Of a DNA stretch of 64,000 nt, positions 1-64,000 are shown piece after piece. The position numbers were made by a program, and so were the translations under genes. This DNA is from an uncultured Armatimonadota bacterium (GTDB taxonomy: Bacteria > Armatimonadota > Armatimonadia > Armatimonadales > Armatimonadaceae): the NCBI GenBank assembly GCA_903910385.1, contig CAIVZM010000018.1, positions 186,001 through 250,000 of the forward strand, written 5' to 3'. The notes below the pieces were generated by a model, which was not told the origin of the DNA, made no database searches, and saw only the letters and a program-made list of their open reading frames with translations. Each line of letters opens with the position of its first letter. Position 1 is the stretch's first letter.

Positions 1-22
1 CATCCGGGTACAACAATACGCT

Positions 23-1273
23 ATGTTAACCATCGAGAAATATTCTATCGGCGTCGGCGACCGTTTCGCGCATCAGGCGAAAGCGCAACTTGCCGCCTGT
101 ATCAAAACCGCCGAAAACGGCGTCGCCGTCGTTCCCGTCTGGAACAAGTCCAACCGAGAACACCTGACCATCGGTTCCGAACCCGAGTCCGTGCGAATCG
201 CGGCGGATCGTGCGGTAAAAGAACTGGGTTGGACGCAAAATTACTACGTCGATGCCGACCATATCGGTTTACAGACGGTGGATCGCTTTCTGTCTCACGC
301 GGATTTTTTCACCATCGATGTCGCTCATGCTATCGGGCAACCGGCGGATGTGGACGCCCTCAAAAACTTTACCGATAAGCATTCGGTTCTGGCAAAAACG
401 CTTTCTATACCGGGAATCTCTGAGCCCTCCGATGTGACGCGGGCGGATATAGAACGAATCGCCGGTAAGTACCTTGCGGCGGTGCAGGAAGCGGGACGCA
501 TTTATCGTTACATCGCGGAGGCAAAGGGAGTCGGGAATTTCATCACGGAAGTTTCGATGGATGAAACGGACGCCCCGCAGACGCCGCTGGAACTACTGGT
601 AATCCTTGCCGCAATCGCCGATGAAAAGATCCCGATCCAGACTATCGCTCCCAAATTCACCGGGCGATTCAACAAAGGGGTGGATTATGTCGGCGACCTG
701 GCGCAGTTCGAGAAAGAATTCAACGACGATGTGGCTGTGTTGAGCTTCGCTATCGCGGAATTCGGGCTTCCGGCAAGTCTCAAATTGAGCGTTCACTCTG
801 GCAGTGACAAGTTCTCGCTGTACGCGCCGATCCGACGCGCCCTCCAGCGCTTTGATGCCGGCGTCCACCTGAAGACGGCGGGAACGACCTGGCTGGAAGA
901 AATTATTGGTCTGGCGGAATCCGGCGGCGACGGTCTGGAGATCGCGAAAGAAGTGTACGCACACGCCTTTGAGAAAAGCGAAGCCCTCTGCGCTCCCTAC
1001 GCCGCCGTCATCGATATCGATCTGGTGAAACTCCCCACACCGGAGACGGTAAATTCCTGGGATTCCGCGCAATTCGTCGCCACGTTGCGCCACGATTCAA
1101 AAAATTCGGCTTTCAACCCATCGTTCCGCCAACTGATCCATGTCGGGTACAAAGTCGCCGCTCAAATGGGCGACCGCTACCTGAACGCTCTGGAAGCGAA
1201 CGAAGAAGCGGTGTCCCGCAATGTCACCTTCAATCTTTATGAAAGGCATCTCAGACCGCTTTTCCTCGGCTGA
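23..1273 (+). CDS. uxaE: Tagaturonate/fructuronate epimerase (UxaE family)
   Basis: Protein of 416 aa covering the whole UxaE family. Members epimerise D-tagaturonate and D-fructuronate at C4, which lets galacturonate enter the mannonate branch of hexuronate catabolism. The N-terminal stretch (VGDRFAHQAKAQL, then VWNKSNREH) and the VDADHI and FTIDVAH segments are family-like. The enzyme is cytoplasmic and metal dependent in characterised members. It is the first gene of an apparent operon; the SDR gene starts 26 bp downstream. Only 22 bases lie upstream in the window, and they show no clear Shine-Dalgarno. The assignment rests on overall sequence resemblance and on the neighbouring sugar-acid enzymes; the direction of the reaction in vivo is inferred. 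Confidence 0.85.
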   Translation: MLTIEKYSIGVGDRFAHQAKAQLAACIKTAENGVAVVPVWNKSNREHLTIGSEPESVRIAADRAVKELGWTQNYYVDADHIGLQTVDRFLSHADFFTIDVAHAIGQPADVDALKNFTDKHSVLAKTLSIPGISEPSDVTRADIERIAGKYLAAVQEAGRIYRYIAEAKGVGNFITEVSMDETDAPQTPLELLVILAAIADEKIPIQTIAPKFTGRFNKGVDYVGDLAQFEKEFNDDVAVLSFAIAEFGLPASLKLSVHSGSDKFSLYAPIRRALQRFDAGVHLKTAGTTWLEEIIGLAESGGDGLEIAKEVYAHAFEKSEALCAPYAAVIDIDLVKLPTPETVNSWDSAQFVATLRHDSKNSAFNPSFRQLIHVGYKVAAQMGDRYLNALEANEEAVSRNVTFNLYERHLRPLFLG

Positions 1274-1299
1274 GCGTTTTTCTCACGACTCTATATCTT

Positions 1300-2109
1300 A
1301 TGACAAATCTTTTTGATCTCTCGGGCGAAGTGGCGGTTGTACTGGGCGGAACCGGCGGGCTGGGCGGAGCGATGGCGGAAGCGCTTGCCTCCGCCGGGGC
1401 GTCCGTAGCCGTACTGGGCCGCAATGCGGAACGAGGCGAGGAACGTGTTCAGGTTATCGAGCAAGCGGGGGGCGTCGGAGCGTTTTTCATGGCGGACGCT
1501 CTGAGTTCCGACTCACTGACAGCGGCGCGAGACGCCATCCTGAATAAATGGGGACGGTTGGATATTCTGGTCAATGCGGCGGGCGGAAATCGCCCGGACG
1601 CTACCCTGCCTCCCGGCGCAGATTTTTGCAAACTGCCGGGGGAAGCATGGAACGAAGTATTCGATCTGAACCTGACCGGCGGCGCTCTGTTACCCTGCCA
1701 GATTTTCGGCGAGACGATGCTGGCAAAGGGCAAAGGTAGCATTATCAATATCGCTTCGCTTTCAGGAATGACTCCGCTTTCGCGTGTAGTAGCATACTCG
1801 GCGGCGAAAGCGGCGGTTCTTAATTTGACGCAGTTTCTGGCGCGAGAATGGGCGACTAAAGGAATCCGCGTCAATGCGATCAGTCCTGGCTTCTTTCCCG
1901 CAGAGCAGAACCGCCGTCTCTTATTCAATGAGGACGGCAGTTACAGCGCACGCGGAGGGCAAATTATCGGGCATACCCCGATGGCGCGGTTCGGCATCCC
2001 GGAGGAACTGGCAGGGACAGTCGTTTACCTTGCTTCCGACCGGGCTTCCGGATTTATTACCGGGCATAATCTGGTCGTGGACGGCGGTTTCTCGGTAACG
2101 ACGATTTAA
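1300..2109 (+). CDS. SDR-family sugar-acid reductase, probably fructuronate/mannonate oxidoreductase
   Basis: Classical short-chain dehydrogenase of 269 aa. The Rossmann glycine motif GGTGGLGG is near residues 16-23, the NAAGG motif near 90, the catalytic serine lies in IASLSGM, and the Y166-x3-K170 pair is in AYSAAKAAV. The C-terminal GHNLVVDGGFSV is typical of the family. Next to UxaE, the likely job is NAD(P)H reduction of D-fructuronate to D-mannonate, a step done in many bacteria by SDR enzymes of this type rather than by UxuB of the E. coli kind. A gluconate 5-dehydrogenase-like activity cannot be excluded. It sits 26 bp after uxaE and 10 bp before the LarA-type gene, consistent with one transcript. 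Confidence 0.82.
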   Translation: MTNLFDLSGEVAVVLGGTGGLGGAMAEALASAGASVAVLGRNAERGEERVQVIEQAGGVGAFFMADALSSDSLTAARDAILNKWGRLDILVNAAGGNRPDATLPPGADFCKLPGEAWNEVFDLNLTGGALLPCQIFGETMLAKGKGSIINIASLSGMTPLSRVVAYSAAKAAVLNLTQFLAREWATKGIRVNAISPGFFPAEQNRRLLFNEDGSYSARGGQIIGHTPMARFGIPEELAGTVVYLASDRASGFITGHNLVVDGGFSVTTI

Positions 2110-2119
2110 GCGAAACAAC

Positions 2120-3442
2120 ATGAGCGAAACAAACCAGAGAACAGGCGGAGTCTCCGTTTCCACAGGGGAAGCGGTGGGTTTCGGGGGCGCGGATCGTACC
2201 CTTACCGTGGAGGAAGTGCAGGATATCGCCGTCCGTGCGCTTACCCCGCTTGCGCTGACCGGCAAGCGCATCCTCCTGATTATTCCCGATGCGACGCGTA
2301 CCGCACCGGTCGGTCTGATGTTTCGCACCCTTTTCGATGTTCTGACGGATATCGGCGCAAAACTCGATATCATCATCGCTCTGGGAACGCATCCCCCCAT
2401 GTCAGAAGATGCCATCAACAAGCGTCTGGAAATCACGGCGGAAGAGCGGGCAGGTCGGTATCAGAGCGTCCGAGTCCTCAACCATGCCTGGGACAATCCA
2501 GAAGCCCTCGCTTCTATAGGCATGATTTCCGCTGATGAGACAGCAGCGCTGACCGACGGACTGTTTTCTCTCAATGTCCCCGTAACTATCAATAAGGCGA
2601 TTTTCGATTATGACCGTCTGATCATTATTGGGCCGACATTCCCGCATGAGGTCGTCGGGTTTTCCGGTGGCAACAAGTATCTCTTTCCCGGTATCAGCGG
2701 CCCGGAGGTATTGAATTTCTTCCACTGGCTGGGCGCAGTCACCACAACCCCCAAAATTATCGGGCGGAAATGGACGGCAGTACGCAAAGTCGTTGACCGT
2801 GCAGCGTCGCTCGTTCCGATTCCTCGAACCGCTTTCTGTCTTTCGGTCAACAATCGGGGCGAACTGGCGGGGCTTTTTGCCGGGACTCCGGAAGCAGCCT
2901 GGTCGGAAGCGGCGGATCTTTCCGACAAGCTTCACGTCATTTATAAGGAAAAGCCATTCCACACTGTCCTTTCCTGCGCCCCGCCCATGTACGATGAGGT
3001 CTGGGTCGGGGGTAAGTGTATGTACAAACTTGAACCCGTAGTCGCTGATGGCGGCGAGTTGATCATTTACGCACCTCATATCCATGAAATCTCGGTGACG
3101 CACGGAGCCGCAATCGAGCGGGTAGGCTACCATGTTCGGGATTATTTCCTCAAGCAGTGGGATCGATTCAAAGACGAGTCCTGGGGAGTTCTCGCACATT
3201 CCACTCATGTCCGTGGCATCGGGTCTTATGAGGACGGAGTGGAAAATCCCCGTATTACTGTCACTCTGGCGACTGGGATCCCTGAGGAAGTCTGCCGACG
3301 TGTCCAATTGAATTACCGCGACCCGGCAAGCATTCGCCCCGCCGATTACGCCAACCGCGAGGATGAAGGGGTGTTGTATGTTCCCAAAGCGGGCGAAATG
3401 CTGTATCGGCTTTCTGATCCGCCAGAATGGGCGCGAGAATAA
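2120..3442 (+). CDS. LarA-type nickel-pincer racemase/epimerase homologue
   Basis: Protein of 440 aa with the lactate racemase (DUF2088) domain. LarA enzymes racemise or epimerise 2-hydroxy acids with a nickel-pincer nucleotide (NPN). Expected residues are present: the GTHPPM histidine, the PHEVVGFSGGNK block holding a ligand histidine and the lysine that binds NPN, and the FFHWLG histidine. No larB, larC or larE cofactor genes lie in the window, so cofactor synthesis must be encoded elsewhere. Placed in a hexuronate operon, a C2 epimerisation of an aldonate such as mannonate/gluconate is more likely than lactate racemisation; this is inference. The start ATG at 2120 follows the SDR stop by 10 bp and lacks an obvious Shine-Dalgarno. 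Confidence 0.85.
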   Translation: MSETNQRTGGVSVSTGEAVGFGGADRTLTVEEVQDIAVRALTPLALTGKRILLIIPDATRTAPVGLMFRTLFDVLTDIGAKLDIIIALGTHPPMSEDAINKRLEITAEERAGRYQSVRVLNHAWDNPEALASIGMISADETAALTDGLFSLNVPVTINKAIFDYDRLIIIGPTFPHEVVGFSGGNKYLFPGISGPEVLNFFHWLGAVTTTPKIIGRKWTAVRKVVDRAASLVPIPRTAFCLSVNNRGELAGLFAGTPEAAWSEAADLSDKLHVIYKEKPFHTVLSCAPPMYDEVWVGGKCMYKLEPVVADGGELIIYAPHIHEISVTHGAAIERVGYHVRDYFLKQWDRFKDESWGVLAHSTHVRGIGSYEDGVENPRITVTLATGIPEEVCRRVQLNYRDPASIRPADYANREDEGVLYVPKAGEMLYRLSDPPEWARE

Positions 3443-3455
3443 GCGTTTTTCGTAA

Positions 3456-3497
3456 GAGGTTATTGACATGAGGTTATTGACATGAGGTTATTGATTT
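3456..3497 (+). repeat. Three tandem 14-bp copies across a ribosome-binding/start region
   Basis: The unit GAGGTTATTGACAT occurs at 3456-3469 and 3470-3483; a third copy, ending in TT instead of CA before the final T, is at 3484-3497. Each copy carries GAGG, and the first two junctions create ATG codons (3468, 3482) that open only 5-codon minigenes ending in TGA. The third copy provides GAGG about 8 nt before the TTG start at 3496. The array looks like duplication of a translation initiation region. Confidence 0.9.
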
Positions 3498-4521
3498 GAA
3501 GACGATTACTCTTACCGAACCGGGCGCTTTCGCCTTTTCGGAAACCTCGGAGCCAGCGGCGCCCGGTTCGGGCGAAGTAATGGTGCGCGTCCGTCAGGTG
3601 GGGATATGCGGTACGGACTACCATGCCTACCGGGGACGTCAGCCGTTTTTTTCGTATCCCCGCATACTGGGGCATGAACTGGGCGTGATTGTCGAAGCGG
3701 TGGGCGCAGACGTCAATAGCGTTCGGGTCGGCGACCAATGCGCCGTCGAGCCTTATCTGAACTGCGGCAAGTGTATCGCCTGTCGGCGCGGGAAATCTAA
3801 CTGCTGTTCGCGTTTACAGGTGCTGGGCGTTCATACGGACGGCGGCATGCGGGATCAGATTATCGTCCCCGCCCATAAATTACACCGTTCGGAAATTCTT
3901 CCTCTGGAACAACTCGCTCTTGTAGAAACGCTTGGAATCGGGGCGCATGCGGTCGAAAGAGCCGGAATCGAAAAGGGCGAGACCGTTTTGATCACGGGCG
4001 CAGGTCCTATCGGTCTGTCCGTTCTGACTTTCGTTCTGGCATCAGGAGCGGGGAAAATCATTGTTCGGGATGTCAGCGAAGAACGCCTGGCGTTTTGCCG
4101 TACCGCTTTCGGAGTCACGAACACGATTTCCACCGCGAACGCCGATGAAGCCCTCGTTCAACTCAACCAACTCACCGATAACGACCTACCGACCGTCGTT
4201 TTTGACGCCACGGGGAATCCGTCCTCGATGCAGGACGCTTTTCGTTGCGTCGCCCCCGGCGGCAAGCTGATCTTTGTCGGTCTGTTCTCCGGCGATGTCA
4301 CGTTCCATGATCCGGACTTCCATCGCAGAGAAATTACCCTGTACGCCAGTCGTAACAGTCGCCCGGAAGACTTCACGCGAATAATCTCCCTGATGGAGTC
4401 TGGAGCGATCAACACCTCGCCGTGGATTACGCACCGTATGCCTGCGGAGTCGCTTCCTGCGGCGTTTCCCGATTTGCTCAAACCGGACAGTGGCGTCTTG
4501 AAAGCGATTGTCGAATTTTAG
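3496..4521 (+). CDS. Zinc-dependent medium-chain dehydrogenase, sugar-acid/polyol type
   Basis: MDR-superfamily dehydrogenase of 341 aa. The catalytic zinc site is C38 (GICGTD) with H60-E61 (GHELG). A structural zinc lobe uses cysteines near 90, 93, 96 and 103/104. The nucleotide fold has GAGPIGL near 175. It resembles threonine, galactitol and L-galactonate dehydrogenase-like enzymes and probably oxidises a sugar alcohol or aldonate in this operon. The substrate is unknown. The TTG start at 3496 was chosen because GAGG at 3484-3487 is correctly spaced and no ATG is in frame upstream. The gene ends 34 bp from the convergent NUDIX gene; a weak hairpin (TCAGAC/GTCTGA) lies in between. Confidence 0.85.
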   Translation: MKTITLTEPGAFAFSETSEPAAPGSGEVMVRVRQVGICGTDYHAYRGRQPFFSYPRILGHELGVIVEAVGADVNSVRVGDQCAVEPYLNCGKCIACRRGKSNCCSRLQVLGVHTDGGMRDQIIVPAHKLHRSEILPLEQLALVETLGIGAHAVERAGIEKGETVLITGAGPIGLSVLTFVLASGAGKIIVRDVSEERLAFCRTAFGVTNTISTANADEALVQLNQLTDNDLPTVVFDATGNPSSMQDAFRCVAPGGKLIFVGLFSGDVTFHDPDFHRREITLYASRNSRPEDFTRIISLMESGAINTSPWITHRMPAESLPAAFPDLLKPDSGVLKAIVEF

Positions 4522-4555
4522 CGGCGTCAGACACGGGGCGTCTGAGCGTCCCACA

Positions 4556-5101
4556 TTATTTGCGGTTCGCCTCGCGCCAGCGAGCGGCTAACGTCAACCC
4601 GGCGATGGTCTTCATATCCTGAATTTCGCCGGTCGCGATAGCCGCTATCGCCTCCGTCAGCGGCATCGGTACGATTTCGACAAACTCGTCTTCATCGCCG
4701 TCCTCGGGGGCATCCGACAGATTCAGGGCAAGAAAACCGTATATCTTTTCGGTTGTGTAGCCGGGCGCGACATACGCTTCGTAGAGGGGAATCAACGTTT
4801 CGGGAACCTGCTTGATTTCTTCCGCCAGTTCTCGACGGGCGCAGGTTTCCGGATTCTCGCCCTTCTCTATGCCGCCTGCCGGAATTTCCAGTAGCGGCCC
4901 GCCCGCCGGAAGCCGAAACTGCCGTACCAGAATGACGGTATCGTGATCCGCCATCGGCACAATCGCCACCGCCCCGCCATGTTCGATCACTTCACGCTTC
5001 GAGCTTTTCCCATCGGGTAAAGTGACATCATCGACACGAAGATTGATAATCCGTCCCTCATATATCCGGACGCTGCCGGTGACCGCTTCGTTTAAGTCCA
5101 T
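4556..5101 (-). CDS. NUDIX hydrolase, ADP-ribose pyrophosphatase type
   Basis: Protein of 181 aa from the ATG at 5101. It has a complete Nudix box: the glycines in PAGGIEKGE, then the REL-EE core (ARRELAEEI). Upstream lies an antiparallel N-terminal segment typical of ADP-ribose/NudF-type dimers (VRIYEGRIINLRVDD). It probably hydrolyses ADP-ribose or a related nucleoside diphosphate sugar. The reading frame stays open 53 codons further upstream, but that part runs into the McsB-like gene and looks non-conserved, so the internal ATG is preferred. A TACAAT hexamer at 5107-5112 stands 5 nt before this ATG with no Shine-Dalgarno, which suggests a leaderless transcript. Confidence 0.88.
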   Translation of the reverse strand: MDLNEAVTGSVRIYEGRIINLRVDDVTLPDGKSSKREVIEHGGAVAIVPMADHDTVILVRQFRLPAGGPLLEIPAGGIEKGENPETCARRELAEEIKQVPETLIPLYEAYVAPGYTTEKIYGFLALNLSDAPEDGDEDEFVEIVPMPLTEAIAAIATGEIQDMKTIAGLTLAARWREANRK

Positions 5102-5106
5102 AGCGA

Positions 5107-5112
5107 ATTGTA
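5107..5112 (-). promoter_or_regulatory. -10-like box 5 nt before the NUDIX start
   Basis: TACAAT on the minus strand, separated from the ATG at 5101 by TCGCT. At this spacing transcription would begin at or next to the start codon. No convincing -35 was found. Similar arrangements occur at 21187, 42174, 43620 and 60399. Confidence 0.5.
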
Positions 5113-5177
5113 CCGCTTTTCCGCCTTGCTCCTGTTGTCCATCATCCCAAATAGTTTGCCGGATGCGGCGGAAGCGT

Positions 5178-6296
5178 TCACCGTATTCGGTAAAAGTGTC
5201 GGAGGGCGTTGCGAATTTTTGCCGGGCGCTGAATGGCGTCCCGAACCGAGGGAACGGCATCAGGATACGTCAGACGAGACCCGGTGTGCAGATCGGCGAC
5301 CAGAGACGCGAACAGAGCGGCATCGGGAGCGGGAGCGTGTCCGCCCAGAGCGGGAAGCTTGGCGGCGGCGGAGAGACGCAGTGTGGAGAGCAGAGTCAAC
5401 GCTTCTGCGGCGTCCAGACGGTCTGCACGTTCGATACGCGTCCAGGCGTCGCGGGCATTCTGGACGATGCGAGCGGTGTGCAGTTCCGCGATCTCACGAC
5501 GGGCAGCGCGTTCGGCGGCAATCAGGTAGTCCACTACCGGGCGGACGCGTCCCGCAATATGCGCCGATGGCAGACCGAAGGTGAAGGCATTCGAGACCTG
5601 GAACAGATGTCCCGCCGCCTGCGTCCCTTCGCCGTGCGCTCCTCGGATCGAAATATCCAGCGTGTGCGCCGCCTGCAATGTATCGAGCAGGCGTCCCAGA
5701 AAAGCGAGCGCTGGCAGATGCGTCAACACGGAGACGCGCATTCCCGCCCCCATATTGGTCAGTGAGGCGGTCAGAAATCCCCAGCGAGCGTCACGGGCGT
5801 AAGTCAATCTGCGTACCAATCGGTCGTCGACGTCCTCAGCGGAACGTAATGCCGCTCCCATCGCGTTTCCGGCGGCGAGCGCCTGAATCCGAATATGGTC
5901 TTCCTCGTTGATGAAGATAGAGAGATATCCCGCTTCATCCAGAAGGGCGTAGCGGTTTGCGCCCGCCGATGCCAGTTCAGGTGAAATGCGTCGAGCGTCC
6001 ACTAAATCCGCCCGATCCCGCGCCGTCAATGAGGACACCGTAACCTGCGCCAGATCAGCCAATCGCTCATTGTCTGCCAGGGCGGCGCGGCGGACTTCCT
6101 GCGCCACTCGTCGTAAATCTCGTTCGGAAGCCTGTTGCGGAAACGGGAAATCCGCCAGATTTCGCGCCAGTCGCGCCCGTGCCGAAAGCGCTACATCGCT
6201 GTCCGGCGCAGTTGCCGCTTCAGTCGCCCAGACGGGGGCTTTGAGATAGGGAGCCAACGCGCCTCGTGTGGCGGCATCGCGGTCAGAAGAGGTCAT
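5178..6296 (-). CDS. McsB-like ATP:guanido phosphotransferase (protein arginine kinase family) with altered catalytic cysteine
   Basis: Protein of 372 aa from the ATG at 6296. Family landmarks are present: SARARLARN at about 38-46, the invariant INEEDHIRIQ block at about 129-138, RGAHGEGT at about 218-225 and the QVSN segment near 233. McsB enzymes phosphorylate arginines of target proteins for ClpCP degradation. The usual LTACPTN motif reads LTASLTN here, so the family's reactive cysteine is Ser178 and the following proline is lost. No mcsA, ctsR or clpC flank the gene. It could have altered activity or be a pseudo-kinase. A TACAAT box lies 11 nt upstream of the start (6308-6313), giving a leader of only a few nucleotides. 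Confidence 0.85.
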   Translation of the reverse strand: MTSSDRDAATRGALAPYLKAPVWATEAATAPDSDVALSARARLARNLADFPFPQQASERDLRRVAQEVRRAALADNERLADLAQVTVSSLTARDRADLVDARRISPELASAGANRYALLDEAGYLSIFINEEDHIRIQALAAGNAMGAALRSAEDVDDRLVRRLTYARDARWGFLTASLTNMGAGMRVSVLTHLPALAFLGRLLDTLQAAHTLDISIRGAHGEGTQAAGHLFQVSNAFTFGLPSAHIAGRVRPVVDYLIAAERAARREIAELHTARIVQNARDAWTRIERADRLDAAEALTLLSTLRLSAAAKLPALGGHAPAPDAALFASLVADLHTGSRLTYPDAVPSVRDAIQRPAKIRNALRHFYRIR

Positions 6297-6401
6297 GGCG
6301 TGGTTGTATTGTACCCGTTTTTTGTAGAGCATTGATACAGGAAAGTACGGTCGGTTGATAAATATGAAACGGCAACGACGTAATGGGGTACTAATAGGTG
6401 T

Positions 6402-7304
6402 ATGACCACGCCAGAAAGACATTCCCCTGCTGCACCGCACGGTCCGCATCGGCATGACCCCTCTCTAGACTCAACAGAAGAAGCTATTGAGGAAACGGTC
6501 AGCGCCGCTGGTGAGGGATTGATTCTGTGGCCTCGTCTGGCGGCGCAAGCGTTCGTAGCGATGTTCGTTTATCTGGGAGAAATCGTTGCGCTTCTGGGTC
6601 AGACCTTGGTTGCTCTACGACGCGGCGTCAATGTCAATGACCTTGTCCGACAGATGTCGGTAATCGGCGTTGAGACAGTCCCTATCGCTCTGATGACAGT
6701 CGGGTTTTCAGGGGCGGTTTTGGCGTTGTATAGCGTGGATTCCCTGCGGCGATATGGCGCAAGTAATCTTGTTGGCGGTATTGTCGCGATTGCGATTGTA
6801 CGCGAGACCGGACCGATTCTGGCGGGTGTCGTCACGGCGGCGCGAGCGGGGTCTGCTATGACAGCGGAAATCGCCTCCATGAAAGTATCCGAGCAGATTG
6901 ACGCTCTGCGCACTATGGCGGTATCACCAATTTCTTATCTGGTGTTGCCTCGTACTCTGGCAAGCTTTCTGGTTCTGCCGCTTCTGGGGATACTCTCGAA
7001 CGTTGCGGGCGTCATTGGCGGTTCGCTTGTCGCAGCGGCGAACGGCGTTCCTTATACCGCGTACTTTAATTCGATACACCTGATTCTCTGGGCGGACGGA
7101 CGCGATGTGACGCGCGGTCTGTTCAAAACCTTCTTCTTTGGCATTATCGTCGCTCTGGTCGGCTGCCGCGAGGGATTGAACACCTCAGGAGGAGCGGTTG
7201 GGGTTGGTAAAAGCACGACACGTTGCGTTGTTATTTCTATCGTGCTGATTTTTGCCGCGAATTTCTTTCTATCGTTTCTCCTGTTTCAAAGCGGTCTTTT
7301 CTAA
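6402..7304 (+). CDS. mlaE: MlaE-family ABC transporter permease
   Basis: Integral membrane protein of 300 aa with the MlaE/DUF140 permease domain from about residue 50 onward. Typical segments include VIGVETVPIALM, the RETGPILAGV motif near 140 and EQIDALRTMAVSP. A charged N-terminal extension (residues 1-45) carries several acidic residues. With the next two genes it forms an MCE-type transporter that moves phospholipids or other lipids between inner and outer membranes. The ATPase gene begins 3 bp after its stop. The upstream region is shared with the divergent McsB-like gene; TACTAAT lies 6 nt before the ATG. Confidence 0.93.
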   Translation: MTTPERHSPAAPHGPHRHDPSLDSTEEAIEETVSAAGEGLILWPRLAAQAFVAMFVYLGEIVALLGQTLVALRRGVNVNDLVRQMSVIGVETVPIALMTVGFSGAVLALYSVDSLRRYGASNLVGGIVAIAIVRETGPILAGVVTAARAGSAMTAEIASMKVSEQIDALRTMAVSPISYLVLPRTLASFLVLPLLGILSNVAGVIGGSLVAAANGVPYTAYFNSIHLILWADGRDVTRGLFKTFFFGIIVALVGCREGLNTSGGAVGVGKSTTRCVVISIVLIFAANFFLSFLLFQSGLF

Positions 7305-7307
7305 CCT

Positions 7308-8132
7308 ATGCCTGACTCCCCATCACAAATGAGCGAAACGCCTTCTCAGAGCGTCTTTCCCAAGATTAGAGTGCAGGATGTCCATTTTGCGGTCGATGAG
7401 CTTGAAATCCTCAAAGGCATATCGTTAGAGATCGCTCCGGGAGAAATACTGTGTGTTATGGGACTATCCGGGGCGGGCAAGTCCACCCTGACACGCTGTA
7501 TCGCAGGTCTGATTCGTCCTACCCGGGGAAATATTCTGATCGATGATGACGATATCAGTCGGATGACCGAGGATCAATTGCTGAAAATCCGCGCTAAAAT
7601 CGGTGTCGTTTTTCAGTACGCGGCGCTTTTCGACTCGATGAATGTCTATGAGAATATCGCTTTCGGGCTTTTACGCGGTCCGATGCGTCAGGAAAACCGC
7701 CGCCTGTCGAAAGTTGCCCTGATGCGTCGCGTCGCGGAACTGTTGCACGAGGTGGGTTTGCCAGGAATCGAAAAACGAATGCCCGCCGACCTCTCTGGCG
7801 GGATGCGCCGACGGGTCGGATTGGCTCGCGCGCTTGCCACGAACCCGGAGATTGTCCTTTATGATGAACCCACGTCCGGTCTTGATCCGGTGACCGGAGC
7901 GGCGATTGACCAGTTGATCCTTTCCACCCGTGACCGGAATGGCGTAACCAGCGTTGTCGTTTCTCACGACATGAGTAGCATTTATCATATTGCGGATCGT
8001 ATTCTGATGATCTATGAGGGGAAAAAGCAAATCCTCGGAACCCCCAAGGAGATTCAGGAAACCGACGACCCGATTGTCCGTCAGTTCATAACGGGGAGCG
8101 TCGAAGGACCGATTAACGTTAAAAGAAGATGA
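7308..8132 (+). CDS. mlaF: MlaF-family ABC transporter ATP-binding protein
   Basis: ATPase of 274 aa. Walker A is GLSGAGKST, the signature reads LSGGMRRR, and Walker B is LYDEPTSGLD followed by the H-loop VVSHD. The GMRRR signature variant is typical of ATPases that pair with MlaE-type permeases. It energises lipid transport by the MCE complex at the inner membrane. It lies in an operon between mlaE (3-bp gap) and the MlaD-like gene, whose TTG start abuts its TGA stop. An N-terminal extension of about 20 residues precedes the ABC domain. Confidence 0.94.
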   Translation: MPDSPSQMSETPSQSVFPKIRVQDVHFAVDELEILKGISLEIAPGEILCVMGLSGAGKSTLTRCIAGLIRPTRGNILIDDDDISRMTEDQLLKIRAKIGVVFQYAALFDSMNVYENIAFGLLRGPMRQENRRLSKVALMRRVAELLHEVGLPGIEKRMPADLSGGMRRRVGLARALATNPEIVLYDEPTSGLDPVTGAAIDQLILSTRDRNGVTSVVVSHDMSSIYHIADRILMIYEGKKQILGTPKEIQETDDPIVRQFITGSVEGPINVKRR

Positions 8133-9752
8133 TTGTCAGGGGCTAACCCATCAAAAATCGAAAAATTTATGAATAAACAGGTCGCCTACTACTTTCTGGT
8201 AGGACTCTTCTCCGTGGTTTCCATTGTGGCGCTCGTAGCGTCCGCGCTTTTTCTGCGCGGGCGGCTCAATAAAACGCGTCACTATACCATTATATTTAAT
8301 AATGCCCTAGGCCTTCAGCAGGGTGAAAATGTCCAGATGTCCGGCGTCAAAATTGGAACCGTAGACACCGTCGGCTTACGTCCTGATCATAAGGCGATTG
8401 TTCAAATTGGCATCGAGGAAAAATTTATCGTACCCACCGGTTCGCAGTTCGCGGTGGCGTCCCCCCTGCTTTTCGGAACGCGATTTCTGAATGTGTTGCC
8501 AAACCCGAATCCTTCCGCGCCGCAAATGCCCAATGATTCCATCATAGTCGGCGTGGACAAGCAACCTATCGATGCAACCATAGATCAGGCGAATCGCCTC
8601 CTCAAGCAAGGGGAAACGTTTGCGAAAGAGAGCGAGGCGCTGGTTGTCACCCTGCGACGCAATATCGAAGACCCGGCGCGACAGAAGGCGCTGAATCGGA
8701 CTATCGACAACACGGCGCAAATCACCGACGATTTGAAACAGGTGACAAAGACCCTGCCTCAACTGCGCAGTCAGTTGGACGGGATTCTGGCGGACTTGAA
8801 GCAGACTACCGGAAGCGCAAAGAAAGCGGCGGGCGGAGTGGACCAGATTGTCGCGGATGCAAAGGGATTGACCCAAAACGCCAATTCCCTGATCACCGAT
8901 GTGCGCGGCGTGACAGGCGAGGGTAAGAAAATCGCTCAGAACGTCAATGCCACTATTAATGAGAACCGCAAGACGATCAAACAACTCATTGAGAGCGCCG
9001 ATGAGGCGGCGGCAGGCATCGCCGGATTGACGACTACGTTGAAGGATACCCTCAGCGACACCAAACTGCGGGACAATCTGAATAAAACGACCGGGAATCT
9101 TGCCGCCATAACCGCAAAGCTGGACGCCACCGCCGCAGACCTGAACAAGATCACCGGAGACCCGAAATTCGCTTCCGATATCCGTGATACAGTTGGCAAT
9201 ATTCGGGAAACGACCACCTCGCTACGGAACCTCCTTTCCCGTGTGGAAACGATTCGGATTCCCGGCGAACAACGCCCGCCCGCCCCGGAGACGACGCCTG
9301 CGAACGGTGGGGGAATGGCTCCTGCTCCCCCTCGTCCAGCTATAACCCTGCCTGAGTCAGGTTTTGCGTTCGACGCGATGTATGATACAAAGGGGGAGCG
9401 TTTTCAGTCGGACGCCCTGTATACCCTTTTTATGGGCAAGCGCGGGACGTTCTATCGGGTGGGCCTCGGCGACTTTACCTATGGCAACCGCCTGATGTTA
9501 GAACGTGGGCAGGCGGTTCCCGGCCCGGTTCCGTTTGATTATCGCTATGGAATCCTTTATGGAAAGCTGGGCGCAGGTCTGGATTTCCGAACGGGTTTTC
9601 TTGATTGGCGGGTGGATTTTTTCGATCCGAACCGCTTCACGACGAATGTTCGCCTCAAGGCTAACCTGAGTAAGAATGCCGCTATTATCGGCGGTATGGA
9701 CTCGGTGGGCCGCGAGAATAAAGCGATAATTGGTTTGCGCGTGAGACCATGA
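8133..9752 (+). CDS. mlaD: MlaD/MCE-family lipid transport protein with long helical tail and C-terminal beta domain
   Basis: Protein of 539 aa with one N-terminal membrane anchor (about 15-45), an MCE domain (about 50-140, with LQQGENVQMSGVKIGTV) and a long low-complexity helical region (about 150-400) rich in T, D, N and K that should form an extended coiled tube. After a Pro-rich linker, a C-terminal domain (about 415-539) shows alternating amphipathic strands and resembles outer-membrane-facing beta structure. This would span the periplasm to deliver lipids. The TTG at 8133 abuts the mlaF stop and follows AGAAG; an ATG at 8169 is the alternative start and would shorten the tail before the anchor. 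Confidence 0.9.
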   Translation: MSGANPSKIEKFMNKQVAYYFLVGLFSVVSIVALVASALFLRGRLNKTRHYTIIFNNALGLQQGENVQMSGVKIGTVDTVGLRPDHKAIVQIGIEEKFIVPTGSQFAVASPLLFGTRFLNVLPNPNPSAPQMPNDSIIVGVDKQPIDATIDQANRLLKQGETFAKESEALVVTLRRNIEDPARQKALNRTIDNTAQITDDLKQVTKTLPQLRSQLDGILADLKQTTGSAKKAAGGVDQIVADAKGLTQNANSLITDVRGVTGEGKKIAQNVNATINENRKTIKQLIESADEAAAGIAGLTTTLKDTLSDTKLRDNLNKTTGNLAAITAKLDATAADLNKITGDPKFASDIRDTVGNIRETTTSLRNLLSRVETIRIPGEQRPPAPETTPANGGGMAPAPPRPAITLPESGFAFDAMYDTKGERFQSDALYTLFMGKRGTFYRVGLGDFTYGNRLMLERGQAVPGPVPFDYRYGILYGKLGAGLDFRTGFLDWRVDFFDPNRFTTNVRLKANLSKNAAIIGGMDSVGRENKAIIGLRVRP

Positions 9753-9819
9753 GTCTGCACGGGCCGTTTTCTGGCCTGTAGCGCGTGACCGCCGAATAAT
9801 AAAGATAAGGTCAGGTTCG

Positions 9820-10269
9820 ATGAAAATCATTCTGCAACAAGATGTTGCCAAATTAGGAAAAGAGGGCGAGGTAGTCACCGTCGCCGATGGTTACGCCCGG
9901 AATTTCTTACTACCGCGCAATCTGGCGGTCACCGCTTCCGGCGGCGCGCTCAAGACGCATCAACGCCGCATCGCGGCGACCGAAGCGCGTGATTCGCAGA
10001 TCAAGGCACAGGCCGATAAGGATGCGGAGACGCTGAACGAAAAGACCGTCAAGATTGCGGCGCAATCCGGTTCCGGCGACCGACTTTACGGTTCCATTAC
10101 CACGCAGGATATCGCTGATGCAATCAAGCGTGACCTGGGCGTAGCGGTAGACAAGCGAAAAATCCATCTTGCCAACCCCATCAAAGCGCTCGGAACCTTT
10201 ACGGCCCCGATCAAATTACACAAGGACGTTTCCGTCGCAGTGACGGTTGAGGTCAACAAAGCGGCATAA
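9820..10269 (+). CDS. rplI: Ribosomal protein bL9
   Basis: Protein of 149 aa, the standard bL9 length. The N-terminal RNA-binding domain has VAKLGKEGEVVTVADGYARNFLLPR, split here as the KLGKEG and GYARNFLLPR blocks. A long connecting helix (about 45-75) and a C-terminal domain ending in VEV follow. bL9 binds 23S rRNA near the L1 stalk base. It is followed by dnaB, a common bacterial order (rplI-dnaB). A purine-rich Shine-Dalgarno-like AAGGTCAGG precedes the ATG. Confidence 0.97.
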   Translation: MKIILQQDVAKLGKEGEVVTVADGYARNFLLPRNLAVTASGGALKTHQRRIAATEARDSQIKAQADKDAETLNEKTVKIAAQSGSGDRLYGSITTQDIADAIKRDLGVAVDKRKIHLANPIKALGTFTAPIKLHKDVSVAVTVEVNKAA

Positions 10270-10351
10270 TTTACCCCTCGGTGAAAACGGCAGTCGGTTT
10301 CATCGAGGCGCTATTTATTTTCGACGTGCAGACGGCGAAACGGAGAACGCA

Positions 10352-11848
10352 GTGAATCGCTTCGGCGACATCGCAGGGCGCGGCGAAGGATCTTCGCCGC
10401 GCCGTCGTTTTTATAATGGACCGCGAGAAGGCGTCCCGGCAGGCGGGCGCGTCCCGCCGCATAGCATCGAGGCGGAAATGGCCGTCCTCGGCGCCATGAT
10501 GCTCGGTGATCGCACCGGGGTCGAACGCGCCCTCGAGATGCTGACCAAGGACGATTTTTATCGCGATGCCCATTCCCATATCTTCGACGCTATGGCGAAT
10601 CTGAACGCCAAAAGCGAACCTATCGATCTGATTACCCTCAAGGATGAACTTCAGAGTCGGGGAATCTTGCAACAGGTCGGCGATGTCGCCTACCTCATGC
10701 AACTCGGTGAAATCGAATTCACCACCGCAAACCTGAATTTCTATGCAAGGATCGTTCAGGAAAAAGGGGCGCTACGCCGTCTGATCGATGCCTGCTCACA
10801 AATCGCGGGCGATGCCTATAGCGAACCGGAAGAAGTCTCCGACCTTATGGAACAGGCGGAGCGATTGATTCTGGATGTCGCCCGTCAGAAAGACGCGAAA
10901 GGTTTTGCCGCCCTTCGCCCATTGCTCAACCAGATTTTCGATAAGGTGGATCACCTTTATAACGAAAAAGGCGCGGGAGTCACCGGTATCGATACTGGTT
11001 TTGTCGATCTCAACATGATGACCTCGGGTCTGCAAGGCGGCGATCTCTTTATTCTTGCCGCACGTCCTGCCATGGGGAAGACCAGTCTGGCGATGGGCAT
11101 CGGTCAAAACGCCGCGTTGATCGGTAAAACTGTGGCGGTATTCTCGCTGGAAATGAGCAAGGAGCAACTCGTCCAGCGTATGATCTGTTCCGAGGCGCGC
11201 GTGGATGCGCACCGGGTACGAACCGGTTTTCTCCGTGAGGACGACTGGTCGCGTCTGGCGGAAGCGGTACAACGGCTCTGGGACTGCAACCTGTTCATCG
11301 ATGATTCCACCGATATGACAGCGCTGGAAATGCGTGCCAAATGTCGCCGGTTGCACGCCGAACATGGCCTTGATCTGGTAGTAGTGGATTATCTGCAACT
11401 CATGCGAGGCGGCGGACGCAGTGAATCCAACCGCAACGAAGAGATCACCACTATCGCGCGCGGTCTGAAATCGCTTGCCCGTGAAATGAATGTTCCCGTG
11501 ATCGCCTTGTCCCAGTTGAGCCGTGCGGTCGAGCGTCGCGAGGACAAGCGGCCCATGCTTTCCGACCTTCGCGAATCCGGGTCTATCGAAGCGGAAGCGG
11601 ACCTGGTAACCTTCATTTATCGCCCCGCCTATTATGAACGTAAAGAGACCGTCAGCGCCGACAACAACGATGGCGACGACAATCAAAATCAGGGCGGCGG
11701 TAATGATGAGTTCGGCGGTGGGGAGGAAGCGGAGGTAATTATCGCTAAACATCGCAACGGGCCTGTCGGCACGGTAAAACTGGCATTCCTGCCCAAGTAT
11801 GCACGGTTTGATAATCTGGCGGAGTTCCGGGAGGACAACCCTTTTTGA
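10352..11848 (+). CDS. dnaB: Replicative DNA helicase DnaB
   Basis: Hexameric fork helicase of 498 aa. The N-terminal DnaB domain starts at PHSIEAEMAVLGAMM; the RecA-like domain holds Walker A (ARPAMGKTS) and the VVVDYLQLM Walker B block. A disordered Asn/Gly/Asp-rich insert lies near the C terminus, before EVIIAKHRNGP. The GTG at 10352 is preferred because GGAGA lies 5-6 nt upstream. The same frame is open back to an ATG at 10247, but that start overlaps rplI, and the extra 35 residues look non-conserved. The 82-bp rplI-dnaB gap shows no terminator, so co-transcription is likely. Confidence 0.95.
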   Translation: MNRFGDIAGRGEGSSPRRRFYNGPREGVPAGGRVPPHSIEAEMAVLGAMMLGDRTGVERALEMLTKDDFYRDAHSHIFDAMANLNAKSEPIDLITLKDELQSRGILQQVGDVAYLMQLGEIEFTTANLNFYARIVQEKGALRRLIDACSQIAGDAYSEPEEVSDLMEQAERLILDVARQKDAKGFAALRPLLNQIFDKVDHLYNEKGAGVTGIDTGFVDLNMMTSGLQGGDLFILAARPAMGKTSLAMGIGQNAALIGKTVAVFSLEMSKEQLVQRMICSEARVDAHRVRTGFLREDDWSRLAEAVQRLWDCNLFIDDSTDMTALEMRAKCRRLHAEHGLDLVVVDYLQLMRGGGRSESNRNEEITTIARGLKSLAREMNVPVIALSQLSRAVERREDKRPMLSDLRESGSIEAEADLVTFIYRPAYYERKETVSADNNDGDDNQNQGGGNDEFGGGEEAEVIIAKHRNGPVGTVKLAFLPKYARFDNLAEFREDNPF

Positions 11849-13122
11849 AAATTCTGGTTATTGGCGGCGGCGGACGCGAACATGCGATCTGCTGGAAATT
11901 ATCGCAAAGCAAGGCATTCCACAAAATCTACTGCGCTCCTGGTAATGCCGGGACGGCGCTGGTAGCAGAGAATGTCCCGATTTCCGCAACGGACATCGAA
12001 AAATTGCTCCTGTTTGCCGAACATCAGAATGTGGATTTAACGGTCGTGGGGCCGGAAAAGCCTTTAATCGCCGGAATCGTCGATGCATTTGAGGCGAAGG
12101 GACTCCGGATTTTTGGCCCTTCCCTTGAGCCGGCGATGCTGGAAGGCTCTAAATCGTATGCGAAAGAATTGATGCTAAGGGCGGGGATTCCCACAGCGCC
12201 CTTCCGGGTCTTTGATAATCCGGCGGAAGCGAGGGATTACCTACAGGCGCAAGCCTATCCCATTGTCATCAAGGCGGATGGCGAGGCGGCGGGCAAAGGC
12301 GTCATCATCGCAAAAGATTTTCCAGAAGCGGACGCCGCCATTCACTCGCTGATGGAAAAACGGATCTTCGGCGCGTCCGGCGACCGGGTGGTTATAGAAA
12401 AATGTATCTCCGGGCAAGAACTCAGTATCATGGCATTTGTCGATGGCGAGACGGTTCTGCCGATGGTGGCGGCGCAGGATCATAAACGCATCGGCGATGG
12501 TGATACCGGCCCCAATACCGGGGGGATGGGGGCGTATGCGCCCGTCCCGGCGGCGACTCCCGCCGTCCTGAAGTTCGTACAGGAAAAAATTCTCTATCCC
12601 GCCGTTTCCGCCGTGCGAGAAACGGGTATTCCGTATCGTGGAGTTCTCTATGCCGGAATCATGCTGACGGAAGACGGTCCCTACTGTATCGAATTCAATT
12701 GCCGATTTGGCGATCCGGAAACCGAGGTCGTGTTACCCCTGCTGGAAACAGACCTTGCCGAGATCCTGAATGCCGTCGTCGATGTCGAACTGGATAAAAT
12801 CCCGGTCACATTCAGCGACCGGTCTGCGGTCACGGTCGTTATGGCATCCGGCGGCTATCCCGGCGACTATGAAACGGGTAAACCGATCACCGGGCTGGAT
12901 GCGGCGGCGAAGTTGGACGCCGTCGCCGTTTTTCATGCCGGAACCGCTCACAATACGGACAACGAAGTCGTCACTTCCGGCGGCCGTGTCCTGACGATTA
13001 CCGCGACCGGGGAAACTTTTGAAGAGGCGCGAGAGCGATCCTACGCCGCAATTTCCCGCATTTCTTTCGAAGGAGCGCAATTCCGCACGGATATCGGACG
13101 CTGGGCGCTGGGCATCGTGTAG
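11845..13122 (+). CDS. purD: Phosphoribosylamine-glycine ligase
   Basis: ATP-grasp enzyme of 425 aa for step two of purine synthesis (phosphoribosylamine + glycine + ATP to GAR). It has the N-terminal MKILVIGGGGREHA motif, the KADGEAAGKGVI ATP-grasp loop, the GPNTGGMGAYAP signature and the RFGDPET metal-binding segment. The start is a TTG that overlaps the dnaB stop (TTGA), so translation is probably coupled. It is the only purine gene here. Confidence 0.96.
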   Translation: MKILVIGGGGREHAICWKLSQSKAFHKIYCAPGNAGTALVAENVPISATDIEKLLLFAEHQNVDLTVVGPEKPLIAGIVDAFEAKGLRIFGPSLEPAMLEGSKSYAKELMLRAGIPTAPFRVFDNPAEARDYLQAQAYPIVIKADGEAAGKGVIIAKDFPEADAAIHSLMEKRIFGASGDRVVIEKCISGQELSIMAFVDGETVLPMVAAQDHKRIGDGDTGPNTGGMGAYAPVPAATPAVLKFVQEKILYPAVSAVRETGIPYRGVLYAGIMLTEDGPYCIEFNCRFGDPETEVVLPLLETDLAEILNAVVDVELDKIPVTFSDRSAVTVVMASGGYPGDYETGKPITGLDAAAKLDAVAVFHAGTAHNTDNEVVTSGGRVLTITATGETFEEARERSYAAISRISFEGAQFRTDIGRWALGIV

Positions 13123-13189
13123 GCGTCTGACCTGGAGCGCACCTATCGCCTCTTGCCTTGCGGTTCCTGCCTCCGGTAAGATACTCGAA

Positions 13190-14734
13190 GTGAGTGAGCT
13201 TGAAGTAAAAGGGGAAATAATCGGCGACCGGGCGACAGGATATCCTCATCTGGCATTATGTGTGCTGGATGCTGTCTGGACGCCAGGGCTGCCCGCAGTA
13301 ACGGTACGCAATGTCGTCTCTCGTTACTGCGCCTTTGCGGAACTTCCCAACCCGTTTGCCGGGTCAGGTCTGATAGCGGAATCGCCTTCACCGGAACCGT
13401 TGCGCCGTTTCGTGGAAGCCATTGAGCGAGATGGAGCGGAGGGATTCGCCAGAGACGCCCTGCAAAACCGGCAGCGCACCCTCGGCGCCAATAGCATTTT
13501 GAAAGCGGAGGCTGCTTACCGTGTGGCGTCGCTTCTTCGGACTCACGGCGCTTCGTATCCTGCCGATGTCGTCGCGCTTCATGGACGATCAGATTTTGAG
13601 GAAGCGTTCCAGAGTATTCCGGGCCTCGGTTCCGCCGCTCTGACGCGACTGTACGCTCTCTGCGGCATCACGGATGTTGCTCCTGCTCCCATCAGCGGCG
13701 CGGTAGCGAAAAAGAAGCGACCTGAGACTAAAATTGTAGAAACTTCAGCGGGCGTCCTGTCCAATGAGACGCAACGCAAAAATCTAACGGAAATCCCCCC
13801 TCAGCGCGATATTGCTCCAGTGGAGCCGACCTCACAGTTTCTCGCTGAAATCGCTCTATCGGAACCGCCTTCCCCGGCAGTTCCCCATCATGCCCCAAAG
13901 GAAGTGCAGGAGATCGCTCCTTCTTCCGTTCCCTTTGCGCCGGTTGACGCGGTTCCGGTCTTGCCGCCTTTCCCTCTGACTTCACTTCCCGCGCCTGTGG
14001 GAGAATCGACGCCGGAATCAGGAGATTCCGAATTGGAGGTTGTGGAAGCGCGTTACAATGTCCGCATCGTGGAGATGCCGCTGGATGAACGTCCCCGGGA
14101 ACGCTTAGCACAGTACGGAGCGGAAGCGCTCGGTCATGCGGAATTGATCGCAATTCTCCTGCGCACCGGCACCGAAAAGTATAATGCCGTTCAGGTTGCG
14201 GAGCGTCTTCTGGCGGATTTTGACGGGTTACGCGGAGTCGCGCAGTTGACTATCGATGAGTTGAGCAAAGTTCACGGCATCGGTCTAGCAAAAGCGGCGC
14301 AAATCAAATCGGCGATCGAACTGGGACGGCGATTGGTGGCGGAAAGCCCGGATTCGCGCTATCGCATTCGCAGTCCTCAGGATGTATACAACCTTCTGGG
14401 GCCACGTTTACGTGATGAAAAACGTGAACATTTAATCGCTCTGCTACTGGATACCAAAGGCGGAGTCATCCGTCAGGAAACGATTTCGATCGGCGATTTG
14501 TCCTCGTCTATCGTCAACCCCCGTGAGGTGTACCGCCCTGCCGTGCGCCATGCCGCCAATTCTCTGATTGTAGCTCATAATCACCCGTCGGGAGACCCTA
14601 CTCCCTCGCCGGAAGATGTTTCGGTAACACGCCTGCTTCTGGAAGCGGGCAAGTTGCTGAGTATCGAACTGCTGGATCATGTGATTCTGGGGGACAACCG
14701 TTTTCAATCACTGAAAGAAAAGAATCTAATATGA
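13190..14734 (+). CDS. radC: RadC-type JAB-domain protein fused to an N-terminal HhH/EndoIII-like domain
   Basis: Protein of about 514 aa in three parts. Residues 1-165 resemble the helical HhH-GPD (endonuclease III-like) fold: a VLDAVW...VVSRYCAF helix, LKAEAAYRVASLLRTHG, then a helix-hairpin-helix IPGLGSAALTRLYALCGI. Residues 170-280 are a Pro/Ala-rich linker. Residues 285-514 are RadC: a UPF0758 N-terminal domain with a second HhH (KVHGIGLAKAAQIK) and a JAB metalloprotease-like site HNHPSGDPTPSPED. RadC function is unsettled. The GTG start at 13190 is a guess based on position after purD; the frame is open into purD. The stop overlaps nagZ (ATGA). Confidence 0.82.
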   Translation: MSELEVKGEIIGDRATGYPHLALCVLDAVWTPGLPAVTVRNVVSRYCAFAELPNPFAGSGLIAESPSPEPLRRFVEAIERDGAEGFARDALQNRQRTLGANSILKAEAAYRVASLLRTHGASYPADVVALHGRSDFEEAFQSIPGLGSAALTRLYALCGITDVAPAPISGAVAKKKRPETKIVETSAGVLSNETQRKNLTEIPPQRDIAPVEPTSQFLAEIALSEPPSPAVPHHAPKEVQEIAPSSVPFAPVDAVPVLPPFPLTSLPAPVGESTPESGDSELEVVEARYNVRIVEMPLDERPRERLAQYGAEALGHAELIAILLRTGTEKYNAVQVAERLLADFDGLRGVAQLTIDELSKVHGIGLAKAAQIKSAIELGRRLVAESPDSRYRIRSPQDVYNLLGPRLRDEKREHLIALLLDTKGGVIRQETISIGDLSSSIVNPREVYRPAVRHAANSLIVAHNHPSGDPTPSPEDVSVTRLLLEAGKLLSIELLDHVILGDNRFQSLKEKNLI

Positions 14735-15918
14735 CGTCTGTTACAAGGAATCGCTCGATTCCAGAAGTCCCGGACCTGACACTGGAAGAAAAAATCGGTC
14801 AGATGCTGTGCCTGGGTTGGAGCGCCCCGGACTGCCTCCTCCAAATGAATGAGCAGGCGCGGGAGTGCATCGCCGAAATGAAGGCGGGCGGCATGATCAT
14901 CATGAGCAGGAACGTTTCCCACAATCAACAACCTCTGCCGCCTGTTGACTCCGAAGCGGTATCCAATATGCTCCATGAGATGCAATCGGCGGCGGAGATT
15001 CCTCTATTTATAGCTACCGATCAGGAAGGGGGACGCGTCGCCCGATTCGGGGCGGCTCCCTTCACCCGGATGCCGTCGGCGTTGACTATCGGTCAACGGG
15101 GTGACGAAGAACTGGCGTATCAAGCGGCGTTTGTCACGGCACAGGAACTGGCTTCCGTTGGCGTCAACTGGAATTTCGCTCCCACTGCGGATATCAATTC
15201 CAACCCGGCGAATCCGGTCATCGGCGACCGCTCTTTTGGCGCAACGGCGACAGTCGTCGATCCGATGGTCAGAGCGCAGGTGAAGGGTTATCAGGACGGC
15301 GGCATTCTCGCCTGCGCCAAACACTTTCCCGGTCATGGCGATACTTCGCAGGATTCTCATTTTGATCTGCCGACGCTTCCCTTCGGCAGTGAAATTATGC
15401 AGGAGCGTGAACTTGTCCCCTTCATCGGCGCGATTCAGGCGGGCGTCGGGGCGATTATGACCGCACATATTCTGTTCCCGGCGCTGGATGCGGAATTTCC
15501 CGCGACGCTATCCCATCCCATCCTTACCGGACTATTGCGCGAAAAACTGGGATTCGAGGGATTGATCGTTACTGACTGCCTGGAGATGAAGGCAATTGCA
15601 GACCACTGGGGAACCGCCCGCGCCGCTGTCCTCGCGGCAAAAGCCGGAGCGGACGTTCTACTAATCTGTCATACCCTCGCCCGTCAACACGAGACGCGAG
15701 ACGCCTTGCTGGCGGCGGCGCGTTCCGGGGAATTACCCGAAGCGCAGATCGACGACTCGGTCACACGGATTCTCGCCGCCAAGCGGCGCCTTGCCTCTGT
15801 CTCGCCGCCGTCTCTGTCATGGCTTCAGTCCCCGGAACGCGACGCATTACGTGACGCCTTCGAAACTCCCGCCAATACACTCCCTACCACACTGGGGGAA
15901 TCAGTTCCGGGCGTATAG
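14731..15918 (+). CDS. nagZ: Beta-N-acetylhexosaminidase, GH3 NagZ type
   Basis: GH3 enzyme of 395 aa. It carries the NagZ signature KHFPGHGDTSQDSH (about 197-210), with its Asp-His dyad, and a nucleophile aspartate in IVTDCLEMKAI (about 280). NagZ removes GlcNAc from muropeptides during peptidoglycan recycling. There is no signal peptide, which fits a cytoplasmic enzyme. The C-terminal 25 residues (SPPSLSW onward) are poorly conserved. The ATG overlaps the radC-like stop by 4 nt. A perfect 11-bp hairpin follows immediately. Confidence 0.93.
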   Translation: MTSVTRNRSIPEVPDLTLEEKIGQMLCLGWSAPDCLLQMNEQARECIAEMKAGGMIIMSRNVSHNQQPLPPVDSEAVSNMLHEMQSAAEIPLFIATDQEGGRVARFGAAPFTRMPSALTIGQRGDEELAYQAAFVTAQELASVGVNWNFAPTADINSNPANPVIGDRSFGATATVVDPMVRAQVKGYQDGGILACAKHFPGHGDTSQDSHFDLPTLPFGSEIMQERELVPFIGAIQAGVGAIMTAHILFPALDAEFPATLSHPILTGLLREKLGFEGLIVTDCLEMKAIADHWGTARAAVLAAKAGADVLLICHTLARQHETRDALLAAARSGELPEAQIDDSVTRILAAKRRLASVSPPSLSWLQSPERDALRDAFETPANTLPTTLGESVPGV

Positions 15919-15920
15919 TA

Positions 15921-15946
15921 ACGAGCGGGCGGCATCGCCCGCTCGT
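15921..15946. terminator. Perfect hairpin between convergent nagZ and pilin-like gene
   Basis: ACGAGCGGGCG and CGCCCGCTCGT form an 11-bp stem with a GCAT loop, 2 bp after the nagZ stop and 9 bp before the end of the convergent gene. There is no T-run on either side. It is probably a bidirectional terminator or mRNA 3'-end stabiliser. Confidence 0.7.
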
Positions 15947-15955
15947 CACTGTACC

Positions 15956-16684
15956 TCAGGGGCGTTGAGGATCGTATTTGTCTATCGCTGGCGGTTCACC
16001 GGCTTTTTGTTGCCAGGTCGCGGCAAATTTCAGCCATTTAGCGTGACCGTCGGCGAAGGCGTAGTTGGAGCCCTCGGTGTGGCGGCGAATCGCCACCTGC
16101 TTCGGTTCGGCCTTGTCGGCGTCCCATTGCTCTTCCCTACCGTTGGGGTCGTTGACCTTTGGCGGGTTTCCCCACATCATCGGCATAAAATGGTCTTCCG
16201 TTACCGGGTCGGCGAGTTCCGCAACCAGGATACAATCCGCCGGATACATAATTCCCGCCATCGAAAGACCGAAATACGGGGCATGGTTGGGCGTGAAGTA
16301 GGCATTCAGACCGTAAGAGGTGGTGCGAAGTTCTTCCTTATCGTTCCATGCGGCGCTGCTATCGGACGGGCAGCGGTGCAACAATCGGGACTTGACATAA
16401 GGTTGGACGCTGTCCACCCAGCTTTGAGCGTCCCCTTCGGCATCCGCGTCATTGACATGACCGAACGGGTAGCGTTCATCATTGTCCTGCGCGTACATCA
16501 TCAACGCCAGCCCCAACTGCTTATCGTTGGACAGGCAGGAGATCGAGCGGGCTTTCTCTCTTGCCTGCGCGAAGACCGGAAACAGGATGGCGGCGAGTAT
16601 CGCTATTATGGCGATGACGACGAGGAGTTCGATCAGCGTAAATGCTTTACGCGAGGTAAACGCCCGATTTTTCGGCGTAAACAT
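15956..16684 (-). CDS. Pilin-like secreted protein, DUF1559/H-x9-DG type
   Basis: Protein of 242 aa from the ATG at 16684, which follows AAAGGA. The prepilin leader is cleaved before FTLIELLVV (the F is residue +1, about 15), followed by a hydrophobic helix and the [13 protein letters not shown] junction characteristic of Armatimonadota. The globular domain has [13 protein letters not shown] and two cysteines. The C-terminal H-x9-DG motif ([15 protein letters not shown]) is present. Such proteins are pseudopilins or cell-surface proteins processed by a prepilin peptidase; their cargo role is unknown. No pilus assembly genes lie nearby. An in-frame extension upstream of the ATG (39 codons) lacks leader features and was dropped. 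Confidence 0.9.
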
Positions 16685-16797
16685 GGTTGTTTCGTTCCTT
16701 TGATTCTGAGACAAGGGCGTGACGACACGAACGGCGTGACAAAACGCGCAACGTGGCGACGCCCGAACAACGACGAGGTTCTGTATTCGCAGTTGGC

Positions 16798-17214
16798 TCA
16801 AAGGGAACGAGGGGGTTGTAACGTAGGTTCGGGCATTCGCCCACTCCCGTCAAAACGGAGGGCGGACAGAGTACTGTCGTGAGGAAGCGACGGCAGGGCG
16901 ATACTAATCGTCAGGGAAGCGCACGTCGCACGGGGCGATTGCTCCGTCACTTGCAAAATATCCTGTGGCGTGTCGCAGACCGCTTTGAAAACCTTACAGT
17001 CCGCTCTGCTGTCCGCCTTTATACAACAGCATTTCTTGCGGTTGTTCAGTCCCGAACAGTTTTTGCACAGACAGGATCGCGAATGTGTCGTCTGCTGTAG
17101 AGACGACGCAAAGCCTAGCAAAACAGGAGTGGTATCGAACAACCCCTGAAACGTCAGAATCAACAGGATTCCGAGAGGCAAAGCGAAGTTTCGGCGCAGA
17201 GCGGCAAGAGACAT
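16798..17214 (-). CDS. Small cysteine-rich protein with N-terminal signal/membrane segment, unknown function
   Basis: Open frame of 138 aa from ATG at 17214 (an ATG at 17226 is also in frame). A basic start is followed by a hydrophobic segment (about 10-35). The middle is cysteine rich: SCLCKNC, KKCCCIK, then single cysteines at spacing that could bind a metal or form disulfides. The C-terminal third is proline/serine rich. No family recognised. It lies 113 bp upstream of, and on the same strand as, the pilin-like gene, with a TATAAT promoter element further upstream at 17269, so it may head the same transcript. The evidence that it is translated is its organised cysteine pattern and signal-like start; it could be spurious. 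Confidence 0.45.
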
Positions 17215-17268
17215 TGCATTGATCAAATTGTGACGAAGCGGAAATCGTCCGATAAAGGATTCACCACG

Positions 17269-17297
17269 ATTATACTCTATGATTCCATGAATAGTAA
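17269..17297 (-). promoter_or_regulatory. Candidate promoter for the cysteine-rich/pilin-like pair
   Basis: On the minus strand TATAAT (17269-17274) is preceded after 17 bp by TTACTA (17292-17297). Transcription would start about 45-50 nt before the ATG at 17214. The -10 is a perfect consensus; the -35 is weak. Confidence 0.5.
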
Positions 17298-17390
17298 GCC
17301 AGATGCGCTAATTAAATTGATAGATATTATACATTAACGTGGAACTAACTTTCCACTCACTGCGCTATTCCCCCGGGATTTTGGATACTT

Positions 17391-20300
17391 ATGAGCGACA
17401 CAACGGAAAAGCCAGTCTTCTTTGACCCTACCCAGCGGCGAACAATCTACTTCACCAGATTTCTGGCTATTGCAGGATTTACAGCGACGATAGTTCTCAC
17501 CATTTTCTGGGCAAGCGTCCTTACTGTCCCGGTATCGCATCGCATCCGGTTGAACGCTCCGCGTTTTCTGCCCGATAACGCTTTACGCGCCGCCGCTACT
17601 CTGGATCGGAAACGGAGTGCAAAAACGCCCCGCGAGGATACCCGGAGAGTACATAAACATTCCGTGCCGGTAAAAGCGCCGATCCTTTCGAAATCCTCGC
17701 GATATGACGCCCAGAATCCCATTATCGGCGCATTTTATGTCAGCTGGGACGAAGTAAGTCTGGCATCGTTACGGCAACATGCCGGGGAATTGACGCATCT
17801 CTTTCCGGGCTGGCTGCATCTCGATAACGATGGCGGACGCTTGATTATCACCGATAATGACAACGCCGATATTGAGGCTCGCCGCATCGCACAGGAAAAA
17901 CATCTGACCATCGTTCCCCTGCTCAACAATTTCAGCGCCGATATCAACGATTTTGAGGAATCCCGATTACACGCTCTACTCATCAGTCCCGAAAAACGAC
18001 AGAAGGTCGCAATCCAGATTCGGGATTATCTTTTGCAAAACGGATATGCTGGGATCAATATCGATCTTGAGACGGAAGATGAAGACGACCGGGCGCTGCT
18101 GTCAATCTTCACAGCGGAAGTTGCCGCCGTCCTGCGGCCCGCTCACCTTCTGATTTCGCAGGACATTCAGGTTGGCGATGGCGAGGAGAACAGCGCCATC
18201 GCCAGTTCCTGTGATTTTGTCGTTCCGATGATCTACGACTTGCACTACGCCGGAGGCGAGGCAGGCCCAATTGCGCCGCAGGAGTGGGCGCAACAGGAAC
18301 TGGATAAGGTTCTGAAAACCATTCCCGCGTCGAAAGTCGTTCTCGCCATTGGTAACTACGCCTATAACTGGGAGCGAGGCAAAATCGGCGCTCAAACTCT
18401 GACCTTCGGAGAAGCCATGGCTACCGCTCGGGAATCTCTGGATTCCGGGGAATCGCCCGTCCGGTTTGACCGGGAAACGCGCAATCCTACCTTTTCCTAT
18501 ACGGAAAGCGATGGCAAGCGGCATGATGTCTGGCTTCTGGATGCAGCGACCGCTTACAACTTTCAGCGATATGCCGCCGAAAAAGGCGTCAACGGGCGGG
18601 CTTTATGGTACATCGGTTCGGAAGATCCCACACTGTGGACGTTTTTTGGCAAAGGCAGACGCCCGCAAAGCCCGCAGTCACTTTCCATTGTCCGTTACGG
18701 CTTCGAGATCGATTTTGAAGGCGAAGGTGAGATTCTGGATATCGTCGCGCAACCGCACGCAGGGAAGCGGACTCTCGACGTTGCGTCCAATGGCGTGATC
18801 GTCAACGAAAGTTTTCTTTCCTATCCATCCACTTATATCGTCCGCCGCACGGGGTGGAACCGGGACGCGAAGGGGAAACTGGACAAGCGTCTCGCCCTTA
18901 CCTTTGACGATGGTCCGGATATCAACTGGACACCGCAAGTCCTGAATGCCCTCAAGAAGGCGGATGTCCCTGCCACTTTTTTCGTCATCGGCGAGTATGT
19001 GGAATCGTACCCGGAACTCGTCCGACGCGAATGGGATCAAGGTCATGAAATCGGCAACCACTCTTTCTATCATCCTAATCTGGCGCTGGTGAGCGGAACG
19101 CGAGCGAATCTGGAAATCAGCGCCACGCAACGTGCCATTCAGGCGGCGACAGGCCGTTCCACAACACTTTTCCGTCCTCCTTACGGTGTGGACGTTGAGC
19201 CATCCACCGTATCAGATTTGATCCCTGTGGAAGAGGCGGAAAAACTCGGTTATGTGACCGTAGCGGAGGGAATCGACCCGAAAGACTGGCATCTTCAGGA
19301 TCATCCCACGCCCGAAATTATCGCGCAACGCATCATTGACGGCGCTCATTCCGGGCAGGGCAATGTTGTCCTGTTACACGATAGCGGCGGCGACCGCGCC
19401 GCTACTGTTGCCGCCATTCCCCTTTTCGTTCAACGACTGAAGGCGGAAGGGTACACGTTCGTCCCAGTCTCCGCGCTCATTAGCGGAGCGCGACGGGATA
19501 CCATCATGCCCCCGGTTATCGGACGTGAGGCATGGGTCGCTCTGGTTGATCGCCAGGTGTTCGGCATCACACGGCGAACCATTGAGACCGTGACATTCCT
19601 GTTTATCTTTACGCTGATCGCCGGGACGATCCGTCTGATTTTTGTCGCCGGCCTGGCGGTGGCGCAGAAGAAACAGGAGCGTCAGTCTCTGACGGACCTC
19701 GATGCCTCAGGAGCGACGCCAACAGTTTCTGTGATCATCGCCGCCTATAACGAAGAAAAAGTCATTGCTCAAACAGTTCGCGCCCTGCTGGACGGCGGTT
19801 ATCCACATCTGGAAGTTATCGTTGTGGATGACGGTTCGCGAGACGGAACGGCAAAAGTGGTAGCGCAGGAATTTGCGACTGATCCGCGAGTCCGCCTGAT
19901 TGTCAAAGAAAATGGCGGTAAGGCATCCGCTTTGAACCGGGGCATCACACTGGCGACGGGCGAAGTTCTGGTCGGGTTGGATGCGGACACGCTGTTCGCA
20001 CCAGACACCGTCCACCGATTGGCGCGTCACTTCGCAGATCCGAGCGTCGGTGCGGTGGCAGGCAATATTGAGGTCGGCAACCGCATTAATCTTCTGACTC
20101 GCTGGCAGGCGGTGGAGTATGTCACATCCCAGAACTTCGACCGTCGCGCCTATGCGATGCTGAATTCCGTCCCGGTCGTGCCCGGTTGTGTGGGGGCATG
20201 GCGAGCGAGCGCCGTGCGTGAGGCAGGGGGCTATGAGAGCGATACGCTGGCGGAGGATGCAGACCTGACCTGGCGCGTCCGTCGTCAGGGATGGCGCATC

Positions 20301-20801
20301 GTGACGGATGCGACCGCCCGCGCCTATACCGAGGCGCCCGATAAGTTGCGCGACCTGATGAAACAGCGCTACCGCTGGACCTTTGGAACGTTACAGACGC
20401 TCTGGAAACACCGTGATATCTGCTTTCGGCCCCGATACGGGTGGTTTGGCTGTCTGGTAGTTCCCTCGCTGTGGATTTTTCAGATCGTTCTGCCGCTGGT
20501 GCTTCCGTTCGCCGATATCGGTCTGATTCTGGCAGCGCTTTCCGGAAGTCTGAATCAGGCGCTCCTCTACTTCGCGTTTTTCTTTTGCGCCGAATTCCTT
20601 GCCGCGTACCTTGCCTTTCGGATGGACAACGCCTCTTGGTCGCGCCTCGCCGATCTGCGTTACCTGTTTTTGCAACGCATCGTCTGGCGTTATCTGCTTT
20701 TCTGGACGCTGGTTCGCGCCCTGACAGCGGCGATGCGAGGGGGAAGAAACGGGTGGAACAAACTGGAGCGCAAGGGGACTGCGGTAGTCCGAAACACGTA
20801 A
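17391..20801 (+). CDS. Trifunctional membrane protein: GH18-like + NodB polysaccharide deacetylase + GT2 glycosyltransferase
   Basis: Protein of 1136 aa. A membrane anchor (about 22-45) leads to a GH18-like domain (about 108-420) with GINIDLE and catalytic-type E227. A NodB domain follows (about 500-690; TFDDGP at about 504, H-x3-H in GNHSFYHP at about 556). After a transmembrane segment (about 728-755) comes a processive GT2 domain (about 775-1000; VVDDGS, DADT, EDAD, QRYRW) and C-terminal membrane helices. The arrangement suggests synthesis, export and trimming or deacetylation of an extracellular beta-linked GlcNAc-type polymer by one polypeptide. GT2 would be cytoplasmic and the other domains external. 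The upstream 170 bp is AT rich and promoter-like. Confidence 0.9.
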   Translation: MSDTTEKPVFFDPTQRRTIYFTRFLAIAGFTATIVLTIFWASVLTVPVSHRIRLNAPRFLPDNALRAAATLDRKRSAKTPREDTRRVHKHSVPVKAPILSKSSRYDAQNPIIGAFYVSWDEVSLASLRQHAGELTHLFPGWLHLDNDGGRLIITDNDNADIEARRIAQEKHLTIVPLLNNFSADINDFEESRLHALLISPEKRQKVAIQIRDYLLQNGYAGINIDLETEDEDDRALLSIFTAEVAAVLRPAHLLISQDIQVGDGEENSAIASSCDFVVPMIYDLHYAGGEAGPIAPQEWAQQELDKVLKTIPASKVVLAIGNYAYNWERGKIGAQTLTFGEAMATARESLDSGESPVRFDRETRNPTFSYTESDGKRHDVWLLDAATAYNFQRYAAEKGVNGRALWYIGSEDPTLWTFFGKGRRPQSPQSLSIVRYGFEIDFEGEGEILDIVAQPHAGKRTLDVASNGVIVNESFLSYPSTYIVRRTGWNRDAKGKLDKRLALTFDDGPDINWTPQVLNALKKADVPATFFVIGEYVESYPELVRREWDQGHEIGNHSFYHPNLALVSGTRANLEISATQRAIQAATGRSTTLFRPPYGVDVEPSTVSDLIPVEEAEKLGYVTVAEGIDPKDWHLQDHPTPEIIAQRIIDGAHSGQGNVVLLHDSGGDRAATVAAIPLFVQRLKAEGYTFVPVSALISGARRDTIMPPVIGREAWVALVDRQVFGITRRTIETVTFLFIFTLIAGTIRLIFVAGLAVAQKKQERQSLTDLDASGATPTVSVIIAAYNEEKVIAQTVRALLDGGYPHLEVIVVDDGSRDGTAKVVAQEFATDPRVRLIVKENGGKASALNRGITLATGEVLVGLDADTLFAPDTVHRLARHFADPSVGAVAGNIEVGNRINLLTRWQAVEYVTSQNFDRRAYAMLNSVPVVPGCVGAWRASAVREAGGYESDTLAEDADLTWRVRRQGWRIVTDATARAYTEAPDKLRDLMKQRYRWTFGTLQTLWKHRDICFRPRYGWFGCLVVPSLWIFQIVLPLVLPFADIGLILAALSGSLNQALLYFAFFFCAEFLAAYLAFRMDNASWSRLADLRYLFLQRIVWRYLLFWTLVRALTAAMRGGRNGWNKLERKGTAVVRNT

Positions 20802-20841
20802 ACTCGCAAAGACGCCGACGCTACCGACAGGAACAGATCAT

Positions 20842-21180
20842 TCAGGCTCGCCATTCGAACTGCGCCATCAGACGACCGGACGACTCCCAGTGACGTAGGG
20901 CGTTTTCGGCGCGGCGTTCGGTCAGGAACAAAGGAAGCGGGGCGCGTTCTCGCTCTGAAAGACGCCGGACGACTTCCCGGGGAGTGCCGGAAATAACCCA
21001 TCCCCCGGCGGTCACGACACGAACAAACAAACGGGACGATTGGTTCGAGAGGTCATCCGGACGCTTACCGCGACGCGGGGCTTCCCGAATCAACAGTTCC
21101 ATCATGGTCGCCCCTATCAGCAGGACGGGAATCAGGGCGACGATACCCAGAAATAACGCCAGAACGCCTTCCGTCATCAT
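20842..21180 (-). CDS. Small membrane protein of unknown function
   Basis: 112 aa starting at the double ATG (21180/21177). One strong hydrophobic segment (about 5-28) is followed by a basic, soluble tail with VVTAGGWVISGTPREVVRRL and RAENALRHWE. No family recognised. The segment order suggests a single-pass protein with a cytoplasmic tail. TATTCT at 21187-21192 lies 6 nt before the first ATG with no Shine-Dalgarno, as in other putative leaderless genes here. It is convergent with the large GH18-NodB-GT2 gene, 40 bp apart. It is judged real from the signal-like start, the promoter and the absence of a better frame. Confidence 0.6.
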   Translation of the reverse strand: MMTEGVLALFLGIVALIPVLLIGATMMELLIREAPRRGKRPDDLSNQSSRLFVRVVTAGGWVISGTPREVVRRLSERERAPLPLFLTERRAENALRHWESSGRLMAQFEWRA

Positions 21181-21186
21181 GGCTAT

Positions 21187-21192
21187 AGAATA
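21187..21192 (-). promoter_or_regulatory. -10-like box 6 nt before the small membrane protein start
   Basis: TATTCT on the minus strand, separated from the ATG at 21180 by ATAGCC. This matches the leaderless arrangement seen at other genes in the window. Confidence 0.4.
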
Positions 21193-21398
21193 TCGCTGAT
21201 TTTGTCAGAACGAAAGGGGTTCGCTTCCCAGTGTCCAAATTCGATGGATTGCATACGGCAGGAGGATGACATCGACTTTACATCACCCTTTCAAAAGCGG
21301 GCTCAGGAGAATATTTCCGAACGCTCAGGAACCGGGTTGGGAGCGCCGTCGTTAGAACAAGCGGCGCAGATGAGCGCCATGGAACAGGAACATTCAAC

Positions 21399-22139
21399 GT
21401 GGCGGACACTATTTTAGCAGGTAAGACGGTTCTTTTGATCGGCGCAACGGGCGGTATCGGGGCGGCGGTTGCGCCCCTGCTGGCGCAGGAGGGGGCAAGG
21501 TTAATCCTCTCCGGGCGAAACAGCCAGAAATTAGAGGCTGTCGCGGCGAGCGTCACGGCGGTATCTGGCGCGGCGCCACTGATTATCAAAGCGGATATCA
21601 CGGATAACGCCCAGATCACCAGCCTCTTTGAAGAAGCCGAAAAATATGCCGAAGGCGCTATCGATATCGTTATCAATGCGGCGGGCATCGGGACGATAAA
21701 ACCGATTGAGAGCCTCACCCCGGCGGATTTCTACAATGTGCTATCGATCAATCTTTACGGACCGATGCTCCTCTCACGAGCGGCGGTCAAAGCGATGGCG
21801 CCGCGAAAGTCAGGGCATATTTTGCATGTGGTCGGCATTCTGGGCAAAGCGCCCATGGCGAACGCGACCGCTTACTGTGCCAGTAAATACGGTCTGACCG
21901 GATTTCTGCAGTCTTTGCGAGCCGAAGTATCACGACGCCACAACATCAAAATCACCGGTCTGTACCTCGGGGGCGTGGATACTCCTTTCTACGATAACCC
22001 GAACATCGAAATGAAGGTGCAACGGGACAAAATGCTCACTCCGGGCGATGCCGCACGCGCCATCCATTATGCCCTAACCCAGCCCGCACATCTGGTTCTG
22101 GGGGAACTCACCCTGCAACCCGAAAGCCACCAACTGTAA
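21399..22139 (+). CDS. Short-chain dehydrogenase/reductase, 3-oxoacyl-ACP reductase-like
   Basis: SDR of 246 aa with GATGGIGAAV near residue 14, NAAGIG near 89, the Y159-x3-K163 pair in AYCASKYGL, and DTPF in the C-terminal part. It is cytoplasmic and NAD(P)H dependent; the substrate is unknown. GTG at 21399 is used because AGGAAC precedes it and the SDR fold begins within 10 residues. No partner genes suggest a pathway. The C terminus (GELTLQPES) is typical of the broad FabG/YdfG-like group. Confidence 0.85.
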   Translation: MADTILAGKTVLLIGATGGIGAAVAPLLAQEGARLILSGRNSQKLEAVAASVTAVSGAAPLIIKADITDNAQITSLFEEAEKYAEGAIDIVINAAGIGTIKPIESLTPADFYNVLSINLYGPMLLSRAAVKAMAPRKSGHILHVVGILGKAPMANATAYCASKYGLTGFLQSLRAEVSRRHNIKITGLYLGGVDTPFYDNPNIEMKVQRDKMLTPGDAARAIHYALTQPAHLVLGELTLQPESHQL

Positions 22140-22683
22140 AACCGGACGCCTTTCTCTCCAGCGCAGACGATGTTTCCGCCATGGAGATGCTGGCGGCGGT
22201 CTTTTTGCGAGAATATTTCTGCGATTTGAAAGTGATGTTTCCCGCTAATCGCCTCCCATATTGCGCAGCCAGCGCACCCGCTTCTTTTTCGGGTCAATGG
22301 AGGCGATTTCGGGGACGTCGATACTCCAGCGCTCCGCTTCTAACGGGATCATTTCTAACGGGATCACGGCGGAGGGGTGATCATTCTCCGAGACAATCTC
22401 GATGGTAACCTTGAGGACGCCGTGAATCGCCTCTTTCTGGATAATCGCCCCGGATAATCGCCGCCTTCTCTGTCCGAATGAAAAGTATGCAGGGAAGCTA
22501 CTCATGGTTCCTGATGACTTTCACCGGGGTACGCGCCACTGGAACGTGACCCTATTGGCGATGACTCATGTAGGAGCGCAGGCCTGTTGCCGAGACGGGC
22601 GGTCACATTACTCTTTTTTTGGAGTCTGTGGAGTGAAGGCGACATTTCAGGTAAAATGGTGCGTTTGACGGAGAACCTTTGTA
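22140..22683. other. Intergenic region with two short tandem duplications
   Basis: About 540 bp between the SDR and ion channel genes. It contains a weak minus-strand open frame (22245-22505), a 15-bp direct repeat (TTCTAACGGGATCAT at 22340-22354, repeated from 22355 with a different last base) and a 13-bp tandem repeat (22439-22464). The channel gene's promoter is probably near 22652 (TAAAAT), with GGAG close to the start codon. Confidence 0.6.
22245..22505 (-). CDS. Possible small hypothetical protein or gene remnant
   Basis: Open frame of 86 aa. The C-terminal half (TIEIVSENDHP, then ERWSIDVPEIASID and RVRWLRN) has protein-like composition. The first 20 residues are arginine rich and not protein-like. 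A 13-bp tandem duplication (22439-22464) falls exactly at this change and a 15-bp duplication adds the repeat IPLEMIPLE. The present frame may therefore be a damaged version of an older gene. No family recognised. Confidence 0.3.
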   Translation of the reverse strand: MSSFPAYFSFGQRRRRLSGAIIQKEAIHGVLKVTIEIVSENDHPSAVIPLEMIPLEAERWSIDVPEIASIDPKKKRVRWLRNMGGD

Positions 22684-23835
22684 ATGCTGTTTCTCGTGCA
22701 CTTCCGCATTCGTCACAAGGTGGGAGGCTCACTCAGTAAGCGTCAACTTTCTACTACCCTCTTCGCTTTCGCTATTTTCTGGCTTTTCTCCGGACCTAGT
22801 GTCGCTCATGCAGGATTGGAGTTGTCCGAATCCTTTCTGGAACCGCCGCAGGTTGACAAACCGACCCCCGTCAAGATGTACCTCTATCTGGATGACGTTA
22901 ACCGAATTGATGTCTCCACGCATACATACGAAGTCACCGCTCAGTTAGTGATGGAATGGCAGGACGCTCGCGTCTCTTCTCTCTTCAAGCCCGGCAACCC
23001 CGAGTCGGTACTGGAATTTGAAGGCGTCGAGGCTGTAGAAATCATGAAAAAGCTCTGGCATCCTGAGGTGGAAATCATGAACGAACGAGGGGAACGGAAA
23101 ATAGGCGTCCGAGCGCTGGATATCCATCGCGACGGCCGAGTCAGTGTCTACGAAAAGTTCGACAGTCAGGCGCATCTGGAAGGGGATATGTTTTATTTCC
23201 CTTTTACGGTGGCGGAGTTGCGGTTGGCTTTCAACGCCTTTGAGCAGGATAAGAGCGAGATGGAATTGCAACCCGCAAAATTCGAATCTCAGTCTGGCGC
23301 GACCATGGACGATGTCATCATAGGTCCCTGGAGTTACTTGTTAAAAAGTACCGAAACAAAGACGACTCACCGTTCCAATGAACCCAACCGCAAATACTCC
23401 CGCGTTGATTTTTTACTGAAAGTCCGGCGCGATCTGATTTCAGGCATTTCCATCGCCCTTTTACCCATTTTACTTATCTGGGTCTGTTCGTCAGCGTTAC
23501 TTTGGATTGATGCGGCGGAGTTCAGTTCCTATGGGAGTCCACGTATCGGCGGACTACTGACGCTACTGCTGACTTGCGTTACGCTTCAGTTGACTATGGA
23601 ATCCCGTCTTCCCAGCGTCTCTTACCTTACTTTGCCCAACCTCCTGTTTTATGAGACCATCGTGCTGCTTACGGCGGGCATCTGCCTTTCTGTGGTCTAT
23701 GTCCACCGTTACCATCGTGTGTCGAAAGAAAAGGCTCGCGCCTTTGACCGCACCTTACGCATCACGTACCCTATCGTTGCTGTGACGGTCTTCATTCTGG
23801 CGCTCATCGTTTTTGCTTTTCAAACTCGACTTTAG
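22684..23835 (+). CDS. Bacterial pentameric ligand-gated ion channel (Cys-loop receptor family)
   Basis: Protein of 383 aa. A signal peptide ends near residue 42 (VAHAG). An extracellular beta-sandwich follows (about 50-245) with YLYLDDVNRID and a WQDAR segment typical of the ligand-binding domain. Four membrane helices are M1 (about 250-272), M2 (about 285-310), M3 (about 313-338) and M4 (about 358-380). M2 and the M2-M3 loop (MESRLPSVSYLTLPNLL) match the GLIC/glycine receptor pattern. By alignment to GLIC, M2 has Ser at -2', Arg at 0', Thr at 6' and Leu at 9'. There are no Cys-loop cysteines, as in other bacterial members. The ligand is unknown. Confidence 0.88.
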   Translation: MLFLVHFRIRHKVGGSLSKRQLSTTLFAFAIFWLFSGPSVAHAGLELSESFLEPPQVDKPTPVKMYLYLDDVNRIDVSTHTYEVTAQLVMEWQDARVSSLFKPGNPESVLEFEGVEAVEIMKKLWHPEVEIMNERGERKIGVRALDIHRDGRVSVYEKFDSQAHLEGDMFYFPFTVAELRLAFNAFEQDKSEMELQPAKFESQSGATMDDVIIGPWSYLLKSTETKTTHRSNEPNRKYSRVDFLLKVRRDLISGISIALLPILLIWVCSSALLWIDAAEFSSYGSPRIGGLLTLLLTCVTLQLTMESRLPSVSYLTLPNLLFYETIVLLTAGICLSVVYVHRYHRVSKEKARAFDRTLRITYPIVAVTVFILALIVFAFQTRL

Positions 23836-23870
23836 GTTGAGAGCATCGCGGCAGTTTTATTCTCGGAGGT

Positions 23871-24440
23871 TTAGCGATTCACACGCCAGAGACGGCGTTT
23901 GAGACGTTGCCAGACATTGAACACAATCGGGCAAGCTTCCACATTTTCCATCATTGTCATGGAGCGCTCACGAAATCCGGCAGTATGCAGGTAGGGGAAA
24001 TCGCGGCAGGACTGCGGTCGGTCTTCGTAAACCTGACACAGGTTATCTTCTCCCAGAAACGGACAGGGCGATGAGGAGAAACGCTTCGTGCCGTCTTTTT
24101 CGGTCGAGACGTACTGCGCCAGAAACGAACGCAGAGAAACGCTCAGGCGGGCGGCGAGACGCTTGATATCCCGGTCATCGATGACGATCTCAAAGGTTCG
24201 ACAACAATGGGCGCAAGCCGTACAGTCGACCTGCGCCCAGACAACATCTGTCGTTTCCTGAACAATGCCATCGAGTTCCCCGTTCGACATTTTCAGGCGA
24301 TTTTTCAGGAAAGCGCGGAATTGCATGTCCTCGCCGACGTTATGCCGCGAATACCGCCGGATCAGGGGCAATTCGCGAATAATGCGTTCAGACATATCCG
24401 TTTTTTGCGGCTTCGCTTTTTCTTCCGGCGTGTCAGGCAT
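23871..24440 (-). CDS. YkgJ-family cysteine cluster protein
   Basis: Protein of 189 aa with the YkgJ cluster: CTACAHCC (about 75-82), then CPFLGEDNLCQVYEDRP (about 127-143) and SCRDFP. These cysteines are thought to bind zinc or an iron-sulfur centre; the family's biochemical role is unclear. A charged N terminus (about 1-40) precedes the domain. The start is 18 bp after the stop of the pilin-like gene on the same strand, so both probably share one transcript. Confidence 0.88.
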   Translation of the reverse strand: MPDTPEEKAKPQKTDMSERIIRELPLIRRYSRHNVGEDMQFRAFLKNRLKMSNGELDGIVQETTDVVWAQVDCTACAHCCRTFEIVIDDRDIKRLAARLSVSLRSFLAQYVSTEKDGTKRFSSSPCPFLGEDNLCQVYEDRPQSCRDFPYLHTAGFRERSMTMMENVEACPIVFNVWQRLKRRLWRVNR

Positions 24441-24457
24441 ACAATCGCTTTTCCCGG

Positions 24458-25219
24458 TTACTGACGGGGGTCGAAGTTACCCTGGTAGACTCCCTGTTCC
24501 GGCTTCTGGAACCAGACTTGCGACCATCGGTGGAATTTGCTATGTCCGTCCATAAAGACATAGTTCGCCCCGCCGGTGTGACGTCGCAACGCCAGTTCCG
24601 TTGTTTCCTTGTTAGCGGCATCCCATGTCATTCCCTGCATAAAGGGATTGAATTGCGGATTGGGCGGCGTTTCCTGATCGCCATTCCAGTTGTAGGGTGC
24701 GAAGTGATCGCGAGTGATATTCTTTGCACTCTCGGCTAATGCGATGACGCTTGCCGGGGACTGCACCGACGCCAGATTCCCGTAAGAGTTTCCCCCGGCA
24801 ATGTAGGCGTTGATGAAGTACGAAGAGCGCCGTAACCCATCCTGACCGAAGCCCGGATTGGAGAGAGGCATTGTCCAGTTGGTGGAATCATCCGAAGGAC
24901 AGCGATAAAGCTGACGGTTTTTGATATAGGGCTGAACCTGATCTGTCCATGTATTCGCCTCAACAGGGAAACTGAGCAGAGGAAGGTTTTCTTCGTTGTC
25001 CTGAGCGTACATCATGAACGCGATTCCTACCTGCCGTCCGTTCGAAAGGCAGGAAACAGATCGCGCTTTTTCACGGGCTTGCGCAAAGACCGGGAAGAGA
25101 ATGGCGGCGAGTATCGCTATTATCGCGATGACGACGAGAAGTTCGATGAGCGTAAACGCCTGACGATTGAGTGACGCAAACCCGTCCTTACGACGGAGAA
25201 ATGGGTGGAATATTAACAT
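24458..25219 (-). CDS. Pilin-like secreted protein, DUF1559/H-x9-DG type (second copy)
   Basis: Protein of 253 aa. The prepilin leader ends before FTLIELLVV (phenylalanine at about 22), followed by the hydrophobic helix, [22 protein letters not shown] and the C-terminal H-x9-DG motif ([15 protein letters not shown]). It is paralogous to the protein at 15956-16684: the first 40 residues after the cleavage site are nearly identical, while the globular domains diverge. It is likely exported and processed by a prepilin peptidase encoded elsewhere. It is co-directional with the YkgJ gene 18 bp downstream. Confidence 0.9.
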
Positions 25220-25321
25220 AAACAGTACTATTGTATCCGATGGGAAGACGCGGAATCATGGAGATCCCTGCTAACCTGACAGCAGAAAAGTTTGCAGGGG
25301 CGTAAGTGGCACAGTCCGAAA

Positions 25322-26140
25322 TTACAGGGGGAAATAGTCATTGATTTGTTCGGTGGGCAAGCTTCTGCCATACTCGCTGATTTCAAAGACTTCCGCATAG
25401 CGGATGGCGTTCCCTTTTTCCACTCCATAACGTTGTCGGAGCGCATCCCGGAATCGGTCAGCGAAGTAGGCGTCCCGGCGCGCCACCCATGCCGTTACCC
25501 AGGCGAGACGGCTCGTTTCATCGGCAGGCACTTCGGCAAGCGTCCCGCTGTCATAGGGCAACCACTCGTACACCTGTGAGGTATGGCAGTGCAGCATCTT
25601 CCCTTTGTCATCGATCACCTCATCGGTCGCCAACACGACATCGGGCGTCAGGGGATAGGGTTTCTGGAAATGGTCGCGCATATACAGTATGACAGGCGTT
25701 TCCGAAAGATGCGGAACCAGTGGTGCGATATTCGGGACACGAATCAGGTAAGATGCGTCCTGTACCAGAATTCCGGTGCGACGATGGTCGGGATGGTAGT
25801 CATTCGGTCGGTGAGTGAAGAGCAAATCTGGTTGAAAATCGCGAATCAGCCGGATAAAGCGCTCGCGGGTCGCGAGGTCTGTATCCAGTCGACCGTCCGG
25901 ATAATCCAGAACTTCATACTCGACGCCGGAGACAGCCGAAACCGCCTGCGTCTCTTTCAGGCGCCGTTGCGCCAGCGGCCCGCCGCCCATTTCATGATGT
26001 CCTGCTTCCCCATTGGTTGCGGAAACAAATTTGACGGTATGCCCTTGAGCGATGAGTTTGGTCGCCAACCCGCCGGAAGTAAATTCGCAGTCATCGGGAT
26101 GCGCCCCGATCATCAATGCCCGGATTCGTTTCTCTGCCAT
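25322..26140 (-). CDS. PIG-L/LmbE-family deacetylase
   Basis: Zinc-dependent N-deacetylase of 272 aa. The metal motif AHPDD (about 13-17, MIGAHPDDCEF) and the second motif HRPNDYHPDHR (about 108-118) are intact. Family members deacetylate GlcNAc-type substrates, for example GlcNAc-malate in bacillithiol synthesis (BshB) or lipid-linked sugars. There is no signal peptide. No bshA or bshC is nearby, so the substrate is unknown. AAGGA precedes the ATG. Confidence 0.88.
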   Translation of the reverse strand: MAEKRIRALMIGAHPDDCEFTSGGLATKLIAQGHTVKFVSATNGEAGHHEMGGGPLAQRRLKETQAVSAVSGVEYEVLDYPDGRLDTDLATRERFIRLIRDFQPDLLFTHRPNDYHPDHRRTGILVQDASYLIRVPNIAPLVPHLSETPVILYMRDHFQKPYPLTPDVVLATDEVIDDKGKMLHCHTSQVYEWLPYDSGTLAEVPADETSRLAWVTAWVARRDAYFADRFRDALRQRYGVEKGNAIRYAEVFEISEYGRSLPTEQINDYFPL

Positions 26141-26215
26141 AATGACGCATTGTCCTTACTGAATAAAAGGGATGGATGAGGATCCGTCCCCCGATTTGTT
26201 TTTCGCGGTTTTGCT

Positions 26216-27073
26216 TTATGCCGCCAGAGCGAAGAGCGGTTTTTCCAAATTCGCCCGCGTTTCAATAGCTTCGCGTTCCGCTATCGTTACCGGGGAGTAG
26301 CGTTCCCCAATATCGAGCGCCAGACGGAAAAGATCAGGGTCGCCGGGAGGAATGGCGGCAGTGATGGGCAGGGAAAGAGTCCAGCGCAAGGCAAGTTCCG
26401 CTTCATCGGGATCGGTATGGGGTTCATACCAGGTATTCAGCGCAATCGAACGGTCGGCGTTTTCTCCCCAGGGGCGACGCGCCATGCCTTTCAGGGCGAG
26501 TCGTGCGACGCCTTTCGATTGCGCCATTTGCATTACCTGCGGCCCGAATCCCGCCTGATAATACGTTGTATAGTTGAACGGAAAAAGAATAGAATCGAAC
26601 GCGAAACTTTCCATCAGCTTCACCGCCGCCTCAGCAGAGTGTGCGGAAAATCCGAGGTAACGCACCAATCCGGCATCACGCGCCTCGACAAACGCTTCCA
26701 GCGCCCCACCCGGCCCCAGACATATCTCGGCTTCCTCGACGCTACTCACCGCATGCAACTGGTAGAGATCGAGATGATCCGTCTTGAGACGTGTCAACGA
26801 TTCGCGCAACTCGGTTGCGGCCTCTTTCTTTGTCCGGTTACCGGTTTTGCAGGCAAGGAAAATACGGTCGCGTAATCCTTCGATGGCGGGACCGAGTTTC
26901 GCTTCGGCGTCGCCGTAGGAAGGAGCCACATCGAAATAATTGACGCCACGATCAAACGCCTCCTGAACGCGCCTTTTCGCCTCTTGCGGTTCCGCCCCCA
27001 TCACAACGATGCCGCCAAAACCGATGATCGAGAGTTGTTCGCCTGTATTTCCGTAGGGTCGTCGTTCCATCAT
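26216..27073 (-). CDS. Aldo/keto reductase
   Basis: AKR of 285 aa with the catalytic Asp-Tyr pair in NYFDVAPSYGDAE (about 45-57), a lysine in the CKTGNRTK segment and LDLYQLHA near 100. It is a cytoplasmic NADPH-dependent oxidoreductase of the small (under 300 aa) type that often accompanies sugar catabolism; the substrate is unknown. It lies 75 bp upstream of the PIG-L gene on the same strand and could be co-transcribed. The upstream 420 bp holds a candidate small RNA on the opposite strand. Confidence 0.88.
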   Translation of the reverse strand: MMERRPYGNTGEQLSIIGFGGIVVMGAEPQEAKRRVQEAFDRGVNYFDVAPSYGDAEAKLGPAIEGLRDRIFLACKTGNRTKKEAATELRESLTRLKTDHLDLYQLHAVSSVEEAEICLGPGGALEAFVEARDAGLVRYLGFSAHSAEAAVKLMESFAFDSILFPFNYTTYYQAGFGPQVMQMAQSKGVARLALKGMARRPWGENADRSIALNTWYEPHTDPDEAELALRWTLSLPITAAIPPGDPDLFRLALDIGERYSPVTIAEREAIETRANLEKPLFALAA

Positions 27074-27287
27074 CCGTACTCCTCCCCAATTTGCTGAGCC
27101 GGAATAGTATTCCCTGTTACGCCCGGCATTCCCTCTCTCAGATCACCGGATTGTTACGACACATTAACGACACGACTATAATCATTTCTGACAGCATTTC
27201 TGAGTCAAAATCTATTCGCTATGCCTTTTTGATGATGAAACTGGTAAAATCATACGTATTCAAATACAGAAGACAATATCCTTTCGA

Positions 27288-27317
27288 TTGGCGTAAAGCG
27301 CTGAAAAACGGTATACT
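27288..27317 (+). promoter_or_regulatory. Promoter for candidate small RNA
   Basis: TTGGCG at 27288-27293 and TATACT at 27312-27317 are separated by 18 bp. The predicted start is about 27323. The nearest downstream plus-strand feature is an intrinsic terminator about 65 bp later, with no protein-coding frame between. Confidence 0.6.
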
Positions 27318-27322
27318 ATAGT

Positions 27323-27418
27323 CATATTCAGTTCCTGATGGTTATTCATTCGAAGACTACCGGGGAAATATAACGAGTAGTTCAAGCGACACGGCATCCG
27401 CGCCGGTGTCGTTTTTTT
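27323..27418 (+). ncRNA. Candidate small RNA with promoter and intrinsic terminator
   Basis: A predicted transcript of about 95 nt. A promoter (27288-27317) leads into it and a terminator ends it: stem CGACACGGC (27387-27395) pairs with GCCGGTGTCG (27402-27411, one bulged base), followed by seven T. The 5' half can form a second hairpin, TTCC...GGT pairing with ACC...GGAA (about 27332-27366). It lies antisense to both flanking minus-strand genes, so it is not their leader or their terminator. No known RNA family was recognised. Confidence 0.55.
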
Positions 27419-27491
27419 GTTTTCCACATTTTTAAAAGATTCAGGGGGCGTCCGTAACGACCGCAGTCACCACGGACACCCCTCAGTTCAA

Positions 27492-28427
27492 CTAACCTTT
27501 AAGAATGGTCTGAATCTGGGTCAGGTCTTCTGCGGACAGTTTGACGCCGGAAGCCTTCGCATTTTCCTTAACCTGTTGCGGACGAGTCGCTCCGATAATC
27601 GGGGACGCCATTGCCGGCTGATGCAGAAGCCAGGCGAGCGCCAGCTGCGAGAGAGTTAATTCTCTTTCGTGCGCGAAATCTCCGAGAGACTTGAGGATCG
27701 GCAGACGTTCGCGCAGATTGCGCTCCCATTCCTCGCTTCCTTCGCCGCGACTGCCTTCCGGGATCGTTCCGCCAAGGTATTTCTCGGAGAGCATTCCCTG
27801 CGCCAGCGGAGAGTAAGGAATCAGACCGAGTCCTTCTTTCACACAACGTGGGACGTCTTTTTCTTCGATATTCCGGTTCAACAGATTGTAAATCGGTTGT
27901 GAGGAGATAAATTTCGTCAGTCCATCCCGTTCGCAGATTCGCGCCGCCTCCCCGATCAGTTCGCTACCAAAATTGGAGCAACCGATATAACGCACTTTGC
28001 CCTGACGCACCAGATCGTTAAGCGTATGCATAGTTTCTTCTAACGGGGTTCCGCCATCGGGCCAGTGGCACTGGTAAACATCGATATAGTCGGTCTGGAG
28101 ACGGCGCAGGCTGTCGTGGCATCCATCCATCAGGTGTTTGCGGGAAAGACCTTCGCCATTGACGCCCGACCACATACGCCCTCGTCCTTTGGTGGCAATG
28201 GTAAGCGTGCGTCGGTCTTTGCCCTGCATCCAGCGCCCCATGACTTCCTCCGCCTTGCCGCCTGCGTAAACGTCGGCGGTATCGAAGAAGTCGATGCCTT
28301 CCTCTATTGCGGCGTCCAGAACGGCGAAGGTGGCGTCATCCTCTATCCTGCCGCCAAAGTTGATCCATGCCCCGAGGCAAATTTCAGAGACCCTGAGTCC
28401 CGAATTTCCCAGCGTTCGATAATTCAT
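27492..28427 (-). CDS. Aldo/keto reductase (YghZ/voltage-gated K+ channel beta-like)
   Basis: AKR of 311 aa from ATG at 28427, preceded by GGAAGGA. The catalytic Asp/Tyr are in FFDTADVYAGGKAEEVMG (about 50-67); ATKGRGR carries the lysine, and YIDVYQCHWPD and YSPLAQGMLSEKY are typical of the AKR12/YghZ group. It is likely an NADPH-dependent reductase of aldehydes or keto sugars. In-frame codons upstream of 28427 lack conservation and run to the stop of the GH18 gene. It is unrelated in position to the other AKR, which is 420 bp away on the same strand. Confidence 0.9.
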   Translation of the reverse strand: MNYRTLGNSGLRVSEICLGAWINFGGRIEDDATFAVLDAAIEEGIDFFDTADVYAGGKAEEVMGRWMQGKDRRTLTIATKGRGRMWSGVNGEGLSRKHLMDGCHDSLRRLQTDYIDVYQCHWPDGGTPLEETMHTLNDLVRQGKVRYIGCSNFGSELIGEAARICERDGLTKFISSQPIYNLLNRNIEEKDVPRCVKEGLGLIPYSPLAQGMLSEKYLGGTIPEGSRGEGSEEWERNLRERLPILKSLGDFAHERELTLSQLALAWLLHQPAMASPIIGATRPQQVKENAKASGVKLSAEDLTQIQTILKG

Positions 28428-28477
28428 AACAATGTCCTTCCGTATAGTGAAAAATAGTTTCTCACAGACCTTTTTGC

Positions 28478-29572
28478 TCACCCATTTGTCGGGTTCAGAT
28501 TCTGATAAAGCGTGTCCAGCAATACCTGGTCAGGGTCATGGCTATGCTCCCAGTACATAAAGCCACCAAGTTGGTTTTCCATAATGAAGTTCGCTTTCAC
28601 GCTCAACGATTCCGGGTCTTCATAGGAGATAAAGGTAGATGTCTCTGCATTCCAGAGGTACGGAACATGGACTTGATCGTCCCAGTATCGCACATAGCCA
28701 TTACAATCAATGAAATCCTGCGCCAGATTGGCGTAGGCGAAGTCACCGAAGTACCGTCCGTAGGTCTGGTAGCGCCCGTTGTTCGCCGGATTTACTTCCG
28801 TCCATCCACGCCCGTAGAAGGGGACGCCCAGAACCAGCTTTTCCGGCGGAATCCCTACCGCCAGGTGCTGTTGCACCGATGCTTCCCCATACCGAGCGGT
28901 GGGCGGAGCGTGAGGCGAACGCCCTAATCCAGCATGGTGCCCGGTCACCGGGGTCAGGCTGCCGAAGAAGTCGTAAGCCATGATATTGATCCAGTCGAGA
29001 TGGACATGGAGTTTGTCCATTTCGGTGGTATCGAAGTACTCACGATCCGCTGAAGCGATGGTGACGGTGAAGCGGTCGCTTCCCTGTCGTCCCTGAGCGT
29101 CACTGAGGGCGTCCAGTTCTTGCCGCATCGCCGCCAGCCACAGGGTGAAGTTTTCTTTATCTTCCCGGCGATACTTGATGCCGGGGCCGGGTTGACCCGG
29201 ATATTCCCAGTCCAGATCGATTCCATCGAGGTCATGTTTCTGAACAAACTCGACCACGCTGTTGGCGAATTCTTTGCGGGAAGCGTCCGTCAGAGCGGAA
29301 TCGGAAAAACCGTCCGCGCCCCAGCCGCCCACGGAGACAATAATCTTCAAATCCGGGTTGACCGCCTTGAGCGCTCGCAGTCGCGCGATGTTTTCCGGCG
29401 CTTCCGGGTCGTGCAGGATAACTTCGTTACCATCGCTGACATGAGCGAAGGCGTAGTTGATATGCGTTAGTTTTTTTGCGGCGGAAGGAAGTATAGGGGT
29501 CGATCCTGCCACATATCCAATGATGCGACGCGGGGAAACTTTTGTCGCAGCGCTGTCCATGCCATCGGGCAT
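28478..29572 (-). CDS. GH18 chitinase-like glycoside hydrolase
   Basis: GH18 enzyme of 364 aa with a complete catalytic motif DGIDLDWEYP (glutamate at about 139), SVGGW near 98 and the MAYDFFG and YWEHSHD barrel segments. The chitinase insertion domain is present (about 240-300). GH18 enzymes cut beta-1,4 GlcNAc polymers by substrate-assisted catalysis. No signal peptide is visible from ATG 29572, so it is either cytoplasmic or exported by another route. Its start region faces the secreted beta-propeller gene at 29720. Likely substrates are chitin or peptidoglycan-derived glycans. Confidence 0.92.
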   Translation of the reverse strand: MPDGMDSAATKVSPRRIIGYVAGSTPILPSAAKKLTHINYAFAHVSDGNEVILHDPEAPENIARLRALKAVNPDLKIIVSVGGWGADGFSDSALTDASRKEFANSVVEFVQKHDLDGIDLDWEYPGQPGPGIKYRREDKENFTLWLAAMRQELDALSDAQGRQGSDRFTVTIASADREYFDTTEMDKLHVHLDWINIMAYDFFGSLTPVTGHHAGLGRSPHAPPTARYGEASVQQHLAVGIPPEKLVLGVPFYGRGWTEVNPANNGRYQTYGRYFGDFAYANLAQDFIDCNGYVRYWDDQVHVPYLWNAETSTFISYEDPESLSVKANFIMENQLGGFMYWEHSHDPDQVLLDTLYQNLNPTNG

Positions 29573-29719
29573 ACATCGTTTCTCTTTCTTTGAGGGAGCA
29601 GTGCGTTTACTATACCCGCTTGATTACATCGTTACAGCGAAGCAGTTCGATAACGGCGACAATTTAACCTAATTTCAACAGAGGGAGGGAGACCGGGCGA
29701 GCATGGCGAACTGAACGCT

Positions 29720-30658
29720 ATGTTCAAGATTTTCTGGGCGTTATGCCTGTGCGTTATTGCAAGCTCCGCCTTCGCCGGGGATACTCCCGTCTCTCATCGC
29801 CTCATCGGTCAGGACAAAGGCAAGGTAGCCATTGTCGGTACAGACGGCAAAATAGAATGGGAGTACCCCTGCCCCTTTGTCTCGCACGATATTCAGGTGT
29901 TGCCGAATAAGAATATTCTTATCCATAATGCCCCCGCCTCGATTATCGAAGTGACGCCCGACAAGCAAATCGTCTGGCAGTATCAGGGCAAACCGAAGGC
30001 GCCGTACACGGGCGCAGTGGAAATTCATGGCTTTCAGCGGTTAAAAAACGGCAGAACCATGATCGCTGAGACGGGTAATCTACGCATTATTGAAGTGGAA
30101 AAAGACGGAAAAATCGCCGTCGAAGTCCCGCTGACCGTGAACGCGCCGAACTCCCATCGCGATACGCGCCTGGTTCGCAAACTGGACAACGGGAACTACC
30201 TTGCCTGCCATGAAGGCGACGGTATGTTGCGCGAATACGATAAAACGGGCAAAGTGGTCTGGTCGTACAAAATGGATTTGAACGGGCAGGAGCGGACGCC
30301 GGGACACGACGGACACGGCACGGAAGTCTTCGGCGCCATCCGCCTGAAAAACGGTAATACCATGATCGCGGGCGGCAACAACAACCGCGTTTTCGAGGTC
30401 ACTCCCGAAGGCAAGACCGTCTGGAGCATCGAACGGGACGAACTGCCCGGCATTCATCTCTGCTGGGTCACCACCCTTCAACAATTGCCCAACGGCAACC
30501 TGATTTTCGGCAACACGCACGCGGGGACGGACAACCCGCAGCTTATCGAAGTCACCCGCGACAAGAAAGTCGTCTGGACTTTCAAGGACTGGACGAATTT
30601 CGGCAATGATTTCGTCGCCTCACAGGTTCTGGATATCAAAGGCAAAGTCACCCGTTGA
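29720..30658 (+). CDS. Secreted beta-propeller (PQQ-like repeat) protein
   Basis: Protein of 312 aa with a signal peptide (cleavage near ASSAFAG, about 20). At least six repeats of the form W-[ES]-Y/F with D-x-x-G-K turns follow (GTDGKIEWEY, TPDKQIVWQY, KTGKVVWSY, TPEGKTVWSI, TRDKKVVWTF), giving a beta-propeller. Internal histidines occur at repeat joins (VSHDIQVLP, EIHGFQRL, SHRDTRLV). Function unknown; propellers of this form bind ligands or partner proteins at the cell surface. The phosphatase gene overlaps its stop (TTGA). Confidence 0.8.
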   Translation: MFKIFWALCLCVIASSAFAGDTPVSHRLIGQDKGKVAIVGTDGKIEWEYPCPFVSHDIQVLPNKNILIHNAPASIIEVTPDKQIVWQYQGKPKAPYTGAVEIHGFQRLKNGRTMIAETGNLRIIEVEKDGKIAVEVPLTVNAPNSHRDTRLVRKLDNGNYLACHEGDGMLREYDKTGKVVWSYKMDLNGQERTPGHDGHGTEVFGAIRLKNGNTMIAGGNNNRVFEVTPEGKTVWSIERDELPGIHLCWVTTLQQLPNGNLIFGNTHAGTDNPQLIEVTRDKKVVWTFKDWTNFGNDFVASQVLDIKGKVTR

Positions 30659-31185
30659 CAGCAGAGGAAAAACAGAGAAGTCACGACGCGGTATACGCAA
30701 ACGGGAATCTTAAGCCCTTCGAGCGTTGCCGTGTCGTTGACCGTATCTGGGCGGGACGCAATCCGCTGACCGCACTGGATGTGGAGGAACTGGCAAGCGA
30801 TGGCATCACCCATATCCTCGACTTGCGCGAACCGCAGGAATGGACGCCGCCCAAATACGGTGCGGAGGCTTTGATCGCCGCCAGGGAATGTGGCATCGTC
30901 CGAAAATCCGTTCCCATTCGTGACACGAGCGCCCCGACGCCGGAAAATTTCGACGACGTCCACGCCTTCCTGACCGCCGTCCTCGCCGACCAAAAGGCGC
31001 AGGTCTATATTCACTGCCGCGCCGGGATAGAGCGCACCGGGGCCATTCTCGTCGCCTATCTTGCTCGCTCAAAGGATATCGCCTTTGAGGACGCCTATCG
31101 CCTGGCGCGCCAGGGACGCCCCGCCATCAACCTTCTCAGCAATCAGACTGCCGCAACACAACGCTGGCTGAACGCACAATCATAG
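30655..31185 (+). CDS. Dual-specificity/tyrosine protein phosphatase
   Basis: DSP-like phosphatase of 176 aa. The P-loop HCRAGIERTG (C-x5-R, about 121-130) is intact, with an upstream general-acid candidate in the PIRDTSAPTPENFDD loop. It should dephosphorylate protein Tyr/Ser/Thr or another phospho-substrate in the cytoplasm. The start TTG at 30655 overlaps the previous stop. An ATG alternative is absent, so the exact N terminus is uncertain. Position after the propeller gene gives no clear pathway. Confidence 0.85.
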   Translation: MTAEEKQRSHDAVYANGNLKPFERCRVVDRIWAGRNPLTALDVEELASDGITHILDLREPQEWTPPKYGAEALIAARECGIVRKSVPIRDTSAPTPENFDDVHAFLTAVLADQKAQVYIHCRAGIERTGAILVAYLARSKDIAFEDAYRLARQGRPAINLLSNQTAATQRWLNAQS

Positions 31186-31200
31186 GCGATCAGGTACCGT

Positions 31201-31609
31201 TTACCAGAGGACTTGCACGGGATACGCTTTAAAAACCGTATCAACGCTGACGATGGGGGATTCCCTCGACAATCGCCTGAGCGATGAGAATCCGGTCGAA
31301 CGGGTCTTTATGGTGCGGCGGCAGAAAGTGAATGTGGACGGTGTGGCGTATCTCTATGGGCAGCGCTTCAATGCGATTCGACGCCATACGATTGGGGATA
31401 TAGATGTCAGGTGGCGAGGGTAGAGTAAGTTTGCCTGTGCTATATTTAATGGCGATTTCCCATGCACTGGCGGAATTGAGCAAAATCCGATTGCTTGTAT
31501 CACTCACAATATCCTGCGCCGTTTGCGAGAGTTGCGGGTCGCCCGCCACCCACCAGAGAAAGGTGTGCGTGTCTATAATGACCGTTTGATTGCCTTGAGC
31601 GTTCGTCAT
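31201..31609 (-). pseudogene. VapC-type PIN toxin, C-terminal frameshift in a C5 tract
   Basis: The frame from ATG 31609 encodes a PIN-domain toxin: IIDTHTFLWW (first Asp), SASAWEIAIK (Glu) and HHKDPFDRILIAQA (third acidic). It ends early as GIPHRQR. On the minus strand the message has five C at 31255-31259. With four C the frame continues as IPIVSVDTVFKAY and stops at 31201-31203, giving a normal 135-aa protein with the fourth acidic residue. VapC toxins are RNases. The lost tail carries part of the active site, so the toxin is probably inactive unless read by frameshifting or slippage. The antitoxin gene overlaps its start. Confidence 0.85.
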
Positions 31610-31827
31610 TGATAGAAGGCGTCCACAATCTCATCAGGAAGTGGGTCGTTAAAATCGGGGGCTATCCAGATTTTCCCCTTATCCTGTCCCGGTATGCGCT
31701 TCGTTGGGACGGACACGCTAAAACTATTCTCACTTTGCAAGCGAATGACCAGACTCTCGCGCTCCTCTGGCAGGAGTTGGCGGGCTAACTCATAAATCTG
31801 TTCGGCGCTCAGTTCCAGTACAGCCAT
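31606..31827 (-). CDS. Antitoxin of the VapBC-like pair (DUF2281-like)
   Basis: Protein of 73 aa. The N-terminal helix-rich part (SAEQIYELARQLLPEERESLVIRL) would dimerise or bind DNA; the C-terminal GQDKGKIWIAPDFNDPLPDEIVDAF segment, here cut into its KGKIWIAP and DPLPDEIVD parts, is the toxin-binding type seen in DUF2281 antitoxins. It overlaps the toxin ATG by 4 nt (ATGA). The antitoxin is intact while the toxin is frameshifted. Confidence 0.8.
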   Translation of the reverse strand: MAVLELSAEQIYELARQLLPEERESLVIRLQSENSFSVSVPTKRIPGQDKGKIWIAPDFNDPLPDEIVDAFYQ

Positions 31828-31907
31828 CGGACGATTCCTCTTATCGGCAGTATATCGCCCATCCGCCAGCGCCTCCCGAACGGCGACTTGATTTTCGGCG
31901 ACACGCG

Positions 31908-33062
31908 TCAGGGAAGAAGGAAAAGACGGGCTTCCCCGTCCGCGAGGGAAATCTGTAACCCAGGCATATCGGGGCTTTCATCCCGCACCGGTATCAGACG
32001 TCCGGTGAGAGGATCTACTTCACGCGCCGCGTCTGCAGGGGCGTCGAAAACCACGGTCGGCCAGGCGGAATAGGCGAAGCGATAGTTCATCAGCAACACG
32101 GCGCGGCGACCGTCCGCGTGGCGAAAAGCACCAACCAGATAATCGCCGGGCGGGTCGCCCGGAGCGCGTTTCAAGTCCAGAAGTCCCGAACCCCGCAACG
32201 CTGGCGCGGGCTCCTCGTTTGGGCGCACACGAAACGTCCCTGTACTTGTCAAGCGCATGAGGGTCGGCCCATAACTCTTTAGGACGCTATTCAGTCGCTG
32301 CGCCTGAGCGTAATGCCGCGTCTTTGTCCCATCCACTGCGATAATCGCCCCGCCTTTGGGGAACTCCGCGCCCTGAGGCGTAAAGTAGCAAAAATAAAGA
32401 ACCCCCTTCGCGCCATAGCATAGCGACGCGAATATCTGCCACCGTAACTGCGCCTCCGTCGGGTCTGTATGCGGCCCGTAGGGCATCGTATTGAAGAAAT
32501 TCCAGAACGGGATTTGCGCCTTCAGACTCTGCTCGCGTAACGCCGCCAGATTTTCGCAATAACGGTCACGCCCATCGGCATCGGGCCGGAAAACCGGATA
32601 GTGATCCATGGAAAGGACATCGGCGTCCACCTCGCGCAGAAAGCGCGTCAAATACTCTTCATAGTTTGCTGCGCCCAGTTGGGCGGGCGTGGCGTAATTA
32701 GGGAAAAGGTTGACGTAGGCAAGTTTTCCCGGGCGTTCCCGACGAACGGCGTCCACTCGCATCCTCAGTTGCGGGAAATCGCCCGTACCCGGCTCATCGC
32801 GCAGCGAATATCCCAGAATCGCCGGGTCGTCCGGCCACGTGTTTACGGCGTCTCCCTTCGGCGACAGAATCGCCTGCAACCCGAACTTCCGCATCACACC
32901 CAGAAAGGCGCGGGGTTCCGCGTTCGAAAACCCGGCGATGACGGTATTGAAACCCGCTTCCGTCACCTCGCGGTAGCGGGCTTCCGCACGTCGGTCGAAC
33001 GGCGGCTCGACCCAGAACCCGACCACAAAACGCTCCTGAACAAACCGCCGGGCGCCCATCAA
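31908..33062 (-). CDS. Glycoside hydrolase-like TIM-barrel protein
   Basis: Protein of 384 aa with a TIM-barrel pattern: GFWVEPPFDRR at the start, then AGFNTVIAG, LGYSLRDEPG (candidate acid/base Glu near 93), YVNLFPNY, LSMDHYPVF, FWNFFNT and GVLYFCYFTP. A C-terminal all-beta segment follows (about 265-384). It resembles beta-galactosidase/GH42-like enzymes, but the family could not be fixed. There is no signal peptide. It overlaps the DUF1501 gene by 4 nt, so the two are translationally coupled and probably act together. Confidence 0.6.
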   Translation of the reverse strand: MMGARRFVQERFVVGFWVEPPFDRRAEARYREVTEAGFNTVIAGFSNAEPRAFLGVMRKFGLQAILSPKGDAVNTWPDDPAILGYSLRDEPGTGDFPQLRMRVDAVRRERPGKLAYVNLFPNYATPAQLGAANYEEYLTRFLREVDADVLSMDHYPVFRPDADGRDRYCENLAALREQSLKAQIPFWNFFNTMPYGPHTDPTEAQLRWQIFASLCYGAKGVLYFCYFTPQGAEFPKGGAIIAVDGTKTRHYAQAQRLNSVLKSYGPTLMRLTSTGTFRVRPNEEPAPALRGSGLLDLKRAPGDPPGDYLVGAFRHADGRRAVLLMNYRFAYSAWPTVVFDAPADAAREVDPLTGRLIPVRDESPDMPGLQISLADGEARLFLLP

Positions 33063-34483
33063 GCAATCACTTTATCGGCGACTTCGCCGTAGACGTCGGT
33101 GAGGCGGAAGTCGCGTCCGGCGTAGCGGTAGGTCAGGCGCTTGTGGTCAATTCCCATCAGGCGCAGGATAGTGGCATGGAGGTCATGCATATGCATTTTG
33201 TCCTGTGTCGCGAACCAGCCATAGTCATCGGTGGCGCCGTAGACGAAACCGGGCTTGACGCCGCCGCCCGCCATCCACATCGTAAAGCCATGCGGGTTGT
33301 GGTCGCGTCCGTCGCCACCTTGCGCCGTGGGGGTGCGCCCAAACTCGCCGCCCCAGACGACCAGCGTTTCCTCCAGCAGACCGCGCGATTTCAAATCCTT
33401 GAGCAATCCGGCGATGGGCTTATCCACCTCGGAAGCGTTCTTCTGGTGATCCGCCCGCAGGTTGCCGTGCTGATCCCACTTATAGGAATGGGACACCTGT
33501 ACGAAACGAACGCCCTTTTCGCTGAACCGACGCGCCAGCAGACACTGCCGCCCGAAGTTATCGGTATGCTCGTCGCCGATGCCATAGAGATCGCGAGTCG
33601 CTTTAGTTTCCTTCGAGATATCCATCAAATCCGGCGCTTCGGTCTGCATTCGGAACGCCAGTTCAAAGGAATTGATCCGCCCTTCCAATTGCGGGTCATG
33701 GTTAGCGACACCCAGATGCTGCATCTGCTCGGCGTTCATGCCTTTGAGCAAATCCAGTTGCATTCGTTGCAGATCTCGGGGTTCGGCGCCCTTGATGTAG
33801 TCAATCGCCGCTTTTTCCGCTGGGATTCCGGCATTCCCGATGGGAGTCCCCTGATGAGCGGCTGGCAAAAATGCGGAAGACCAGTTCTGCACTCCGCCAT
33901 GCCCGAGCGTCGGGCAAATGGTGATAAAGCCGGGAAGGTTCTGATTCTCCGTGCCCAGGCCGTAGGTCAGCCATGAGCCCATGCTGGGGCGCACGAAGGT
34001 GTCGCTGCCGGTATGCAGTTGCAGCAACGCCCCGCCGTGCGCCGTGTTGTCCGCATGAAGGGAACGCAGGATACACAAATCGTCCACGCACTTCCCAACT
34101 TCAGGAAAGAGGTCGGACACTTCGATACCGGACTGCCCGTACTTTTTAAACTCCCACGGCGATTTGAGCAAATTGCCCGTCTGCGCGAAGACGACGCGAG
34201 GCCGCGCTCCGGAATAAGGCTTCCCGTTATCGCGCGTCAGGAGTGGTTTGGGATCGAAAGTGTCTACCTGAGAAGGTCCGCCGTGCATAAACAGGAAAAT
34301 CACCCGTTTCGCTTTGACGGGAAACATAGGCGGTTTCGGAGCCAGCGGGTTAGCGGATGTCGCGGATCGTGCTTCCTCGCCTAAAAGCGCGGTCAACGCC
34401 AGGGCTCCGAACCCGTTCGCGCAGTCCTTCAGCATTTCCCGGCGCGTCCGGGGCCGCAAAAATCGGTTACAGTTTTGGCTCAT
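33059..34483 (-). CDS. DUF1501 (alkaline-phosphatase-superfamily-like) protein with Tat-type leader
   Basis: Protein of 474 aa. A twin-arginine leader (RPRTRREMLK) precedes a hydrophobic stretch. The DUF1501 core has FLFMHGGPSQVDTFDPK (about 65-81), FNIPSGM-like turns, and the late EFGRTPTAQGGDGRDHNPHG segment, here seen as WGGEFGRTP and GRDHNPHGF. Members are related to sulfatases/phosphatases and are frequent in Planctomycetes and Armatimonadota, usually beside DUF1553 genes; none is seen here. It overlaps the glycosidase-like gene downstream and, upstream, the end of a broken gene by 17 bp. Function unknown. Confidence 0.9.
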   Translation of the reverse strand: MSQNCNRFLRPRTRREMLKDCANGFGALALTALLGEEARSATSANPLAPKPPMFPVKAKRVIFLFMHGGPSQVDTFDPKPLLTRDNGKPYSGARPRVVFAQTGNLLKSPWEFKKYGQSGIEVSDLFPEVGKCVDDLCILRSLHADNTAHGGALLQLHTGSDTFVRPSMGSWLTYGLGTENQNLPGFITICPTLGHGGVQNWSSAFLPAAHQGTPIGNAGIPAEKAAIDYIKGAEPRDLQRMQLDLLKGMNAEQMQHLGVANHDPQLEGRINSFELAFRMQTEAPDLMDISKETKATRDLYGIGDEHTDNFGRQCLLARRFSEKGVRFVQVSHSYKWDQHGNLRADHQKNASEVDKPIAGLLKDLKSRGLLEETLVVWGGEFGRTPTAQGGDGRDHNPHGFTMWMAGGGVKPGFVYGATDDYGWFATQDKMHMHDLHATILRLMGIDHKRLTYRYAGRDFRLTDVYGEVADKVIA

Positions 34484-34900
34484 TGCAGTTCATACTTTCG
34501 TTTTGCACCGCCGCAGAAAGGAGGTTATCTGGAAGATACAGCATTCCGCTCTGCGGGTCAAATAATGTCAGACCGTACTTTCTTGTCATGTCTAAAACTA
34601 TCGACCCAACTTCATCTACACGGGAATAACTCATAGAAATTATAGCATGTCTATCTGAGACATCATGATCGCCGCTCCAGGGACTGTTATCCAGCTCATC
34701 ATCCGGGATTTCATGCCGTGAAGGATAGATAGCGTTCAGCTCATTGAAAAATTCGCTTACCTTAACGCCTGGCGTCAGTGGATATGGCAGAGTTTCGTTG
34801 AACTGGCACAGCGCTCGATAATACTCTCTCGATAATACTCTAAGGCTTCTTGCGCTGTAATGGCAAAGGGACTATGGAAAATGGCAAGGTCAAAACTCAC
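34467..34900 (-). pseudogene. Hypothetical gene disrupted by a 14-bp tandem duplication
   Basis: From GTG at 34900 the frame reads MSFDLAIFHSPFAITAQEALEYYR, then the 14-bp duplication (34814-34841) shifts it so that it stops after about 41 residues. Removing one copy restores a 139-aa protein that continues YYRALCQFNETLPYP, with RHEIPDDELDNSPWS and RKYGLTLFDPQSG, and stops at 34467. The intact form resembles small cytoplasmic proteins of unknown function that begin MSFDLAVW and share the EYYRALC and ARKHGL-FDPQ motifs. The start overlaps the Uma2 stop (GTGA) and the end overlaps the DUF1501 start by 17 bp, so it belongs to one operon. Confidence 0.85.
34814..34841 (+). repeat. Perfect 14-bp tandem duplication inactivating a gene
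   Basis: CTCGATAATACTCT at 34814-34827 is repeated without change at 34828-34841. The 14-bp length is not a multiple of three, so it causes a frameshift in the minus-strand gene. Deletion of one copy restores a full reading frame. Confidence 0.97.
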
Positions 34901-35664
34901 CGGAGCAATTCCGTGTCTATCCCTAACTCGCGTAACTTGGCTGCAAGGCGGGCGTTCTCTTGGGCTATTTCATCCCTTTCCGCTGCCGCTTTGTCGCGCT
35001 CGGCGGTCGCTTTATCGCGCTCGGCGGCCAGACGCGTATTTTCCGCTTCCGCCTGTTCCAGCGCTTCGCGGACTTCGAGCGGCGTTTTGAAGGGAGAACC
35101 GTCCGGGCGGTAAATCATCAGTTCCCCGTCGCCGGTAGCGTCGAAGCGGACGCCGAGACGGGGGCTTACAAAACCGTCTATGGGGTCAATCAGGGTGAGG
35201 CGAGCGCTCCCGGCATCCCGCCGCCAGCCAGAGAGGTCATAACCATCCGGGTTATAGATATAGTATTCTTCGACGCCATACCGTTCATAAAACAGGAATT
35301 TCCGGTGCATGTTCCCGATGCGGTTTCGCGGAGACCAGATTTCGAAGACTACCTGAAACGGGACACCTTCTTCCCACTGTTTGTACGAACCGCGATACCC
35401 CTTACCTGCGCCGAACGCCAGCATGACATCCGGCGCCATGCGCGTTTTGTTGTCGCCTTCGACGGGATACCAGAGCAAATCCATGGCAACGAAAACATCC
35501 GGATCGGAGGCGAATAAGTCGTCAAAATTTGTTTTCAGCCAGACCATTATGTCTGCCTGTTTGGTGTTGTCGGCCATCGGCTCTCCGTCGCTATCCGGGT
35601 AAACGATTTCAGAAGAGCGCTGCGCCGCCGCCTTTGTCTGCGGCAGGACTTGAAGCGTACTCAT
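34897..35664 (-). CDS. Uma2-family (DUF820) putative nuclease with C-terminal coiled coil
   Basis: Protein of 255 aa. The Uma2 core (about 20-190), a PD-(D/E)XK-like fold, includes VAMDLLWYP, APDVMLAFG, VVFEIWSPRNR and FYERYGVEEYYIYNPD. The C-terminal part (about 200-250) is a heptad-like coiled coil with repeated AERDKA units encoded by near-identical 21-bp repeats. Such proteins are abundant in cyanobacteria and some Armatimonadota; their function is unknown, with nuclease activity predicted only from fold. The downstream broken gene starts within its stop codon. Confidence 0.82.
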   Translation of the reverse strand: MSTLQVLPQTKAAAQRSSEIVYPDSDGEPMADNTKQADIMVWLKTNFDDLFASDPDVFVAMDLLWYPVEGDNKTRMAPDVMLAFGAGKGYRGSYKQWEEGVPFQVVFEIWSPRNRIGNMHRKFLFYERYGVEEYYIYNPDGYDLSGWRRDAGSARLTLIDPIDGFVSPRLGVRFDATGDGELMIYRPDGSPFKTPLEVREALEQAEAENTRLAAERDKATAERDKAAAERDEIAQENARLAAKLRELGIDTELLR

Positions 35665-35746
35665 GACGGCATCCTTTACCGATAATTATACCTCACACAA
35701 AGAGAAGAGCCGGAACACTGAGCTTCGTTTTTTTCGGGAAGCGCGG

Positions 35747-36583
35747 TCAATGGGCACTCGTCTGGGAAATACGCACCTTGCTAATTTTGAGAAGGCCGCC
35801 GCCCCGTTGAATCAGTTCCGATACGGTAATAGGGATCAAGCCCCGCGAGCGGATATTAGCAAGAATGTTGGGCAACGCTTCAACTGTGGGTAAAACGCCG
35901 CTATGAAGCAAAATGATACCGCCCGGCGTCAAATCCCGTGCGACGAAACCTTCAATTTGCTTCGCCGTGCGACCGGCTTTGTAATCGGACGGATCGTCCG
36001 TCCAGAGAATGTTCGCATACCCGTTGAGTTCGATGATCCGCTGTACGGCGGCATTATATTCGCCCCCCGGCGGGCGAACCAGTCGTGTGCGAACGCCCAG
36101 AATGGAACGAAGGACATCGCGGCAAAGGTTAAGTTCTGTAGCGACTTCTTCCAGAGGAATCAGCGGAAGACGGTAGTGGTGATAGGTATGATTACCGATT
36201 TCGTGGCCTTCCATCGCCATGCGCTCGACAATACCGGGGTAACGGCGCGCCTGCATCCCTACCAGAAAGAAGGTTGCGGGACACTTCAGCCGCTTGAGCG
36301 TATCCAGCAAAAGCATCGTTTTATCGCCATGCGGCCCATCATCGAACGTCAACGCAACATAGGGCTGTTTCGGGTCGCCGGAGATGACTTTGAAGGAGCG
36401 AATGCCACGTTCGCGTTCTACATCGTCCTGCAGCGCCAGTTCTACCGACTTGCGATAATCCCCCTCGACGACTTCGGGACGAGGAGGAGGTGCAGTCGCT
36501 CCCTGTTGACGACGTGTCGCAGGTTGCGGTTCCGGCGAGGTTACGGGAGGATTTGGCATTGGTTCACGAGCGTTGAAACGCAT
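35747..36583 (-). CDS. Polysaccharide deacetylase (NodB/CE4)
   Basis: Protein of 278 aa with an N-terminal Pro-rich, polar region (about 1-50) and a NodB domain (about 70-270). Motif 1 is TFDDGPHGDKT, motif 2 the H-x3-H in GNHTYHHYR, then RPPGGEYN and the late ILLHSG. It removes acetyl groups from a GlcNAc-type polymer, probably at the envelope; no clear signal peptide is seen from this start. It is one of four NodB domains in the window. It is divergent from no gene; rpmB lies 115 bp upstream on the same strand. Confidence 0.9.
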   Translation of the reverse strand: MRFNAREPMPNPPVTSPEPQPATRRQQGATAPPPRPEVVEGDYRKSVELALQDDVERERGIRSFKVISGDPKQPYVALTFDDGPHGDKTMLLLDTLKRLKCPATFFLVGMQARRYPGIVERMAMEGHEIGNHTYHHYRLPLIPLEEVATELNLCRDVLRSILGVRTRLVRPPGGEYNAAVQRIIELNGYANILWTDDPSDYKAGRTAKQIEGFVARDLTPGGIILLHSGVLPTVEALPNILANIRSRGLIPITVSELIQRGGGLLKISKVRISQTSAH

Positions 36584-36698
36584 ATTCCAGACGATAATCG
36601 GCGATAAGTGACGATAGAATTATGAAGAAACCGGCAACCACGTCAAGAAGGAGCGCGATGCTCAACCACTGACAGATTGCCGGTTATCAGGAAACTAT

Positions 36699-36911
36699 TT
36701 AGATAGCGCGGGCGACTTTGTTTGCCTTGATACACTTGGTGCAGACATTCAATTTCCGGGACGTACCGCCAACCAGGGTGCGGACGGACTGCAAATTGGG
36801 TTGAAAGGTACGCTTGGTGCGCGGGGCGCGGAAACGCCAACCAACAGAGTGTTGATTTCGGATATTCTGACCGTGCATTGCGCCTTTGCCGCAAACTTCA
36901 CAGATGTTCAT
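36699..36911 (-). CDS. rpmB: Ribosomal protein bL28
   Basis: Protein of 70 aa from ATG at 36911, preceded by a strong AGGAAGAG. It is a zinc-binding form: MNICEVCGKG (C4, C7) and NVCTKCIKA (two more cysteines). The NQHSVGWRFRAP and FQPNLQSV segments match bL28. bL28 is a 50S subunit protein. The upstream in-frame extension is not conserved. An inverted repeat (AACCGGCAA at 36629-36637 with TTGCCGGTT at 36677-36685) lies just downstream of the stop. Confidence 0.96.
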   Translation of the reverse strand: MNICEVCGKGAMHGQNIRNQHSVGWRFRAPRTKRTFQPNLQSVRTLVGGTSRKLNVCTKCIKANKVARAI

Positions 36912-37102
36912 TTCTATTCTCTCTTCCTGTATTCTGGTCGCTACCAAATTACGGCGTTTGCCCCGACAATGCGACCTGGGGCGCAATCGTTATCTATCTT
37001 AAACAATGAAAAAGTTCAAGCAGGTGACGCAAACAAACGCCCGATGGAATCGGGCGCGAGCAGTAGTATATCATTACTACGCCAGATAGACAAGGAATTT
37101 CG

Positions 37103-38440
37103 ATGGCCGGTGGCGAAACAGATATCTCTTATAGATCGGATACGGTAGTGAGCGATTTATTATCTGAGATAATCACACAGGGAGTGTCCTACGGACGCGG
37201 CGATGGAATGCGTGGACGGCGCGTTCTGGTTGAGTTCGTCTCAGCGAACCCGAACGGTCCGCTGACCATAGGTCATGGGCGCGGCGGGGCGCTCGGAGAC
37301 GCCCTCGCCGGAGCCGCACGTTTCGCCGGAGCGGACGCTCGTAGCGAATTTTATGTTAACGATGCGACGAACTCGCGCCAGATGACCCGCTTCGCGCAAG
37401 CAGTCAACGCTCGCCTTTCGGCAAAAAGCGACAGCGGTTATCTGGACGATGGCGGATACCCGGAAGAATATGTCGCCCGCGTCGCCGAAGCGGTGGCTTC
37501 CCGATTGGCGCAATCCGCCGGAGCGCAGGATTTGCGAGCGACTTTGATGGCATCGGCGGCGTTCGTTCGTGAGGAGCAGGAAGCGGTTCTTCGCCAGTTC
37601 GGCCTGCATTTCGATAACTGGTTTTCCGAGGCGGATTTGCATGGAAAAGGCGTTGTCGCGCACACGGTGCGCCGCCTTCGCGATTCTGGCTTCGCTTTCG
37701 AACAGGGCGGTGCGCTCTGGTTGCGCTCGACGGCGTTCGGCGATGAAGATGACCGGACATTAGTTCGCGCCGACGGGACGCCCACCTATCTGGCAGGCGA
37801 CCTTGCTTACCATGCCGACAAGTTCACACGGGGTTATGACATCCTGATAGATGTCTGGAGCGCCGACCATGCCGGATACGTAGGCAGAACCCGGGCGGGA
37901 CTCGCCGCCCTGGGATATGACCCCACCCGCCTCAAAGTCGTTTTGCATGGTTCCGTTCGTTTTATTCGTGATGGCGCGGAGGTGCGCGGCGATCTGTCCG
38001 GGGCGGGCGGCGTCTCTCTTGAGGATGCACTGGAAGATATTCCGGCATCGACCGTGCGACTGATGTTCCTGAGGGCTCCGGCGGAGGCGCCTATAGACCT
38101 CGATGCGAACCTTGCCCGACGCGCCGACCGCTCCAATCCGGCATGGCGGATTCAGGAAGCGCTACGCCTCTGCGCGAAAGCGAAGATTGCTGAGGGAACG
38201 GGGGCTTCCTCCGATACCATCACGGACAGCCTTGCCGTCTTTCCAGAACTGGTGCGACGGGCGGCGGAATCGCTGTGGCCGCACCACATCACCGATTGGG
38301 CGCTGGATCTGTCTGACCGCATCCTGATTCTTGCCGCTACGGGCGGACTATCCTCTAAGTCCGCACATGCCGTTCAGATCGCATTGACGAATGCGCTTGA
38401 CCTTCTGGGCGTTTCACGGGAAAATGATACTGATGTATAA
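37103..38440 (+). CDS. Arginyl-tRNA synthetase-like protein lacking the N-terminal domain and class I motifs
   Basis: Protein of 445 aa. The catalytic-core part is recognisable: VLVEFVSANPNGPL (about 41-54), then GHGRGGALGDAL, FYVNDATNS, and TYLAGDLAYH. It lacks the ArgS N-terminal domain; the 190 bp back to rpmB cannot hold it. The HIGH motif is TIGH (about 55-58) and the KMSK loop is replaced by RGDLSG (about 295-300). The C-terminal DALR-type helical domain is shortened. It is probably not a normal synthetase and could bind tRNA or act as a regulator. AAGGA precedes the ATG. Whether the organism has another, complete ArgS cannot be seen here. Confidence 0.8.
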   Translation: MAGGETDISYRSDTVVSDLLSEIITQGVSYGRGDGMRGRRVLVEFVSANPNGPLTIGHGRGGALGDALAGAARFAGADARSEFYVNDATNSRQMTRFAQAVNARLSAKSDSGYLDDGGYPEEYVARVAEAVASRLAQSAGAQDLRATLMASAAFVREEQEAVLRQFGLHFDNWFSEADLHGKGVVAHTVRRLRDSGFAFEQGGALWLRSTAFGDEDDRTLVRADGTPTYLAGDLAYHADKFTRGYDILIDVWSADHAGYVGRTRAGLAALGYDPTRLKVVLHGSVRFIRDGAEVRGDLSGAGGVSLEDALEDIPASTVRLMFLRAPAEAPIDLDANLARRADRSNPAWRIQEALRLCAKAKIAEGTGASSDTITDSLAVFPELVRRAAESLWPHHITDWALDLSDRILILAATGGLSSKSAHAVQIALTNALDLLGVSRENDTDV

Positions 38441-41129
38441 CTGTAACTCCTGTTACCTGTCCCTGTGCAGAGCGATTTTGCTTCCGTCCCTTGTTTTATT
38501 GAGCGCTTTAAGCGCATTCGCGGCGCCGCCAGAGACGACGGACAGACCCACTTCCAAGCCGGGACAAGAAACCTTACGAAAGATTACTCCCACCGTCGCT
38601 TCAGGGCAAGCCGATTCCGCTGCGTCCGCCACTCTACAATTGACAAAGGGGTTGATCGCTGGCAATAAGTACGAGACACAGGGCGCATTCACGGATGGGG
38701 ATGGCGTTCGGCATACATGGTCGGTCAACGCTTCCCATGTACTGGTCTGGGACAATCAGCCCTTTATCCCCGTAGGAGGGCGTTTTCAGGCAAAATCCTG
38801 GTCGCCGAAAGCGACAGATCAAGATTTCGCCTCCGATGTTGAGGCATTGGCGACCCTGAAGCGCACCGGCATCACCGATATATATGTGCAGGCGCCGCAG
38901 GGAGGATTGACGAGCGTCCCGGTCGCTTCCATTCAACGGCTTTTATCTCATCTGGACACCGAGGGTTTCACCTACGGCATTTCCATCAATGATGGGCCGG
39001 ATAACGAACTACTTGCCTACGATATCCGTCCGGGGCGCTATCGTCAGATTTTGCCGCAGGGAGCGCTTTCGCTGCGTTTCCCGGTGGAGAATGCGGTCTC
39101 GGCGCTGTTCTTTGTGGTGCCCGAAACCGGTGACGATATTCTGGAAGCCAGCGAGGCGACCATCGTTTCCGAGGGAGCCAGACTCGCGCCGCGTCGCGTT
39201 CCGATGGATACGGTCACTCTGCTTCTCCCGCGTCGTGTCTATTTCGCTAACGGGAAACTCGGCCTGCCCAATCTGTGGGATGGTTTTGATGGCTACCGCG
39301 ATACGCTACTGACCGTCCTACGGCAAATCAAGTTCGGTAAGGGTTTCCGTTTCTTCGTAGACCCTTTGCCCACCAACCTGAAGTTGTCCGAAGAGTCGCT
39401 GGCGTTACTGCCAACCGGTCCCGGCTTCCAGACGGAGTGGGCGGCATGGCTGGGGAAACGCTACAAAAATCTGGATAATGTCGGCAGCGCCTGGGCGATG
39501 AGTGACCGGGAACTCCGTGATTTCAAGGACGCCGCCCGCCTCCTTCCGCTCTGGGGCGGCGGTAAAGGCGTCCAGTATCTTTACGATCCGGTAACGGATC
39601 GCCGGTTACGGGTCAATACGGAATTCTCTGGTTTCTGGCGCGACCTGAACCTGTTTAAGGCGGAGTCGGTAAGCGGGTACATGAACGAATTGTCGGTGAT
39701 TCTGAAGAAGAATGTCGCCAATGTCCCAATCATTTACCGCTCCGGCGGATACTCGGAATTATTCAATAATATCCCCAATATCCGTGGCTTCGATGGTATC
39801 GGCATGGCAGCCTATGGACGGGGAAGCGATCTGGCGAATCTGTACGCCGGTAATGTCTACGGACAGGCGGCGGAGGCGACCAAGACTCTCTGGCTTCCCG
39901 TTATCGCTACTGCCGATGCCGCTCCCGGCGAGAAAATCGCTCCGGGCTACGCCTCGCGGATCGCGTTGCAAAGCGATCTAGACCGATTACGTGGCATTGG
40001 CGCACGTGGCTTTTTCGTCGATGGCGTCCGCCTGACCGACCCCGCCCTGAAGATGTTCGACCTTTCCCGGTCGGATGAACAACTGGCGTGGCTCGCTGAC
40101 TACGGCAAAATGATCGCGGCATCCAACATCAGTAATTCTCAGGCTCCGGAGGCGTTGTTCTTTCCGCGTGGAATTCAATACGCCTCAGTGAAGCAGTTAC
40201 CGGATGGTTCGTGGTGGGTGCCCTCAGCAAGAGTCAGCGTCGAACATGACTTCGGAGTCTGCGGGAAAGCGTACGCGATTGCGGATGTCGACGGCGGAAT
40301 CGCTTACTACTTCTGGAATCAGACAGGCAAACGTCAGATCCATATCAAAATCCCAAAAGCGGCGCGGGCGCCGGGTATGCCGCCCATTCAGTGGAGCCGC
40401 CTAGCGGATGGCTCTATTCGTCGGGATGTACTGACCATGACCATCGGCCCTGACCCGGTTCGCCTGACCAATTTCCCCTATCCGGTGATTCCCGTACCAA
40501 CCGAAGCGTTCGGAGAAAACGCCGCCGATACCAAACGATTGATCGAGGGATTACGCAAGCGTAATATGATGGACGCCGGACGGTACGAGCTTTCTATGGA
40601 AGGCGCGACCAAGCGATTGAATGAAGATAATCCGATGCTTAGCATTTCGGAAATCATCAAACTCAATCAGGAATTGCGGGCTCAGTTACAACCTTACGCC
40701 TGGCTCGAAGCGGAAAAAGCGATCAATCACACCTTTGATCAGGTACGTCAGCAGATCGGGGCGAGCGGAGCGCGAACGCTAATCGTGGATCGTCGTCCGT
40801 CCGGTTCCCCGGTTCCGACAGCGCTGTACCGTATCAATGTCCGTACCGATGGCGCTTACAATATCTGGGTAGCCGCTTCCCCCGGTTCGATTCTGAACTT
40901 CCGGCTCGATGAACAGACGTTGCTGGACGAACCCACCGCCGCCCGACCCGTGGGGACGCCTTATGGGGATCAGAAACTCGTCTGGATGAATATCGGTTCC
41001 GCCACGATTCCGCGAGGCGCACATGTTCTGGAAATGCGAGCGGATGGCCCGGCTACTGTAGACGCTATTCTGCTAATACAGGGAGAATTTACCCCAAATG
41101 GCATCATGCCTCCCCCGGTAAATCCCTGA
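38424..41129 (+). CDS. Large secreted glycosidase-like protein
   Basis: Protein of about 901 aa from ATG 38424 (ATG 38433 also possible), overlapping the ArgS-like gene. The signal peptide ends near ALSAFAA. From about residue 100 there is a beta-galactosidase-like layout (VWDNQPFIPVGGRF, then repeated alpha/beta units such as KRTGITDIYV). The C-terminal part (about 790-895) resembles a carbohydrate-binding module (YNIWVAASPGSILNFRLD, GAHVLEMRAD). The exact family was not identified. It is likely exported and acts on complex polysaccharide. Its 5' end overlaps the previous gene, so co-transcription is likely. Confidence 0.6.
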   Translation: MILMYNCNSCYLSLCRAILLPSLVLLSALSAFAAPPETTDRPTSKPGQETLRKITPTVASGQADSAASATLQLTKGLIAGNKYETQGAFTDGDGVRHTWSVNASHVLVWDNQPFIPVGGRFQAKSWSPKATDQDFASDVEALATLKRTGITDIYVQAPQGGLTSVPVASIQRLLSHLDTEGFTYGISINDGPDNELLAYDIRPGRYRQILPQGALSLRFPVENAVSALFFVVPETGDDILEASEATIVSEGARLAPRRVPMDTVTLLLPRRVYFANGKLGLPNLWDGFDGYRDTLLTVLRQIKFGKGFRFFVDPLPTNLKLSEESLALLPTGPGFQTEWAAWLGKRYKNLDNVGSAWAMSDRELRDFKDAARLLPLWGGGKGVQYLYDPVTDRRLRVNTEFSGFWRDLNLFKAESVSGYMNELSVILKKNVANVPIIYRSGGYSELFNNIPNIRGFDGIGMAAYGRGSDLANLYAGNVYGQAAEATKTLWLPVIATADAAPGEKIAPGYASRIALQSDLDRLRGIGARGFFVDGVRLTDPALKMFDLSRSDEQLAWLADYGKMIAASNISNSQAPEALFFPRGIQYASVKQLPDGSWWVPSARVSVEHDFGVCGKAYAIADVDGGIAYYFWNQTGKRQIHIKIPKAARAPGMPPIQWSRLADGSIRRDVLTMTIGPDPVRLTNFPYPVIPVPTEAFGENAADTKRLIEGLRKRNMMDAGRYELSMEGATKRLNEDNPMLSISEIIKLNQELRAQLQPYAWLEAEKAINHTFDQVRQQIGASGARTLIVDRRPSGSPVPTALYRINVRTDGAYNIWVAASPGSILNFRLDEQTLLDEPTAARPVGTPYGDQKLVWMNIGSATIPRGAHVLEMRADGPATVDAILLIQGEFTPNGIMPPPVNP

Positions 41130-41161
41130 TTGACAGACAAATAGCGTAAAAAATCCACTCC

Positions 41162-41214
41162 GTTAATGTTGTGTTAACAATCGCGTGGTAGCATAAGTAT
41201 GGTCATCGATGACC
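41162..41214. promoter_or_regulatory. Promoter with two palindromes upstream of the zinc-ribbon gene
   Basis: TTAACA (41174-41179) and TATGGT (41198-41203) are 18 bp apart. GTTAA...TTAAC (41162-41178, 7-bp centre) is an interrupted palindrome over the -35. GGTCATCGATGACC (41201-41214) is a perfect 14-bp palindrome over the -10/start site. Both could be operators. Confidence 0.5.
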
Positions 41215-41272
41215 GCCGTCACGATTCAATAAGGAAGCGGGGCGGAAAAAACATTCAAGGAGAGAGTACTTA

Positions 41273-41488
41273 ATGAGGGGTACAGTGCTGGCCCAGAGGC
41301 CTCTGGCGACTTTGTCGCATATCGCCTCGACGACTTGGACGCCGCGTGTGGTGCGGTGCGCTCACTGCGGCGAGCTGGCGCGTGAAGAAGCGCGTGAGCG
41401 AATAGGGGACGATGAGATTGTCGTTCGATACGCCTGTGCGGCGTGCCGATGGCATCAAACCCGCCACTATCATGAAGATGAACTGTAG
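41273..41488 (+). CDS. Small zinc-ribbon-like protein
   Basis: Protein of 71 aa. Two CxxC pairs, VRCAHCGEL (about 28-36) and YACAACRWH (about 53-61), with nearby histidines in the tail (HQTRHYHEDEL), suggest a zinc ribbon. The first 25 residues are basic/hydroxyl rich. AAGGAGAG lies 7-9 nt before the ATG. The gene stands alone with its own promoter region and ends in two hairpins, the second an intrinsic terminator. Function unknown; DNA or protein binding is possible. Confidence 0.75.
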   Translation: MRGTVLAQRPLATLSHIASTTWTPRVVRCAHCGELAREEARERIGDDEIVVRYACAACRWHQTRHYHEDEL

Positions 41489-41500
41489 GCAAGCCTACAG
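41483..41500 (+). other. Hairpin overlapping the zinc-ribbon gene stop
   Basis: CTGTAGGC and GCCTACAG form a perfect 8-bp stem with an AA loop. The stop codon of the zinc-ribbon gene is inside the stem. It may be part of the transcript end. Confidence 0.6.
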
Positions 41501-41522
41501 TCAATAATTGTAGCGACAACCG

Positions 41523-41550
41523 ACCCGGAGGGCAAGCCCTCCGGGTTTTT
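41523..41550 (+). terminator. Intrinsic terminator of the zinc-ribbon gene
   Basis: ACCCGGAGGGC and GCCCTCCGGGT form an 11-bp GC-rich stem with an AA loop, followed by a T-run (41546-41550). Confidence 0.93.
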
Positions 41551-41594
41551 ATCTTGTCAGTTGATCAAATTTCCGTTGAGGTTCTGGCGTTTAA

Positions 41595-41615
41595 AAAAAG
41601 TCTATGAGACTTTTT
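41595..41615 (-). terminator. Terminator-like hairpin for the acidic hypothetical gene
   Basis: AAAAAGTC (41595-41602) pairs with GACTTTTT (41608-41615) across a TATGA loop. Read on the minus strand the stem is followed by T residues. It lies 41 bp after the stop of the gene at 41656. Confidence 0.65.
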
Positions 41616-41655
41616 CTAAACGCTCCAAGAATTTAAACCGGCGTTTCCCTGCGGT

Positions 41656-42168
41656 TTATTTATCCGCAGCGCTACCCCCAACAGAAACGTCCGAAACAAC
41701 GCTTTCACCACCCGGTTCCTCGTCTGCATCTTCGGCAGGTTTCTCTGGATGGCGCTCGAATTCGCCGCTCAGAAGGCGATCCGGGAGTTCTTCGACGGCG
41801 CGATCCAGTAAGGCATCCAGCTTTTCCGTATCGGCTTCCTCCGCAAGCAGGGAGTATTCGCTCAGGAGGCGAGCGCCGCATTCATCCGCCACAAAAACCG
41901 CCCAGGGGAGATCATCTTCCCCTGTTACATCCCAAATAGCGCAGAGATAACCGCTGGCAGGATTCTGATAGATCAGACTGCATTCCACATCGGTGAGACC
42001 CAGTTGCAGTTCCGTTGGCAGTAAGCGTAGCCAGTTGAACGCTTCCGGAATCTCTGCATCCGGGTCGACATCTTCCTCACCATACTCAATAGCCAAAACT
42101 TCCTCAAACCAGCGGAAACGCTCCAGCAGAGGCTCAAATTCTTCATCAGTCGGATTGAATAAGGGCAT
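41656..42168 (-). CDS. Acidic hypothetical protein
   Basis: Protein of 170 aa, strongly acidic (FEEVLAIEYGEEDVDPDAE near the start, EDADEEPGGE near the end). A folded-looking middle section has LTDVECSLIYQNPASGYLCAIWDV and PWAVFVADECGARL. The last 25 residues are low complexity. No family recognised; cytoplasmic by composition. It stands alone between terminators. TACAAT at 42174-42179 lies 5 nt before the ATG and no Shine-Dalgarno is present, as in the other leaderless-type genes. Confidence 0.7.
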   Translation of the reverse strand: MPLFNPTDEEFEPLLERFRWFEEVLAIEYGEEDVDPDAEIPEAFNWLRLLPTELQLGLTDVECSLIYQNPASGYLCAIWDVTGEDDLPWAVFVADECGARLLSEYSLLAEEADTEKLDALLDRAVEELPDRLLSGEFERHPEKPAEDADEEPGGESVVSDVSVGGSAADK

Positions 42169-42173
42169 GCCGT

Positions 42174-42179
42174 ATTGTA
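42174..42179 (-). promoter_or_regulatory. -10-like box 5 nt before the acidic hypothetical start
   Basis: TACAAT on the minus strand, separated from the ATG at 42168 by ACGGC. No convincing -35 was found. Confidence 0.45.
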
Positions 42180-42233
42180 TCTCAGGATAAAACCAACGCC
42201 CGACGATAGCAAAATAAGATAGGCGTGTTTATC

Positions 42234-42267
42234 TGGAGAAGAACGGGCGCTGGGGAAGAACGGGCGA
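42234..42267 (+). repeat. Imperfect 17-bp tandem duplication in the intergenic region
   Basis: GGAGAAGAACGGGCGCT at 42234-42250 is followed by GGGGAAGAACGGGCGAG at 42251-42267 (three mismatches). It is intergenic, between the acidic hypothetical gene and the porin gene, and joins the other short tandem duplications of the window. Confidence 0.85.
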
Positions 42268-42306
42268 GGCATGCTGTATGGCAAGTCACGATAGCGAAAG
42301 GAAACG

Positions 42307-43548
42307 CTAAAAATCAACCCTTCCCTGCAGGGTCAGGCGCCGCGTTGTCTGTGTCGCCGACCCTGCAGGGAAGGGAACGTCCCGTTCGTATTCATAAAGC
42401 AAACGGGCGGAAAAGTTATGCGCGAAGACAACATCCGCGCCCCCCCCTATCGATCCGGCGGACTCCGGTTTGTTGGGGAAATTCCAGCGTTTTACAAAGG
42501 TAAGAAGATTGAGCGGACCACGGATGCGCCAGTTTCCCTCCGCAAAGTAGCCCCAGACCGGTTTGTCATCATCGCTACCGAACATAATTTCCCCACGACC
42601 GGTAAACGCCTTGAACATCCAAGTCCCATCGGCGGCGAAGCGGCTTTTCTTGACATAAGATCCTCCGGAGGCGTAACCGGACGGAGGCAATTCCGTATTG
42701 AATCCGGTGCGCGGCGCATAGCCATTGAGCAAAGAACCGCCTACCTGCACATTGCCATTGCGTGTCTGGAACGCGCGTTCCAGTCGGAAGGTAACCAGCA
42801 TATTGGTATCAGGGTCTTTGCGGTTCGGTCCTGCTCCGGTTGTCAGCGCGACCCCGTAATGGTATTGAGAGCCATAATAACCTTCCAGTGCGATACCAGT
42901 ATCTACACGAAGCCCGAGCGATTTCTCGTATAGAGGTTGAACCAGTTGTAGCGGGGTGTCATACACCGCTATGAGCCCGAAGGGGAGGACAAACTGCCCG
43001 ACTCGGACGGTCGCCGAAACGCCAGGAAAGAGAAACTGATAGTAGCCGTAGACTTCGGAAGCGCGGACACGGTTCAGAGAGGTTTTTCGGGCGTCGTCTT
43101 CCAGCACCAGTTGCATTCGGACGCCGCCACGTTCATCTCCGGTTTCCGGGTTTGCACGAACAAAGTCAATTGTCGCACGCGCCGCCGCGATATAGGAGCC
43201 TACGGTTTCCTTATCGCCGCTGGTGGTCAATGTCCGATAGCGGAAATCCAGCGCTCCGCCATAGAACCAGTTGTTTTTGCGAGTGTAGTAGGGCAACGGC
43301 GCAAACGGATCGGAGCGACGGAACCCGGTAGAGGGAGGTTGCGTTGGTTGCACTCCGGGGGTCGGTTGCGGCAATAGCGTCGGCGGTGGGGTAGGTTGAA
43401 CAGACGTTGGCGGCGCCGCCGCTTTGCTCCCCGCCGGAGGAATGCTGGCAGGAACAGGGTTCACAGGGGGTGAATTCTGGGCGAACGCCGGCGGCGCCAA
43501 CAGGACGGAAAGCAGAGCAAGGACAGCGGTAAATCGTGGGGCAGGCAT
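42307..43548 (-). CDS. Outer-membrane porin-like beta-barrel protein
   Basis: Protein of 413 aa. A signal peptide (cleavage near PAFAQN, about 23) is followed by a Pro/Thr-rich linker (about 28-75) that could cross the peptidoglycan. The remainder is a series of amphipathic strands with Y/F/G-rich turns (NNWFYGGALDFRYR, VRVGQFVLPFG, VWGYFAEGNW), and the chain ends in phenylalanine (QGRVDF), the typical signal for barrel insertion. It probably forms a channel in the outer membrane. CGGAGT near the ATG serves as Shine-Dalgarno. Confidence 0.82.
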   Translation of the reverse strand: MPAPRFTAVLALLSVLLAPPAFAQNSPPVNPVPASIPPAGSKAAAPPTSVQPTPPPTLLPQPTPGVQPTQPPSTGFRRSDPFAPLPYYTRKNNWFYGGALDFRYRTLTTSGDKETVGSYIAAARATIDFVRANPETGDERGGVRMQLVLEDDARKTSLNRVRASEVYGYYQFLFPGVSATVRVGQFVLPFGLIAVYDTPLQLVQPLYEKSLGLRVDTGIALEGYYGSQYHYGVALTTGAGPNRKDPDTNMLVTFRLERAFQTRNGNVQVGGSLLNGYAPRTGFNTELPPSGYASGGSYVKKSRFAADGTWMFKAFTGRGEIMFGSDDDKPVWGYFAEGNWRIRGPLNLLTFVKRWNFPNKPESAGSIGGGADVVFAHNFSARLLYEYERDVPFPAGSATQTTRRLTLQGRVDF

Positions 43549-43619
43549 TATGACTCCGCTCTATACGATATGTGCTCACCTGTCGGAGTTTCGCCTTTCC
43601 CTCAATTGAGCGATTGTTG

Positions 43620-43625
43620 TATAAT
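43620..43625 (+). promoter_or_regulatory. -10 box 5 nt before the enolase-superfamily gene start
   Basis: Consensus TATAAT, separated from the ATG at 43631 by TTCCC. Transcription should start at the initiation codon. No good -35 was found. Confidence 0.6.
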
Positions 43626-43630
43626 TTCCC

Positions 43631-44764
43631 ATGCAAATCACTGAAGTGGAAACGATCATCGTCCGATTGCCCCAGATAGAAGCGAAGTGTGATGGGACAC
43701 AGGACGCACTACTCGTTAAAATCCATACGGATAACGGTCTAACCGGCTTTGGGGAAGTGGATTCTTCGCCCGAAGTCGCCAAAGCGATCTTCGATGCGCC
43801 GTTTTCTCACACCATCGCGAGCGGACTGCGACAATTACTTTTAGGCGAAGACCCCCGCGATGTGGAGCGTCTGTGGGAAAAAATGTACCGGGGTACGATC
43901 TACTTCGGGCGGCGTGGTGCAGCGATCCATGCTCTGAGCGGCGCCGATATCGCGCTCTGGGATCTTCTGGGCAAGGCGACAGGACTTCCCTGCTATCAGA
44001 TGCTCGGGGGAGCGTACCAGACGCGACTGCGCGCCTATGCCAGTGACCTGATGCCTCCGACCCCGGACGCAGCGGAACGACGCGCCGCCCAGATGCGTGA
44101 TGCCGGTTTTACCGCGCTTAAATTTGGCTGGGGTCCGCTGGGTAAGGATGAAAAGACCGATATCGCCCTGGTTGCCGCCGCACGTCGCGGGTTCGGCGAT
44201 GAAAACGATTTTATGATCGATATCGGCCTTTGCTGGGATGCCGTAACCGCTATCGCCCGCTGTCGCCGTCTTGCCGAGTATAACCCCTACTGGGTGGAAG
44301 AGCCCCTGCCGCCGGATGATCTGGTCGGGTACGGACGACTCGCGGATGCTGGAACCGGCGTTCGGATTGCGGCGGGCGAGGAAGAATCCACCTGCTGGGG
44401 TTTTGCAGATTTGATCGAACGAGGCAAGATCGATGTCGTGCAGGCCGATATCAGCCGCGCAGGCGGATTGACCGAAAGCCGACGTATCGCTCAGATGGCG
44501 CATCAACGGAACCTTCTCTGCGTCCCCCATGCCTTCAGTACAGGCGTCCTTCTGGCGGCGAGCGCTCACTGGGCGGCGTCTATCCCCAATGGCGGACTGG
44601 TCGAGTACACGGTCGCGGAATCGCCGCTGGCGACGGGTCTGACAGGGACAGGACTGCTTCGCGAACCGCTTCGCGCCGTCGATGGCTATCTCTCCCTCAG
44701 TGATGCGCCCGGCCTCGGTATCGAACTGGACGAAGAGTTTATAGCCCGTTATCGAGTAGCCTGA
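43631..44764 (+). CDS. Mandelate racemase/muconate lactonizing enzyme family (enolase superfamily) protein
   Basis: Protein of 377 aa. The N-terminal capping domain (about 1-125) has LVKIHTDNGLTGFGEVDS. The barrel domain has the lysine pattern FTALKFGWGP (about 157-166), metal ligands in the IDIGLCWD, EEPLPPDD and AAGEEES segments, and VPHAFSTG with a late histidine (about 300). It is likely a dehydratase or epimerase of a sugar acid or related carboxylate. This fits the aldonate pathway at the other end of the window, but the substrate cannot be read from the sequence. The start ATG at 43631 has a TATAAT box 5 nt before it. Confidence 0.88.
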   Translation: MQITEVETIIVRLPQIEAKCDGTQDALLVKIHTDNGLTGFGEVDSSPEVAKAIFDAPFSHTIASGLRQLLLGEDPRDVERLWEKMYRGTIYFGRRGAAIHALSGADIALWDLLGKATGLPCYQMLGGAYQTRLRAYASDLMPPTPDAAERRAAQMRDAGFTALKFGWGPLGKDEKTDIALVAAARRGFGDENDFMIDIGLCWDAVTAIARCRRLAEYNPYWVEEPLPPDDLVGYGRLADAGTGVRIAAGEEESTCWGFADLIERGKIDVVQADISRAGGLTESRRIAQMAHQRNLLCVPHAFSTGVLLAASAHWAASIPNGGLVEYTVAESPLATGLTGTGLLREPLRAVDGYLSLSDAPGLGIELDEEFIARYRVA

Positions 44765-44809
44765 CAATGACGAAAGCCGGAAAAGGAAGAGGGAATCGGT
44801 AAGCCTCGC

Positions 44810-45997
44810 TTACTGGTAAACTCTTCCTTTCCATGCATGACCTTTGCCGGAAATTCCCAGATAGGCGGAACGAAGCGCGATGCCCGTGAAGACAAACCAT
44901 CCGAGTGGGTGGGTCAATGTCGCCCACAGAGCGTTCTGGAAGCGAACGGCAAGAGCGGCGCGGATTCCCAGAGCGACGAGACATTGCATCAATGGAAGCG
45001 CAAAACCCGCCAGCGAATGGTCGCCACGGATCAAAGCGACGGTAAGAAACGCAAAGGGCGCTACCTGCGTCGCCAGAGCGAAAACGCTCCACAGGAGAAC
45101 AATGGGAACGCTTTTCCCCATCGCCGAAAACAGGTTCTTGGAAAATCCCGCCCATATCTCCTGAAAACTCGCATACATTCGCACTTTATAGACCGCCGCG
45201 CCATCGCCGTAGAACAGACGATAGCCGCTGCGCTTGACATGGCGGGCAAAGAGCACATCTTCCGCCATTTCGTCGCGCACAGCGGAATGCCCACCCAGTG
45301 CGGCATAGGTCTTCGCAGAAATCAAAATAAACGCCCCATTGGAAGCCGCAAAGGCAGGATTGGCGGTCTCCGAAATCGCTCTTACCGGCAATGTAGCGAA
45401 AATCAGGAAGTATTGCAGGGGTATCAGGACATTTTCCCAGAAGGAATCACATTGCAAGAACGGAATCAGCGAAAGTGAGTCCGCCTTTGTCTCCTCTTTG
45501 AAGGCGACCGCCGCCGCAATCGCGCCGGGGAGGAAAACGCAATCGGCATCCGTCAAAAGCAATAATTCTCCGCTCGCCTCCGTCGCCATCTGCCGGAGCG
45601 CATTGGGCTTTCCCTTCCAGCCGGGAAGTATTTCGCCTCCCTGCATCAATTTCAGGGTCGGGCGTGATGCCTGCGCTTGCCGCTGACGTTTTTGCACTTC
45701 CGCCGACGTCCCATCTTCGGAACGGTCATCCAGAACAATGATTTCCAGAGGGCCCGGATAGTCCTGAGCCAGCAGAGAGTCGATACAGTCTCCGATATGC
45801 GCGTCCTCATTTCTTGCCGGAATCAATACCGATACGGAGGCGATATCCTTCGGCGCGGAAACGGAGCGGGGTCGCCGAAAGTAAAACCAGTCGAGCGCCG
45901 CATTGATCAACATGAATGCGGCGATGACTGTGACCGCAATCTGGTAGACTAACAGCGGCGCGGGAAAAAATCGCCAGAGGGCGTACAAATATTCCAT
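44810..45997 (-). CDS. GT2-family membrane glycosyltransferase (HpnB/CruC-like)
   Basis: Protein of 395 aa. One N-terminal membrane helix (about 14-36) is followed by a GT2 domain (about 53-280) with SVLIPARNED, IVLDDRSEDGT, LTDADCVF and an EDVLFARHVK acceptor-site motif, then three or four C-terminal helices. It resembles hopanoid-associated HpnB and carotenoid glycosyltransferases. Beside a CrtC-like hydratase it may glycosylate a carotenoid hydroxyl group; this is inference. It is divergently arranged with the hydratase, 35 bp apart, with overlapping -10 boxes at 46007-46014. Confidence 0.8.
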   Translation of the reverse strand: MEYLYALWRFFPAPLLVYQIAVTVIAAFMLINAALDWFYFRRPRSVSAPKDIASVSVLIPARNEDAHIGDCIDSLLAQDYPGPLEIIVLDDRSEDGTSAEVQKRQRQAQASRPTLKLMQGGEILPGWKGKPNALRQMATEASGELLLLTDADCVFLPGAIAAAVAFKEETKADSLSLIPFLQCDSFWENVLIPLQYFLIFATLPVRAISETANPAFAASNGAFILISAKTYAALGGHSAVRDEMAEDVLFARHVKRSGYRLFYGDGAAVYKVRMYASFQEIWAGFSKNLFSAMGKSVPIVLLWSVFALATQVAPFAFLTVALIRGDHSLAGFALPLMQCLVALGIRAALAVRFQNALWATLTHPLGWFVFTGIALRSAYLGISGKGHAWKGRVYQ

Positions 45998-46006
45998 GCC
46001 TTTTTT

Positions 46007-46014
46007 ACTATAAC
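46007..46014. promoter_or_regulatory. Overlapping divergent -10 boxes for glycosyltransferase and CrtC-like genes
   Basis: ACTATAAC holds TATAGT on the minus strand (46007-46012) and TATAAC on the plus strand (46009-46014). The two boxes overlap by 4 bp and would be mutually exclusive. The minus box ends 9 nt before the glycosyltransferase ATG. Confidence 0.5.
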
Positions 46015-46032
46015 AGAAAGCGTCGCGACGCG

Positions 46033-47061
46033 TTGCAGATTCTCTTCGGGCCTCAAAATATGAGGCGGCATATATCTCCCGATGACCCTGGTGGCTATGA
46101 ATGGCGGTATTTTGACAGCCTTTCGAAGGATGGGCGATTTGCTCTGGTAGTTATTTTTTTTCTGGGATCGCCCATGTCGACCTACTATGCACGGGTGGCG
46201 TCCGGGGAAAGAGTCTTACCGCGCGATTATCAGGGCGTCTCTTTTACTCTGCATGAAAATGTCGACGGACAATGGCGAGAGCGGGCGTATGCCTACAATC
46301 TGTACCGGGAGGGAGAATTCGCCAGCGACGGTTCGTGCATTCGCATCGGGAAATCCTCCCTGTCACAAACTTCCGACGGATGGCGATTGACGCTTTCGGA
46401 ACGTCGCCTCTGGCGCGGCGTCATCGACGCGGATATTACTTTTCGCCCTGTCGATTCGATGCCCGATCTCCCGCCGCACGGCGTCGATGATGGGCACACG
46501 TGGATCTGTATCGCGCCGCACTGTGACGTTTCCGCACGGGTGACGACGGCAGGCGGTCAGGAAATCGTCTTTCAGGGGACGGGTTACCACGATGGCAACT
46601 TCGGTTTGTTGCCGTGGGAAAGGAATATTCTCTGGTACTGGGGGCGCGTTTTACCGGCTGGCGAGGGTAAAGACGCTTTTATCTACTACCATTTTGAAAA
46701 TGAAGGGGGAGATTCGCAAAGTACCACCGTGATTACTCGGGACGCCTCCGGCATCTGGCAGGCGGAAGAAGCCGATTTCGTCGGTTCCCACCCTCTCATG
46801 ACCGACAGGACACCGGAGGAGAAGAGCGCCATTCTTATTTCCCCGCAATGGCGGCATCTATCCTTCCAAACGCTCACGACAAAACGTATGGTACAAGTCA
46901 GCGCTGATAAGGGATGGTTATTGGAAGGTCCTTTTTATAATCGCTGGTCGATTTCAAGCGATGCCCGATCCGGCATCGGGGAAGTTTTCCGACCACATTA
47001 TCTGACTCACCCGCTCTGGCGGATAATGATGAACACGCGTCTGCGGCGGAGATCCGCGTAA
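46033..47061 (+). CDS. Carotenoid 1,2-hydratase-like (CrtC family) protein
   Basis: Protein of 342 aa with CrtC-like features: GGYEWRYFDSLSKDG (about 21-35), then IVFQGTGYHDGNFG (about 175-188), which matches the GxGYHDxNWG block of hydroxyneurosporene synthases, and a two-domain lipocalin-like layout. CrtC adds water across the terminal double bond of acyclic carotenoids, giving a tertiary hydroxyl. The family is related to AttH-like proteins, so the assignment is probable rather than certain. The TTG start at 46033 is uncertain; an ATG at 46060 is possible. The deacetylase gene follows after 15 bp. Confidence 0.7.
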   Translation: MQILFGPQNMRRHISPDDPGGYEWRYFDSLSKDGRFALVVIFFLGSPMSTYYARVASGERVLPRDYQGVSFTLHENVDGQWRERAYAYNLYREGEFASDGSCIRIGKSSLSQTSDGWRLTLSERRLWRGVIDADITFRPVDSMPDLPPHGVDDGHTWICIAPHCDVSARVTTAGGQEIVFQGTGYHDGNFGLLPWERNILWYWGRVLPAGEGKDAFIYYHFENEGGDSQSTTVITRDASGIWQAEEADFVGSHPLMTDRTPEEKSAILISPQWRHLSFQTLTTKRMVQVSADKGWLLEGPFYNRWSISSDARSGIGEVFRPHYLTHPLWRIMMNTRLRRRSA

Positions 47062-47076
47062 GGCGGTTCAGTAGCG

Positions 47077-47898
47077 ATGCAACGGTCAACAATCGTCAAC
47101 GATGGATGGGACACCCGACCGAATCCAGTATTCCGCATTATTGCGGTGCGAACGGCGCAGGCAGCGCTCCCGATTCTGGCTGTCGTAACGGGAATCGCAT
47201 GGTTTGCTCCGGCTCTGGCAATCAACGCCGTGATCGGCGCGGGAATAGTCACTGCGGTCGGGTTATCTGTCTACTTCGGCGCCACCTTCTACGCCCGCTC
47301 CACCTTTGGCTTTCCACTTCTGATCCGTCTTCCTGAAGATGCTGGGGAAGCGGCGGCGCTCACCATCGACGATGGCCCACACCCGGAGACGACTCCCCTT
47401 CTTCTGGAAGTCCTGTCAGAGCATCAAGCAGTTGCGACCTTTTTTCTGGTTGCAGAGCGAGCAAAGGCTTACCCGGAACTGACGCGCAGAATCGTTCGCG
47501 AGGGACACGTCATAGGGGTCCATGGTCTACGCCACCGGGAAATGGTTCTTTTGTCTGCGGATGAGATTGCGCGAGAACTGGCGGAAGCGGAAGAAATCTT
47601 TGCGGAAATTCTCGGCGCTCCCTTACCATCCCATCTTCTACGCCCGCCGCATGGGTTTAAGACCCGGACGCTGTGTCGCACAGCGACACGGTTGGGATGG
47701 CAAATCGTGGCATGGTCACTCGATCCACGCGATTACGATGCGCCGGACGCCGCGACTTTGACGGCAAGATTGAAAGATGCGCAGGCAGGCGACATCATTC
47801 TGCTACATGAACGACCGGGTCATTCGGAAACTGCGGTCGTAGCCCTGCGAAACGCCTTACCCTCTGTCATGGCTTCGCTATCGTTGCAATCGCTTTAA
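47077..47898 (+). CDS. Membrane-anchored polysaccharide deacetylase (NodB)
   Basis: Protein of 273 aa with two N-terminal membrane helices (about 18-75) and a NodB domain (about 90-265). The motif 1 variant reads LTIDDGPHPE, motif 2 is GVHGLRHRE (H-x3-H), and RPPHGFKT and DIILLHERPG follow. Placed directly after the CrtC-like gene, with a glycosyltransferase divergently transcribed, it may deacetylate a sugar attached to a carotenoid or another lipid. The membrane anchor fits a lipid substrate. The gene ends at a hairpin shared with the convergent ATPase gene. Confidence 0.87.
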   Translation: MQRSTIVNDGWDTRPNPVFRIIAVRTAQAALPILAVVTGIAWFAPALAINAVIGAGIVTAVGLSVYFGATFYARSTFGFPLLIRLPEDAGEAAALTIDDGPHPETTPLLLEVLSEHQAVATFFLVAERAKAYPELTRRIVREGHVIGVHGLRHREMVLLSADEIARELAEAEEIFAEILGAPLPSHLLRPPHGFKTRTLCRTATRLGWQIVAWSLDPRDYDAPDAATLTARLKDAQAGDIILLHERPGHSETAVVALRNALPSVMASLSLQSL

Positions 47899-47921
47899 GC
47901 GGTAAATACGAAGGTTTACTT

Positions 47922-47955
47922 TCTCGGTCCGGATTTTATAGAATCCGAACCGAGA
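47922..47955. terminator. Hairpin between convergent deacetylase and ABC ATPase genes
   Basis: A 14-bp inverted repeat (47922-47935 with 47942-47955, one mismatch) with a 6-nt loop lies between two convergent genes. It is probably a bidirectional terminator. Confidence 0.6.
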
Positions 47956-47980
47956 CGATCATCATAGAAATAATAGTTGA

Positions 47981-48748
47981 TTAGACGGATGCCAACTTTG
48001 CCGCTTTTTCCTTATCCTTAGCGATCTGCATCCGGTTTAGCTCCTCAAGTTCTTCTCTGGCATCCCGGCGATTGATGACCGGTCCGTCCTCTACGACATC
48101 GCCGTCACGGAAGCGAATGATACGGGTGGCATGATCGGCGACATCCTGTTCGTGCGTCACCATGATGACTGTACGACCTTCACGATTCAGTTCCTGAAAA
48201 AGCCCCATGACTTCGATAGAGGTGCGGCTATCCAACGCCCCGGTCGGTTCGTCCGCCATGACAACAACCGGGTCATTGACCAGCGCTCGGGCAATAGCGA
48301 CGCGTTGCTGTTGACCGCCGGAGAGTTCATTCGGCTTATGGTGCGTTCGATCACCAAGCCCTACCCGTTCCAGCGCCCAACGCGCACGCGCCTCACGGTT
48401 GCTTTTACCGGCGTACAACATGGGAAGTTGAACATTCTGCAAAGCGGTCGTACGCGCCAGCAGGTTGAACGACTGAAAAACAAATCCGAATTTTTGATTA
48501 CGGATTTCCGCAAGCCGGTTATCGTTGAGCTGGGCGACGTTCTCGCCCTCCAGAAGATACTCGCCATGAGACGGACGGTCAAGACATCCCAGAATATTCA
48601 TGAAGGTGGATTTGCCCGAACCGGATGGACCCATAATAGCGACGAATTCACCGTGCTGGATATCGAGGGTCGCGCCTTTGAGCGCAGGGACCTCCAGCGA
48701 TCCATTGCGATAAATCTTTCCCACATTCCGCACTTCGACTAAAGCCAT
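47981..48748 (-). CDS. ABC transporter ATP-binding protein, MacB/LolD type, without permease
   Basis: ATPase of 255 aa. Walker A is GPSGSGKST, the signature LSGGQQQRV and Walker B VVMADEPTGALDS, with an MVTHEQD H-loop. The FMNILGCLDRPS segment is typical of MacB/LolD ATPases. The C-terminal tail (about 225-255) is charged and helical. No MacB-type permease or MacA adaptor lies nearby; the TolC gene is two genes away on the same strand, with the HTTM gene between them. AAGGGAAG precedes the ATG. Confidence 0.92.
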   Translation of the reverse strand: MALVEVRNVGKIYRNGSLEVPALKGATLDIQHGEFVAIMGPSGSGKSTFMNILGCLDRPSHGEYLLEGENVAQLNDNRLAEIRNQKFGFVFQSFNLLARTTALQNVQLPMLYAGKSNREARARWALERVGLGDRTHHKPNELSGGQQQRVAIARALVNDPVVVMADEPTGALDSRTSIEVMGLFQELNREGRTVIMVTHEQDVADHATRIIRFRDGDVVEDGPVINRRDAREELEELNRMQIAKDKEKAAKLASV

Positions 48749-48839
48749 AACGCTTCCCTTACTTTCGTTTTCATTGTTGATGCATCAGAACCAGTACGCT
48801 TGCACAGTTCCCATCGCTACGGTTTCCTTGCCGCCCGCA

Positions 48840-50540
48840 TTACCGGTTCGCTTTCGCTTCCACCGTCATCGTCTTGGTGAGAATTTTCTCGACCGGCATC
48901 GTGCCATCGAACTCACACAGCAGGCGAGGAACGCTGTCCTGAGGTGCGTAGTCCGGCAGAATATCCTTTTCCATAAAATACATACGGACGGAATCCACAC
49001 CATCCCGACTATTCTCGTTCCATTGCCATGTCAGATACCGACAGAGATAGATACGATACGGTTGGTTGTTCGATGACCACAGATTCATCATGTACTTACA
49101 CCATCGCGAATTAGTATAAGTATCGGCAAGGTTCGGCGGCTTGCGCCAATCGAGTTTCGTCGCCTGAATCAAGGAGTTGTCGGCAGGAGCGTTCCACCGA
49201 AGCCGTACCGCACGAAATAAATCGATATCCTGACCGCTGGTCGTTCGCGCCGGGATAATCCACCAGCCATCTTGCTTAAGCGGAGCTGGGGAGAACATTG
49301 CCCATGACTGGTCGATTCGCGTGAGCCACTGCACCGAGGACGGTATATACGGCGCCCATTGCGGTACATAAGATCGCAAATCGGTGGTACGGACATTCCA
49401 GAGAAAAACGATTGCGAGAAAAACTCCCGCAACCGCCTGCCCGATCATCGTGGGGCGTAGCGAAGGGGTTTTCCTGCCTTGCTGTAAATCCGTCGCGATC
49501 CGTCGACTGCGCCAGGAAATCAGACTCTCCCGCAACGCTTCCATATCTTTCTTTACGGCGAGGTCTGACAAGCTTCGCCACCAGGTCGCTAATTTATCCC
49601 AGAAGAGACCCGGTAAAAAGACGGACCATGCGACAGCGCAAACCCAGGGAAATGAGCCGATATCCATCAGTAGATTGATGCCCAGCAGATGGAAAATCCA
49701 GAACCCAGCAACCACAAACAGTCGCAATTTATCGCTGGCGAAGGGCAAAAACGCCAGAATCGGTCCGATGAGTTCCCAGACAACAGTCCCCACGGTCAAA
49801 GGACGCAGGGGCCATTTCAGAGCAAGGATCCAACCGCCCAGCGCTGTTCGGTACTGCTCCAAACTCAACGCGTAGTAGAGGGCGGTAAAATCGGAGCGCC
49901 ATTCCGGACCCGTTTTCAGCAGGATCGTAAACCAGTAGACGAACGCTATCTGTAACAATAGCGCCGCAGAAGCGATAGAGAGAATCCGCGTCGGGAAAGG
50001 ATTACCGGCGGCTACCTGTCGCGCCGCCAGACCATCCACCGACCATCGTGCGCCCAGAGGCAGGAAAAGCGCCCAGAAGAACATGAGGCGTGTCAGCGTA
50101 TCGCCGCTATGCAGGATCAACGGGTTCCGCATGTGCAATCCGCAGAGCAGAAACCACACAATGAAGGTCATCAGACGCGTTCGCCAACCCACCAGCATGG
50201 CGATGGACGCCAGAGCGGTAATAGTGAACAGGACGCTCACCCCGAACGAGGTCTCGACCCACATATAAGGTGAGATGAAAACCCAATCCGTGCGGTCATT
50301 CAATCGCCGCGCCACTTCCAGCGGCATAGTTCCCCGCTCGGTATAAAACGCAGTAATATCCGCCGAACGGACGATCAAATCAGCAAGCATCAGTAACGCC
50401 AACGCGATACGGAAGAACGCCAGCGTTCGCAAATCGATCCCGAATATGCTACTGAGAATAGCCCGTGAGGCGGAGGATTCGGTCTCAGCAACGCCTTGCG
50501 CTACCGATTCCGAATTCTCCGCCAATATCGCCTTTGCCAT
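48840..50540 (-). CDS. HTTM-domain membrane protein (gamma-carboxylase-like)
   Basis: Protein of 566 aa with the HTTM region (about 38-330): DLRTLAFFRIALALLMLADL, here seen as its RTLAFFRI core, then AFYTERGTMP, HMRNPLILHSGD and LMFFWALFLPLGARWSVD. Several more transmembrane segments follow, then a soluble C-terminal part (about 410-566) with SPAPLKQDGWW. Related proteins include vitamin K-dependent gamma-carboxylase and its bacterial relatives; substrates are unknown. It lies between the TolC gene (upstream on this strand) and the ABC ATPase (downstream). Confidence 0.85.
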   Translation of the reverse strand: MAKAILAENSESVAQGVAETESSASRAILSSIFGIDLRTLAFFRIALALLMLADLIVRSADITAFYTERGTMPLEVARRLNDRTDWVFISPYMWVETSFGVSVLFTITALASIAMLVGWRTRLMTFIVWFLLCGLHMRNPLILHSGDTLTRLMFFWALFLPLGARWSVDGLAARQVAAGNPFPTRILSIASAALLLQIAFVYWFTILLKTGPEWRSDFTALYYALSLEQYRTALGGWILALKWPLRPLTVGTVVWELIGPILAFLPFASDKLRLFVVAGFWIFHLLGINLLMDIGSFPWVCAVAWSVFLPGLFWDKLATWWRSLSDLAVKKDMEALRESLISWRSRRIATDLQQGRKTPSLRPTMIGQAVAGVFLAIVFLWNVRTTDLRSYVPQWAPYIPSSVQWLTRIDQSWAMFSPAPLKQDGWWIIPARTTSGQDIDLFRAVRLRWNAPADNSLIQATKLDWRKPPNLADTYTNSRWCKYMMNLWSSNNQPYRIYLCRYLTWQWNENSRDGVDSVRMYFMEKDILPDYAPQDSVPRLLCEFDGTMPVEKILTKTMTVEAKANR

Positions 50541-50574
50541 GCATTTATCCTACCGCATTCCCATATCGACGTTT

Positions 50575-52269
50575 TCAGGGATTAGCGCGAGGCGGAGCCG
50601 CCGCTCCGCCACGAGGCGGAACGCCGGGGACTGCAGGCGCTCCGGGAGTGGCGCCTGGCGCGGTCGTTGGATCTGTTCCCGCGCCGGCGCCTCCCGCCAC
50701 CCGCTCCGCCTGACCGACAGCGCGAGCAAGTCGAGCATCTGCTGCGTAGAAGCTATAGATCGCGTTGAAATAGTTATTCTGCGCCTGAGTCAACGCTGTT
50801 TCCGCCGTAATGACATCAACGATGCTTCCGACACCTTCCCTCTGGGACTCCAAGGCCGCCTGATAGTTCTTTTCCGCCGCCGCAACCGCTGCCTGCGACG
50901 CCGGCAACGCCGCTCGGCTCTGCGCCAGAGTTCGATACGCCTGCTCGACCTCGACAGCGACCTGCTGTTTCAGACTTTCCAAATTGGCTTCACTGGCGCG
51001 GATCGCCGCCTGATTCTGCTTCACCTGAGCGCGTCCCAGACCGCCATCGAACAGAGGGTACGACAGAGTCAACTGAAATGCCCGGTCATTGGAGATGGAA
51101 CTGTTGAACCGATCCGGATTGAGCGAGTTATTGTAGGAAAGGTCGCCCGCCGCCTGCAGACCGGCATTCACCTTAGCCAGATTGAGATTGGTTCGCTGCT
51201 GGTCTATGCTCTGAAGCGATTGCGCCAGATCAGGACGGAGACGGAACGCCGCCGATGTATAGCGACCAATGACATCGGTCAGCGCCGCTTCATCGTTCGG
51301 GTCTACAGCAGTTACGGGCGCCGGCGCATTGCCATCCGGGCTTGCGGTAGTAGGAGTCGCTCCACTGGGGAGAACGACATCCGCCAGATTCACCGGCGCG
51401 ACGCTAACGACTCCAATAGCGTTTTTCAGGCTTGCAATGGAGTTCGCCGCATTATTACGAGATTGCAGAAGGTTGACCTGAGCATTCAGGTAATCCGCCT
51501 GCGCTTGAAAGATATCTTTGGGAGCCGCAGCGCCGACTTCCACCTGCGCCGTTACGACATCCAGCGTATTTTTCGAGCGGGCGACCTGCGCTTCCGATAC
51601 CCGAACCAGAGCCCGATCACGCAGAGCGGTAAAGTAGGAGTCCGCCACATTCGCGATGACGGTCTGGTACGTATTCTGCTCATTGTACTGAGAGCCTCGC
51701 AGAGATTGACGCGCCAATCGGTTTTGCAGCTCGCGCGAACCGCTGTCGAACAGGCGCACCCCGGCATTAATCTGCGCGCCTTTCACCGTTTGACTCGCCG
51801 CCTGATTGACTGTCACGGTGGAAACGCCGTCCGGACCGGATACCACCTGCGAACGCGGTCCATAGTTGTAAGAATCGTTGAGGCTATAGCGCGGGGTCAG
51901 CGTGGGATAGTAATTCGCACGCGTTTGATTGACCCTTTCCTCAGATATCTGGCGGTTTGCGACGGCATTGCTAATCTGCGGTTGTGAGCGTAATGCCAGA
52001 TCGATGGCGGCACGCAGGGTCAGCGGGGACGGAATATCCGTACTGGAAGCAGCGGCGCTGATCTGATTATCAGGTCGACCCGTTTCCAGCGGCTTTACCT
52101 CGCGCGGATTCAGCGGCGTTTGCGCCCACAATGGCGCAGCCCCTGCCAGCAGTACGGAGACCGCCAGCGACCGACACAGAAAAGAACGGTTTATAGTAAG
52201 CGCGTCAGTTTTCAGCGACTTTAATAACGGCGATTGACGAAACGATAACGAACAGGACTTCACGAGCAA
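50575..52269 (-). CDS. TolC-family outer-membrane efflux channel
   Basis: Protein of 564 aa. The signal peptide ends near AAPLWAQ (about 49). Two duplicated helical-hairpin/strand units follow (about 75-310 and 340-520): TRANYYPTLTPRYSL, EVGAAAPKDIFQAQ and VAVEVEQAYRTLAQSRAAL are typical. The C-terminal tail is Pro/Ala/Gly rich. It forms the outer-membrane exit duct for export of small molecules or proteins. TTG 52269 is chosen because GGAGG precedes it by about 5 nt; GTG at 52263 is an alternative. A stable hairpin covers the Shine-Dalgarno. Confidence 0.9.
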   Translation of the reverse strand: MLVKSCSLSFRQSPLLKSLKTDALTINRSFLCRSLAVSVLLAGAAPLWAQTPLNPREVKPLETGRPDNQISAAASSTDIPSPLTLRAAIDLALRSQPQISNAVANRQISEERVNQTRANYYPTLTPRYSLNDSYNYGPRSQVVSGPDGVSTVTVNQAASQTVKGAQINAGVRLFDSGSRELQNRLARQSLRGSQYNEQNTYQTVIANVADSYFTALRDRALVRVSEAQVARSKNTLDVVTAQVEVGAAAPKDIFQAQADYLNAQVNLLQSRNNAANSIASLKNAIGVVSVAPVNLADVVLPSGATPTTASPDGNAPAPVTAVDPNDEAALTDVIGRYTSAAFRLRPDLAQSLQSIDQQRTNLNLAKVNAGLQAAGDLSYNNSLNPDRFNSSISNDRAFQLTLSYPLFDGGLGRAQVKQNQAAIRASEANLESLKQQVAVEVEQAYRTLAQSRAALPASQAAVAAAEKNYQAALESQREGVGSIVDVITAETALTQAQNNYFNAIYSFYAADARLARAVGQAERVAGGAGAGTDPTTAPGATPGAPAVPGVPPRGGAAAPPRANP

Positions 52270-52311
52270 AAAGACCTCCCGACCGGGGACGCGCTTGTCG
52301 GTCCGGTCTTT
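52268..52311 (-). promoter_or_regulatory. Hairpin that sequesters the TolC Shine-Dalgarno and resembles a terminator
   Basis: In the minus-strand leader, AAAGACC (52305-52311) pairs with GGTCTTT (52270-52276) and CCGAC (52297-52301) with GTCGG (52279-52283). GGGAGG lies in the right arm and a T5 run follows at 52268-52272. The element could block ribosome binding or stop transcription until resolved. Confidence 0.55.
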
Positions 52312-52567
52312 CGGGTATTTGGGTAGGATTCACCTCTGGCATTAGCGGAGACACGTAGGCTAAGCTTATAGATGCAATTTTTTCAGAATAGTTCGTTTTT
52401 CCTGCCGGCTTAGTCTTTTTCTTGCGGAAATACTTGTTCCCGATGCGTCGGTACATCAGTAAACGCTTCAATATCTCCAATTAGCGAGCGGAGGGTTGAC
52501 CATACTCTAAGGACATTCCGGGGGACGTTAAGATATACTCTTGACGATAGAATGGAAATTTCCTGCG
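52270..52567. other. Divergent intergenic region between tolC and the adenosyltransferase gene
   Basis: About 300 bp carrying the TolC leader hairpin on the minus strand and the start region of the adenosyltransferase on the plus strand (TATACT near 52530; TAGAAT about 15 nt before the ATG). No B12 riboswitch consensus was found. Confidence 0.5.
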
Positions 52568-53137
52568 ATGCGAATATATACAAGAACCGGCGATGATGGA
52601 GAAACCGGTCTATACGGCGGGCGACGGGTCAACAAAGACGATATGCGGGTGGAAGCATACGGCGCGGTCGATGAAGCGAATGCCTCTCTGGGATTCGCCG
52701 CTTCCCTGCTGGAGAATGATCCTGAACTCCGCGATGTCCTCTTCCGATTACAGAGCGAGCTTTTCACGGTCGGGGCTGATCTTGCAACCCCGTTGGAACG
52801 CGAGGCGGTCGCCGGCAAAAGTATCGTCCCCCGTGTTCAGGGCCGGCATACCGCCGCTCTGGAAGAGCTGATTGATGCGTACGAAGTGGATCTTGCTCCT
52901 TTGCAAAACTTTATCCTTCCGGGCGGAACCGCCGCCGCCGCCGCGCTCCATCAGGGACGAACTATCGCCCGCCGTGCGGAACGCCGGGTCGTCACTTTGC
53001 TACGCGCCACCGCAGAGGACACGAATCCCGAGACCCTGCGCTACCTGAACCGCCTCGCTGATTTACTCTTTGTCCTCGCCCGCGCCGCCAATCACCGGGC
53101 GAATGTCAAAGACGTTCCTTGGTCACGCCCCGAGTAA
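52568..53137 (+). CDS. Cob(I)alamin adenosyltransferase (PduO type)
   Basis: Enzyme of 189 aa from ATG 52568, starting [18 protein letters not shown] as expected for the family. ATP-binding residues include the TRTGDDG loop and, near the C terminus, the [11 protein letters not shown] and [13 protein letters not shown] helices. It converts cob(I)alamin and ATP to adenosylcobalamin. An in-frame TTG at 52541 exists, but the family start motif fixes the ATG. It implies B12-dependent enzymes elsewhere in the genome. Confidence 0.95.
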
Positions 53138-53193
53138 TATTAGCCTTAAAGATACAAACGCAAAACAACCAGAAAAAGCAAGGGATTATAATC

Positions 53194-53676
53194 ATGGCAG
53201 AAAGACCTATCGAAGGCGCGGAAGCGCCTGATTTCACCCTGTTCGCTACGGCAAATGACACGCCAGTGACCCTTTCCGATTTCCGGAATAAGAAAGTGGT
53301 CGCTCTCTATTTTTATCCCAAAGACGATACGCCTGGTTGCACCGTGGAAGCGTGTGCATTCCGTGATTTGACTACGGACTTCGAAGCGGCGGGTGCTATC
53401 ATCTTCGGGATTTCCATGGACGATATGGACTCGCACCAAAAATTCGCCGACAAGTTTCAGTTGCCGTTCCCGCTGCTTGCCGATGTGGAAGGAATTGTCT
53501 CGAACGCTTACGGCGTTTATAAAGAGAAGAACTTTTACGGCAAAAAGAGCATGGGGATCGAGCGAACGACTTTTATCATCGGCAAAGATGGGAAAATAGC
53601 GAAAGTGTATCCTCGTGTCAAAGTCGATCAGCACGCCGAAACCGTTCTGCAATTCATACAGGAATCGGCGTCGTAA
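53194..53676 (+). CDS. bcp: Peroxiredoxin of the Bcp/PrxQ type
   Basis: Thiol peroxidase of 160 aa. The peroxidatic cysteine is C49 in PGCTVEACAF, with a resolving candidate C54 (C-x4-C), as in Bcp/PrxQ. YFYPKDDTPGC and the FAGRTTF-like ERTTFIIG segment are typical. It reduces peroxides with thioredoxin in the cytoplasm. ATG 53194 follows AAGGG; the frame is open further upstream into the adenosyltransferase gene, but without conservation. It lies 56 bp after that gene and 80 bp before the MerC-like gene. Confidence 0.95.
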   Translation: MAERPIEGAEAPDFTLFATANDTPVTLSDFRNKKVVALYFYPKDDTPGCTVEACAFRDLTTDFEAAGAIIFGISMDDMDSHQKFADKFQLPFPLLADVEGIVSNAYGVYKEKNFYGKKSMGIERTTFIIGKDGKIAKVYPRVKVDQHAETVLQFIQESAS

Positions 53677-53711
53677 CGCAGGGATACGGGATCAGGGTCG
53701 TACCTTCTTTG

Positions 53712-53740
53712 TTGCAAATGATTCGCGATTAAGATACACT
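53712..53740 (+). promoter_or_regulatory. Promoter with Fur-family-like inverted repeat before the MerC-like gene
   Basis: TTGCAA (53712-53717) and TACACT (53735-53740) are 17 bp apart. TGCAAAT-G-ATTCGCG (53713-53727) is an imperfect 7-1-7 inverted repeat (5 of 7 pairs) like Fur/Zur boxes, over the -35. TTGCAAATGA recurs at 53751-53760 over the start codon. Confidence 0.4.
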
Positions 53741-53756
53741 CAAGACAGTTTTGCAA

Positions 53757-54227
53757 ATGAGTGTCATAAACGCTGTTTCGGATAAACATCAGGAAAACGT
53801 GGCTCTTACCGTCCCGGTAAAAGACTTTGCGACTTCGGCGCGACTGGATAAAGTCGGCGCTACCGCTTCCCTTCTTTGCGCTGTCCATTGTGCGGCGATG
53901 CCGTTATTGCTGACACTGCTGCCGCTGGTCGGTCTCTCTTTTTTCGCCAGCCAGTGGATGGAATGGCTTCTGGTCGTTTTTTCCGCTGCGCTGGGGACTG
54001 CCAGTTTGTGCCTGGGATACCGTGAGCATAAATCACGCCGTGCATTCGCCGTCTTGAGCGGAGGGCTTGCCCTTCTGGCTCTGGGACGAATCATGGAGCA
54101 GTGGGGAATCGGCGGGTTCTGGGGAGTTGTCATCGTCGTTTGCGGCGGCCTCACTGTCGCATCCGCGCATTTCCTCAATCGCCGCCTCTGTGAATCCTGC
54201 CACGCCTGCCATACCCATCAGGGTTAA
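53757..54227 (+). CDS. MerC-like membrane protein with C-terminal metal-binding tail
   Basis: Protein of 156 aa from ATG 53757 (TTG 53751 also in frame). Four membrane helices (about 35-135) carry the MerC motif LLCAVHCAAMPLL in the first. The C-terminal tail is CESCHACHTHQG, a plausible zinc or other metal site. MerC proteins transport mercury in mer operons, but chromosomal relatives are linked to zinc homeostasis; no mer genes are present here. A Fur-family-like box in the promoter would fit metal-dependent repression. Confidence 0.75.
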   Translation: MSVINAVSDKHQENVALTVPVKDFATSARLDKVGATASLLCAVHCAAMPLLLTLLPLVGLSFFASQWMEWLLVVFSAALGTASLCLGYREHKSRRAFAVLSGGLALLALGRIMEQWGIGGFWGVVIVVCGGLTVASAHFLNRRLCESCHACHTHQG

Positions 54228-54274
54228 CCTCAGCGGCTATCAAGAACTCTGCTTGACCTTCTCCGTTTCTTTCG

Positions 54275-56704
54275 CTATCTACGGATCAACAACAAGCCCA
54301 GTAGCGATTCTTCCGGCGTTCCATAGCCGTTTTCGGCGCGTTCCCGGAACCGCTGGAAAGCGACATTGTCCTTCGGGACGATGGGTGACAGCAGTTGAAG
54401 AAAAGTGGCATAGTCGGCGGTGGCGAAAGCGTCGATCAATCGTGCGGCGTCTTCAGCGGGAAATTGATCCGGGGAATCGCGACGCAGGGCGTTGAGGAGA
54501 CGGTTTACAGCTTCATCCCGCGCCATTTCTCTCAAACTAAGGTAAGGATAGAGGGCGCCGGAAGGAAGCAACAGGTCTGAAATCGCCTGTAATATCTGCT
54601 TGTAAGCAAGCGATCCGATTCCCGCCCTGTCCAACGCAGGAATCAGCACATTCAAAAGTTCGTCGATATCTTGGTGTGACTGCTTCCCGATACGACTGAG
54701 CGCCAGCGCTTCCTGCGCCAGAACGGCGGTATCTTCTTCGGAGATGGTGCGCGAGCGTAATGTAAGGTACGTTTCCGGTAGCCCGGCTGCCTGAACCGAG
54801 AGCGAACCGAGAGCGCGGGCGGCGGCAAAGCGCATTCCGCGCTCCACTTCCGGCGAGAGCAGGTACAACAGACGCGGCAAAATCGGGGCGATCTGTTGTA
54901 GCGTGAGCGTCCCTCCCAGCGATGCGAGCGCCTGACAGGCGGCTTCACAGGCGGTAGGATGCTGCGGCGTCAGAGCGACGACAAGAGCGGGCAGAGCGTC
55001 CGGGTCCGCCAGTTCCGCAAGGGCGCGAATTGCGGCGACGCGCACTCCGGCATCCGGCCCCTGAGCGGCGGCGACCAGATAAGGGGTCGCCTGCCGATCC
55101 CCAATCTTTCCCAGCGCATGGGCGCACAGTTCACCGATACCCGCCGCCGGGTCGCCCATCTTTTCCCCAAGAGCGGCGATGGCGCGAGAATCCCCGATAC
55201 TTCCCAGAGATTCCGCTGCCTGTTCGCGCACTTCCAGTGAGACATCTTCCAGAGCGTTGGTCAGTTCTTCTACCGCCAGGGGCGAACGCAGGTTTCCGAG
55301 GTCTTCTGCGGTTTGCCGGCGCTCGATAGCGTCACTGGGACGCGATAACCGTCGCGCCGCGAAATAAGACGATATGGGACGCGCCGACGCCAACTGATCC
55401 AGAACATAACGTGTCGAGTGACTTTCCTCGGTTGTCCGTACCGTCCGTAGCTGAAATAGCATTCCTATTCGGATGAATGCCGTCATCAAAAATAGCAACT
55501 TGTAATTATTGAAATCGATAAAACCGAGCGAAAGATGAACGTGGGAAAGGGCGTTCATCGCCGCGCCGCCCAGAATCGGCGAAGCGAACCCGACAAGCCC
55601 GGTAATCGCGGAGAAGACCGCGACATAGGTCGCCCGTCGCGCTGCATCGGACATATTCAGGAGCATATTGAACTGCGTCAGGCCGACTCCCGCCCATGCC
55701 GCCCCGGAAAGGAGATTCAACAGAATGATCACCCCGATATTCCACCAGAGAAGATTCGGAATGGTCAGACACCAGAGAAGCGGGGCGAAAATGGTCACTG
55801 CCGACGCCATCATGAGGACTGGTCGCGAACCGTATTTATCGCTGAGGTAACCCCAGATGGGCGTCATCGCCAGACCCGATCCTGCCGCCGACGCCCCAAG
55901 AATCTGTACCGTTAAATACGGCAGATTGAGCGCTGTCTTATCTAACTGCCATGTCATAAAGAACTGACCGGCGAAGGACTGACTGAGAACCGCGAGTGCA
56001 GAAAACGCCAGAAAGGAAACGAATTTTTTATCCGAAAGCGGAGCCGCAGCCGCCTTGAGGGGGTTTTCCCGAACGGCGGCATGCATCATCGGCGGTTCCG
56101 GTTGACTGAGAATCATCAGAAAGGCGGCGACCGCCGCAATACTGGCGACCCCAAACAGCACGGCAAACCCGATGCGGGGATCGAACCGCCCGTATTTGAC
56201 CGCCTGATCCAGAAACGCACCTGCCGGAAGCGGAGCAAGCATCGCCACAATACCAGCATACATGTTGCGCCGCCCAAAGTAATCACCCCGGGAAGTTGCC
56301 GGGACGAGATCACTCATCCACGAAGACCAGGCAGGCATGACAATTGTCAGCAGAGCCGACGAGAGCGTGAGCAACAGGAGAAAAGTGGTAAGCTGTGCGG
56401 TATGAGGAACAAGAAACGGAATCAGCAGAATAGGAATCCAGAGCAAGCGACCCAGAACCGATGAGACTCCACAAAACACACGACGCTCTCCGCGACGCTC
56501 TACATATGCGGCGGCAGGGATCTGTAGCAGGTTGACCGCCGCCGGAAGCCCCGCCAGCAGTCCGAGTTGCACGGGAGTCGCTCCCAGATGAAGAGCAAAA
56601 CCGGTCTGAAAAGGTCCTGTCGTTAGCGCCATCCAGACGGTCGCCCAGACACCTTCCCAGATGGAAATGCGAAGGCCGCGCAAAATATCGAGACGAGAAA
56701 GCAT
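54275..56704 (-). CDS. MFS transporter fused to a HEAT-repeat domain
   Basis: Protein of 809 aa. Residues 1-430 form a 12-helix MFS transporter (ATPVQLGLLAGLPAAVN, the WGYLSDKYGSRPVL loop motif, SDLVPATSRGDYFGRRN). Residues 460-700 hold HEAT-like repeats: SLEVREQAAESLGSIGD, AHALGKIGD and RVAAIRALAELADPDAL show the repeated helix pairs. The rest is helical and poorly conserved. Such repeats usually bind other proteins, so the cytoplasmic domain may link transport to a partner or regulate it. The substrate is unknown. No Shine-Dalgarno is seen before ATG 56704. Confidence 0.85.
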   Translation of the reverse strand: MLSRLDILRGLRISIWEGVWATVWMALTTGPFQTGFALHLGATPVQLGLLAGLPAAVNLLQIPAAAYVERRGERRVFCGVSSVLGRLLWIPILLIPFLVPHTAQLTTFLLLLTLSSALLTIVMPAWSSWMSDLVPATSRGDYFGRRNMYAGIVAMLAPLPAGAFLDQAVKYGRFDPRIGFAVLFGVASIAAVAAFLMILSQPEPPMMHAAVRENPLKAAAAPLSDKKFVSFLAFSALAVLSQSFAGQFFMTWQLDKTALNLPYLTVQILGASAAGSGLAMTPIWGYLSDKYGSRPVLMMASAVTIFAPLLWCLTIPNLLWWNIGVIILLNLLSGAAWAGVGLTQFNMLLNMSDAARRATYVAVFSAITGLVGFASPILGGAAMNALSHVHLSLGFIDFNNYKLLFLMTAFIRIGMLFQLRTVRTTEESHSTRYVLDQLASARPISSYFAARRLSRPSDAIERRQTAEDLGNLRSPLAVEELTNALEDVSLEVREQAAESLGSIGDSRAIAALGEKMGDPAAGIGELCAHALGKIGDRQATPYLVAAAQGPDAGVRVAAIRALAELADPDALPALVVALTPQHPTACEAACQALASLGGTLTLQQIAPILPRLLYLLSPEVERGMRFAAARALGSLSVQAAGLPETYLTLRSRTISEEDTAVLAQEALALSRIGKQSHQDIDELLNVLIPALDRAGIGSLAYKQILQAISDLLLPSGALYPYLSLREMARDEAVNRLLNALRRDSPDQFPAEDAARLIDAFATADYATFLQLLSPIVPKDNVAFQRFRERAENGYGTPEESLLGLLLIRR

Positions 56705-56808
56705 GAATATATTTAATCTGTGCGGCGCTATCTCTTATGAGATTTTATCAAACCATAATAACGCAATAGCGTCTTGTGGCGTGTATCAGCGCCGCACAGA
56801 CTAATGTA

Positions 56809-57129
56809 TCAGTCTTCCGGTCGGTCGCCGGGTTCAATTCCCTGCTCCGATGCAGTCTTCCAGAGTCGCACACTCATATCTCCTGCGACATGAATCTGGC
56901 AGGAAAGGCGGTACTTTTCGATAAGCGCCGGTTCTTCGAGAGCGGCGATTTCCGCCTCAGAGATCTCCGGAACGGTTCCGGCAAGGATTTCGACACGACA
57001 GGTAGTGCAGGCGGCATTACCACCGCAACGATGCAAAATATCTATTCCGGCATCTTCGATTGCAAGAACCAATTTTTTTCCTGCGGGAGCCTCGAACGCA
57101 TCGCGTCCTTCAACTATCACTGTAGGCAA
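56809..57129 (-). CDS. [2Fe-2S] ferredoxin, adrenodoxin/plant-like
   Basis: Protein of 106 aa. Cluster cysteines are C35, C41, C44 (RCGGNAACTTCRVE) and C77 (RLSCQIH), the plant/adrenodoxin pattern. It carries electrons in the cytoplasm; a partner reductase or oxygenase is not seen nearby. The start is TTG at 57129, fixed by GGAGG about 7 nt upstream, and TATATAC further upstream is a plausible -10. The last 15 residues are charged. Confidence 0.92.
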   Translation of the reverse strand: MPTVIVEGRDAFEAPAGKKLVLAIEDAGIDILHRCGGNAACTTCRVEILAGTVPEISEAEIAALEEPALIEKYRLSCQIHVAGDMSVRLWKTASEQGIEPGDRPED

Positions 57130-57284
57130 GGGGTATCCTCCGTCGTCAAAAGTATATACATTTATTCATTAGGCGACATTCGTCGCCCTACCCCTACATT
57201 CAACCCGGCAAAGCGGTTTTCCTTGTCCAATAAAGCCTGCAACGGGAGAAGGAATTCTTCCACACACGGTACAAAGAGATTTGT

Positions 57285-58112
57285 ATGGAATTAACGATTT
57301 TAGGAACGGCGGCGGCGGAAGCATGGCCCGCTCCCTTTTGCCGTTGTGACGCCTGTCAGGAGGCGAGAAGACGGGGCGGACCGAATTTGCGCTCACGCTC
57401 CGGCGCGATTCTGGACAACGATTTCAAGATAGATTTCGGGCCGGATACGGTCATGCAACTGATTCGTCAGGGACGTGATTTGCAAGAGGTGCGCACGCTG
57501 GTTTTTACGCATCATCACTGTGACCATATCGTCCCGACGGAACTGGAATGGGCGAACGCCAACTTTACCAATACTCCGCCTACGACGCCGATTGCAGTTT
57601 ACGGGAACGAAGCGGTAATGCAAATGCTACACAACGAATTTTCCCATCATAACGCGTCAAATCTGGATTTTCAGCCGGCGCTACAGGCGTTTCACCCGGT
57701 CACGACGGCAACCCGGGATATAATTCTGCCGCTACCCGCTGACCATGCGCCAGGGTCGTTCGTTCTGCGGATCACCCGGGCGAAGGACGGCAAATCGCTG
57801 TTTTACGGGCATGATTCCGGTCTTTATCCGGCGGAAACGCTGGATGCCCTTACGAAAGCCGGGACGCTGGATATCGCCGTTTTCGATTGCACCTTTGGCG
57901 GGAAGAAGACGGCGAACCGTGGACACATGGATATCGACGGCGTCGTTCAGATGGCGGAGACATTACGCGAACGAGGCGTCATTACGCCGCAGACGCACTG
58001 CATCGCCTCGCACTTTTCACACAATGGCAATCTGATGCACGAAGAACTGGTTCAGGCGTTTCTGCCGCATCGAATACAGGTCGCCTTCGATGGAATCGTC
58101 GTCCGGGCCTGA
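57285..58112 (+). CDS. PhnP-like metallo-beta-lactamase-fold phosphodiesterase
   Basis: MBL-fold protein of 275 aa. The metal motif THHHCDHI (about 75-82) and the later GHDSGLY and HFSHNG segments supply the dinuclear site; an N-terminal CRCDACQ motif is typical of PhnP, where it binds zinc. PhnP cleaves cyclic phosphoribosyl phosphate in phosphonate use, but no phn genes are near, so a different cyclic phosphodiester substrate is possible. It is 70 bp upstream of rtcB, on the same strand, which also handles cyclic phosphates. Confidence 0.82.
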   Translation: MELTILGTAAAEAWPAPFCRCDACQEARRRGGPNLRSRSGAILDNDFKIDFGPDTVMQLIRQGRDLQEVRTLVFTHHHCDHIVPTELEWANANFTNTPPTTPIAVYGNEAVMQMLHNEFSHHNASNLDFQPALQAFHPVTTATRDIILPLPADHAPGSFVLRITRAKDGKSLFYGHDSGLYPAETLDALTKAGTLDIAVFDCTFGGKKTANRGHMDIDGVVQMAETLRERGVITPQTHCIASHFSHNGNLMHEELVQAFLPHRIQVAFDGIVVRA

Positions 58113-58181
58113 CGCCGCTGTGTTTAGTTGTCCTTAGCGCTATCGCTCCCCGATGCGACAAAGCATCGGAGATGAAATCCA

Positions 58182-59354
58182 ATGGAAGAAATGGAAAACG
58201 TCCGAGTATTCGGACTACACGATGAGAACACACTGGCGCAGATGAAAAACTGCGCCAAAGATAACGCTGTGGTCGCAGGAGTCCTCTGCGCGGATGGTCA
58301 TCTGGGCTATGCCGTCCCCATCGGGGGCGTCCTCGCCTACGACTATAAAATCAGCCCTTCTGGCGTCGGCTTCGACATCGCATGCGGGAACAAATGTATA
58401 CTAACTGATATGCCCGCTCGAGAGGCGCGTCGCAAGATCAAGAAGATCATGGACGATGTCTGGGCGAAAATATCGTTCGGGATGGGGCGCAACAATCAGG
58501 AAGAGGTCGACCACGAACTTTTCGATGACGAGGCATGGAAAATGCCTGCGCTACGCTCTCTCAAGCAGACGGCGCGCAACCAGCTGGGGACGGTCGGCGG
58601 CGGAAACCACTACGTCGATATCTTCGCGGATGAATTGGACCGTGTCTGGGTGGGGGTTCACTTCGGGTCACGCGGATTGGGACATAAGACCGCAACGCAC
58701 TTTCTGGAAGCAGGAGGGGCGACCGATGGCATGACTGCGGATCCGCTGATTCTGGATATTCGCTCCAACCTGGGAACCGAGTATATCGAGGCGATGCAGT
58801 TGGCGGGACGATACGCGTACGCCGGACGCGACTGGGTCTGCGGCAAAGTAGCGCGTATCCTCGGCGCGAAAGTGTTGGACGAAGTTCACAACCACCATAA
58901 CTATGCCTGGAAGGAAACGCACAACGGGCAGGAGTTATGGGTCGTGCGGAAAGGGGCGACTCCGGCATTCCCCGGACAACGCGGTTTTGTTGGGGGGTCG
59001 ATGGGCGATATATCTGTGATTCTGGAAGGGGTCGAGTCGGAGGAATCGAAAAAGGCGCTCTACTCTACCGTCCATGGCGCAGGTCGCGTACTGAGCCGCT
59101 CCGCTGCGAAAGGGAAGTGGAAAGGCAAACAGGAAATTCGTCCGGGTCAGGTATCGCGGCGGATGATGGACGCCTGGATCATGGAAAAGAAGGTGGAATT
59201 GCGCGGGGCGGATGTCGATGAGTCTCCGCACTGCTACAAGCGTCTGCCGGAAGTCCTGAACTATCACGCCGACACGGTAAAAATTCTGCATACTCTCACT
59301 CCTCTCGGAGTTGCGATGGCAGGCCCGGATGTACATGATCCCTACAAGGACTGA
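58182..59354 (+). CDS. rtcB: RNA-splicing ligase RtcB
   Basis: RNA ligase of 390 aa. Metal and GMP-binding signatures are intact: DGHLGYAVPIGG, GVGFDIACGNK (cysteine), VGGGNHYVD, GVHFGSRGLGHK, VHNHHNYAWKE, ATPAFPGQRGFVGGSMGD and the guanylylated histidine in VHGAGRVLSR. RtcB joins 2',3'-cyclic phosphate or 3'-phosphate ends to 5'-OH ends with GTP and Mn2+. Pairing with a PhnP-like phosphodiesterase suggests linked end-processing. It lacks an archease partner in the window. ATG 58182 is used; an ATG three codons later is possible. Confidence 0.93.
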   Translation: MEEMENVRVFGLHDENTLAQMKNCAKDNAVVAGVLCADGHLGYAVPIGGVLAYDYKISPSGVGFDIACGNKCILTDMPAREARRKIKKIMDDVWAKISFGMGRNNQEEVDHELFDDEAWKMPALRSLKQTARNQLGTVGGGNHYVDIFADELDRVWVGVHFGSRGLGHKTATHFLEAGGATDGMTADPLILDIRSNLGTEYIEAMQLAGRYAYAGRDWVCGKVARILGAKVLDEVHNHHNYAWKETHNGQELWVVRKGATPAFPGQRGFVGGSMGDISVILEGVESEESKKALYSTVHGAGRVLSRSAAKGKWKGKQEIRPGQVSRRMMDAWIMEKKVELRGADVDESPHCYKRLPEVLNYHADTVKILHTLTPLGVAMAGPDVHDPYKD

Positions 59355-59379
59355 GATAATGAGATAGTACGAGGTTGAG

Positions 59380-59407
59380 TTGCGGCGGCGTTCACACGCC
59401 GCCGCAA
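59380..59407 (+). terminator. 12-bp hairpin between rtcB and the PhzF-like gene
   Basis: TTGCGGCGGCGT pairs with ACGCCGCCGCAA across a TCAC loop. There is no T-run, so it may be a Rho-type or attenuating structure; it lies 13 bp before the next start codon and could also hinder its translation. Confidence 0.55.
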
Positions 59408-59419
59408 AGAAGGGATTGC

Positions 59420-60322
59420 ATGGATTTCTTTATCGTCGATGCCTTTACCGATACGCCGTTTCAGGGAAACCCGGCAGGAATCTTCTTTGAGGACGATGCC
59501 GCGCTGTCCGATGAACAACGGATGCGTCTCTGTGCGGAGATGTCACTGGAATCGGCGTTTATCCTGCCTGCCTCCGGGGAAGCGGACTTGCGAATGCGCT
59601 ATTACACCGCGGTTATGGAAATCCCTTTCTGCGGTCATGCAACAGTAGCGGGAATGACGGCTCTGGCTGCATCAGGACGAATTTCACCAGATAGAACCTA
59701 TCGGGTGGAAACGAACGCAGGAATCCTACCAGTGACCGTTACCGGTCAGGGAGACAAGGTAGCCATTACCCTGAATCAGCGCCCCGGTCAATTTCTCAAG
59801 GAACTATCGGCGGCGGAAGTGGAGGAGGTGACAGCAGCGCTGCGCCTGACGCGACCGGCGCAATATCCGCTTCGAGTGGTTTCTACAGGCTCCCCATGGC
59901 TCCTGTATCAGGCGCTGGAGCCAGCGGTGGTAGACAGTATTGATCCCAGAATTTGCTCGGATGCCATTATAGAAATATCGAAACGTCACGACGTTCTGGG
60001 CGTTTATATTTTCGCTATGCGTACAGACGGAGCGGCGAGAGGGGAAAACGGTCACATCTGGAGTCGTTGCTTCTGCCCTATTGCCGATTTGCCAGAAGAC
60101 CCGGTGACCGGTAGCGCTCTGGGTTGCGTCGGTTGCTATCTGGGGGCTTATGGAGATATAACCCTTTCGTCCTCGGGAGGGGTGTTTCGGGCGACACAGG
60201 GGTTCGCCGGTAGACGATGGGGTTCCGCGTATGTGGCGATCATCAAAAATGAGAAGGATGAGTGGCAAGCATTTGTTACGGGATCGGCGATTGTAACGGC
60301 AAAGGGCGAAATTTTCCCCTGA
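59420..60322 (+). CDS. PhzF-family epimerase-like protein
   Basis: Protein of 300 aa with the duplicated hot-dog-like PhzF fold. Typical blocks are [10 protein letters not shown] (about 15-24), the SLESAF glutamate region (about 45), IPFCGHAT (about 72-79) and, in the second half, [12 protein letters not shown]. PhzF itself isomerises a phenazine precursor, but most homologues have unknown substrates and no phenazine genes are nearby. ATG 59420 follows AAGAAGGGA. The frame continues upstream without conservation. Confidence 0.88.
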
Positions 60323-60398
60323 ACGCTTTCTGTTCTCCGCAAAGAACGCTCACATCATCCTTACTTCCTACCTACTCCCTAACCTCGAATCCCTCCTG

Positions 60399-60404
60399 TA
60401 TAAT
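60399..60404 (+). promoter_or_regulatory. -10 box 6 nt before the gatB start
   Basis: Consensus TATAAT, separated from the ATG at 60411 by GACCGC. Transcription should begin at the start codon. No convincing -35 was found. Confidence 0.6.
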
Positions 60405-60410
60405 GACCGC

Positions 60411-61853
60411 ATGGAATACGAAGTCAGCGTCGGGATGGAATGCCATGCGGAGCTCCTGACCAACTCGAAGATGTTTTGCGGGTGCGAAAATGCGTTCGGC
60501 GGCGATGCCAACACACGAACGTGTCCGGTGTGTCTGGGACTGCCTGGGTCCCTCCCGGTTTTCAATAAGGCGGCGGTAGAACATGTCATCCGCACGGCGC
60601 TTGCGCTGAACTGCGAGATTTCGATGCACACGATCTTCCACCGCAAGAATTACTTTTACCCCGACCTGCCCAAAGGCTACCAGATTTCCCAGTACGGACA
60701 GACACCTATCGGTATCAACGGTTACCTAGAAATTGAGACGCCGGAGGGAGCGATAAAAAAAATTCATATCACTCGCGTCCATCTGGAAGAGGACACCGGG
60801 AAATCCATTCACATCGACGGTCTGGGCTACTCCGTGATGGATTATAACCGTTCCGGCGTCCCGCTGATGGAGATTGTGACCGAATTTCCGCCCGATGTGC
60901 AGTCCGGCGAGGAAGCGGCGCAGTATGCCGAGAATCTTCGCTCCGTCCTGCTTTATTTGGGCGTCAGCGACGGGCGCATGGAGCAGGGAAGTCTGCGCGT
61001 AGAACCAAACCCGTCCGTGCGCCCGGAGGGGAGCGAAAAGTATGGCGTCAAGACCGAACTCAAAAACCTGAACTCGTTCCGGGCGGTGCGACTGGGCGTC
61101 GAGTATGAGGCGGCACGGCATGTCGAGGTGTTAGAGTCTGGAGGCGTCATCGTCCAGGGAACCTACGGATGGAATGATGAAAAGGGCGAGACTTTCTTAC
61201 AACGACCCAAAGAGTTCGAGCAGGAATACCGCTACTTCCCCGAACCCGACTTGATCCCGATTGACTTCGACGAGGACTATATCGAGCGTCTGCGGGTGAC
61301 GATTCCCGAACTGCCACTGGCGAAGAAGCGGCGATTGATGGAGCAATACGGTCTTCCTTCTTCGGATGCCGCTCTGCTGGCGCAGGATCAGGCGAGCGCC
61401 GCTTACTTCGAGAAAGCGGCGAAATCCGCCGGCGATCCCCGGGCGGTCGCCAACTGGATGTCCGGCGATCTGACTCGTCTGGCGAACGCCGCAAATACTC
61501 CTGTTTACGCTACCCCGATTACGGCAGAAAACCTCCGTGAACTGGTAACCCTGATCGAAAAGGGAACTATCACCGGAAAAATAGCCAAATCGCTGATCGA
61601 GGATATGTTCACGACGGGCAAAACCGCCTCCGCACTGGTCGCCGAAAAGGGGCTGAAAGTTACGGGAGCTGACGAGGCGCTGAGCATTGTCCAGAAGGTC
61701 ATCGCCGCCAACCCGGATGTCGTCGCTAAGATCAAGGCGGGTAATGAGAAATCGGCGGGGTTCCTCGTCGGACAGATCATGAAGGAAGCAAAAGGTCAGG
61801 CGCGACCTGACGATGTCAATCGGCTTCTGAAAGAAGAGTTGGATAAGCTGTAG
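60411..61853 (+). CDS. gatB: Aspartyl/glutamyl-tRNA amidotransferase subunit B
   Basis: Protein of 480 aa, full GatB length. It begins [15 protein letters not shown]; the [18 protein letters not shown] block and the EDTGKSIH segment form the kinase/amidotransferase site, and the C-terminal GatB_Yqey domain (about 330-478) ends [11 protein letters not shown]. With GatA and GatC it amidates misacylated Glu-tRNAGln or Asp-tRNAAsn. gatA and gatC are not adjacent. A consensus TATAAT lies 6 nt before the start, with no Shine-Dalgarno. Confidence 0.96.
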
Positions 61854-61885
61854 AGGGTCACGGGTTCCCCTTCTCGATCGGATCG

Positions 61886-61929
61886 TCCGTTAGAAGGAAC
61901 GTTCTTCCATGAGCGCTCCTTCTAACGGA
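61886..61929. terminator. 13-bp stem-loop between convergent gatB and deacetylase genes
   Basis: TCCGTTAGAAGGA (61886-61898) pairs with TCCTTCTAACGGA (61917-61929) across an 18-nt loop. A TTTT run follows after six bases on the plus strand. It is probably a terminator shared by both genes. Confidence 0.8.
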
Positions 61930-61947
61930 TGGCGTTTTCGCCCGAAT

Positions 61948-62802
61948 TCAACCCGCTTTCATTAACTCGCTTACCGGAACGACTTTCAACCCGCGCTTCT
62001 TCAATGCGGTCAGAATAGCAGGAAGGGCCTCCGCCGCACCTTTTGAAGAGACATGCATGAGGACAATATCCCCTCCTTTTATGCGAGGTAAAACTCGTCT
62101 TTTGATAAATCTTGCGCTCTTTTCCTTACCAAAGGAGTCCAGCGAATCCAGGCTCCAGTAAATCGGCTGATATCCTGCCGCCGCCACCGTCCTTCGGCTC
62201 GCCTGGTCACTTTCGCCATAGGGGAACCGAAAGAGGGGTTTGACACCCTGACCAAAACGCTCCTGAAACGACATTTCCGCATTTTCCAGTTGTTGCTGTA
62301 TGGATTTTTTGTCGAGTTTTGCGAAACGCGGGTGCGTATCCGAATGACTGCCAATCTCCATCCCCGCCAGCGCCAGCGCCAGAGTCTCACGGGGAAACTT
62401 ACGACAGAAGTGACCAGTGATGAAGAAGGTCGCCCGCTCATTTTGCGCTTTCAGCGCATTGATGATGGGTATCGTATAAAGAGCGCTCCAATCGGCGTCA
62501 AAAGTAAGTGCGACCTCATTAGAACGAAGATCGCCATGTTCCACCTCTTTCCAACTGCACTTCCAGTAGGATAAATCGGGCGGTTGATAGACGCTTTTCG
62601 AAACGCCTTTAGGAGTCGGAACCGCCGTTCGAGATGTTGAAGCGGCGGAAGCGACGAGACCGCCATGCTCTTTTCCGACGAAAGGGGGCGGCGACGCTTT
62701 TGCCACAAGAGCAGGCGAAAAAGACGGGGAGGAATTACACGCCATTCCTGTGGCAGCGAATAGCGCTCCGAGCAGGGCTGTAAAAGCCGGATTTCGTTTC
62801 AT
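61948..62802 (-). CDS. Exported polysaccharide deacetylase (NodB), possible lipoprotein
   Basis: Protein of 284 aa. An N-terminal hydrophobic segment ends in TGMACN (C22), a marginal lipobox, then a low-complexity linker (about 25-70). The NodB domain (about 90-280) has a variant motif 1, LTFDADWS, with H-x3-H in GSHSDTHP, then RFPYGESD and VLMHVSS. It likely acts on envelope glycans from the outer face of the membrane. GAGGAACAGG precedes the ATG. Confidence 0.88.
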   Translation of the reverse strand: MKRNPAFTALLGALFAATGMACNSSPSFSPALVAKASPPPFVGKEHGGLVASAASTSRTAVPTPKGVSKSVYQPPDLSYWKCSWKEVEHGDLRSNEVALTFDADWSALYTIPIINALKAQNERATFFITGHFCRKFPRETLALALAGMEIGSHSDTHPRFAKLDKKSIQQQLENAEMSFQERFGQGVKPLFRFPYGESDQASRRTVAAAGYQPIYWSLDSLDSFGKEKSARFIKRRVLPRIKGGDIVLMHVSSKGAAEALPAILTALKKRGLKVVPVSELMKAG

Positions 62803-63023
62803 GGTTCAACCTGTTCCTCGCTTCCGTGAATTTCCATTGAAAGGGAGGAACCATCCTCTATTCTACAGGAAGAATGAAGGGATGTTTATATCAAGGTATC
62901 GTCCATTCAGATAGAATATACACCAGTGTGACTTCGCAGGACATAGGCAGGAGATTCCTTTTATCATGCCGAAGGATAGCGACGAATACAAGCGAAAGTC
63001 TTTTCTATGGAAGCTCATTACCG

Positions 63024-63695
63024 ATGCGCCTGATCGATTTATCCCAGCCTGTCACCGATAACGGCCCAAACTGCCCGGCTCATCCTCCTGTGCGTGTCAA
63101 TATCGCTGCGGATCACCCGGCGGATGGGTGGCGTCTGGAGACGCTTTCCATGGCGACGCACACCGGCAGCCATGTTGATGCGCCGTTCCATAAAATGGCG
63201 GAAGGTAAACGACTCGGCGCTCTGCCGCTCGAAACCTTTGTCGGTTCTGCCTATATCGCGGATTTGCGCGGCATCGAAGCCTCTACGCCCATCACACCGG
63301 AGATGCTTTCCCTTGCATTGCCCGGTTCCTCGGAAAGCGCCGATACGCTTCGGGACGCGATCGTATTGCTGGCGACAGGATGGGGAGATATACGCGCAAA
63401 GACCGAGTTGTGGGAAAGTAAATCACCTTATCTGTCCCCAGATGGGGCATCGTATCTGGTTTCTCGCGGCGTCCGCGCTGTCGGTATCGACCATTATTCC
63501 ATCGGCGGAAGCGGAGCCGACAATGACGCCACCCATATCAATCTACTGAGCGCGGATGTCTGGATCGTGGAAGAACTACGCTTTCCGGAAGAAGTTTTCG
63601 CCCTACCGCAACCCGTCCACTTCTGGTGTCTCCCCGTCAACTTTGGCGCCGACGCCAGCGGCGCATTCTGCCGCCCGGTAATCATGATCGATTAA
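63024..63695 (+). CDS. Cyclase/kynurenine formamidase-like metal-dependent hydrolase
   Basis: Protein of 223 aa from ATG 63024. The HxGTHxDxP-type motif reads THTGSHVDAPFH (about 46-57), which carries the metal ligands; further residues lie in DHYSIGGSGADN. It belongs to the KynB/cyclase family, which hydrolyses formamides or forms cyclic products. The substrate is unknown, and no tryptophan-catabolism genes are adjacent. The frame is open 50 codons further upstream, but the family begins at MRLIDLSQPV, which supports this start. Confidence 0.86.
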   Translation: MRLIDLSQPVTDNGPNCPAHPPVRVNIAADHPADGWRLETLSMATHTGSHVDAPFHKMAEGKRLGALPLETFVGSAYIADLRGIEASTPITPEMLSLALPGSSESADTLRDAIVLLATGWGDIRAKTELWESKSPYLSPDGASYLVSRGVRAVGIDHYSIGGSGADNDATHINLLSADVWIVEELRFPEEVFALPQPVHFWCLPVNFGADASGAFCRPVIMID

Positions 63696-63715
63696 CGCTG
63701 CCACCGATTCCAGAA

Positions 63716-64000
63716 TCACGGGGAATCCGTGAAGTGGAATTCTTCCCAGTAGACTTCGCCGTCTTCTATTAGTTTCTTAATCCGCCGTTGCTTCTCCGAA
63801 AGACGACTTTTGTTGGCTTTGAACTCGATAAAAACAATGCGATCTTCCTCAAATTGCACCCCGTCGATAGGGCTCCCCAGAAATCGAAATTCCTGCGGAT
63901 TGTAAGGATACTCGCCGAGCAGGGGGAACCATTGCTCGGTAATGCGACCATAGGTGGAGGAAAGGCTTTGACGATGAAACTTTTCTTCCTCAAGCAGAGC
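63716..64000 (-). CDS. Holliday junction resolvase-like endonuclease, 5' end beyond the window
   Basis: The last 94 codons of a minus-strand gene, with the stop at 63716-63718; the start lies past position 64000. The sequence has LLGEYPYNPQEFRFLGSP, then IDGVQFEED, IVFIEFKANKSRLSEKQRRI and VYWEEF. This matches the C-terminal half of the Holliday-junction-resolvase-related (Endonuc_Holl) family, with the catalytic PxDGV...EFKxxK pattern of the PD-(D/E)XK fold. It would cut branched or damaged DNA. The longest ATG-started frame here (63769-63993) is in another frame and is a shadow. Confidence 0.85.
   Translation of the reverse strand, partial: ALLEEEKFHRQSLSSTYGRITEQWFPLLGEYPYNPQEFRFLGSPIDGVQFEEDRIVFIEFKANKSRLSEKQRRIKKLIEDGEVYWEEFHFTDSP

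Follow-up and report, generated by a model that had tools for sequence, protein, structure and literature searches.

Among the genes of the window, that is, the whole stretch of 64,000 nucleotides that was analysed, one had been read from the sequence as coding for a Cys-loop receptor homologue with an anion-channel-like pore. This raises the question whether the encoded protein, P0001, is a bacterial pLGIC, whether its pore would pass anions, and in what respect it differs from the channels already known.

Identification of P0001 as a Pro-Loop pLGIC

The protein P0001 matched the Pfam profile Neur_chan_LBD with 49.8 bits (cut-off 26; 3.7e-13), and GLIC was its top PDB sequence match in phmmer (1e-19 over residues 53–377). 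The AlphaFold2 monomer model, based on an alignment of 50 sequences, had a mean pLDDT of 90.8 and matched ELIC, GABA-A and GlyR chains in Foldseek (E about 1e-24, probability 1.00). Against NCBIfam NF033918 (LGIC_1) the score was 82.9 bits, under the curated 500-bit cut-off. Residues characteristic of the superfamily are also present, namely P173 (the invariant proline of the Pro-loop), P261 in M1 and P310 in the M2–M3 loop. P0001 is a genuine bacterial pLGIC, beyond chance, and the layout proposed for it (beta-sandwich and four helices) is borne out by Pfam, phmmer, AlphaFold2 and Foldseek, with the signal peptide recognized by eye (Table 1).

Table 1. Coordinates of the P0001 gene and of the protein features discussed in the text (window positions).
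Feature	Position	Strand	Basis
pLGIC subunit gene P0001, 383 aa, ATG at 22684	22684..23835	+	ORF list, Pfam, phmmer, AlphaFold2, Foldseek
GGAG, candidate ribosome-binding site 10 nt upstream of ATG	22670..22673	+	by eye
Signal peptide, residues 1–43 (h-region 22–40, cleavage VAHA/G)	22684..22812	+	by eye; AF2 helix 19–35, lower confidence
Extracellular (periplasmic) ligand-binding beta-sandwich, residues 53–249, zero cysteines	22840..23430	+	Pfam PF02931 at 53–250; DSSP of model
V77, site of the beta1-beta2 turn acid (GLIC Asp31 in PMC4778918)	22912..22914	+	alignment
Pro-loop FPFT, residues 172–175, T175 in place of the conserved Asp	23197..23208	+	alignment
R249, pre-M1 arginine, kept in P0001	23428..23430	+	alignment
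M1 helix, residues 251–272, P261 kink	23434..23499	+	AF2 model
M1–M2 linker, residues 273–285 (LWIDAAEFSSYGS), contains D276 and E279	23500..23538	+	survey, AF2 model
M2 pore helix, residues 286–306	23539..23601	+	ungapped count, AF2 model
M2–M3 loop LPSVSY, residues 309–314	23608..23625	+	translation, alignment
M3 helix, residues 317–346	23632..23721	+	AF2 model
M4 helix, residues 348–382; short M3–M4 connection, prokaryotic type	23725..23829	+	AF2 model

The designation as a Cys-loop receptor homologue holds for superfamily homology and fold, but not for the flanking cysteine pair. Indeed, the sole cysteines of P0001 (C268, C298 and C333) all sit within membrane helices and no Cys-loop disulfide pair is present, so that P0001 is a Pro-loop pLGIC; strictly speaking, the name Cys-loop receptor does not apply to it. 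The same lack of Cys-loop cysteines, together with the domain order and a short M3–M4 connection, is shared with GLIC, the proton-gated cation channel of Gloeobacter violaceus, which differs from P0001 (about 23% identity) by Glu-2', a 6-residue linker between the M1–M2 tryptophan and position 0', and an intact Asp-Arg-Asp network. The closest fold match was ELIC, the amine-gated cation channel of Erwinia (4.9e-25), in which the beta1-beta2 acid is likewise missing (Thr in ELIC) but which carries an acidic pre-M2 residue (FSERLQ) and keeps both the Pro-loop Asp and the pre-M1 Arg.

P0001 Forms a Small Clade with Two Cyanobacterial Proteins

About 80 bacterial pLGICs were collected by genome searches of the phylum of the window and of several other phyla; 79 of them had a readable M2, and reduction to less than 60% identity left 59 representatives. 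In a tree built without the linker columns and without positions 175 and 249, P0001 grouped with L065 (genome G706) and L083 (genome G1551), both from Cyanobacteriota, in one clade with an SH-aLRT of 100 and a stem of 1.22. When the sister proteins were used as phmmer queries, P0001 was matched at 1e-68 and 1e-43, the best non-members at 1e-28 and 1e-30. P0001 belongs, therefore, to a small, deeply branching pLGIC clade, whose traits as described below rest on three known members. Identity among these is 25–35% (34% between P0001 and L065), and pore-lining positions, the Leu9' gate, the invariant Pro-loop proline, the M1 and M2–M3 prolines and open frames are all kept; intact frames across such divergence argue for function.

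A pLGIC of any kind was found in 3/291 genomes of the window's phylum, and none in the family and order relatives listed among them. An order-wide genome search revealed no further clade member, a scan of genome contigs with alignment A1 gave 9 loci, all distant, no relative came up when viral contigs were scanned with A1, P0001 and A3, and tblastn of P0001 against plasmids and phages gave no match. A pLGIC-like hypothetical protein was seen on a plasmid of Legionella adelaidensis (NZ_LR134418.1:289439-290233; tblastn 6e-4 to L083). Since the nearest relatives are cyanobacterial, the P0001 gene was probably acquired horizontally. Its GC content (50.6%) is the lowest among the 41 window ORFs compared and its GC3 and codon distance are ordinary, so that no strong compositional sign of transfer, and just a weak one, was found by these measures against the window ORFs.

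In the window the gene is isolated, flanked by a short-chain dehydrogenase gene and a convergent CxxCxxCC gene. The latter is adjoined by a prepilin-like DUF1559 protein with an N-terminal methylation motif (24458-25219, minus strand), and at 17391-20801 (plus strand) a 1136-aa fusion of a GH18 domain, a polysaccharide deacetylase and a family 2 glycosyltransferase is encoded. A conserved gene neighbourhood was rejected: L065 lies in a sulfatase/DUF1254 cluster and L083 beside a nitric oxide (NO) synthase, with no neighbour in common. In the region surrounding the sister gene of genome G1551 (L111:2411-11909, minus strand; pLGIC at 6025-7287), the neighbours lie on the same strand as the pLGIC. 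On one side there is a 1499-aa NO synthase fusion (NOS oxygenase, flavodoxin reductase and a weak N-terminal globin), and on the other genes for a GAF protein, a solute-binding protein and an MscS channel fused to globin. A link of this cluster with NO/arginine signalling involving an ion channel is possible.

Most of the Coupling Salt Bridge Is Lost in the Clade

In GLIC, a branched salt bridge joins the beta1-beta2 acid to the Pro-loop Asp and the pre-M1 Arg; in pLGICs outside the clade, this network links the ligand-binding domain to the pore. Asp mutants of ELIC and GLIC give no activation, the GLIC D31A mutant is silent, and the pre-M1 Arg-to-Ala change leaves ELIC non-activating and GLIC not expressed (PMC4778918). 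The Pro-loop motif [F/Y]PxD reads FPFT in P0001 and YPYG and FPFS in its sisters, with T, G or S at the Asp position. This Asp is kept in all 75 other surveyed bacterial sequences, in GLIC and in GlyR (56/59 representatives), being missing in the three clade members only; in a 561-sequence inventory the position is Asp in 93% and Glu in 3%, and exceptions are few but known (PMC4795631). The beta1-beta2 acid position, acidic in most other sequences, is occupied by V, L and L in P0001, L065 and L083, respectively. The pre-M1 Arg, 94% conserved across the superfamily, is retained in P0001 as R249 and replaced by His in both sisters, the residue of L065 being also readable as Glu owing to a one-residue insertion.

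Judging from these alignments, two to three components of the bridge are missing in the clade, and the best reading is that of divergent pLGICs with putatively altered gating coupling. R249 of P0001 may pair with another acidic residue. What makes P0001 distinctive is less its pore than its coupling interface.

Pore Register and M1–M2 Linker

M2 positions were numbered by an ungapped count backwards from the M2–M3 proline, with P310 as 23'. This places S285 at -2', P286 at -1', R287 at 0', G289 at 2', T293 at 6', L296 at 9', T300 at 13' and E306 at 19', with no acidic residue from -3' to 0'. The AlphaFold2 models, obtained separately for P0001 and for L083, both start M2 at the -1' proline (P286 and P322, respectively). 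The original reading of M2, with Arg at 0', Leu at 9' and no glutamate at -2'/-1', is confirmed by count and model alike, and in neither of the two models is a glutamate moved into the -1' ring. A shifted register was accordingly rejected.

The stretch from W274 to 0' comprises 12 residues, as compared with 8 in 63/79 surveyed sequences and the 6 of GLIC; a linker of this length was seen in P0001, L065 and L083 only. The two sisters also share with P0001 the Pro-1' and the loss of the Pro-loop Asp, but differ in having no Glu either in the linker (Lys replaces Glu279) or at 19', in carrying Lys/Arg at positions 15' and 20', and in lacking the pre-M1 Arg. A separate group in the survey (L069, L045, L049, L051 and L056) has a 15-residue M1–M2 linker with EAFEL before M2 and an M2–M3 loop without the usual LPxxY form. 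At another locus two pLGIC reading frames lie in tandem (L067:2-1042 and 1105-2172, minus strand) and might encode a bacterial heteromeric pair.

Ion Selectivity

Some of the pore features that had been taken as pointers to an anion channel proved to be widespread. A basic 0' and Leu9' do not discriminate, being conserved at 79% and 75%, in anion and cation channels alike, in the 561-sequence set, whose authors regard the pre-M2 stretch as insufficient for predicting selectivity in prokaryotes (PMC4795631); in our survey they occur in 36/59 and 46/59 representatives. The nearness of LPSVSY to LPKVSY had been offered as a further hint, but LPKVSY itself, identical to that of the glycine receptor, is found in bacterial pLGICs, and LPSVSY was rejected as a glycine-receptor trait; the LPxVSY form is common among them. 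Nor is a missing acid at -1'/-2' unusual by sequence, as had been supposed: Asp or Glu is present at one of these positions in 40/79 surveyed sequences and 33/59 representatives, and missing in 39/79 and 26/59 (about 44%).

The acidic filter at -1'/-2' is present in every known cation-selective pLGIC (PMC9897478), and the alpha7 nAChR is turned into an anion channel by three changes, that is, removal of the Glu, addition of a Pro and Thr13'; with the Glu removed on its own, or removed together with Thr13', it stays a cation channel (PMC6800317). P0001 matches all three changes (no Glu, Pro-1', Thr13'), and in the survey the triple is found in P0001, in L083 and in a cyanobacterial group with the pre-M2 sequence IIPQIT, together with its relative L061. 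The prediction of anion selectivity thus retains the missing acidic filter, Pro-1' and Thr13' in its favour, but Glu306 (19'), the linker residue Glu279 and an M2-region net charge of -1 oppose it. Because the anion-type signs are offset by these, the selectivity of P0001 cannot be told from sequence alone; anion permeability or selectivity would be plausible, at a little under an even chance.

That P0001 is a true anion-selective channel working like GlyR or GABA-A is the alternative that fares best, a serious possibility that nevertheless stays short of probable. It agrees with the absence of acid from -3' to 0', with Pro-1' and with the pore set G2' T6' L9' T13', since GlyR alpha has the same T6', L9' and T13' (and G2' in alpha1), an Arg0', no acidic filter and an LPxVSY loop; the M2 of the sisters is net positive, and GlyR and GABA-A chains stand beside ELIC in the Foldseek list. 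Arg0', Leu9' and LPxVSY are, however, non-diagnostic, and GlyR alpha differs by its PAR sequence (Pro-2', Ala-1'), Arg19', Cys-loop disulfide and intact FPxD. P0001 has S-P-R at -2'/-1'/0', which departs from the strict metazoan A[R/K] (PAR) motif, and Glu instead of Arg at 19'. In the tree, GlyR falls outside the clade and is not its sister, with the reservation that GlyR sits on a long branch and that the deep forks are poorly supported.

Less likely, and on the whole rather doubtful, is an ordinary proton- or ligand-gated pLGIC, cation-permeable or poorly selective, in which the pre-M2 acid is simply missing and Glu279, Glu306 and an acidic periplasmic vestibule give cation preference. This would fit the charges of P0001, as its M2-region net charge equals that of GLIC (+2 in L065 and L083, as in GlyR) and its ECD net charge of -9 is GLIC-like (survey median -10; -2 in L065 and +1 in L083). 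It would fit as well the frequency of filterless sequences among the representatives, with no known anion selectivity, and the failure of Glu neutralisation alone to invert alpha7. It conflicts with the retention of the acidic filter in all known cation-selective pLGICs, with Pro-1' and Thr13', which follow the anion conversion rule, and with the Lys for Glu279 and Lys/Arg at 20' of the sisters. A degenerate or repurposed pLGIC with no pore gating, either a periplasmic sensor or a channel constitutively closed after the loss of the bridge, is unlikely, for although ELIC and GLIC mutated at the Asp or the Arg fail to activate or to be expressed and P0001 is a singleton missing from every sampled family and order relative, the frame is intact, the four-helix pore domain is modelled with high confidence, the Leu9' gate and the M1 and M2–M3 prolines are kept, and pore-lining positions are conserved in the clade at 25–35% identity.

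The cyanobacterial IIPQIT group (L060 and L099–L109, Cyanobacteriota) is fairly common and has Thr13' and, in most members, Arg19'. Like P0001 it has no -1'/-2' acid, Pro-1' and Thr13', and unlike P0001 it has a linker of usual length, Gln0', Arg19' and the Pro-loop Asp. On these residues it fits the eukaryotic anion signature better than P0001 does and is the better anion-channel candidate.

Proposed Mechanism and Implications

Overall, we slightly favour the reading of P0001 as a member of a pLGIC clade without acidic filter, with a longer linker and a lost bridge, which opens via non-ionic contacts and is likelier anion-passing or weakly selective. P0001 would form a homopentamer in the cytoplasmic membrane, its binding domains facing the periplasm, where a ligand at the subunit interfaces would trigger the opening of the Leu9' gate; non-ionic packing contacts among FPFT, the M2–M3 loop and the pre-M1 segment would replace the ionic bridge, and the open pore would be likelier anion-passing or weakly selective than strongly cation-selective. 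As to the ligand, Arg77 and Arg105 of GLIC bind carboxylates (PMC7336382) and align with Arg138 and Lys158 of P0001, for which reason a small carboxylate is possible, as a lead and not a result. The stronger version of this reading, that the clade both opens without the near-universal Asp-Arg bridge and has among its members the first prokaryotic pLGIC with native anion selectivity, is improbable as a whole.

To our knowledge, the prokaryotic channels whose testing is described in the literature consulted, GLIC, ELIC, sTeLIC and DeCLIC, are cation-selective or classed so, and experimentally proven anion selectivity in a prokaryotic pLGIC would for this reason be new. With about 44% of the sampled non-redundant bacterial pLGICs lacking the acidic cation filter, candidates for anion channels are many. 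Few pLGIC residues are conserved as strongly as the Pro-loop Asp and the pre-M1 Arg, and ionic coupling through them is regarded as necessary for opening. A natural clade without these residues offers a direct test of whether ionic coupling is obligatory or one solution among several.
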